Shown here in pieces: positions 1-32,456 of a stretch of 32,456 nucleotides of DNA. How positions within the stretch are numbered: position 1 is the stretch's first letter; every line of letters starts with the position of its first letter. A program made the position numbers and the translations under genes. The stretch comes from Bacteriovorax sp. (GTDB taxonomy: Bacteria > Bdellovibrionota > Bacteriovoracia > Bacteriovoracales > Bacteriovoracaceae). Under the pieces are notes generated by a model. The model ran no database searches and was not told the origin of the DNA. It saw only the letters and a list, made by a program, of their open reading frames with translations. The stretch covers positions 1 through 32,456 of the forward strand of contig JACMRM010000124.1 of NCBI GenBank assembly GCA_014376445.1. Reading direction: 5' to 3'.

Positions 1-561
1 AGCATCAGTAGATACTTCGGATGAAATAGGTGCTGCTTTCGCAGTAGATATTTTGGTTGCAGAAGAAGTATTTCTTCCTAGGGTGATATCCTCGCGTGAA
101 GGCGATGGATCTTGAGAAGGGTAGAATTCATCCGGTGTAGTAAACTTTATATCTGCTTTTTCAGAGTCTTTTTTAATTTGTTCTTTTGTCTCTTCAGGAA
201 AATCACTAACACTTACTCTTGATGAAGAAGCTGACCTCTCATCATTTTGTTCACGTGCCATATCCGGATTGTTTTCAACTTTAGCATAGTTTGAATTCAG
301 TCTTCTTTCTGGAGATCCTGACTTCATTGTATCGTTAAAAGCTCTTTCAGTTGTACGGTCGTGTAAACCGGCTTCACCTGCCGGAGATCTAGCATCTCGG
401 TTTTCGATATCATTTCCATCTTTTTTTGAAGATAGAAACTTTTTATTGTTATCCGTATCGTTAGGTGATTTAGCTTTTATCTTAGAAGATGTTTTTGCAT
501 TTTCTAAAACGTGTGTTTTATTTTTTTGCAAATCACTTTGAATGTTTTGGTTATCTAACAC
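1..561 (-). CDS. Hydrophilic low-complexity protein, N-terminal part
   Basis: An open frame of 187 codons runs off the left edge of the window, so the C-terminus is missing. The start is GTG at 561, chosen because GAGG lies six bases upstream (minus strand) and the first codons read VLDNQNIQSDLQ. The visible protein is rich in Ser, Lys, Asp, Asn and Glu, has no signal peptide or membrane segment, and looks largely disordered. No domain is recognised. It is divergent from the 829 gene across a 267-base gap. It could be the disordered head of a longer protein whose folded part lies outside. The frame is well supported by its length and ribosome binding site; the function is unknown. Confidence 0.7.
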   Translation of the reverse strand, partial: MLDNQNIQSDLQKNKTHVLENAKTSSKIKAKSPNDTDNNKKFLSSKKDGNDIENRDARSPAGEAGLHDRTTERAFNDTMKSGSPERRLNSNYAKVENNPDMAREQNDERSASSSRVSVSDFPEETKEQIKKDSEKADIKFTTPDEFYPSQDPSPSREDITLGRNTSSATKISTAKAAPISSEVSTDA

Positions 562-766
562 GGTCAACCTCAATGTTTATATTGCGATCTCATGATCACA
601 TGTTTTAACTATTGCACCTCTCATGCCAAAACTTTACTTTACGATTTTATGGTAAGTTATCCGATTGCAGAAGTGAAAGTCTGGGGAATAATTACGCGGC
701 CGTGTAGCAAAAATACTAACGCTGTACATCTTTGACCTGTTTTAGACAAGTACTTTTTGTATAAAC

Positions 767-784
767 TAGGCATGTGAATTGCTA
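767..784 (+). promoter_or_regulatory. Sigma-54-like promoter for the 829 gene
   Basis: The element reads AGGCATgtgaaTTGC, with GG at 769-770, exactly ten bases, then GC at 781-782. This fits the TGGCAC-N5-TTGC pattern of RpoN promoters. The predicted transcript start lies near 794, about 35 bases before the ATG. No sigma-54 activator gene is present in the window. Confidence 0.5.
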
Positions 785-828
785 TCTTTTTTATGAGACC
801 GCTTGTGGTTTTTATTAGGGAGTTCTAA

Positions 829-1098
829 ATGACAGTTAAAAAAGTAAAAGCGAATGCACGTCAAAAAAAAGTATTAAAAATGGTTAATGAAGTTCACATA
901 AACGATATGAGTAATGTTCAAGCTCAAGTAGCAAGACATGATGAAGACGCTCTTCGCCGCCAGTTAATAGTCATTCAAAAAGATTATAAAAGGTTGATGA
1001 TTGATGTAGCTGCAGGATACAGTTTGATCAGACATTGGGTTGGAGTTCAAGCTCAGACTCGTGGTGAACTTCTTAAAACGAGATTTATTAAGAATTAG
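829..1098 (+). CDS. Small basic protein of unknown function
   Basis: An 89-residue protein, Lys/Arg/Gln-rich, with no signal peptide or membrane helix. The start ATG has AGGGAG upstream at good spacing. The sequence is mostly predicted helix; residues 31-60 (NVQAQVARHDEDALRRQLIV and following) look amphipathic. No known family is recognised. It is a single-gene unit: a sigma-54-like element lies about 45 bases upstream and a symmetrical terminator follows the stop. Its promoter resembles that of the 2609 stress operon, so a stress or starvation role is possible, but that is inference from context only. Confidence 0.7.
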   Translation: MTVKKVKANARQKKVLKMVNEVHINDMSNVQAQVARHDEDALRRQLIVIQKDYKRLMIDVAAGYSLIRHWVGVQAQTRGELLKTRFIKN

Positions 1099-1125
1099 TC
1101 CGACAACTTCATAAAATAAAATCTA

Positions 1126-1153
1126 AAAAAGGGAACTTATAGTTCCCATTTTT
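1126..1153. terminator. Bidirectional terminator
   Basis: A perfect stem gggaact/agttccc (1131-1137 with 1141-1147) has a three-base loop and is flanked by an A-run on the left and a T-run on the right. It works in either direction and sits between the convergent 829 and 1152 genes. It overlaps the last bases of the 1152 gene. Confidence 0.85.
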
Positions 1154-1673
1154 AGTGCTTAAAATTATCGGCCATTGGATGATGAGAATCTGTATGATGT
1201 TCAGTTGATCTAGGTGCCGGACCTCTAGGATTTGTGTCGTTTTGAGATCTTTTCATTTCTCTTTCTTTTACAAAGTCATGAACAAGAAGTGCCAGTGCAT
1301 CTTGAAGCGGATGAACTCCACCGACGTTACTTTGTACTTCACGTTTTTTAATTTCTGTTGATTGATCATATCTCTTAACCATAATCGCTCCAATAATAAC
1401 TGGAAGAAGAATAAGAATAATTCCCGTTATAATAGTTGCAGAAAACTGAACATATTGTGCCGCATCATATTGAGCACTGATATCAACAGCAATCAATATA
1501 ATACCTGCTGCAAAGATGGTTGCCATCGCTGAAAATATGGAAAACGATAATAGAACTTTTACAGCATTAACTCTGACCATTTCCTTTAGTTCAGCAACTG
1601 GATTGGGCATTTCATGCGTTCCACCTGAAAAGAACGGCTTGAAAATCGAGAATAATATTATTAACCACTTCAT
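1152..1673 (-). CDS. Two-helix membrane protein, YqjE/holin-like
   Basis: A 173-residue protein. GGAGG four bases before ATG at 1673 supports this start; a second Met (residue 22, MPNPVAELKEMV) is less well placed. Two strongly hydrophobic segments lie at about residues 40-64 and 76-98, followed by KRYDQ and a long hydrophilic, His/Pro-rich cytoplasmic tail. The N-terminal stretch MKWLIILFSIFKPFF is also hydrophobic. The arrangement (short head, two helices, polar tail) and its position directly downstream of a CsbD/YqjD-type gene recall E. coli yqjD-yqjE, where YqjE is a small two-helix membrane protein. The equivalence is inference, not a clear sequence match. It is probably co-transcribed with the 1736 gene. 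Confidence 0.65.
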   Translation of the reverse strand: MKWLIILFSIFKPFFSGGTHEMPNPVAELKEMVRVNAVKVLLSFSIFSAMATIFAAGIILIAVDISAQYDAAQYVQFSATIITGIILILLPVIIGAIMVKRYDQSTEIKKREVQSNVGGVHPLQDALALLVHDFVKEREMKRSQNDTNPRGPAPRSTEHHTDSHHPMADNFKH

Positions 1674-1691
1674 TAGACCTCCACATACAAT

Positions 1692-1716
1692 AAGGGCCTA
1701 TGAAACATAGACCCTT
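1692..1716 (-). other. Intercistronic hairpin
   Basis: AAGGGCCTATG and CATAGACCCTT form an 11-base-pair stem (one wobble pair) with a three-base loop. It lies between the CsbD-like gene and the downstream membrane-protein gene, about ten bases before the latter's ribosome binding site. On the minus strand no T-run follows, so it is more likely an mRNA processing or stability element than a full terminator. On the plus strand a nine-T run follows. Confidence 0.55.
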
Positions 1717-1735
1717 GCGAAATTTTTTTTTCGAA

Positions 1736-2227
1736 TTACTTACGACGGAAAAAGTATGCGCCTGCAAGGAAGCCTACAGTTGCAGCCCCAAGGATAGCGT
1801 ATGCGGGGTTTTCTTTTACGATTCCTGCTGTTCTGTCTACAAGTTGTGATCCATATTCGCGAGCTCTTTCAAGATACTCAGCACCTGGTTCTACAATATT
1901 GCCTTCAATCATATTTGAAGCTTTATGTTGAATTTTTTTAGCGTCGTATTGTCCGTTTAATTGTGATGCAGTTGTCATTGTTCTCTCCATAGTGTTATTT
2001 GCTAAATTGCGACCTTCGCGAAATAGTTTTGAATTTTGTGACTTGAATTTATTGAACTCTTCTTCAGCTCTTTCTTTCGTGAAGCCGTAAGCTTTTTGAA
2101 CTTTACCGATGATTTGGTCTACACCACCATCAATGTAATTAAGATCGTCGTCTGTTAACTTCGACCATGTTTGTTTCAAACTTCCTTTTAAATCTTTTAG
2201 GGATCCTTCTGCGACTTGTGTGTTCAT
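1736..2227 (-). CDS. CsbD-like/YqjD-like (DUF883) fusion stress protein
   Basis: Start chosen at ATG 2227, which has AAGGAG five bases upstream; a longer frame to 2254 lacks a site. The 163-residue product has a CsbD-like N-terminus (GSLKQTWSKLTDDDLNYIDG, then GKVQKAYGFTKERAEEEFNK), matching the usual KG-K..WGKLTDDDL..I.GK pattern of this general-stress family. A helical linker follows. The C-terminus (KENPAYAILGAATVGFLAGA ending FFRRK) is the single membrane anchor typical of YqjD/ElaB/DUF883 proteins, which tether ribosomes at the membrane in E. coli in stationary phase. The join of both in one chain is unusual. It lies upstream of the two-helix membrane gene on the same strand, and a sigma-54-like element lies about 45 bases upstream. 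Confidence 0.85.
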   Translation of the reverse strand: MNTQVAEGSLKDLKGSLKQTWSKLTDDDLNYIDGGVDQIIGKVQKAYGFTKERAEEEFNKFKSQNSKLFREGRNLANNTMERTMTTASQLNGQYDAKKIQHKASNMIEGNIVEPGAEYLERAREYGSQLVDRTAGIVKENPAYAILGAATVGFLAGAYFFRRK

Positions 2228-2272
2228 TTTTTCTCCTTGAAAAAAATTTATCATTTATTCTCGAGCTACCTA

Positions 2273-2290
2273 TTCCAAGGTTTATGCCAA
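2273..2290 (-). promoter_or_regulatory. Near-match sigma-54-like element for the CsbD-like gene
   Basis: On the minus strand the element reads TTGGCATAAACCTTGG. The -24 part is perfect and the ten-base spacing holds, but the -12 dinucleotide is GG where GC is expected. It lies 48 bases before the chosen start at 2227, the same distance as in the better matches. Confidence 0.3.
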
Positions 2291-2527
2291 AAAAAAAATA
2301 TTTATGAAATTAAGTATTTGAAGAGGATGACATGAAAGGTTGGGGCAATAGTGATCAGGCATTTAGGAAATGTGGTACAACTGTTTAAGAATTATTTTTA
2401 CTTTTTTATCATTATATACATGTCGAATCTGAAATCTGAAATTTTTTGTTACGGGACAACATTTCCGTCATTACAGTCCAAATAACCCCCTTGAATCAAA
2501 AACAGGTCAATTAAAAGCATTTTATTT

Positions 2528-2545
2528 TTGGCATGCAAACTGCTT
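2528..2545 (+). promoter_or_regulatory. Sigma-54-like promoter for the stress operon
   Basis: TTGGCATGCAAACTGCTT has GG at 2530-2531, ten bases, then GC at 2542-2543, a good fit to the RpoN -24/-12 consensus. The predicted transcript start near 2555 gives a leader of about 54 bases to the DUF1328 gene. Confidence 0.55.
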
Positions 2546-2608
2546 AAGAGAATACCAAGGGGTGAAAATGGTTTCCACCAACTCGTAAATTATTAGAAGG
2601 AGTCTTAT

Positions 2609-2794
2609 ATGTTACAAGCTGCACTTACTTTTTTTATTCTTGGTTTGCTGGCAATGCTTCTTGGAAGTTTTGGAATTGCCGGTCTTTCGATTGATGCAGG
2701 AGAAATGATTTTATCTATCTTCTTTATCTTTTCTCTTTTGAGCTTTATCGGAAGCGCCGAAATTGAAAGAAAGAAACATAATCTGCACCACTAA
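2609..2794 (+). CDS. DUF1328 (YtjA-like) small membrane protein
   Basis: A 61-residue protein with AAGGAG six bases before ATG. Two hydrophobic helices (about residues 3-24 and 30-50) are joined by a Gly-rich turn (GSFGIAGLSIDAGE), followed by a charged tail. This is the layout of the DUF1328/YtjA family, inner-membrane proteins often found in stress gene clusters and of unknown biochemical role. It is the first gene of a rightward series; the next begins 33 bases downstream. The small size and the helix-turn-helix hydrophobic pattern make the family call fairly secure. Confidence 0.85.
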   Translation: MLQAALTFFILGLLAMLLGSFGIAGLSIDAGEMILSIFFIFSLLSFIGSAEIERKKHNLHH

Positions 2795-2827
2795 GTTTTA
2801 ACAACGCAGTTTCAATAAGGAGAAATC

Positions 2828-3097
2828 ATGCAGATCAATATTAAGACATCGTTCATCGCTCTAATGGCAACAACGCTTATGGGAATTTATTTTGTTAACA
2901 TTTCACATGCAGATGAAACAGTAAAAGAAAAAGCTACTGAGATGGGAAATGACACTACTAGAGCAGTAAGAAAAGGTGTTCGCAAAGTAAAAGATGAAAC
3001 ATGCAAAATGGTAAATGGAAAAATGGAGTGTGCAGCTAAGAAAGTTAAACACAAAATGCAAAATGCCGGTGATAAAGTAAAAGATGCTGTTGATTAA
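2828..3097 (+). CDS. Small exported lysine-rich helical protein
   Basis: An 89-residue protein with AAGGAG before ATG. Residues 1-28 form a signal peptide with probable cleavage after SHA. The mature part is a repetitive amphipathic helix rich in Lys, Glu, Asp and Val (KVKDE, KKVKHK, DKVKDAVD) with a Cys pair in ETCKMVNGKMECAA that could form a disulphide. The Lys/Glu/Asp heptad style recalls late-embryogenesis-abundant-like desiccation proteins, but this is only a compositional likeness. It lies between the DUF1328 gene and the beta-barrel gene with spacings of about 30 bases, so it is most likely in the same mRNA and acts in the periplasm. Confidence 0.75.
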   Translation: MQINIKTSFIALMATTLMGIYFVNISHADETVKEKATEMGNDTTRAVRKGVRKVKDETCKMVNGKMECAAKKVKHKMQNAGDKVKDAVD

Positions 3098-3126
3098 TAT
3101 ATAACTAAGTTCCAGGAGGGCTTTCT

Positions 3127-3744
3127 GTGAAAAAACTAATTTTGTTATCATCTATATTTATGGCATTTGCCGGTGTAGTCCGTGCAGATGAAACGGCCGG
3201 GTTATTTGTTGAGCCTATGCTGACATGGGAAAGAGGGCGTGGAGATGTAAATTTTCCTGCTCCAATCAGCAGTGCAAACACTGAGCTTGATGGTTTTGGT
3301 GTTGGGGCTCGCGTCGGCGGACACATTTATGAATCTATTTTTCTTGGAGCTGATGCTCGTTACTCAATTCCAAACTTCAAGACGAAAGCTGCTGGCCTAA
3401 ATCAAGACATTAAATCAAAAGCATGGAACGTAGGTCCTGTTGCAGGTGTACAAATGCCAACACTTTTTGGTTTGCGCGTTTGGGCTTCATGGGTTGTGGC
3501 CGGTGAAGTTGATCCCGATATGGCCAACAACGTAAATGAAAAATTTACAAGTGGTCAAGGGTACAGAGTAGGTGCTGGTGTTAAACTTTCAATCGTAAGT
3601 TTAAACATTGAATATCAAAAAATTAAGTACAGCACTACCGTTCTTGAAGACGTTGGCGTATTCACACCAAATATTTCAAGAAACGATGTCCAACTTGATA
3701 ATGATTCAATGATTTTAAGTGTAAGTTTTCCTTTAGCAATCTAG
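3127..3744 (+). CDS. Outer-membrane beta-barrel protein
   Basis: A 205-residue protein starting with GTG; AGGAGGG lies six bases upstream and the first residues MKKLILLSSIFMAFAGVVRA form a signal peptide. The mature protein alternates hydrophobic and polar residues with Gly/aromatic turns (GFGVGARVGGHIY, SIFLGADARYSI, RVWASWVVAGEV) and ends with a strand finishing ILSVSFPLAI, the style of an eight-strand outer-membrane barrel such as the OmpA-barrel/OmpX or OmpW class. I cannot fix the subfamily. It is 29 bases downstream of the exported helical protein. A hairpin follows, so transcription of the later genes may be reduced or partly separate. Confidence 0.75.
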   Translation: MKKLILLSSIFMAFAGVVRADETAGLFVEPMLTWERGRGDVNFPAPISSANTELDGFGVGARVGGHIYESIFLGADARYSIPNFKTKAAGLNQDIKSKAWNVGPVAGVQMPTLFGLRVWASWVVAGEVDPDMANNVNEKFTSGQGYRVGAGVKLSIVSLNIEYQKIKYSTTVLEDVGVFTPNISRNDVQLDNDSMILSVSFPLAI

Positions 3745-3752
3745 TGATTTTT

Positions 3753-3781
3753 ATCTCTGGGAGTTCCTAGAATCCGGAGAT
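3753..3781 (+). terminator. Weak hairpin after the beta-barrel gene
   Basis: ATCTCTGG and CCGGAGAT form an eight-pair stem (one wobble) with a 13-base loop, followed by ATTTTAATA. This is a poor terminator by sequence and may only attenuate or protect the mRNA 3' end. It lies in the 105-base gap before the BON gene. Confidence 0.4.
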
Positions 3782-3849
3782 ATTTTAATACTTGCTCGTA
3801 AATGATTGATAGCGAATGAATCTTTTAAAATTTAGTCAGGAGGAAAAAA

Positions 3850-4206
3850 ATGAAGGTATGGTTATTAGTATTGGTAGTTGCTGTACTTGCTGCATTAGAC
3901 GTTGTCGTCGCAAAACAAGATATTACTCCCAATCCTCGAGTAGTTTCGCAAGCAGATCAGCGAACTGTAGGTGATCAATCCAACAGACCAGCTGATGTCC
4001 TCACGACTAAAAGAATCAGAAATGAATTAATGAATGATGAAGCACTATCAATGAAAGCTAAAAACATAAAAATTATCACAGTAAATAACGGTGTGACCCT
4101 TAAAGGAAATGTCAATAGTGCAGATGAAAGAGAAAGAATATTAAAACATGCTTATATTACAGCACCAAAACATAAAATTTATAATCAGCTTAGCGTGATT
4201 AGATAA
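3850..4206 (+). CDS. Exported BON-domain protein
   Basis: A 118-residue protein with a strong AGGAGG site six bases before ATG. Residues 1-22 form a signal peptide or anchor (VWLLVLVVAVLAALDVVVA). A polar linker follows, then a single BON domain at about residues 49-118: the helix TTKRIRNELMNDEALS, the strand IKIITVNNGVTLKGNV, a second helix SADERERILKHA and a final strand IYNQLSVIR. BON domains (OsmY/Kbp type) bind membranes or lipids in the periplasm and are common in osmotic-stress proteins. OsmY has two copies; this has one. The next gene begins 20 bases downstream. Confidence 0.88.
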   Translation: MKVWLLVLVVAVLAALDVVVAKQDITPNPRVVSQADQRTVGDQSNRPADVLTTKRIRNELMNDEALSMKAKNIKIITVNNGVTLKGNVNSADERERILKHAYITAPKHKIYNQLSVIR

Positions 4207-4226
4207 ATACAATCAAGGAGAGATCT

Positions 4227-4760
4227 ATGAAAACTTTTAATAGCGGTGACAAAAATGTTTCAGTATTTGGAATTTTTGATACGAGAACATCAACGGAAAG
4301 AGCAGTTGAACGTCTTAAAACTTCAGGATTTAAAATGACAGATATTTCAGTTTTAATGCCTGATAAAGATAGCACTAGAGAATTTGCACACGAGAAACAT
4401 ACAAAAGCTCCTGAAGGTGCTGCTACAGGTGCCTCTACTGGAGTCGTTGTGGGCGGAACTTTAGGATGGCTTGCTGGTATGGGAGCATTGGCAATTCCAG
4501 GAGTAGGTCCACTTGTCGCTGCTGGTCCGATTATGGCAGCGATCGCAGGAGCTGGAGTTGGTGGAACCGTCGGCGGAGTGAGCGGTGCTCTCGTTGGACT
4601 TGGAATTCCAGAATACGAAGCAAAAAGATATGAGGGTTCGGTTAAAGATGGTGGAATTCTACTTTCAGTTCACTGTGACAGCAATGATTCAATCAAAAGT
4701 GCAAAACAATTATTGGAAGTAACTGGAGCTCACGATATTGCATCGTCGACGGAAGCATAA
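4227..4760 (+). CDS. YflT-like general stress protein with glycine-zipper core
   Basis: A 177-residue protein with AAGGAG six bases before ATG. Residues 11-46 (VFGIFDTRTSTERAVERL, then GFKMTDISVLM) match the N-terminal strand-helix-strand of the YflT / general stress protein 17M domain. Residues about 65-130 are a long Gly/Ala-rich stretch (GVVVGGTLGWLAGMGALAIP, GAGVGGTVGGVSGALVGLG), a glycine-zipper that probably inserts in a membrane. The C-terminal segment IPEYEAKRYEGSVKDGGILL followed by DSNDSIKSAKQLLEVTGAHD completes the ferredoxin-like fold seen in this family. Related proteins in other phyla are induced by heat, salt or low temperature. Function unknown. Confidence 0.8.
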   Translation: MKTFNSGDKNVSVFGIFDTRTSTERAVERLKTSGFKMTDISVLMPDKDSTREFAHEKHTKAPEGAATGASTGVVVGGTLGWLAGMGALAIPGVGPLVAAGPIMAAIAGAGVGGTVGGVSGALVGLGIPEYEAKRYEGSVKDGGILLSVHCDSNDSIKSAKQLLEVTGAHDIASSTEA

Positions 4761-4788
4761 TTTTTTATTAACTAAAGGGAGTAGTAAA

Positions 4789-4929
4789 ATGAAGAAGACA
4801 AACAAACAATTAATTGAAATGGTAAACAACGTACAAGGACGAGTTGGTGTGCCAATTTTAATGTATGTGCTGGGTGTACCAGGATTTTTCTGTGTTCTTG
4901 CATGGCTATTCTTTTTTAAAGGTAAATAA
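4789..4929 (+). CDS. One-helix membrane mini-protein
   Basis: A 46-residue protein. ATG at 4789 has AGGGAG seven bases upstream; a longer frame from 4738 overlaps the previous gene and lacks a site. A basic head (MKKTNKQLIEMVNNVQGRVG) precedes one hydrophobic helix (VPILMYVLGVPGFFCVLAWL) and a FFFKGK end. No family is recognised with certainty. It sits 28 bases after the YflT-like gene and the same distance before the hemerythrin-like gene, so co-expression is likely. The clear ribosome binding site and the operon position support it as a real gene. Confidence 0.7.
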   Translation: MKKTNKQLIEMVNNVQGRVGVPILMYVLGVPGFFCVLAWLFFFKGK

Positions 4930-4957
4930 GTTTCTGGTAACTGACGGGAGGTCGAAT

Positions 4958-5572
4958 ATGCAAATGAATATGGAAGAAGTGACTATGAATAATAAGTTCA
5001 ACATTGTGGACGTTCTGCTTCTGGATCATAAGTATCTTAAGGAATGTATCAAAGTTTTAAAAGACGATAATGAAGACAGAAAAATCAAGTTGAGAATTGC
5101 TAAAAGTTTTTTAGATGCAGTATCAAAACATTCTATTGCTGAAAAAAGATCAGTTTATGCTCCATTAATCAAAGTCAAAGATTTAAGAAAAAATATTATT
5201 GAAGGCGAAATCGAGCACGGTATTGTTGATGCAAAAGTAAAAATGCTATCAGCAAAACTTACAGGCCTTCGTGCACTGGGTGAAGAGCTGGAGATTGAAA
5301 TGAAGGTTGTAGCTGAACTTCTTGAACGCCATCTTAAGGAAGAAGAAGAGGAAATGTTTCCTAAGATGAGAAAAGATCTGGATAAGATTATTTTAAATGA
5401 AATGGGATTTCAATTCATGAAACTTAGAAGCTTTAGTGAAAAAGATTTACGTTATTATCCGAACCTTCAAAAAGAGGTGACAGAACTTAAGAAATTAGGA
5501 CATAAAATCTCAGGAAATTTTATAGCAAGAGTACAGAAGCATGTTACTCCTGCCGGTCACCACGCCGAATAG
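4958..5572 (+). CDS. Hemerythrin-like (HHE) protein
   Basis: A 204-residue protein. Start chosen at ATG 4958, which has GGGAGGT five bases upstream; a longer frame from 4865 overlaps the mini-protein gene without a site. Four helices carry the hemerythrin/HHE iron ligands: LLLDHKYLKE, KHSIAEKRSVY, EIEHGIVDA and LERHLKEEEEEMFPKM. These His/Glu residues bind a di-iron centre in the family, used for oxygen, nitric oxide or iron-stress sensing and, in RIC/YtfE, repair of Fe-S clusters. The C-terminus (about residues 145-204) has no recognised domain. Cytoplasmic, no signal peptide. Its place inside an envelope-stress series suggests a role in oxidative or nitrosative stress; that is inference. 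Confidence 0.85.
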   Translation: MQMNMEEVTMNNKFNIVDVLLLDHKYLKECIKVLKDDNEDRKIKLRIAKSFLDAVSKHSIAEKRSVYAPLIKVKDLRKNIIEGEIEHGIVDAKVKMLSAKLTGLRALGEELEIEMKVVAELLERHLKEEEEEMFPKMRKDLDKIILNEMGFQFMKLRSFSEKDLRYYPNLQKEVTELKKLGHKISGNFIARVQKHVTPAGHHAE

Positions 5573-5596
5573 AATGTAATAACAAGTGAGAGATTT

Positions 5597-6049
5597 GTGA
5601 AAAGATATATTTTTCTATTACTGGCATTTTTTCTAATTTTAAACGCCCATGCTGAAGGCATGGGTGTCTCAAATTTAATGGGCACCATAGGGGCAACACC
5701 AACCGGACTCTCACGAGACGAGGGTGTCATTGTTAAAGATAAGGAACGCACTAAAGCTACACGAAAAAAAGTGGTCAATTCACTCAAAGAGACTTCTTCA
5801 AGAAATACGAATGAACTCGGCAATATCAATGAATCAACTGTGCAGGCACAGAGGCCTTCGAAAGTTATTCCCTCGAGTGCCCGGACAAATGGAGTTCCTA
5901 ACCTTGCCGCTAAAAAAGGCAAGACAGCTATATCAGAGGTTAGCTGCAAAACTTACGAGGGGAAAGTCTACGGTCAAGGGGAAGCAGGATATAATGACTG
6001 TATTCGTACTATCAAGACTGACCGCCAGAGGGACACTGCCATTCCTTAA
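5597..6049 (+). CDS. Exported protein of unknown function
   Basis: A 150-residue protein starting with GTG after AGTGAGAG. Residues 1-19 (MKRYIFLLLAFFLILNAHA) form a clean signal peptide. The mature chain is polar and Ser/Thr/Lys-rich, likely mostly unstructured, with a small C-terminal module SCKTYEGKVYGQGEAGYNDC containing two Cys. No domain is recognised. It begins 24 bases after the hemerythrin-like gene and is the last of the stress series; a weak hairpin but no convincing terminator lies between it and the next gene at 6152. A frame offset by one base also stays open from 5724, but it has no ribosome binding site and a poor composition. Confidence 0.65.
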   Translation: MKRYIFLLLAFFLILNAHAEGMGVSNLMGTIGATPTGLSRDEGVIVKDKERTKATRKKVVNSLKETSSRNTNELGNINESTVQAQRPSKVIPSSARTNGVPNLAAKKGKTAISEVSCKTYEGKVYGQGEAGYNDCIRTIKTDRQRDTAIP

Positions 6050-6151
6050 TTAAATTATAATATAACTGATCCAATACGTCGGTTTTGGGAAAAGAAATCC
6101 CGGCCCGTTGTTTTATTCTACTTTCGAGTAAAATGATGGTGAGGGAATATT

Positions 6152-6937
6152 ATGAAATCAAAAAAACAGCTTTGTATTGTTTTAGCTTCTTTTTTACTTG
6201 GATCATCGGCATTTGCAGATCTGCTTCCGTGGAGCACGATCGAAAAAAATTTTGAAATCCAAAAATTAAATTTAAAGGCATTAGGACATGTTAAATGTTT
6301 TTTTAATAAATATGAGAATATTGTTTTTCAAAAAACAATTTCGCAAATAGGCGGTGACAACCGCTGTGCAGGAAATCCTATAATCACAATAGACTCTAAA
6401 AGAATTTTTGCGATTGTCGATTATACAGCTCCAGGAAACGAGAGCCGAATGTTTATTATCGACAGACAGACTGGTGGTATTTCCCAAATGGCAGCTGCTC
6501 ATGGAAGATATAATGCCAGTATGGTTAACACACATTTGTCTCTGAATAAGAACTCTGTGAAGACTGCAAAATATTTCAGTAATGAGATTAATTCAAATGC
6601 TTCTTCAACAGGATTTTATGTGGCAGGAACAGAGTACGTAGGGAAGTTTGGAAGAAGCCTTGTCATTCATGGACTGGAAGAGGGAGTCAACGACAACACT
6701 TGTGAAAGATCGATGATCATTCATCCGCACCCAATGGTGACTAAAGATATGGCCGCAGTCATGTCGAGTGGATGTGTAATGGTCAGTAAAGACGCCATTG
6801 CCAACGTCATTAATGTTCTCGAAGGATCGAACATCGACACTGACGAGGAGGAAAGAAGCGGTGGAGTGGTTTTTATCTACGGGCCGCGCGAAGAAAAGTG
6901 GAGTAATGATACGTGCGAAGGAAATTTTAAAATTTAA
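6152..6937 (+). CDS. Exported L,D-transpeptidase-family protein (YkuD_2 type)
   Basis: A 261-residue protein with GAGGG six bases before ATG and a signal peptide ending at SSAFA (residue 22). The C-terminal half matches the murein L,D-transpeptidase catalytic-domain family (YkuD_2): SLVIHGLEEG with His173, HPHPMV (His191/193) and the nucleophile motif SSGCVMVS with Cys208. In YkuD enzymes this His...SxGC arrangement makes 3-3 cross-links or attaches amino acids or proteins to peptidoglycan in the periplasm. The substrate here is unknown; in predatory bacteria such enzymes can remodel either the cell's own or the prey wall. Followed by a long perfect hairpin that overlaps the leader of the next gene. 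Confidence 0.85.
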   Translation: MKSKKQLCIVLASFLLGSSAFADLLPWSTIEKNFEIQKLNLKALGHVKCFFNKYENIVFQKTISQIGGDNRCAGNPIITIDSKRIFAIVDYTAPGNESRMFIIDRQTGGISQMAAAHGRYNASMVNTHLSLNKNSVKTAKYFSNEINSNASSTGFYVAGTEYVGKFGRSLVIHGLEEGVNDNTCERSMIIHPHPMVTKDMAAVMSSGCVMVSKDAIANVINVLEGSNIDTDEEERSGGVVFIYGPREEKWSNDTCEGNFKI

Positions 6938-6945
6938 ATCATTGC

Positions 6946-6998
6946 CCACTAAAAATTATTTAAGTAAATTATTAGCATTACGAAATAATTTTTAGTGG
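6946..6998 (+). repeat. Perfect 16-bp inverted repeat in the DUF3617 leader
   Basis: CCACTAAAAATTATTT (6946-6961) and AAATAATTTTTAGTGG (6983-6998) are exact inverse copies with a 21-base loop. The right arm's last GG belongs to the GGAG ribosome binding site (6997-7000) of the 7007 gene. No T-run follows on the plus strand. It could hold the site in a stem, act as an attenuator or protect the upstream mRNA. Confidence 0.75.
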
Positions 6999-7006
6999 AG
7001 ATTCTC

Positions 7007-7564
7007 ATGAAATTTGCCAAGATTTTATCTTTTATTTTGAGTGCAGTTTGTTGTCTTACGGCATCGGCAACTGAAGGCATGAAACCGGGATTGTGGGAGC
7101 ATAGTTTCACAATGAAAAGTTCAAGCGGAAAAATTGAAAAGGCCTTGGACGATATGAAAAAGCAGATGGCAAGCATGCCTGCTGAACAGCGTAAAATGAT
7201 CGAAGAAATGATGGCAAAAAAAGGCGTAGGAATTGGCTCGGGAAAAGCGAGCACGGTAAAGGTTTGTATTTCAAAAGATCAAGCGGCGAATCTGGAATTT
7301 CCCAATGGTCAGAGCGATAAATGTAAAAATGAAATCCTCAAACGCACTTCTAATTCAGTAAACGTAAAATTCGCTTGTGAAGGAAATCCAAAAAGCGAAG
7401 GGACTGCCAATTTTACTCTGACAGGTTCAAATGCCTACACAGGAAAAGCCTCGATGGATATGACGACTGCTGACGGTAAAGTAGATCACATGGATATGGA
7501 CTCAAAAGGCAAATGGCTTTCAGATGATTGCGGTAGTGTTAAATCAATCCAGACTAAAAAATAA
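7007..7564 (+). CDS. Exported DUF3617 family protein
   Basis: Start chosen at ATG 7007 because GGAG lies six bases upstream and the signal peptide (MKFAKILSFILSAVCCLTAS) begins there; a longer GTG frame from 6995 adds only four residues inside the hairpin. The 185-residue protein has the DUF3617 hallmark KPGLWEHSFTM at the mature N-terminus, a Met/Lys-rich helical insert (KKQMASMPAEQRKMIEEMM), KVCISKDQA, KFACEGNP and a final strand with WLSDDCGSV. The four conserved Cys positions probably form disulphides in the periplasm. The family is widespread in Proteobacteria and of unknown function. The start lies behind the perfect hairpin, so translation may be controlled. Confidence 0.85.
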   Translation: MKFAKILSFILSAVCCLTASATEGMKPGLWEHSFTMKSSSGKIEKALDDMKKQMASMPAEQRKMIEEMMAKKGVGIGSGKASTVKVCISKDQAANLEFPNGQSDKCKNEILKRTSNSVNVKFACEGNPKSEGTANFTLTGSNAYTGKASMDMTTADGKVDHMDMDSKGKWLSDDCGSVKSIQTKK

Positions 7565-7572
7565 TATGACAA

Positions 7573-7632
7573 TGGCCAGCGAGTTTGTGTACCTTTTAGT
7601 GCCATGCTGGCCAATTTAAAAATTTTTTTTTT
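7573..7632 (+). promoter_or_regulatory. Hairpin plus ten-T run at the ABC transporter start
   Basis: TGGCCAGC (7573-7580) pairs with GCTGGCCA (7606-7613) across a 25-base loop; AATTTAAAAATT and ten Ts (7623-7632) follow. This looks like a terminator for the DUF3617 gene, yet the right arm contains codons 1-3 of the ABC transporter and the T-run its Phe codons. It may act as an attenuator or limit translation initiation. Confidence 0.5.
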
Positions 7633-10600
7633 CTTCAACGTCACACCCCTTGTAAAAAAAGGGCGTAAAAAAATACTTACTTTCGAAGATCTTCTTCCGG
7701 TTCCTGATGAAGTGAGAATCGAGCGCACTGAATACGTTAAGCCCCCGGATCTTTCATCTCAAAGAAAATTTCTAACTGCTTTAGTTTTAGAGCAAAAGAA
7801 ATTAGTTTTTAGAGCATGGTCTTTTTACATTCTTGGAACCCTCGCAAGTCTGACGACACCGTTTTTTGTAAATCAATTCATAACGCGTCTGACAAGGATG
7901 TCTCAGGGGCTCGAGACTTATCATACAATCATTCCTGTAGCTGTTGGCATTGGAAGCATTGGCGTTTTGATGGGGATCGGTTATCAGCATAACTTCTGGG
8001 CGACTCTTCAAGCAAATGTAAAAATTACTGCCCGTCTGAATCGTTTGATTTTTGAAAGCGCGCTTAAGCTTTCACAGAAGGCGCGACAAAACGCTAACGT
8101 CGGCGATGTTGTTAATCATATGAGCTCTGACAGTGAAGCGATTGCAGATGTTCCTATGTTCCTCGGAGATATTGGATGGGCGACACTCCTGCTTACCGGC
8201 TCTATTTCCATGCTGTTTTATTATCTGGGATGGACTGCCTTTATTGCAGTCGTTATTTTATTGATCCTTACACCAGTCACAAGAAAGATCGCCAAAAATT
8301 TTATTCATCTTGAAGATGAGATGATGAAAAAAAGAGATCATCGTGTGACTTTAATGGGGCAGGTTCTTCAGTCGATGAGGTTGGTGAAGTATTTTGTTTG
8401 GGAAAAAGAGATTTCAAAACAAATCGGCATGGTGAGAGAAGAAGAAGTAATGGCGAGAAGAAGCCTGGCGAAAGTTGAAATGCTTTCGGGACTGAGCTTT
8501 CTTGCTATTTCCACTATGGTTTTATTTGTTGCTTTAGGTGTTCATGTATTGAGAGGACAGGTTTTGACACCTGCACTGGTTCTTACCTGTGTTTCTTTAT
8601 TTGGACTTTTGCAGGAGCCGATAAGCCATCTTCCGGGAGTATTATCAAGGCTGATCAATGCATGGGTTTCTGCTAAAAGAATTATTTCATTTTTAGAGTC
8701 TGATAAAGTTTCAGACCATATTGTTGCCAGAGAATCTGATCTCAGGGGTGCCGTGATTCGTTTTGATCATGTGAACTTCAAAAGTGAAGGCGGAAATTTT
8801 GAACTAAATGATTTAAATTTTGATATTAAAAAAGGATCTACTGTCGCAATCGTTGGAGAAGTAGGCTCAGGAAAAACGACCATCATCCAGTTGATGCTTC
8901 AGGAAATGAAACCTGGTGCGGGAGGTGTTTTTGTCGCCAGCGATGAAATGGGCTACGTCAGCCAGGAAAGTTATATCATGAACGCGAACGTTCTCGAGAA
9001 CCTGAAAATGGGAAAAGAGAATGTCAGCGATGAAAAAATAAGAGAAGCACTTTTTATAACATCAATGGAAAGAGATATTGAGTCGCTTCCCGGCGGACTG
9101 CTGACAGAAATCGGAGAAAAAGGTGTCAACCTGAGCGGTGGACAGAAGCAGAGAGTTTCGCTGGGAAGATGTTATATTCATGATCCGCAGATTGTTCTTC
9201 TTGATGATCCGCTTTCTGCAGTCGACGTTCATACTGAAAAACAGCTGGTGAAAAATCTTATTTTAGGTGCATGGAAAAATAAAACTAGAATCATTGCAAC
9301 ACACAGACTCGAAGCTCTCGGCATGTTCGACAGGATTTTATTTCTAAAAAATGGAACTATTGCAGCTGATGGAAATTTAAATGAGCTTTTAAAATCGAAT
9401 GAAGATTTTAAGCATTTTTACTCTCACCATTTTGAAGTTCATTCTAATGAAAAAGATTCGATCCTTGCCGCCTCAATTGCAGGCGATGCGATTAAAAGTG
9501 AAATACGTCTGATGAGTGATGAAGATCGTGAAGAAGGTGCTGTGAAAGGCTCTCTCTACTGGGATTATGTTAAAGCATTAGGCGGTGAAGGAAAAAATCA
9601 GAAGCTGATTATTGTGACTTTAATTTTAGGTGTTCTGGGTATTTCTATTTTTCCATTATTCAATCAGTGGTGGCTGAGCTGGTTTTCTGCTCATCCGGAA
9701 AAAATCACTCCAATTCAAGGCGTTTTGGTTTACGGCGGTATCTCTGCCTTTAGTTTAACTTTCAATCTGAGCAACCAGATGTTCTGGCTTAAACATGGAA
9801 TTAAAGCAGGTATAGAACTTCACGATAGAATGCTGGCATCTGTTTTAAAAGCGCCGGTGAGATTTTTTGACACAACTCCGGTCGGAAGGCTGCTGCAAAG
9901 GTTTTCCCGCGATCTTGAATCTGTGGATATTCAGCTTCAGTGGAGTTTTGAAGCGGCCGTTCAATCACTGTTTCAGATTATTGTTTCGCTCTCGGTAATT
10001 ATTATTTTAGTACCGATGGTTTTGGTTGTGATCTTGCCTGTTGGTTTTATTTACTGGCAGCTGCAGATGAATTACAGATCATCTGCACGGGAAGCAAAAC
10101 GTATGGACTCCATTGCGCGCTCCCCTCGTTATGCGCATTTTAAAGAAACTCTCGGAGGACTTTCAGTCATCCGCGCCTATAAAAAAGAAGCATGGTTTAG
10201 AAATCAGTTTTTTAATCACCTTGAAAAAAGCCAGCTGGCCTCTGTGAATAACTTTTTCTTGAATAGATGGTTTTCAATCCGCATTCCCATGATCGGAGGA
10301 TTGATTTCAGGATCGACTGCACTTTGTATTATTTACAGTGTAAAACACTCTTATCTGACAGCGCCTACAGCGGGTCTGGTAATTTTATATTCTATGTCGT
10401 TTTGGGGAGCGCTCAACTGGGGGATTCGTATTCTCTCAGATCTTGAGTCGCGCATGACTTCTATTGAGCGAATCAGGTTTATGACTCATCTTCAAAGCGA
10501 AAAAAAATATTTAACACAAAATAAAACTGAAGTTGAAGATAGTTGGCCCGCCTATGGAAAAATTGTTTTTAAAAATGTTCACGCTCGTTATGATGAATCA

Positions 10601-11284
10601 CTTCCTGAAGTTGTAAAAGGACTGAGCGTAGAAATTCCTTCAAAGGCACAAGTCGGAATTGTCGGCCGTACAGGAGCTGGGAAAACCACATTGTTCCAGA
10701 TGATTTATCGTTTCATCAATCTTCATCAGGGAACAATTGAAATTGATGGAGTCAATATAGCAAGTGTTGAGCTCGATACCTTAAGATCAAGGCTTGCCAT
10801 TATTCCACAGGATCCGACACTTTTTATGGGGACATTAAGGAGCAATCTTGATCCTTATTCAAGAAAGACTGATCATGAAGTCTGGAAAGTTTTGAATGAA
10901 ACCGGATTAGAGGATTTAGTAAAAAATTATCCGCTGGGATTGTTATCACCTGTAAATGATGGCGGTGCCAATCTTTCGCAGGGCCAAAGGCAGTTATTCT
11001 GTCTTTCGAGAGCACTGCTTCTTGATGCAAAAATTATTATGTTGGATGAAGCGACTGCGAGTGTTGATGTTGTTTCAGATGCCAAAATTCAAAGAGTACT
11101 TCGTCGTGAACTAAAAGATAAAACAGTTCTGGTTATTGCTCACCGGTTGGGTACAGTTGCAGATCTTGATTATTTAATGGTTATGAATGATGGAAGGCTG
11201 GAGTCTTTTAAGAGACCTGATGAATCAAATATCCTTGAGCAGGCGTTAGAGCTGGGACTTGAAGTAGATACAGTTAAAGTTTGA
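7604..11284 (+). CDS. Full-length ABCC-type (MRP-like) ABC exporter
   Basis: A 1,226-residue protein with two membrane domains and two ATPase domains in one chain (TMD1-NBD1-TMD2-NBD2). The N-terminal NVTPLVKKGRKKILTFEDLL motif is the ABCC/MRP hallmark and fixes the start at or very near ATG 7604, although no ribosome binding site is visible. NBD1: Walker A GEVGSGKTT (about 417-425), signature LSGGQKQR (about 510) and Walker B IVLLDDPLSAVD, in which the catalytic Glu is Asp. NBD2: GRTGAGKTT (about 1020), LSQGQRQL (about 1123) and IIMLDEATASVD with Glu. Linker and TMD2 lie between about 620 and 960. Eukaryotic MRPs show the same asymmetry and export conjugates or lipophilic anions; the substrate here is unknown. 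The stop is seven bases from the convergent kinase stop, with no terminator between. Confidence 0.92.
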   Translation: MLANLKIFFFFNVTPLVKKGRKKILTFEDLLPVPDEVRIERTEYVKPPDLSSQRKFLTALVLEQKKLVFRAWSFYILGTLASLTTPFFVNQFITRLTRMSQGLETYHTIIPVAVGIGSIGVLMGIGYQHNFWATLQANVKITARLNRLIFESALKLSQKARQNANVGDVVNHMSSDSEAIADVPMFLGDIGWATLLLTGSISMLFYYLGWTAFIAVVILLILTPVTRKIAKNFIHLEDEMMKKRDHRVTLMGQVLQSMRLVKYFVWEKEISKQIGMVREEEVMARRSLAKVEMLSGLSFLAISTMVLFVALGVHVLRGQVLTPALVLTCVSLFGLLQEPISHLPGVLSRLINAWVSAKRIISFLESDKVSDHIVARESDLRGAVIRFDHVNFKSEGGNFELNDLNFDIKKGSTVAIVGEVGSGKTTIIQLMLQEMKPGAGGVFVASDEMGYVSQESYIMNANVLENLKMGKENVSDEKIREALFITSMERDIESLPGGLLTEIGEKGVNLSGGQKQRVSLGRCYIHDPQIVLLDDPLSAVDVHTEKQLVKNLILGAWKNKTRIIATHRLEALGMFDRILFLKNGTIAADGNLNELLKSNEDFKHFYSHHFEVHSNEKDSILAASIAGDAIKSEIRLMSDEDREEGAVKGSLYWDYVKALGGEGKNQKLIIVTLILGVLGISIFPLFNQWWLSWFSAHPEKITPIQGVLVYGGISAFSLTFNLSNQMFWLKHGIKAGIELHDRMLASVLKAPVRFFDTTPVGRLLQRFSRDLESVDIQLQWSFEAAVQSLFQIIVSLSVIIILVPMVLVVILPVGFIYWQLQMNYRSSAREAKRMDSIARSPRYAHFKETLGGLSVIRAYKKEAWFRNQFFNHLEKSQLASVNNFFLNRWFSIRIPMIGGLISGSTALCIIYSVKHSYLTAPTAGLVILYSMSFWGALNWGIRILSDLESRMTSIERIRFMTHLQSEKKYLTQNKTEVEDSWPAYGKIVFKNVHARYDESLPEVVKGLSVEIPSKAQVGIVGRTGAGKTTLFQMIYRFINLHQGTIEIDGVNIASVELDTLRSRLAIIPQDPTLFMGTLRSNLDPYSRKTDHEVWKVLNETGLEDLVKNYPLGLLSPVNDGGANLSQGQRQLFCLSRALLLDAKIIMLDEATASVDVVSDAKIQRVLRRELKDKTVLVIAHRLGTVADLDYLMVMNDGRLESFKRPDESNILEQALELGLEVDTVKV

Positions 11285-11290
11285 TCTAAA

Positions 11291-13171
11291 TTACTTTTCA
11301 GGCAATTCAACTGTAAATGTTGAACCTTTGCCAATAATACTTTCAACATAAATTTTTCCGCGGTGAGCTTCTACAATCTGCTTGCAGATATAAAGTCCCA
11401 ATCCAAGTCCGCCGATATTTTGTCTATCGCTGACACGTTCAAAACGCTTAAAGATTCTATCGTGATTTTCAAATGAAATTCCCGGCCCATGATCAGTCAC
11501 TTGGATTTTTATAGTGCTGTCGATTTTCGTAAGTTTAACCATTACAGGTCTGTTGGGAGCGTATTTCGCAGCATTCGTTAGAAGATTGATGATTACCTGC
11601 TCGATGCGAACTTTATCCCAGAAACCCATCATATCGCCTTCAATAATAACTTCTACAGTAGTTTGAGAAGTCTTGAACTGCTGCGAGTATTGCGAGACGA
11701 TTTCATTGATCATCTCTTTCATGCTGAAATATTCTTTGTTCAAAGAAAGTTTTCCTGCAGAAATTCTGGTGACGTCGAGCAGGTCATCAATCAATACTGA
11801 AAGCCTTGAGATCTGACGGTCAGATGTTTCAACCATTTTAATAAGGCGTTCTGGTGTGATATTTACTGAATCTTTCTCTAGTAATCTCGCAACGGCCTGT
11901 ATCTGCATTTTAAGCGGAGTCAGTGGTGTTCGTAATTCGTGAGAGGCAATTGAAAGGAATTCATCACGCACTTCAATTGCTTTTTTTGCATCATCGTAAA
12001 GTTGAGACCTGTGAACGGCCTGAGCGCACTGGCGTGCAAGAGCAATCAAAAAATCTTTTTCATAGCGATCAAATATTTTATTGATTGAAAAACTAAATGT
12101 CAGTGTTCCAAGTGCTTTTCCCTGGATAATCAGAGGCAGGTATGCAATGGAATAAGGACCCATCCGTGAACGGTCTTCAAGGTCTTTAAAACGACCGAGC
12201 TGATCAGAAGTTGTAAAAATAGCTTCGCCTGTTCGCGCGACTTCTGCAGAAGGAAGATCTTTGCTGATAGCGAATTTTTTATATTTTTCGAAAGTTTCCT
12301 CATCATAACCGACAATTCTTTTGAGCTCCATGAATCCTTTATCTTCAGAAACAATGGCAATAGATCCTGCCGTTGCCTCCATGGATTCATAAGCTTCTTT
12401 AAAAACCACTTCAAAAACCTGATCAGGTGTCAGTGCTTCAGAAAAAGATTCTGTAATACTCTGCAGGCGCACAGTTCTATCAATTGCCTGATTGAGTTGA
12501 ATCTGGCCGGCGTTGAGTGAAGTGACCATTTTATTAAAGGCATCTGTGACCCGCCCGATTTCATCATAAGTCACAATCGTGGCCTGATATGATGTATCTC
12601 CATCACCAACTTTTTTCGTTGCTTCAAGAATATTTAAAATAGATATTGCCGCATTTCTCGTAATGGCCCAACCGATAGTTACAACAAAAGTCAGAAAAAG
12701 AATACAAAGTCCTATAGCAATGAGCAGGGGACGATAACGATTTTTATAAATCGAAGTGAAGATACTTTCATTTTGTTTGTTAATATGTATCTGAATTTTT
12801 CTAAGAATCTCCTTGGCATCCATCAGATACTGACTGGCCACAAGAAGATCAGCATTTAAATTTTCAATCTGAATCTGATTAGAAATTTTGTGTAGGTTCT
12901 TTAATTTTTTAAAAATTACTTCGTGGCCGTTTTCCAGCTGATCGAGTGCATTGATAGATTCATTGAGATATTTAGTCAGGACGATGTCGTCTTTTGATTG
13001 GAGAATACTGTCGAACAACAGCCTCTTGGTAACCTTCAAGTTCTCTTCAAATTTATAGCGAAGTTCGCTTACCTCTTTACGTATGAAGATAACGTTCATA
13101 TTTTGTTCAGTTGAGTTTAAACTTTCTATTGCCTGAGTGTTAAGGCTCAAAAGATTATTGGCCGTGCTCAA
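11291..13171 (-). CDS. Membrane sensor histidine kinase (HAMP-GAF-HisKA-HATPase)
   Basis: The frame starting with TTG at 13171 gives 626 residues. In order: an extracytoplasmic coiled region (about 1-148), a membrane helix (LLIAIGLCILFLTFVVTIG, about 150-170), a HAMP domain (about 172-225), a GAF domain (about 245-390), HisKA with the phosphorylated His411 in ASHELRTPL, and HATPase_c with N-box INLLTNAAKY, G1 DHGPGIS and G2 GLGLGLYICKQ. A sensor with an outer domain needs a first membrane helix; the same frame upstream of 13171 codes exactly that (ITNLFILLCFLAIYVSNF) but has no ATG, GTG or TTG. The true start is therefore probably near 13249-13255, at a rare ATA or ATT codon, or a base is wrong. 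The kinase is an orphan; no response regulator is adjacent. Confidence 0.88.
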   Translation of the reverse strand: MSTANNLLSLNTQAIESLNSTEQNMNVIFIRKEVSELRYKFEENLKVTKRLLFDSILQSKDDIVLTKYLNESINALDQLENGHEVIFKKLKNLHKISNQIQIENLNADLLVASQYLMDAKEILRKIQIHINKQNESIFTSIYKNRYRPLLIAIGLCILFLTFVVTIGWAITRNAAISILNILEATKKVGDGDTSYQATIVTYDEIGRVTDAFNKMVTSLNAGQIQLNQAIDRTVRLQSITESFSEALTPDQVFEVVFKEAYESMEATAGSIAIVSEDKGFMELKRIVGYDEETFEKYKKFAISKDLPSAEVARTGEAIFTTSDQLGRFKDLEDRSRMGPYSIAYLPLIIQGKALGTLTFSFSINKIFDRYEKDFLIALARQCAQAVHRSQLYDDAKKAIEVRDEFLSIASHELRTPLTPLKMQIQAVARLLEKDSVNITPERLIKMVETSDRQISRLSVLIDDLLDVTRISAGKLSLNKEYFSMKEMINEIVSQYSQQFKTSQTTVEVIIEGDMMGFWDKVRIEQVIINLLTNAAKYAPNRPVMVKLTKIDSTIKIQVTDHGPGISFENHDRIFKRFERVSDRQNIGGLGLGLYICKQIVEAHRGKIYVESIIGKGSTFTVELPEK

Positions 13172-13269
13172 AGTCTGGATATCTTCCAGCTGATGAAAGT
13201 TTGAAACATAGATGGCAAGGAAACATAATAAAATGAAAAGGTTTGTTATACAAATTCCAGATAAACAGT

Positions 13270-13482
13270 TTAGTTTTCCAGATGGTCCATTAGAAACTCT
13301 ACGGCCTGGTAATTTGTCAGATCTGAGTATTTGGCCCTAAGATCTGTCACACTCTTCAACAGTTCGCCTTCAAGATTGTTGTTGATCAAAAATTCACGGA
13401 GTTCATCGTGGGAAATTTTAGAAGCTTCCTTAGCAGGCTGCTCTTGTTTTGATTTGCTGAACATTTCGAAAATCGTTTTCAT
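13270..13482 (-). CDS. Small acidic protein of unknown function
   Basis: A 70-residue protein. Start chosen at ATG 13482 with GGTGAG just upstream; an ATG at 13512 would add ten residues but has no site. The product (MKTIFEMFSKSKQEQPAKEA...) has a Lys/Gln/Ala-rich head and a compact helical C-terminus (SHDELREFLINNNLEGELLK, DLTNYQAVEFLMDHLEN), which could be a small helical-bundle domain. No family is recognised. It lies just upstream of the sensor kinase on the same strand; the kinase's probable first membrane helix begins only about 20 bases past its stop, so the two are probably co-transcribed. Confidence 0.6.
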   Translation of the reverse strand: MKTIFEMFSKSKQEQPAKEASKISHDELREFLINNNLEGELLKSVTDLRAKYSDLTNYQAVEFLMDHLEN

Positions 13483-13546
13483 ATTCTCACCGGCCTGTGC
13501 TTTAACCCTCATGGTTATCGCTTCATAATATTTTACTACTAAATTT

Positions 13547-13590
13547 AAAAGGACTGCAAGTCTGGCATTTTTACAGAGCTAAGGCAGTCC
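13547..13590 (-). terminator. Terminator after tldE
   Basis: On the minus strand GGACTGC (13590-13584) pairs with GCAGTCC (13557-13551) across a 26-base loop and is followed by TTTTAAATTT. The large loop makes it only moderately convincing. It lies between tldE and the small gene at 13482. Confidence 0.5.
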
Positions 13591-13608
13591 CATCACATTG
13601 AAAAATCG

Positions 13609-14934
13609 TTATTTCCCGGCCACATAAAGCTCACTGAATTTTATCAGCGGAGCGAACATCCCCCGGGAATGATTATGCTCCAAATCTTTCCCCATACATT
13701 TAATAGAGTTTAAAAGTTTATTAAAATTTCCGGCGACAGTAATACCTTTCACCGGTTGAATTCTTTTTCCGTTCTTGCATAGATAACCGCTGGCACCGAA
13801 TGAAAATTCGCCTGAGACGCTGTCTGATCCCGGACCGATTCCCATGACATCGATAATTTCGAGGTAACTTCCGTCTGTGACTTCATCTTTGGATGATATT
13901 CCTGCCTTGATAAGCCAGTTGCTGCCGGAAACTCCCAGTGCTGATTTTGCTCCTCTTGCCGCATGTCCCGTTGTTGTTGTTCCGTAATAAGCTGCAGTCG
14001 CCGTATTGTGATAAAAAGATTTAAGCACGCCATTTTCAATTAAAGTTAAATCTTTTTTCAGAACTCCTTCGCTGTCTACATGCTGTTTAAAAAAAGCATC
14101 AACGTATAAAGGAGAATCGATCATTGTAAAGTTCATATCAGCAACCTGATGCTGAAGTTTATTTTCCCACGGGTTAGTTTTTTCAATCGCCTCTTTTGCT
14201 GAAAAGCAGCTGGAGAAAGCGCCAAGGATTTCACTTAATACATTTGTATCGAAGACAACATCATATTTTCCGGTCGCAACCGGTGCGGCCTTAAGCCAGC
14301 TGACTGCATGTTCAAGTGTTTCTTCAATACATTGGTTCAGATTCATCATGGCAAGAGAGCGCTCCTGCATCGAAGAGTAGTGCATTGAAGTTATATCGCC
14401 CTCTTTTAATAAAGCAGAAGTGTAACCGCTCAAATAGCTTTCGCTTTCTTCTGTGTATGTGCCGAGTGAGTTCATATAGTAAGAATGCGATTCTGCGACT
14501 GACAAACCATTGTAAGGTACGGCCGTAATGCGAGAGTCTCTTTTTCTGATTTCACTTTCAAGTTTCATCGCGAATTCAATTTTTTCTTCCATTGAGCTCG
14601 AATCTTTTTCAATATTTTCTTTCACAAAGTCGGAAGAATTTTTAATTTTAATATCTTCAAATTCATTCACATCCGAGTAATCTGCATTCTCAAGTGAGCT
14701 TTTAACTGCAAATGTCAGAGCATCGTCGTCAAAACTTTCAGAATAAGAAATTCCAATTTTTTTATTTTTAACAACTCTGATTCCAAGAACTGAAGTCTTA
14801 GCGACTTTAAATTTTTCAAGTTTAGCATCTTGAGCAGACAGGTTCAGTGAATCGCTGCTGTTGACGATAATGTCGCAGGCATCAGCACCGGAGTTCATTG
14901 CACGATCAATTGTTTTTTGAATTAAATTTTTCAT
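13609..14934 (-). CDS. tldE: TldE/PmbA family protein
   Basis: A 441-residue protein, the usual length for PmbA/TldE. Its ATG overlaps the tldD stop by four bases (ATGA), so translation is coupled. It shows the family pattern: the N-terminal domain with GADACDIIVNSSDSLNLSAQ and GIRVVKNKKIGISYSESF, and the C-terminal barrel with KYDVVFDTNVLSEILGAFSS, DLTLIENGVLKSFYHNT and GEFSFGASGYLCKNGKRIQP near the end. TldE lacks the metal site and forms a heterodimer with TldD, which carries it. The pair degrades or trims unfolded peptides in the cytoplasm; in E. coli it matures microcin B17 and degrades CcdA. A terminator follows. Confidence 0.93.
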   Translation of the reverse strand: MKNLIQKTIDRAMNSGADACDIIVNSSDSLNLSAQDAKLEKFKVAKTSVLGIRVVKNKKIGISYSESFDDDALTFAVKSSLENADYSDVNEFEDIKIKNSSDFVKENIEKDSSSMEEKIEFAMKLESEIRKRDSRITAVPYNGLSVAESHSYYMNSLGTYTEESESYLSGYTSALLKEGDITSMHYSSMQERSLAMMNLNQCIEETLEHAVSWLKAAPVATGKYDVVFDTNVLSEILGAFSSCFSAKEAIEKTNPWENKLQHQVADMNFTMIDSPLYVDAFFKQHVDSEGVLKKDLTLIENGVLKSFYHNTATAAYYGTTTTGHAARGAKSALGVSGSNWLIKAGISSKDEVTDGSYLEIIDVMGIGPGSDSVSGEFSFGASGYLCKNGKRIQPVKGITVAGNFNKLLNSIKCMGKDLEHNHSRGMFAPLIKFSELYVAGK

Positions 14935-16319
14935 GCCTGACCTCCTACAAGAATATCATCTACTTTGAGAACGGGCTGCCCGACGGTTGTAGGAATACTT
15001 CCGCTGACAGAGCCACACATACCGGCAGCAAGCTCTAAATTATTTCCGACCATGCTGATCTTGTGTAAAATATCTGCACCTTTACCAATTAGTGTTGCAC
15101 CCTTGATGGCATTTTGAATTTTGCCGTTTTTAACCAGGTATCCTTCGTTAACAGAAAAATTAAATTCACCGGTTCCCGGATTAACTGATCCACCACCCAT
15201 GGCCGCACAGTAAAGTCCGTCGCCCATTGACTGCATCATATCGTCCAACGTTGAAGTTCCTTTATCGATAAAAGTATTTCTCATCCTAGAAGCAGGAGCA
15301 AAACGATAACTTTGTCTTCTTCCGGATCCTGTTCTGGCATGTCCGGTTTTCATGTTTCCAATTTTATCGCAGATGAAGTTTTCAAGAATTCCATTTTTAA
15401 TCAGTTGGGTTCTTTGAGTCGGCATTCCTTCATCATCGATGGAAAGACTTCCCCACATATTTTCATTTGTACCGTCATCGACTGCACTGACTGCAGGATG
15501 AGCGATCATTTCACCTTTTTTATCCCACAGGACAGAGGATCTTGTCTCAACAGAAGTTGTCTCTAATAAATGTCCGCAGGCCTCGTGAAAAATAACTCCA
15601 CCAAATCCGTTTTCAATTACGACTGGCATAACACCGGCAGGACATGGTTTTGCTTTTAAAACGACTAGTGCTTGCTTAGCCGCAGTCTCTGCTGCTTGCT
15701 GAAGATTTAATGTCTCAATAAAATTAAATCCGCCGCGACGACCGGGACTTACTGAGCCTGTTGCCTGCACAGATCCATCCTGAGCAACTGCTTCAGAATA
15801 AATTCTGATGTATGGTCTTGTTTCGGTTGCATGAAGTCCTTCTGAATTGTAAATTTCAATGTTCTGTTCTTTTTGCAAAAAGCGGATTGAAACCTGGGAG
15901 ATCAGTGGGCTGTGGCCTCGAGTTAGTGTATCGAGTTTTTTTAATGCTTCAATTTTTTCAGTCAGCAATACATCCTTGTTTGGAAGAGCGCTTATCGCCT
16001 TGTATTGAAGCGGAGTAAAATTCAGTGCGGTCAGGGATTTATGGGAAGCCTTCGTGCTAAATTGGGAAGCAAGTTTTTTCACCATATCAAGCAGGTCTTC
16101 TTTTTTGTTTGAGTTTGAATAAGCATAGAGAGCAAGATCACCGTAAATTAAGCGCACGCCAATTCCGGAATCAATTCCCGAAGAGATGTCTTTAATTTTT
16201 TTTGACGTATACAAAATACTTTGAACACTGGTCTTTTCAATAAACAATTCGCAGAAGTCTGCACCTAAACTAACTGCATATGCGATCACTTCGTGAGCGG
16301 TTTCTTTTTGAAGTAACAT
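14931..16319 (-). CDS. tldD: TldD metalloprotease subunit
   Basis: A 462-residue protein with GGAG seven bases before ATG 16319. The zinc motif HEACGH (His245, Glu246, His250; HExxxH, not HExxH) lies in VIFHEACGHLLETTSVE and is the signature of TldD. Other family blocks are GIGVRLIYGDLALYAYSN, GSVSPGRRGGFNF, ASRMRNTFIDKGTSTLDDMM, GGGSVNPGTGEFNFSVNEGY and MCGSVSGSIPTTVGQP at the C-terminus. It is the catalytic half of the TldD-TldE protease, which threads short unstructured peptides into a closed chamber. It is the first gene of a two-gene operon. Natural substrates here are unknown; no obvious modified-peptide gene is adjacent. Confidence 0.95.
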   Translation of the reverse strand: MLLQKETAHEVIAYAVSLGADFCELFIEKTSVQSILYTSKKIKDISSGIDSGIGVRLIYGDLALYAYSNSNKKEDLLDMVKKLASQFSTKASHKSLTALNFTPLQYKAISALPNKDVLLTEKIEALKKLDTLTRGHSPLISQVSIRFLQKEQNIEIYNSEGLHATETRPYIRIYSEAVAQDGSVQATGSVSPGRRGGFNFIETLNLQQAAETAAKQALVVLKAKPCPAGVMPVVIENGFGGVIFHEACGHLLETTSVETRSSVLWDKKGEMIAHPAVSAVDDGTNENMWGSLSIDDEGMPTQRTQLIKNGILENFICDKIGNMKTGHARTGSGRRQSYRFAPASRMRNTFIDKGTSTLDDMMQSMGDGLYCAAMGGGSVNPGTGEFNFSVNEGYLVKNGKIQNAIKGATLIGKGADILHKISMVGNNLELAAGMCGSVSGSIPTTVGQPVLKVDDILVGGQA

Positions 16320-16400
16320 TTGATTTCTCCATTATGATTGAAGAGTTATTTTACCTCCAGTCGAGTCATGATGTTAATAAGTTTTTTATTCTTTTTGAAA

Positions 16401-16451
16401 AAATTTATTCATTAAGTATTCCTATGAATTCATCTTCTTATGAATAAATTT
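16401..16451. promoter_or_regulatory. Inverted pair of a 12-base motif (putative operator)
   Basis: AAATTTATTCAT (16401-16412) and ATGAATAAATTT (16440-16451) are exact inverse copies separated by 27 bases. The spacing centre to centre is about 39 bases, close to four helical turns, suiting a dimeric or looping DNA-binding protein. The span could also fold as a hairpin in RNA. Confidence 0.5.
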
Positions 16452-16594
16452 ATAAGAAGTGTAGACTATAAGACCTTAAGCCACTCTCAATATTGCACAA
16501 AAGACTAAAACTAAGGGGGCGATGAGTATTTTTTCTTATATAACTTTCAATGGGACAATGTCTCATTAGAAAATATCTGACACTTCATGCATTA

Positions 16595-16608
16595 TTATGA
16601 ATAAATTT
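16595..16608 (+). promoter_or_regulatory. Third copy of the TTATGAATAAATTT motif
   Basis: The 14-mer TTATGAATAAATTT repeats exactly the copy at 16438-16451. It ends 14 bases before the GTG start of the histidine kinase, next to its ribosome binding site, where a bound protein would block transcription or translation. Confidence 0.5.
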
Positions 16609-16622
16609 TCTTTTAAAGGTCG

Positions 16623-17780
16623 GTGCTTTTGGATTCGACAAATAATTATAGAGACTCAATGGAGCTGCATGAATTTTTCATGCAGGCCCCTGTACCTTTG
16701 GTTCTTTTAAGCGAAGCCAGCCATATTTTCACTCTTGCCAATAAAGCATACGAAAATCTTGTTAAAAGATCTGTTATCGGAAAAACAGTAAACGAAATAT
16801 TTAGTTTCGAAGAAGCGAAGCATTTTCTCCCTGCTATTGATCATGTTTTCAATACTGGAGTTGCTTACACAGGTAAAGAAATATATTTTCCGTTAATGAA
16901 CGATAATGAGGCCGTAAGTGATCATTGGGTTGATGTGAATTATTATCCATTTTTCGGCAACACTGGAAAAATCACCGGTGTACTGGCCTTTATCAATGAT
17001 GTGACTGCTATAGTTGAAGCGAGAAAATTTATTGAAAAAAGTGAACAGAATCTTCGTCATTTGGTTACTAATCTGGAAAAAGAAAGTGATCTTAGAGAAG
17101 TTTTTGTTTCCGCACTTTCACATGATCTGAGAACTCCTTTGACTGTTGCTAAACTGAGTTCTCAGGCCCTTATGAGAAAGCTTGAAGATTCATCTCCAAT
17201 GCACAAGATAGCGCATAGAATTTCTGTGAGTATGGATCGTGCCGATAAAATGATTCAAGATCTTCTGGACGCCAGCCAAATCAAGGGCGGTGAGAAGCTT
17301 CCTCTGCGGATCACTTCTTGCAACATGAATAATATTGTCACTTCTGTGATTGAAGAGCTCTCAAGCATGCACCACGACCGTTTTGAAATGCATGCAGAGG
17401 AAGAGATAAATGGTTTTTGGGATGACAGTGGCATCAGGCGTGTGCTGGAAAATCTGCTTTTAAATGGCATTAAATATGGAAGTGAGTTGACTCCGGTGAA
17501 TATTCGTTTAAGTAGGAATGAAGAGTCGATCGTTATGGAAGTTCATAATGAAGGATTGCTTATAATTCCAGATGAACTCGCTACTATCTTTGACCGCTTT
17601 AAAAGAGCGAAAAATGCCAGTTTGATTCAACAAAAAGGTTGGGGATTAGGATTAACGTTGGTTAAAGGAATCATTGAGGCCCATGGCGGTACAGTGAATG
17701 TAAAAAGTTTAAGCGGTGAAGGAACTACCTTCGCAATTTGTCTTCCGCTAGACTCCACAAGTTTCTGTGACCAGGGATAA
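16623..17780 (+). CDS. Soluble PAS-domain histidine kinase
   Basis: A 385-residue protein. GTG at 16623 is used with AAAGG upstream; TTG 16629 or ATG 16662 are alternatives that leave the domains intact. No membrane segment. A PAS domain spans about residues 14-145 (APVPLVLLSEASHIFTLANK to GVLAFINDVTAIVEARKFI), followed by a coiled linker, HisKA with His167 in ALSHDLRTPLTVAKL, and HATPase_c with LLLNGIKYGSELTP and WGLGLTLVKGIIEAHGG. It is cytoplasmic and likely senses an internal signal. The stop is two bases before the KaiC-like gene, and the response regulator follows that, so the three form one operon. The Asn of the N-box is present, so it should be an active kinase. Confidence 0.92.
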   Translation: MLLDSTNNYRDSMELHEFFMQAPVPLVLLSEASHIFTLANKAYENLVKRSVIGKTVNEIFSFEEAKHFLPAIDHVFNTGVAYTGKEIYFPLMNDNEAVSDHWVDVNYYPFFGNTGKITGVLAFINDVTAIVEARKFIEKSEQNLRHLVTNLEKESDLREVFVSALSHDLRTPLTVAKLSSQALMRKLEDSSPMHKIAHRISVSMDRADKMIQDLLDASQIKGGEKLPLRITSCNMNNIVTSVIEELSSMHHDRFEMHAEEEINGFWDDSGIRRVLENLLLNGIKYGSELTPVNIRLSRNEESIVMEVHNEGLLIIPDELATIFDRFKRAKNASLIQQKGWGLGLTLVKGIIEAHGGTVNVKSLSGEGTTFAICLPLDSTSFCDQG

Positions 17781-17782
17781 AT

Positions 17783-19201
17783 ATGGATATCGAAAAAAAG
17801 CTTTTTGTAAGTGGTATACACGGCTTTGACCAGATTTTAGGCGGCGGTTTTCTCAAGGGAAGACTTTATCTGGTTGAAGGAATTCCTGGTTCGGGAAAAA
17901 CAATTCTCGGAAATCAGCTTGTGTTTGCAAATGCAGAACAAGGGCATTCTTCATTATTTGTCACATTATTATCTGAATCCCACGGTAAAATGCTTGAGAA
18001 CTTAAGAGGGTTTGAATTTTATAATGAAAATATTATTAACGATAAAATATTTTATTTAAGCGGCTATTCTGAACTGTCCGAGAGCGGTATCGACGGATTC
18101 AAGAAATTCCTCACTCAAAATATACGTTCATTAAAAATCAAATTAGTTGTTATCGACGGCTTTAAAATTGTCAGCAGTTTTTCTAAAGATAATTTGGAGT
18201 ATTCAACTTTTCTCCATGATCTGAATACACTTGCATCAGCACTGGACTGTATCTTTGTTATTTTGAATCCTTTGGACACAAAACTGCTGCAGTCTGAAGA
18301 TGTTTTGACAGACGGTCTTATCGAATTAAAAAGAACAGATGTCGGTATGAGAAATGTCAGAGAAATTCATGTGCATAAAATGAGAGGGATGAAGCATTTT
18401 GAAGGACGGCATGAACTTAGTATTTCCAGAAACGGAATTCGCGTTTTTCCAAGAATTGAGTTGCTTGTAGCAAAACTCAAACCTTTTCTTCCAAACTTAA
18501 CTGAAGAAAAAAAATCATTTGGGATAAAAAATCTGGATGAAATGCTTAAGGGAGGAATTCTTGCAGGTTCAGTGACTTCACTTTTCGGTCCTCCTGGATC
18601 CGGCAAGACACTCATTGGATTAAAGTTTCTTCATGAAGGCCTTCTTGCAGGTGAAAATTCTTTGTATTTTGGTTTCTATGAAACCCGCGATCAAATGCTA
18701 TCTAAAGCGAATGGTATCGGATTGAATTTTGAGCCATTCATTAATTCTGGGCAGCTGCAGTTTGAATGGTATCCGCCAACAGAACAATTGATTGATGAAC
18801 TGTTTGAAAAACTTGTTAATGTCATTGAAGAGAAAAAAATCTCCAGAGTTTTCATTGACGGTATTGAAGGATTTAAATTCTCTGCTGTATTTATAGACCG
18901 CTTGCCGCGCTTTGTGGCCTCGCTGACAATCAAGTTGCGCTCAATGGGAGTCACTGCATTTTTTAGCGAAGAAGCGAGAATGCCCAGTATGGTAAAAGAT
19001 TATCACCTTGGAGAGTATTCAGCAGCGTTCGAAAATATTATTTACTTAAGATATATGGAAAGTGATTTCCATGTCAGACGACTGATCAATATTTATAAAG
19101 TCCGGGCAAGCAGCTACGATATCTCTATCCATGAATTCCATATTCAAAATCAGGGGATAGTTGTTGAAGAAAAATCCTACAAACAGGATGCTACACCATG
19201 A
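17783..19201 (+). CDS. KaiC-like double RecA-fold ATPase
   Basis: A 472-residue protein with two tandem KaiC/RecA domains. Domain 1: SGIHGFDQILGGGF, Walker A GIPGSGKT (33-40), SLFVTLLSESHGKML, Walker B VVIDG with Asp125. Domain 2: IKNLDEMLKGGI, Walker A GPPGSGKT (269-276), SLYFGFYETRDQML, Walker B VFIDG with Asp359. KaiC proper carries paired catalytic Glu residues; here domain 1 has a lone Glu in LSES and domain 2 a lone Glu in FYET. No KaiA or KaiB gene is present, so this is a KaiC-like signalling ATPase rather than part of a known clock. It overlaps the response regulator start by four bases and sits between a PAS kinase and that regulator, so it probably works in the same pathway. Confidence 0.92.
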   Translation: MDIEKKLFVSGIHGFDQILGGGFLKGRLYLVEGIPGSGKTILGNQLVFANAEQGHSSLFVTLLSESHGKMLENLRGFEFYNENIINDKIFYLSGYSELSESGIDGFKKFLTQNIRSLKIKLVVIDGFKIVSSFSKDNLEYSTFLHDLNTLASALDCIFVILNPLDTKLLQSEDVLTDGLIELKRTDVGMRNVREIHVHKMRGMKHFEGRHELSISRNGIRVFPRIELLVAKLKPFLPNLTEEKKSFGIKNLDEMLKGGILAGSVTSLFGPPGSGKTLIGLKFLHEGLLAGENSLYFGFYETRDQMLSKANGIGLNFEPFINSGQLQFEWYPPTEQLIDELFEKLVNVIEEKKISRVFIDGIEGFKFSAVFIDRLPRFVASLTIKLRSMGVTAFFSEEARMPSMVKDYHLGEYSAAFENIIYLRYMESDFHVRRLINIYKVRASSYDISIHEFHIQNQGIVVEEKSYKQDATP

Positions 19202-19557
19202 GTACAACTATTCTTCTCGTCGATGATGAAAAAGATATTCTGGCAGCTCTTAAAGAGCTGCTTGAAATGGAAGGTTATGTAGTTATAACAGCTTTAAACG
19301 GCAAAACAGGGTTATATTTGTTTCATGAATTTAAACCTGATTTGATTATTTCCGACATGATGATGCCCATAATGAACGGCTATGAAATGATAGCACATAT
19401 AAGACTAGATCCGACTCTGTCTAAAGTTCCGATTATCGTGATGAGCTCTGCTATAACACTTGCCAGAGTTGAAGACGCTCCATGGGATTATTTTATCAAG
19501 AAGCCCTATGGAATAGATGATTTATTAGTGATTATAAAAAAATTGATGGAAAAATAA
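19198..19557 (+). CDS. Single-domain response regulator (CheY-like)
   Basis: A 119-residue receiver domain only. Its ATG overlaps the KaiC-like stop (ATGA), so translation is coupled. The acidic pocket (Asp9, Asp10), phospho-acceptor Asp53 in IISDMMMP, switch Ser in IIVMSSAI and the Lys in FIKKPYG are all present, so it should be phosphorylated. It has no DNA-binding or other output domain, so its signal passes by protein contact, most simply to or from the KaiC-like ATPase. The PAS kinase two genes upstream is its likely partner. A 227-base gap follows before the hibernation factor gene. Confidence 0.93.
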   Translation: MSTTILLVDDEKDILAALKELLEMEGYVVITALNGKTGLYLFHEFKPDLIISDMMMPIMNGYEMIAHIRLDPTLSKVPIIVMSSAITLARVEDAPWDYFIKKPYGIDDLLVIIKKLMEK

Positions 19558-19713
19558 AAGCCAATATTTCTTAAGGGCGATACGAATATATTGCCCGTCC
19601 TATCTACTTGCAAAGCGTAGAGCTAAATGTCCCATTGAGGCATTTCTTCTTTTATATTTACCCAGCAATCTACTCATGTATCTGATCTTTCTAGAGGGAA
19701 AATTGTCATACTT

Positions 19714-19728
19714 TGGCATGCTTCGTGA
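19714..19728 (+). promoter_or_regulatory. Near-match sigma-54-like element before the hibernation factor gene
   Basis: TTGGCATGCTTCGTGA has a perfect -24 part with GG at 19715-19716 and correct spacing, but GA at 19727-19728 replaces GC. The nine bases TTGGCATGC are shared exactly with the element at 2528. It ends 57 bases before the start codon. Confidence 0.3.
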
Positions 19729-19784
19729 AGTATTCCTAATTAAGCGGTCTAGATGAGATCAGCTAACTTAAATGGAGATATATA

Positions 19785-20102
19785 ATGAATATTCAAATCA
19801 GCACCGATAAAAACATTGATGGTGGAGAAAAATTTTCGACATACGTCAATGGTGTTGTTAATCAAGCTGTAAGCGGATTTAACACTCAGATCACTCACGT
19901 AGGCGTTCACTTTTCAGATCAAAACAGTTCTAAGATTGGATTTCAAGATAAACGCTGTGTAGTTGAATTTCATATCGCGGGAAGAAGCACGACGGCCGTC
20001 ACACACGACGCTGACAGCGTAGATGAAGCACTATTAGGAGCAGTTGAAAAAGCAAGACATTCAATCGAGCACACACTAGGAAGAATGAACAAACGTTCAT
20101 AA
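19785..20102 (+). CDS. hpf: Ribosome hibernation promoting factor (HPF/RaiA family)
   Basis: A 105-residue protein with GGAG upstream of ATG. It has the family's beta-alpha-beta-beta-beta-alpha pattern: NIQISTDKNIDGGEKFSTYV, then THVGVHFSDQNS, CVVEFHIAGRSTTAVTHDAD and the final helix DEALLGAVEKARHSIEHTLG. Family members bind the 30S subunit channel in stationary phase and block or dimerise ribosomes. It is the short form, with no C-terminal dimerisation domain. The gene is followed 27 bases later by a coiled-coil mini-protein gene, probably in the same mRNA. Which of the short types (YfiA or HPF) it is cannot be told from sequence alone. Confidence 0.85.
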   Translation: MNIQISTDKNIDGGEKFSTYVNGVVNQAVSGFNTQITHVGVHFSDQNSSKIGFQDKRCVVEFHIAGRSTTAVTHDADSVDEALLGAVEKARHSIEHTLGRMNKRS

Positions 20103-20129
20103 TAATAATAATTTTTTATAGGACTAAGT

Positions 20130-20357
20130 ATGCAAACTGAAACGATGGAAACAACTCATTTAGAAGATTTAAGAAGACAATATAGAAATATGCAAGAGCG
20201 TATTTTAAAATACGAAAATGATCTAAAACAGCCGTTGGCAAAAGACGAAGAAGACAGTGCTGTTGAAGAAGCAGGCAGAGAAGTTCTTTATGGACTTTAT
20301 AAAGTAGAAAAAGAAAATCTTGCAAAACTTGAATCAGACATCAAAGAGCTCGTTTGA
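20130..20357 (+). CDS. Coiled-coil mini-protein, DksA/TraR-like helices without zinc finger
   Basis: A 75-residue, highly charged, all-helical protein with AGGA six bases before ATG. Residues 12-34 and 40-74 can form a helical hairpin with a turn at KQPLAKDEEDS. The segment DEEDSAVEEAGREVLYGLYK followed by KVEKENLAKLESDI resembles the D.AD.A...E..VL..L..IE...L..IE part of DksA/TraR-type proteins, but the four-Cys zinc finger is absent. DksA inserts such a coiled coil into the RNA polymerase secondary channel during the stringent response. The likeness is weak and could be plain coiled-coil composition; the pairing with a hibernation factor makes it worth testing. Confidence 0.7.
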   Translation: MQTETMETTHLEDLRRQYRNMQERILKYENDLKQPLAKDEEDSAVEEAGREVLYGLYKVEKENLAKLESDIKELV

Positions 20358-20384
20358 TAATAATTTTATAAAATAAGGCCCGTT

Positions 20385-20406
20385 TCAAAGGTTCCTCAAA
20401 GGTTCC
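20385..20406 (+). repeat. Tandem 11-bp repeat
   Basis: TCAAAGGTTCC occurs twice in direct succession (20385-20395 and 20396-20406). The period is close to one helical turn, as expected for adjacent protein sites, but it may be chance. It lies in a 209-base gap after the coiled-coil gene that otherwise shows no gene. Confidence 0.5.
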
Positions 20407-20566
20407 AGCAGACTTGTGGTAGCTCATATGCGTTATCTGAGAGATGATCGAATATAGCTTATGTTATTAGAGAGTTATACAAAGTTAACAAAGTGAGAAT
20501 TTTTTTACGGACACTTCGAAATGATAACTGTATAAGTTTAACTTATCTTTAACATTAGGATCAGTT

Positions 20567-21046
20567 GTGAAAAATCTTTTAAAACTTTCGATCGTCTCTC
20601 TTCTCTTTGTTAACATCGCCTTTGCCGGCGGATACCCAAAAAATCCTAATTTAACAGAAACTCCCGGTAAACTTTGCTCGAGCCCAACGACTCATCGTTA
20701 CCCGGAAAATATTAACTACTGCAACAGAGATGTTGATTCATACACAAAAAATGCTGTCATCGCTAAGTACGATTCTCTTTTTGGTTACTCAATTAAATCA
20801 ATGAATCGTGGTGATTTCAAAATCGATCACCTTATCCCGCTTTGTGCAGGTGGAGCTAATGATGAACAAAACTTATGGCCTCAGCATAAGAGTGTTTACA
20901 CTATCACTGACCCTCTAGAGCCGCTTGTTTGCCAGAAGATGGCGGATGGAAAACTTAAGCAAGCTGATGCTGTTAAGTTAGTTCTTCAGGCGAAAATGAA
21001 CCTTGATCAGGTTCCGACAATCATTAAACAAATCGAAAGAATGTAA
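20567..21046 (+). CDS. Exported HNH-motif protein
   Basis: A 159-residue protein starting with GTG after AGGA. Residues 1-20 (MKNLLKLSIVSLLFVNIAFA) are a signal peptide, so the product is exported. The core FKIDHLIPLCAGGANDEQNL has the HNH nuclease pattern (DH...L..GG...NL), followed by WPQHKSVYTITDPLEPLVCQ. Related short exported HNH-like proteins are common in Proteobacteria and probably cut or bind DNA outside the cytoplasm; the final His of a strict HNH may be His in PQHK. In a predator this could help to degrade prey DNA, but that is inference. A strong terminator follows the stop. Confidence 0.8.
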   Translation: MKNLLKLSIVSLLFVNIAFAGGYPKNPNLTETPGKLCSSPTTHRYPENINYCNRDVDSYTKNAVIAKYDSLFGYSIKSMNRGDFKIDHLIPLCAGGANDEQNLWPQHKSVYTITDPLEPLVCQKMADGKLKQADAVKLVLQAKMNLDQVPTIIKQIERM

Positions 21047-21055
21047 TTTAAAAAT

Positions 21056-21081
21056 GGTCGCGAATTCGCGGCCTTTTTTTT
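21056..21081 (+). terminator. Rho-independent terminator after the HNH gene
   Basis: GGTCGCG and CGCGGCC form a seven-pair GC-rich stem (one wobble) with an AATT loop, followed directly by eight Ts. Confidence 0.92.
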
Positions 21082-21194
21082 GTTAATTTTCATGCATCAG
21101 GTCTTCAGAGTATTATCAAAATGAAAAAACTAAACCGTTTATGAGTCAATTCATTGATGATGTACTTTTACTAGGACTTTAGTACTATTGGTGA

Positions 21195-22445
21195 ATGTTA
21201 AAAAAATTAGAAAATTTTGAAAAGCTGGGTCTTGTTGATGAAATTCTTCAAGCGATAGAAAGATCCGGTTTTGATGAACCCACTTCTATTCAATCAAAAA
21301 CCCTTCCTCTAATTTTAGAAGGAAAGGATTTGCTTATTGAAGCGCAAACAGGATCCGGAAAAACGGCTTGCTTTGCATGGCCTTTACTGCAGAAAATTAG
21401 TGCTGCTAAAAATTCTGAAAATAAAGCTATTCAGGCCTTGATCCTGACACCAACACGCGAGCTTGCTCTTCAGGTCTCCGGCGCTTTTTATCGCTTTGGA
21501 GAATTTTTAAACAATAAAGTTTCGGTACTGACGATAATCGGTGGCGAAAGCATCGAGCAACAGACACGTGTTCTTGCTGATGGTGTGGATATAGTTGTCG
21601 CCACACCGGGAAGACTTCTGGATTTAATTGGGCAGAAAGTTTTATACCTTAATGATATTAAATTTCTGGTGCTCGATGAAGCTGATAAAATTCTTGATTT
21701 AGGATTTGCTGCCGAGTTAGATCTGGTACTGAAAGAAATTTCTTCCACACGTCAAAACTTATTTTTCTCTGCGACCTATCCGGAAAAAGTTTTAGACATC
21801 GCTAAAAGAATTTCAGCAAATACGGAGCACTTAAGAATTGAAGATGATACACCCACTGTGGAAAATATTTTTCAGCGTGTGATTGAAGTCAATAAAGACA
21901 ATAGAGGAATGCTGCTCAGACATTTAATTGTGCAGGAAAAATGGAAAAATGCGCTGGTTTTTGTTTCAAGCAAAACGGCAGCGGGAAATTTATCAGAAAA
22001 ATTAAAAAAGACTGGTGTACGTGCCGGAGCCATTCACGGCGATCTATCACAGCCAGAGAGAAATAAGGCGCTTTCTGATTTTAAAGATAAAAAAATAGAT
22101 TTCTTAATTGCCACAGATGTAGCTGCGAGAGGAATTGATATTAATAAGCTTGCCCTCGTTATTAATTTTGATCTTCCAAGATCACCTGCTGATTACATTC
22201 ATAGAATTGGTAGAACAGGAAGAGCTGGAGAGAATGGTCTTGCCGTCACATTTATCGGACATGAAGATCAGGAGCATTTTAAACTAATAGAAAAACGTGC
22301 TCAGATAAAATTGGAAAGAGAGCAGGTGACAGGTTTTGAATTGACAGGTGAAGCCCCAGAAATTATCCGCGGACAAGTACCGGTTAAGGGAAAAAGAAAA
22401 AGTAAAAAAGACAAAGAGCGCGAGCTTGCAGTAAAAAAAATATAG
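21195..22445 (+). CDS. DEAD-box RNA helicase
   Basis: A 416-residue protein with all helicase motifs: Q motif GFDEPTSIQS, I AQTGSGKT (50-57), Ia PTRELALQ, GG, Ib TPGRLLD, II VLDEADKILDLGF, III FSATYP, IV ALVFVSSK, V ATDVAARGIDI and VI HRIGRTGRAG. The C-terminal tail is short and very basic (KGKRKSKKDKERELAVKKI), as in RhlE/SrmB-type enzymes that help ribosome assembly or mRNA turnover, often at low temperature. I cannot fix the subfamily. It starts from ATG with only a weak GGTGA upstream. It stands alone behind the terminator of the HNH gene. Confidence 0.93.
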   Translation: MLKKLENFEKLGLVDEILQAIERSGFDEPTSIQSKTLPLILEGKDLLIEAQTGSGKTACFAWPLLQKISAAKNSENKAIQALILTPTRELALQVSGAFYRFGEFLNNKVSVLTIIGGESIEQQTRVLADGVDIVVATPGRLLDLIGQKVLYLNDIKFLVLDEADKILDLGFAAELDLVLKEISSTRQNLFFSATYPEKVLDIAKRISANTEHLRIEDDTPTVENIFQRVIEVNKDNRGMLLRHLIVQEKWKNALVFVSSKTAAGNLSEKLKKTGVRAGAIHGDLSQPERNKALSDFKDKKIDFLIATDVAARGIDINKLALVINFDLPRSPADYIHRIGRTGRAGENGLAVTFIGHEDQEHFKLIEKRAQIKLEREQVTGFELTGEAPEIIRGQVPVKGKRKSKKDKERELAVKKI

Positions 22446-22604
22446 TCATATCAAGTAAATAAAAAAGCCCTTTTTAAGATTAACTTCTTTTGCATCTTTT
22501 AAAAGCTCTTTAGTAGCATGTCATGTAGATGTATGCATTAAGGGTGAAAAAATACAGAGTTTGAATGACGTATATAGTGGTGGAATGAAACCTATCTAAT
22601 TTTG

Positions 22605-22636
22605 ACAAGGCTCCCGGATTCGTCAGGAAGCCTTGT
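22605..22636 (-). terminator. Bidirectional hairpin terminator
   Basis: ACAAGGCTCCC (22605-22615) pairs with GGAAGCCTTGT (22626-22636) over 11 positions with one wobble pair and a ten-base loop. Short AT tracts follow on both sides. It lies just downstream of the 22650 gene and also faces the helicase gene. Confidence 0.65.
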
Positions 22637-22649
22637 TAATTTTATGAAA

Positions 22650-23042
22650 TTAATTCCCTAGAGTATCACATTTTAAAACTGTCTCTAAAGGAGTGACCGA
22701 ACCAAAAAGGTTTAATCTTCCAGATAAAGAAAGCGTTGAAGCTGAATAATCTACAGCAGCACTTCCTCTGTAAAAAGAAGTATTTTGTTTAAGGATTGTA
22801 ACTCCAGAATCATTTTCGGTTGAGTTGAATGAACCTTGAAGAACATTTCCACCATAAATCAAAGTCAAGTCAGTCTCTCTACCGTCACCTGTCGAGTTTC
22901 TGTGTTCGTATACGTTTACTGCAAGTTTAACGTCTTCATCATATAACTTAACGTCACCGACACACATTAACCACGTGCTGTCTTTTGCCATTGCTGTGTT
23001 TAAAAACCCTGCGCATAAAACTAAAAATAGTGCCTTTTTCAT
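22650..23042 (-). CDS. Exported beta-rich protein, paralogue of the 28278 gene
   Basis: A 130-residue protein with AGGGAG five bases before ATG. Residues 1-19 (MKKALFLVLCAGFLNTAMA) are a signal peptide. The mature chain is rich in beta-strand patterns and begins KDSTWLMCVGDV, with LAVNVYEHR, LIYGGNVLQGSFNSTE, AVDYSASTLSLSG and a final LKCDTL. Every one of these blocks has a counterpart in the 28278 product (DWKICKGEV, LVVNLYEHR, FIYGGNILKGSLDSSE, VDYQKGILSLIG, LECETL), including the two Cys, which probably pair. No known domain. It lies divergent from the acyltransferase operon. Confidence 0.75.
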   Translation of the reverse strand: MKKALFLVLCAGFLNTAMAKDSTWLMCVGDVKLYDEDVKLAVNVYEHRNSTGDGRETDLTLIYGGNVLQGSFNSTENDSGVTILKQNTSFYRGSAAVDYSASTLSLSGRLNLFGSVTPLETVLKCDTLGN

Positions 23043-23232
23043 GGATGCTCCCTAAGGTGAATTGTTGTTCTCTGAATAGAACTTTTAGTGCGAAATGCCC
23101 AGCAAAGCCTTTAAAAGAATGTAATTTTTATAAGAATAGAAGTTAAGTGATGGAATTAGCGAGGTGACAGAAACATTGAAGACTTATTAAAATCCTGACA
23201 ATACAGCTGTAAAAAATATTTTATAGTTAATC

Positions 23233-23937
23233 ATGAACAAATTTTCAGGTTTAGTTAATGTAGCAAAGGTATTTTTAATTACGGGAAAGTACCTTCTGTT
23301 GTCAAAGAAACCTGGAAGTGATGTTGTCATGTTAAAAAATGACTGGTCTAGAGAAATTCTAGAGCATTTTAAAATTGATTTAGAAATTAAGGGAAATGCT
23401 AGAGAGCTTGATGCTTCATGTATTCTTCTCGGCAATCACATTAGTTATCTCGACATTCCTGTCCTTATCAGATGCTGCCCGGATATTACTTTTGTCAGCA
23501 AAAAAGAAGTTAAGTACTGGCCTGTAATCGGTAATGCTGCTGTTAAAATGCAGACCATCTTTGTTGAAAGAGGCAGCTCTCATTCACGCGCTAAAGCGAA
23601 AGAGCAGATCACGAATTCATTATTGAATAAGACTCAAAGACTGGCCATTTTCCCTTCAGGAACAACTTCAATCAAGGCTTCAGAGCGCTGGCAGAAAGGC
23701 GTATTTGAAATTGCTGAAAAAAATAATATCAAAATACAACCTTTTAAACTGAGTTATGAACCTCTCAGAGAAGCGGCTTATATTGATGACGATAATCTAT
23801 TAGTTCACATGTATGATTTGCTAAAACATAAAAAAATTAAAGTTATTTTAGAACTTCATGAGCCGGTTGACGTCGGTGTCAATGACTGTGACTTGTGGAA
23901 ATCTTGGTGCGAGAGCTCTTCATTAGGATTGAGTTAA
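23233..23937 (+). CDS. PlsC-like 1-acyl-glycerol-phosphate or lyso-ornithine-lipid acyltransferase
   Basis: A 234-residue protein of the LPLAT family. Motif I is GNHISYLD (His69, Asp74, HX4D); motif II is around TIFVERGSSHSRA, and motif III IFPSGTTS replaces the usual FPEGT Glu by Ser. The start ATG has no visible ribosome binding site. Family members transfer a fatty acyl group to the hydroxyl of a lyso-lipid at the inner membrane. In ornithine-lipid synthesis OlsA, a member of this family, adds the second acyl chain to lyso-ornithine lipid. Its place as first gene before an arginase and an OlsB-like gene favours that role over phosphatidate synthesis; the choice is inference. Confidence 0.88.
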   Translation: MNKFSGLVNVAKVFLITGKYLLLSKKPGSDVVMLKNDWSREILEHFKIDLEIKGNARELDASCILLGNHISYLDIPVLIRCCPDITFVSKKEVKYWPVIGNAAVKMQTIFVERGSSHSRAKAKEQITNSLLNKTQRLAIFPSGTTSIKASERWQKGVFEIAEKNNIKIQPFKLSYEPLREAAYIDDDNLLVHMYDLLKHKKIKVILELHEPVDVGVNDCDLWKSWCESSSLGLS

Positions 23938-23996
23938 GGATCGTTTAATCGAAACCTGACGATACAATTTTACCTTTATTGATTAGCCTTTTAGTA

Positions 23997-24950
23997 ATGA
24001 GAACCTTAATTAATTTTCTGGGTATGAGTTTTGAAGTCGGACAATATAAAAGCGGATTAGATCAATCGACAAAGGCTTGCCGCCAGTTTTTTCATTACCT
24101 CAAAGATCAGGGGATCGACTTTGTCGATCATGGTGATATACAAAATCCTAACATCGATCAAAAAGTAAAAATTTATTCTGATAGTGACCTGCAGTCTATT
24201 GAGTGGAGCAGGTATGAAGCTGCCTACATAAAAGCGCGTGAAATTTTAAGCACGCCTTATCCGCTTCTCAACTGGGGCGGAGATCATAGTATTGCTCTCG
24301 CAACGGCTGGTGCCTTCACTTCAAAAAATCCTGAAGGGTATGTCATATGGATTGATGCACATGCTGATTTAAATCTTCCAGAGCATTCAATGAGCGGGAA
24401 CCTGCATGGCATGCCACTGGCCGTGTTACTAAATCTCAATGGAATTAGAACAAAATATTTTAAGTGGCTTGAGTGTTCACTAAATCCTGCAAAATTAATT
24501 TATGTAGGCTTGCGTGACGTTGATCTGTTTGAAAAAAATGCGATCGAATCTTTGGGAATTAAAACCTTTCAATATAAAGATATTCAGAAGTCAGGAATGA
24601 AAGCTGTCGCTGAAGAAATTTTAGTTATGACTTCTGGAAACCCTGTTCATGTCAGCTTTGATATTGACAGTGTTGATCCGCGATTTGCTCCTTCGACAGG
24701 TGTTCCTGTGAAATCAGGATTGACTCCGAATGATCTAAATATTCTTGGTGAAGAGCTGCTTAAAAAATCCAATGTACGCTCTCTCGACATTGTTGAAGTC
24801 AATCCAGAGTTGGGAACCAGTTCACAAGTCGAAAGAACATTTTTGATAGCATTTAATCTTCTAAAGTCTGTCTTTAATAATAATTATCCGGGAGACAATT
24901 ATGATGGCATTAGCGAAAGAGATTCAAGAGAACAATTTACTCAGATCTAA
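23997..24950 (+). CDS. Arginase
   Basis: A 317-residue ureohydrolase from ATG 23997; a TTG at 23979 would add six residues and no start shows a good ribosome binding site. Metal ligands are all visible: GGDHS, DAHAD (120-124) and SFDIDSVDPRFAP. The residues that distinguish arginase from agmatinase are also present: Asn126, Ser133 and His137 in the block DLNLPEHSMSGNLHGMPLAV align with Asn130, Ser137 and His141 of rat arginase. So it should split L-arginine into ornithine and urea with manganese in the cytoplasm. Its last 50 bases overlap the start of the OlsB-like gene, which would use the ornithine produced. No urease or ornithine decarboxylase is nearby. Confidence 0.92.
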   Translation: MRTLINFLGMSFEVGQYKSGLDQSTKACRQFFHYLKDQGIDFVDHGDIQNPNIDQKVKIYSDSDLQSIEWSRYEAAYIKAREILSTPYPLLNWGGDHSIALATAGAFTSKNPEGYVIWIDAHADLNLPEHSMSGNLHGMPLAVLLNLNGIRTKYFKWLECSLNPAKLIYVGLRDVDLFEKNAIESLGIKTFQYKDIQKSGMKAVAEEILVMTSGNPVHVSFDIDSVDPRFAPSTGVPVKSGLTPNDLNILGEELLKKSNVRSLDIVEVNPELGTSSQVERTFLIAFNLLKSVFNNNYPGDNYDGISERDSREQFTQI

Positions 24951-25740
24951 TGGCATATTTAACTTCCGTCCTAAAATTAATTTACGTATCGAGATCAGTT
25001 CATATATATTAAAAACTGCTGATACAGCAGAAGAATTAATTGCAAGTTGCAAGCTGAGACATGAAGTTTTTTATCAGGAGTTCCAGCAGATAGAACAGAC
25101 TGGTGTTGATGTTGATAAGTACGATTCTCATTTTGATCATCTTATTATCGTTCATAAAGCGAGCAATAAGATCATTGGTACATATAGACTGAGCTGCAGT
25201 GAGTTTTCCAGAATTTCCTACACGGAAACAGAATTTGATCTGACTGAAGTTTTTAAGCTAAACGGACCTCATCTGGAGCTTGGAAGAGCATGTATTCAAA
25301 AAGATCACAGAAGAGGTGCTACCGTAATTTCTTTGCTGTGGAGAGGAATTGTAGAGTATATGAATCTTTCAGGTGCTAATATTCTTTTTGGATGTTCAAG
25401 TATCAAAATCAATAATGTCAAGGATGCTGTTATCGTTTATAAATACCTGGCCGCTCAGGGGTCTGTCATGACATCAAATCTTGCCTGTGCCGTAGGAGAT
25501 TTTAAAATGAATAATTTTACTGAAGTCTATAATAGTCTTCCGGAAGTTCTTGATCCGGTTAATTATGCGATTGCAGAGAAGCTTGTTCCATCACTCTTAA
25601 GAGCTTACCTGAAATTTGGAGCAAAGATTGCAGGAGAGCCTGCATTCGATAAAGATTTCGACTGTGTAGATTTTTTAACTGTCATGAAAAAAAATGAAAT
25701 CCTTGAATCACTTGGCAGACGTTTTCAGTTAGTCCAATGA
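24901..25740 (+). CDS. OlsB-like ornithine N-acyltransferase
   Basis: A 279-residue GNAT-type acyltransferase. GGAG lies six bases before ATG 24901, inside the arginase gene. It matches the OlsB / hemolysin-like family pattern: LRHEVFYQEFQ, VDVDKYDSHFDHLIIVHKAS, IIGTYRLS, FDLTEVF, LELGRACIQKDHR and LLWRGIVEYMNLSGANILFG followed by CSSIKI. OlsB moves a 3-hydroxyacyl group from acyl carrier protein to the alpha-amino group of ornithine, giving lyso-ornithine lipid at the inner membrane. A long C-terminal part (residues 210-279) is also present. Other members of the family acylate other amino acids, so glycine or lysine lipids cannot be excluded, but the arginase directly upstream favours ornithine. 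Confidence 0.85.
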   Translation: MMALAKEIQENNLLRSNGIFNFRPKINLRIEISSYILKTADTAEELIASCKLRHEVFYQEFQQIEQTGVDVDKYDSHFDHLIIVHKASNKIIGTYRLSCSEFSRISYTETEFDLTEVFKLNGPHLELGRACIQKDHRRGATVISLLWRGIVEYMNLSGANILFGCSSIKINNVKDAVIVYKYLAAQGSVMTSNLACAVGDFKMNNFTEVYNSLPEVLDPVNYAIAEKLVPSLLRAYLKFGAKIAGEPAFDKDFDCVDFLTVMKKNEILESLGRRFQLVQ

Positions 25741-26759
25741 CAGGATTGCTGGCCGACCTACAAAAACTAGGAAGAATGGTGAATCAGGATGAGGAGTTGA
25801 AAAAACTCGTTCATTTTGAAACGTTAAAAGAGATTACTTATAAGAGTGAAGTTTTTCCTATTTTTTCTTTTACAATCGGTTCTAAAAATCCTGAGCACCC
25901 GACACTCTTTATGACCGGTGGAGTTCACGGACTGGAAAGAGTTGGTGCTCAGCTCGCTTGGAGCCTTTTAAAGACCACCATAGACAGGCTGGTATGGGAT
26001 CAATCACTACAGGAGCTTTTTAAAAATATCAGACTCGTGGTGGTTCCTCTCGTTAATCCTGTTGGCTACTATAAATTTAAACGCAGCAATGGCAATGACG
26101 TTGATCTGATGAGAAATTCTCCGGTTATTTCAAAAGAAAAAATTCCTTTTTTACTGGGTGGACAACGAATTTCAAAAAGACTGGCATGGTATCAGGGAGT
26201 GAAAGATATTCTGGAAGAAGAAAACCAGGCCTTATATGCAAAGTTTTTTCAATCATGCCATAAAAGTAAATGTATTCTAGCGATTGATTTTCACTCAGGA
26301 TTTGGAATGAAGGACAGAATCTGGTTTCCTTATTCGTATACGAGAGAGCCATTTGATCATGTGGCCGAAATTAATGCTTTTACATCTTTATTTGAAGAAA
26401 CTCATCCTTATCATATTTATAAAATAGAGCCCCAGTCGAAAGGTTATCTTTTAAACGGAGATATCTGGGATTATTTTTTTCTGGAGATGAAGAAAATTAA
26501 TCCCGATGCTGTTTTTATTCCGCTTACACTTGAGATGGGATCGTGGACTTGGGTGAGAAAAAATCCATGGCAACTTTTTTCGAAACAGGGGATTTTCAAT
26601 CCGATGAAAGTTCATCGCTTGAAAAGAACTTACCGAAGGCATCATCTGCTTTATGATTTCTTATTAAAAGCACTGAGGTCACATTCAGTATGGTCAGACC
26701 TGGACTCCAACAATAAGATAAAGCATCTGACTTCCGGCATGACGAGGTGGTATGAATAA
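25737..26759 (+). CDS. M14/AstE-like zinc metallohydrolase
   Basis: A 340-residue protein whose ATG overlaps the OlsB-like stop by four bases. Zinc ligands and catalytic residues of the M14 superfamily are visible: GGVHGLERVG (His64, Glu67), NPVGYYKFKRSNGNDVDLMR followed by Asn127 as the substrate-binding block, DFHSGFGM (His186) and LTLEMGSW (catalytic Glu266). No signal peptide, so it acts in the cytoplasm. The HGxE spacing recalls aspartoacylase and succinylglutamate desuccinylase, members of the superfamily that remove acyl groups from amino acids, as well as carboxypeptidases. In this operon it might deacylate N-acyl-ornithine or trim a peptide; neither is shown. Confidence 0.83.
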   Translation: MTGLLADLQKLGRMVNQDEELKKLVHFETLKEITYKSEVFPIFSFTIGSKNPEHPTLFMTGGVHGLERVGAQLAWSLLKTTIDRLVWDQSLQELFKNIRLVVVPLVNPVGYYKFKRSNGNDVDLMRNSPVISKEKIPFLLGGQRISKRLAWYQGVKDILEEENQALYAKFFQSCHKSKCILAIDFHSGFGMKDRIWFPYSYTREPFDHVAEINAFTSLFEETHPYHIYKIEPQSKGYLLNGDIWDYFFLEMKKINPDAVFIPLTLEMGSWTWVRKNPWQLFSKQGIFNPMKVHRLKRTYRRHHLLYDFLLKALRSHSVWSDLDSNNKIKHLTSGMTRWYE

Positions 26760-27513
26760 TAATCGCTGGATCTTTTTAAGAGGATTGACCAGAGGGAATA
26801 TTCACTGGAGTGTGTTTCCGGAAATCTTTAAGAAAATTAATCCTGATGCTCAGATGGAATTTCTGGAAATTCCTGGAAATGGATTATGTTCAGAAGAGAA
26901 ATCACCAGTTAGTGCCGGCGCTTTACTTGATTCATTAAGAATAAAAAGTAATTTCGTAAAAAATAAAGAGTCCTTTCATTTATGCGGAATTTCTCTGGGA
27001 GGTATGGCGGCCATGAAGTGGGCCGAGTCCTATCCTGGTGAAGTGCTTTCTGTCGCTGTCATCAATTCAAGCCTGGCGCAGTTTTCAACGTTCAATAAAA
27101 GACTACTGCCAGAAAATTATGAAACACTTTTGCGAACTCTATTCATGCACGGCCATTATCAGCAAGAAGAATCTGTCTTGAAAATCACTTCCAATAGGTT
27201 TGAAGAAACTAAAAAAAATCTGGAAGCATTTGCTGTATTTTCTGAAAATCATAAAGTTACAAAAATAAATTTTTTAAGACAGCTGATCCTGGCAAAAAGC
27301 ATCAACATTAATTCAGTTGTAAAGAAGCCTTTTAAGGTGATCAGTTCACAAAATGACAGGCTTGTGGATCATGGCTGTTCAAAGCAGATCGTTTTAAAGT
27401 TAGGCGGAAAGGAGTTTATTCACCCTACAGCAGGACATGATCTTCCACTCGATGAACCAGAATGGTTAAGTGAAATTCTTGTTAAGAATCTTGAGTGCAC
27501 AGCCTCTTCGTAA
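26752..27513 (+). CDS. Alpha/beta hydrolase (BioH/MenH-like fold)
   Basis: A 253-residue protein overlapping the M14 gene by eight bases. Start ATG 26752. It has the alpha/beta-hydrolase nucleophile elbow LCGISLGGMAAMKW (Ser81), an acid in ISSQNDRLVD and the catalytic His in AGHDLPLDEPEWL. No signal peptide or lid domain of a known lipase is seen; the layout is nearest to small esterases and thioesterases such as BioH or MenH. It is the last gene of the operon with the acyltransferases, so an esterase or thioesterase role on acyl-ACP, lyso-lipid or methyl-ester substrates is possible. Its last 94 bases overlap the convergent PHP-domain gene. Confidence 0.83.
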   Translation: MNNNRWIFLRGLTRGNIHWSVFPEIFKKINPDAQMEFLEIPGNGLCSEEKSPVSAGALLDSLRIKSNFVKNKESFHLCGISLGGMAAMKWAESYPGEVLSVAVINSSLAQFSTFNKRLLPENYETLLRTLFMHGHYQQEESVLKITSNRFEETKKNLEAFAVFSENHKVTKINFLRQLILAKSININSVVKKPFKVISSQNDRLVDHGCSKQIVLKLGGKEFIHPTAGHDLPLDEPEWLSEILVKNLECTASS

Positions 27514-28187
27514 AATGTAAATTCCAGCTGCTGATTTTTAACAGCAGCAGATAATGATTTAAAATTCTTTTCACAGTTGATGAGTGATTTCCATGAGCGG
27601 ATATGTTTCTCATTGTGAAAATCCGAGTTGGCAATCATAGGTAGACCACTGTTCATTACTTCTTCAAAGAGGTGAGGTCCGCTGGCCACTTCCCATGCAT
27701 CAAAAAGATTTTTAAGCTCTTCGCGCTCATCCCATAGATGATAAGTTTGATGCTCAACTTTTTTCGTTGAAACAGGATGGGCAGCGATCGCTAGAGCACC
27801 TTGATTTTTTATCGCAGCAATAAGTTCGGGAATAGTTCCGTCAGCTGAAATATATTTTGTAATACCAATAGCAAGGATGTGGGCAGAGCGGTGAAAGGAC
27901 AAAGAATTTTTCGTCAGTTCAACTCCTGCAATGACCAACATCCCGTATTTTTTCATAGCGCGCGATCCTTCAGACTTAATAAGGTCGAGGTACTGCTGGA
28001 AATTGTTTTTTGTAAGAGTTTTATTGAGCACCTTTGAAGCTTTTCCTAAAAATGTCTCTTCTTCACAAAGGTGATCAGTGATGGCGATTATATTAAATCC
28101 GCGTGGTCCATAAAAATCTACAATCTCAGGAATACTGAGTTTTCCATCGCTAAAGTTTGAATGAATGTGTAAATCAGTCAGCATCAT
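27420..28187 (-). CDS. PHP-domain phosphoesterase
   Basis: A 255-residue protein. The metal-binding motifs of the PHP family are present: LTDLHIHSNFSDG (His7, His9, Asp14), AITDH (Asp38, His39), VIAGVEL, AIAAHPVS and ANSDFHNE. It is a single-domain PHP protein of a size seen in nucleotide phosphatases and 5'-3' exonucleases such as YciV/RNase AM, so a phosphomonoesterase or nucleic-acid hydrolase in the cytoplasm is likely; the substrate cannot be told. The start at 28187 has no clear ribosome binding site. The last 31 codons overlap the hydrolase gene on the other strand and have low-complexity sequence (SLNHSGSSSGRSCPAVG), suggesting a late extension of the C-terminus. Confidence 0.85.
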   Translation of the reverse strand: MMLTDLHIHSNFSDGKLSIPEIVDFYGPRGFNIIAITDHLCEEETFLGKASKVLNKTLTKNNFQQYLDLIKSEGSRAMKKYGMLVIAGVELTKNSLSFHRSAHILAIGITKYISADGTIPELIAAIKNQGALAIAAHPVSTKKVEHQTYHLWDEREELKNLFDAWEVASGPHLFEEVMNSGLPMIANSDFHNEKHIRSWKSLINCEKNFKSLSAAVKNQQLEFTFYEEAVHSRFLTRISLNHSGSSSGRSCPAVG

Positions 28188-28277
28188 ATTTTGTAATGCT
28201 AAACCGTGATCTTATAAATGTATTGTCAGGTTATGATGAAAAATTGCCAAGATTTCGTCAGTGAGATTCCAAAAAAA

Positions 28278-28658
28278 TTATAAAGTTTCGCACTCTAAAG
28301 AAGCGTTAAGGTCACTGATTGATTTATTGATAGAAACTTTTCCTATTAAACTCAAAATCCCTTTCTGATAATCCACTGAAACTAATCCTTTGAATGAAGA
28401 GTTAGTCCCTTTAAGTTTAACTGCACCACTTGTTGATTCTGAAGAATCCAAAGATCCTTTTAAAATATTTCCACCGTAGATGAAATTAATATCATTAGTT
28501 CGACCTTCACCGTATCTATGTTCATATAAATTCACTACAAGTTTTGCATTGGATCCGAACATTACTACTTCACCTTTGCAGATTTTCCAGTCACTATCTT
28601 TGGCAAACGATGTATCCCAAGTGCCTGAGCAAAGTGCCAGCAATAATAATTTTTTCAC
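28278..28658 (-). CDS. Exported beta-rich protein, paralogue of the 22650 gene
   Basis: A 126-residue protein with a signal peptide ending at about TSFA (residue 19) and AGGAG upstream of ATG. The mature protein carries the same blocks as the 22650 product: KDSDWKICKGEV, LVVNLYEHR, FIYGGNILKGSLDSSE, VDYQKGILSLIGKV and LECETL at the end, including both Cys. Length differs by only four residues. Function unknown; probably periplasmic. A sigma-54-like promoter lies about 44 bases upstream, which the paralogue does not have, so the two copies are probably controlled differently. Confidence 0.75.
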   Translation of the reverse strand: MKKLLLLALCSGTWDTSFAKDSDWKICKGEVVMFGSNAKLVVNLYEHRYGEGRTNDINFIYGGNILKGSLDSSESTSGAVKLKGTNSSFKGLVSVDYQKGILSLIGKVSINKSISDLNASLECETL

Positions 28659-28700
28659 GAATAACTCCTTTATTCTTGTTTCTGATGTTAATGAAGAAAC

Positions 28701-28718
28701 TGCAGGTTCTTTGCCAAA
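28701..28718 (-). promoter_or_regulatory. Sigma-54-like promoter for the 28278 gene
   Basis: On the minus strand TTTGGCAAAGAACCTGCA has GG at 28715-28714, ten bases, then GC at 28703-28702. TTGGCA and TGCA both agree with the RpoN consensus. The predicted transcript start lies about 30 bases before the ATG at 28658. Confidence 0.55.
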
Positions 28719-28771
28719 GTAAAAAAAACAAAAACCTCGGAATAAAATGCCGGATAAGAATGGGCGGTGCA

Positions 28772-28818
28772 GCTAAAGTTCTAATGGGTTAACTTTAGCA
28801 ATGGATTAGATGAATCCA
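28772..28818. other. Two tandem hairpins between the transporter and exported-protein genes
   Basis: GCTAAAGTT/AACTTTAGC (28772-28780 with 28791-28799, perfect, ten-base loop) is followed by TGGATT/AATCCA (28802-28807 with 28813-28818, five-base loop). They lie downstream of the leftward transporter gene and upstream of the leftward 28278 gene. No T-run follows, so they may be a weak terminator or an mRNA end-protecting structure. Confidence 0.45.
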
Positions 28819-28889
28819 CTATGCGCAAATTTCCTATAAGAAAAATGCCCTAAAAATGAAATGCTTTGTTGAAAAAATGTCCCGAGAAT

Positions 28890-30329
28890 TTAATAGATTC
28901 CTAGGATTTTCCACCAAAGCGCACCTGTACCCATCCAGATAATAAGTAGGATGACCGAAAATAAAAATCCCATCTTCCACCAGTCTTTTAGATCGACGTA
29001 TCCTAATCCAAAAAGAACTGGTGCGGGGCCATGCCCATAGTGAGTAAGCACTCCAAAAATTGATCCACAAAATCCGAGCATAAGTGCTGCTAGTTTTCCG
29101 GGAATTCCAAGTGCAATTGAAATGGCAAGAAAAGCCGTATACATTGCAGCCACGTGAGCGGTCGCTGATGCAAAAAGATAATGACTGTAATAATAAATTA
29201 AAATGATTAAAGGAAATGCCCAGATCCACGGCATTCCTAAAACCTGGCCTTTGATAATTTCACTAAACCATCCAATAAATCCCAGTTTAGATAAACCTTC
29301 TGCCATCATGACAAGAGCAGAGAACCAAACCATTGTATCCCATGCACCTTTTTCTGATTTTACATCTTCCCAGGTTAAAACATTGCTCATTAATAAAAAT
29401 GATAAACCTATTAACGCGGCTACAGTTGCATCGATGTTAAATGTAGCACCGAAAATCCATAAAAATAATAATAAGAAAAATGCAAAGATCATGAAGTACT
29501 CATTCTTCGTGATACTTCCAAGCTCTTGAAGATTTTTTACAGCTTCTGCTTTATAAATTTTTGCATCTTTGATTTCCGGTGGATAAATTTTGTAGAGGAT
29601 GAGAGGAATTAATAAAATTGAAAGCAAGCCCGGGACAAGTGCGGCCACGGCCCAACCGGTCCATGAAATTTCCACTCCAAGATCTTTCGCAAACTTCTGG
29701 CACATTGAATTGCTGGCAGTCGCAGTGATAAACATTCCTGAAGTAATGAGATTTGAATAATAAGAATTGAGTGTTAAATAAGCGCCGACTTTTTTATGAC
29801 TGGCATGATCTTCAGGAGTAGAACCCATGCTCATCGAAATAGATTTCATGATGGGCATGATAATTCCGCCGGCCCTTGCCGTATTGCTGGGAGTTGCAGG
29901 AGCAAAACATAAATCAGCAAAAGTCAGTCCATAGGCAATACCAAGTGTGCTGTTTCCGAGTTTAGCAATAAACCAATAAGCAATTCTTTTTCCCAATCCA
30001 GTTTTTATAAAACCTCTTGAAATAAAAAAAGCGATAGTGATCATCCAGATTGTCGGATTATTAAATCCGCTCAAGGCCATTTTGATAGAGTCACCAGCTT
30101 TTCCGGGAGCAAGCAACTGAAGAAAAGCGACGAGTGCTATCGAGATTAATGAGATTGATCCCATAGGCATCGCTTTTAAAATGATACCTAAAATCGCGGC
30201 AAAAAAGATGGCAAATAAATGCCAGGCCTCTGGAGTCAAGCCACTTGGCGCAGGAACAAAATAGATGACTAAACCGGTGACTAAAGTCACAGCGAGTTTA
30301 GGTAAATTAACTTCTTTTTCTGAATCCAT
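28890..30329 (-). CDS. DASS-family dicarboxylate/anion transporter
   Basis: A 479-residue protein. Start at ATG 30329, which has GGAG seven bases upstream; a longer frame to 30389 has no site. About twelve to fourteen hydrophobic helices are visible. The family blocks of CitT/YbhI/DiT1-type carriers are present: GFNNPTIWMITIAFFISRGF, PATPSNTARAGGIIMPIM (the first SNT substrate motif) and TATASNSM (the second region), ending with THYGHGPAPVLFGLGYVD. The carriers move citrate, succinate, malate, tartrate or 2-oxoglutarate by antiport or with sodium. It is divergent from succinate dehydrogenase/fumarate reductase genes, which fits C4-dicarboxylate traffic. The exact substrate is not shown. Confidence 0.9.
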   Translation of the reverse strand: MDSEKEVNLPKLAVTLVTGLVIYFVPAPSGLTPEAWHLFAIFFAAILGIILKAMPMGSISLISIALVAFLQLLAPGKAGDSIKMALSGFNNPTIWMITIAFFISRGFIKTGLGKRIAYWFIAKLGNSTLGIAYGLTFADLCFAPATPSNTARAGGIIMPIMKSISMSMGSTPEDHASHKKVGAYLTLNSYYSNLITSGMFITATASNSMCQKFAKDLGVEISWTGWAVAALVPGLLSILLIPLILYKIYPPEIKDAKIYKAEAVKNLQELGSITKNEYFMIFAFFLLLFLWIFGATFNIDATVAALIGLSFLLMSNVLTWEDVKSEKGAWDTMVWFSALVMMAEGLSKLGFIGWFSEIIKGQVLGMPWIWAFPLIILIYYYSHYLFASATAHVAAMYTAFLAISIALGIPGKLAALMLGFCGSIFGVLTHYGHGPAPVLFGLGYVDLKDWWKMGFLFSVILLIIWMGTGALWWKILGIY

Positions 30330-30463
30330 CTTATATCTCCGGATTTGTTGCCTAGTGTTTATATTAGGCAAGATATTTGAGAAAAACATGATTTAGGTTA
30401 GTCTTTTCAGAAATAATAAGAGGTACGATGGCCCATTGTGAATGAATTTAACTTGAGTGTCTC

Positions 30464-31093
30464 ATGATTATTTTTAGAAAAACCTTTCTCGCATTAACTG
30501 GACTCTTTATCTGTTTCTTTTTAATGGCCCATCTCGGTGCAAATTTTTTGCTGCTACTTCCTGAAGAAAAAGCGCGAACGATGTACAACGCTTATTCAGC
30601 AGCACTAAGAGGAAATTTTTTTATAACTGTAGTTGCCTACGTTAATTATGCCTGTATTCTTTTTCATATTTTTTATGCACTAATTGTAACTAGAGTGAAT
30701 CAAGCTGCTAGAAAAGTTAAATACATTGTTAATAAGAGCAACGAAAATTCATCGTGGACATCACAGAATATGCTGTTCTTAGGAGCACTCATCTTTTGTT
30801 TCATCGCTATTCATATGGCGAACTTCTGGTTCAAAGTAAAATTTCGTCATCAGGATGACGATCTATATCAAATGGTCGTAGATCTATTTCATCAACCTCT
30901 TTATTTATTCATTTACGTTTTTGCGGCTCTTCCACTGGGGTTGCATCTCTCTCATGGAGTGAAGAGTGCATTTAAAACTCTCGGTCTATATCATAAAAAA
31001 TATATCAGATGGATTGCAGATCTTTCTGTCTTTTATGCTGCAGTGACAGGTCTAGGCTTTGCCATTATTCCCGTCGTTCTTTATTTTAGGTAG
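30464..31093 (+). CDS. sdhC: Succinate dehydrogenase/fumarate reductase cytochrome b558 subunit
   Basis: A 209-residue protein with five hydrophobic helices. It belongs to the b558-type (diheme, single-polypeptide anchor) family also found in Bacillus, Bacteroidetes and Wolinella-like enzymes: RKTFLALTGLFICFFLMAHL, ACILFHIFYALIVT, FIAIHMANFWFKVKF, HQPLYLFIYVFAALPLGLHL followed by SHGVKSAFKTLG. The His residues in helices 1, 2, 3 and 4 (HLGAN, FHIFY, IHMANF, LHLSHG) are the expected heme ligands. It anchors the catalytic dimer to the membrane and passes electrons to or from quinone. The flavoprotein gene starts seven bases downstream, so the two are co-transcribed. Confidence 0.93.
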   Translation: MIIFRKTFLALTGLFICFFLMAHLGANFLLLLPEEKARTMYNAYSAALRGNFFITVVAYVNYACILFHIFYALIVTRVNQAARKVKYIVNKSNENSSWTSQNMLFLGALIFCFIAIHMANFWFKVKFRHQDDDLYQMVVDLFHQPLYLFIYVFAALPLGLHLSHGVKSAFKTLGLYHKKYIRWIADLSVFYAAVTGLGFAIIPVVLYFR

Positions 31094-31099
31094 GTAAAA

Positions 31100-32456
31100 A
31101 TGAAATTGGATGCAAAAATTCCCGCTGGTGAATTAAAAGATAAATGGAAAAATTATCAATCAGACTGTCGTTTGATTAATCCTGCTAACAAAAGAAAACT
31201 TGATGTCATCGTTATTGGTTCAGGATTAGCTGGTGCTTCTGCTGCTGCAACATTGGCAGAGGGCGGATACAACGTGAAGTGTTTTTGTTTTCAGGATTCT
31301 CCAAGAAGAGCGCATTCAATTGCCGCGCAAGGTGGAGTGAATGGTGCAAAAAATTATCAGAATGACGGCGATAATGTCTGGAGAATGTTTATTGATACAT
31401 TAAAAGGTGGAGACTTTCGCTCCCGTGAAGCAAACGTTTATCGTCTTGCTGAGTTATCAAGTCCGCTCATTGATCATTTTGCCCAGCAAGGAGTTCCTTT
31501 TGCGAGAGAGTATGGTGGGGTGCTTGCTAATAGAAGTTTTGGTGGTGTACAGGTTCAAAGAACATTTTATGCCAGAGGACAAACTGGACAGCAATTGTTA
31601 CTTGCAAGTTACTCACAGTTGTCTCGACAAATTGAGGCCAAAAAAGTTCAAATGTTTTCCCGCCATGAAATGCAGGAATTAGTATTGATAGATGGTAAAG
31701 CAAAAGGTGTTATTGTCAGAGATCTAGTGACGGGAGAAATTAGCCGTCATGGAGCTCATGCCGTTGTTCTCGCTACAGGAGGCTACTCAAAAGTTTTTTT
31801 CCTTTCAACTCTTGCGATGAATTGCAATGGTTCTGCAATCTGGAAGGCCCATAAAAAAGGCGCTTTATTTGCTTCACCGAGTTTTACTCAAATTCATCCA
31901 ACAGCACTTCCTCAAAGCAATGAAACGCAATCTAAATTGACTCTCATGAGTGAATCATTAAGAAATGATGGAAGAATATGGGTTCCTAAAAATAAAGATG
32001 AAACCAGATTGCCGAATGATATTCCAGAAGAAGACCGCGATTATTATCTTGAAAGACGTTATCCGACTTTTGGAAATCTTGCCCCTCGAGATATCTCATC
32101 CAGGGCAGCAAAAGAGCGTATTGATAATGGAGTCGGTGTAGGCATTCTCAAAAATGCAGTATACCTGGACTTTAAACATTCAATTGAAAGACTCGGCAAA
32201 AAAACTATCTCCGGACGTTACGGGAATCTATTTGAAATGTACGAAAAAATTACCGGTATTGATGCTTATAAAGAACCTATGAAAATTTCTCCAGCGCCAC
32301 ATTTTTCTATGGGAGGTTTGTGGGTGAATTATGAACTTATGACAACAATACCCGGACTCTTCGCTGTTGGAGAGTGCAATTTCGCTGATCATGGTGCCAA
32401 TCGATTAGGTGCAAACTCATTACTGCAAGCAAGTATTGATGGATATTTTATTCTCC
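31100..32456 (+). CDS. sdhA: Succinate dehydrogenase/fumarate reductase flavoprotein subunit, N-terminal part
   Basis: The gene starts at ATG 31100 with AGGT upstream and is cut by the window end after 452 codons. It has the FAD-binding [10 protein letters not shown] (from residue 40), the covalent-FAD His72 in [22 protein letters not shown], and the active-site block [10 protein letters not shown] near the C-terminal part present, with [12 protein letters not shown] at the edge. It oxidises succinate to fumarate (or the reverse) on the cytoplasmic face. The order cytochrome b, flavoprotein matches sdhCAB operons, so the iron-sulphur gene should follow just outside. A dehydrogenase or reductase direction cannot be told from this sequence. 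Confidence 0.95.

Follow-up and report, generated by a model that had tools for sequence, protein, structure and literature searches.

What becomes of a KaiC-like protein when its gene lies between that of a histidine kinase and that of a response regulator with no output domain, and which of the three proteins controls which? In this article, I will address this question for an operon of Bacteriovorax sp., taking as the window the whole stretch of 32,456 nucleotides that was analysed, which is an entire contig of a 3.41 Mb draft genome that is 88% complete. KaiC-family proteins are widespread outside the cyanobacteria, mostly without a known function, and SasA-type logic holds for clock KaiC. 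The preliminary description of the operon had read it as a switch of timing or state in which phosphorylation controls the ATPase or the reverse; what stood of this was the tie between the KaiC-like protein and the regulator, while the kinase as part of the unit, the timing role and the glutamate of the first KaiC domain as a mark did not stand. The layout itself was borne out: on the forward strand, a soluble PAS-HisKA-HATPase_c histidine kinase of 385 aa (16623-17780; Pfam PAS_9, HisKA and HATPase_c), with a GTG start and AAAGG just before it, ends in a TAA at 17778-17780, two bases ahead of the ATG at 17783 of a two-domain KaiC-like protein of 472 aa (17783-19201; Pfam KaiC PF06745 in two stretches, E 2e-70), whose TGA shares bases with the ATG of a receiver-only response regulator of 119 aa (19198-19557; Pfam Response_reg, E 1.7e-22) in an ATGA overlap at 19198-19201. 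Promoter and terminator predictions were not in excess over shuffled sequence, phages gave no match that would suggest a phage origin, and a reading as a defence system was rejected on PADLOC matches that were weak only, mostly to generic ATPase or receiver stretches.

The three-gene arrangement is not chance, since the genes occur in the same order between the same flanking genes in a relative (G007), in the same order at a different place in another (G003), and are all under purifying selection, with pN/pS between the window and G007 of 0.15 (KaiC-like gene), 0.18 (receiver) and, under the weakest constraint, 0.35 (kinase), figures that are rough because synonymous sites are near saturation. 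The kinase ortholog in G007 is 64% identical (57% in the PAS part, 72% in the HisKA part), the HisKA/HATPase part in G003 is 55% identical, and a kinase in the same operon adjoins the KaiC-receiver pair in three Bacteriovorax-group genomes. Another genus (G022) retains KaiC and receiver. In G010 (L037, 7461-10074), the KaiC gene is interrupted by two adjacent, related insertion-like elements, both roughly 1.3 kb long and carrying inverted ends (21 bp perfect, 35 bp 83%), the second holding a transposase-like ORF that is ISAs1-like by eye; the gene has a further stop, the downstream receiver is intact and the kinase is absent upstream, a picture that fits recent loss, though a receiver that has further roles would look like this too. 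Further KaiC relatives of these genomes adjoin histidine kinases in other orders, and at three loci (L044, from the window's own genome, C252; L047; L048) KaiC-like genes sit directly downstream of very large histidine kinases (some 970-1100 aa or longer), which makes a third kind of KaiC-kinase layout.

A scan of genome contigs with one protein gave two close relatives only, and the breadth of the survey was taken from plasmids and whole genomes, the sampling beyond Bdellovibrionota being of plasmids only. With tblastn, 286 plasmid records matched, mostly from Alpha- and Betaproteobacteria; the plasmid KaiCs fetched at 30% identity or above have a receiver-only gene directly next to them, by annotation (as for the Skermanella receiver) or by my own ORF calls, whereas below 30% the next gene is that of a histidine kinase or KaiB, including one Caballeronia plasmid whose annotation names a diguanylate cyclase there but in which my kinase model matches an ORF at that place. 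Among 369 genomes of the phylum, receiver-type KaiC matches were found in 10, set apart from the rest by a jump in E-value (1e-148 to 1e-92). In a tree of 64 KaiCs, the window protein groups with the other receiver-linked KaiCs, all 28 of which make up one clade (support 100/99) that spans Bdellovibrionota, Alpha- and Betaproteobacteria; a receiver lies directly downstream in 28/28 of this clade and in 0/36 of the others, and the linkage label changes once on the tree against a mean of 21.1 when shuffled. The tree covers the KaiCs of the plasmids and genomes sampled here and not those of the 2011 survey by De Luca and colleagues (PLoS One), which sorted KaiC neighbourhoods into three contexts. 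Gaps between KaiC and receiver range from -83 to +42 within the clade, with an overlap of exactly four bases in nine members. A kinase is directly upstream in only 6/28, three of those being one lineage, and a HisKA-type kinase lies within 3 kb in 15; the conserved unit is thus KaiC plus receiver, with the kinase optional. Two Paraburkholderia plasmids (L059 and L068) have KaiC and receiver, then a second receiver, then a histidine kinase.

Residues of the KaiC-like protein were equated by alignment to KaiC 8zn5 and compared between the 28 receiver-linked and the 36 other KaiCs. The Walker motifs and Lys/Arg fingers are kept: the window protein has a Walker A motif in domain 1 (GIPGSGKT, residues 33-40, 17879-17902) and in domain 2 (GPPGSGKT, residues 269-276, 18587-18610), together with K199 and R201 (18377-18385) as equivalents of the trans-acting K224/R226 of KaiC, present in 28/28 of the clade, and K439 and R441 (19097-19105) as equivalents of the trans-acting K457/R459 (K in 28/28, R in 27/28), and across the clade the Walker A Lys/Thr, Walker B Asp and Lys/Arg fingers of both domains are kept in 27 or 28 of 28. 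A single glutamate had been noted in place of the EE pair in each domain, and this is so, with S64-E65 (17972-17977) replacing E77-E78 and Y299-E300 (18677-18682) replacing E318-E319; however, domain 1 is ordinary in this respect, as the E77 equivalent is gone in 28/28 of the clade and also in 29/36 other KaiCs, and only domain 2 marks the clade, the E318 equivalent being Tyr in 25, Phe in 2 and Thr in 1 (acidic in none), whereas each of the 36 others has Glu or Asp there. Work on Synechococcus KaiC assigns to E318 the part of catalytic glutamate, activating T432 and S431, with phosphoryl transfer lost on its replacement by alanine (E318A); E319 is a ligand of Mg, and the water of the first domain is activated by E77 (PMC2777353). 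The E78 and E319 equivalents are retained in 28/28, and by this alignment the single glutamate left is the equivalent of the Mg-coordinating residue, not of the catalytic base, which makes the name "ATPase" perhaps a generous one. The phosphosites S431-T432 are replaced by S413-A414 (19019-19024) in the window; across the clade, S431 is retained in 20/28 and the T432 position is Ala in 13, Ser in 11 and another residue in 4.

Considering that the E318 equivalent is lost and that E318A abolishes phosphotransfer in KaiC, I infer that the members of the clade bind ATP and are predicted not to autophosphorylate as KaiC does, although with S431 in 20/28 they may do so by an unusual route. On the tree, E318 was lost once and the receiver linkage arose once; the two thus coincide a single time, which makes their coupling suggestive but gives no repeated correlation. 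In the largely open-access literature searched, no paper was found on E318 loss as the mark of the receiver-linked clade or on a functional test of the clade. An AlphaFold2 model of the KaiC-like protein (pLDDT 36, from two sequences) was set aside.

The regulator has the features of a single-domain response regulator, namely an acidic pair (D9/D10), a phospho-acceptor D53 (19354-19356), S83, K102 and no output domain, and in the 27 complete clade receivers the phospho-Asp, the Lys and the Ser or Thr are kept without exception, so a working phospho-switch is expected. Its AlphaFold2 model is modest (pLDDT 66, with helix 4 absent from the model). The Thr/Ser-to-Lys spacing of 18-20 residues in 27/27, mostly 22 elsewhere, was rejected as a diagnostic because 14/38 other receivers are equally short. 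The kinase has a PAS domain at residues 21-129 by Pfam, no hydrophobic stretch of membrane-span strength was seen in it, and it carries all four boxes of a HisKA kinase: the phospho-acceptor His167 (SHDLRTP, 17121-17123), canonical N (NLLLNGIKYG) and G2 (GWGLGL) boxes, and a G1 box of the variant form NxG (VHNEGLLI) where DxGxG is usual. The earlier statement that the key residues of kinase and regulator are intact is borne out for His167, the N and G2 boxes and the Asp, Ser and Lys of the regulator, with G1 present as a variant. Descent of the kinase from a KaiC-specific kinase lineage found no support, the best relatives being a mixture of KaiC-linked and unlinked kinases.

The reading that I prefer, at a probability of roughly 0.5, is that the receiver replaces KaiC autophosphorylation as the phospho-switch, with the PAS kinase as its donor in this operon. 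At the core would stand two proteins, a KaiC-like hub that binds ATP and forms a double ring, and a receiver dedicated to it; domain 2 of the hub has no catalytic base, and the phospho-switch would be supplied in trans by the receiver. A histidine kinase (in this operon the PAS kinase) would phosphorylate Asp53, the receiver in one of its phosphorylation states would bind the KaiC-like hexamer, and the bound receiver would set the nucleotide or conformational state of the hexamer as the output. Receiver phosphorylation is the simplest substitute signal because the invariant partner of a base-less KaiC is a competent phospho-receiver. The co-operonic PAS kinase would be the obvious donor; since many clade members have no kinase nearby, the kinase may differ among them or the receiver may be shared. 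I would extend this only tentatively to the proposal that the entire clade exchanged its built-in autokinase for control by an external receiver, joining two-component signalling to a bacterial KaiC hub.

The strongest alternative reverses the direction of control after the manner of KaiC-SasA-RpaA, such that a hexamer loaded with nucleotide would sense energy state and turn the kinase up or down, and the receiver, once phosphorylated, would diffuse away as the output and act elsewhere. In its favour, the genes after the KaiCs of the sister clades are almost always those of histidine kinases, clock KaiC is known to work by SasA-type logic (PMC5520375), and a receiver without an output domain could have other proteins as its targets, like CheY or DivK. 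The window locus resembles the cyanobacterial system in its two RecA-like KaiC domains, Walker motifs and Lys/Arg fingers and in the link to a histidine kinase and a response regulator, but differs in that KaiA and KaiB were not found, both catalytic-base glutamates are lost and T432 is Ala; in addition, the regulator has no DNA-binding domain and the kinase carries a PAS domain where a SasA-type KaiB-like N-terminal domain was sought with Pfam and not found. Nearer at hand are the kinase-linked KaiCs without KaiB (the second context of PMC3164672; Ramlibacter Rta_04330/Rta_04340), which likewise pair a two-domain KaiC-like protein with a histidine kinase and of which most sampled members also have no first glutamate in domain 1, yet there the kinase is downstream, the acidic base of domain 2 is kept (as in all 36 KaiCs without a receiver) and the proteins belong to other clades. 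With the receiver and not the kinase as the constant partner in the clade, and no KaiB-like SasA domain in the kinase, I regard this reversal as less likely than the preferred reading, though it may yet hold.

Control of the hub by the receiver must also be weighed against the receiver being a phosphate sink or competitor that tunes the neighbouring kinase, with the KaiC-like protein merely sharing the transcript. Single-domain receivers serve as sinks in other systems, and dozens of similar receivers are present in this group of genomes. However, the KaiC-receiver pair persists in the 13/28 clade members without a HisKA-type kinase within 3 kb, and pairwise distances of KaiC and receiver are correlated (Mantel r 0.745, with 0/5000 permutations as high; 0.44 when only pairs of less than 50% KaiC identity are taken), a correlated divergence that may partly mirror shared species history. 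The pair is also duplicated in tandem with its pairing preserved, as KaiC-receiver-KaiC-receiver arrays in G133 (L111, 8312-14374) and G112 (L110, 191-3641), and a sink is on these grounds improbable. The tie between regulator and KaiC-like protein drawn in the preliminary description has its support in the conservation of the pair in all 28 members and in the correlated divergence. The G133 array has a kinase at its head and a third receiver between the pairs.

A reduced timer, in which slow hydrolysis or phosphorylation by the KaiC-like protein is an hourglass read by the receiver, draws on a KaiC fold that retains the Walker A motif of each domain and the Lys/Arg fingers, and on the discussion of hourglasses for kinase-linked KaiCs (PMC3164672). 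It is nevertheless very improbable: the equivalents of E77 and E318 are gone, T432 has become Ala, KaiA and KaiB were not found in the draft, and KaiCs without two phosphosites are argued to be probably unable to sustain cycling (PMC3164672). By the tests made, all at the level of sequence, the protein does not appear to be a clock KaiC: both of its KaiC domains carry the Walker A and Walker B motifs and the Lys/Arg fingers, but it has neither the Glu pair in both domains nor both phosphosites (Ser413 and Ala414 stand at S431/T432), and it scores far under the clock-KaiC cut-offs of NF006799 and TIGR02655 (210.4 against 408 bits and 130.3 against 546.25 bits, respectively). Neither KaiA nor KaiB was matched in the window's own draft genome at E<=0.001, with Synechococcus elongatus as the positive control (found for KaiA, listed for KaiB), and since that genome is 88% complete the absence of KaiB rests on a draft; a timing role is unsupported. 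In G001, of the same genus (L046 and L063), KaiC occurs with a true KaiB (86 bits, over the cut-off) and a histidine kinase, so KaiBC exists in the Bacteriovorax lineage. That the genes are neighbours without a functional link is hardly credible, contradicted as it is by a linkage that holds in 28/28 members of a single old clade found in two phyla.

The pairing as such is not new. KaiC neighbourhoods were sorted into three contexts in 2011, and in the third ("black") kaiC context a receiver is frequently next and S431/T432 are poorly conserved (PMC3164672); the window locus belongs to this context, sharing KaiC followed by a single-domain receiver, the poor S431/T432 and no kaiB alongside, and the KaiC-receiver pairing has been known since then. 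That context was described as heterogeneous, whereas its receiver-linked members here are one clade with loss of the E318 base, and the window locus adds an upstream PAS kinase in the same operon. KaiC-REC fusions in Methanosarcinaceae are a precedent (PMC5847659), alike by domain composition in joining a KaiC-family domain to a receiver, but fused and archaeal. The result is modest as a discovery and useful as a sharp hypothesis, for a clade with predicted loss of autophosphorylation and an obligate receiver is a clean system for studying control of the KaiC ring without autophosphorylation, and lets one ask whether two-component signals drive that ring.

Other genes of the window were also noted. 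Directly 3' of the operon, a short S30AE (ribosome hibernation factor-like) protein (19785-20102, forward strand) is 88% conserved and syntenic in G007. At 20567-21046, again on the forward strand, a small protein begins like a signal peptide and contains a stretch that by eye is HNH-like (DHLIPLCAGGANDEQNLWPQH); this protein is 88% identical in G007 and gave no match in Pfam or NCBIfam. Upstream, at 7604-11284 on the forward strand, a single polypeptide of 1226 aa contains two complete ABC exporter halves (ABC_membrane plus ABC_tran, twice), an unusual tandem fusion.
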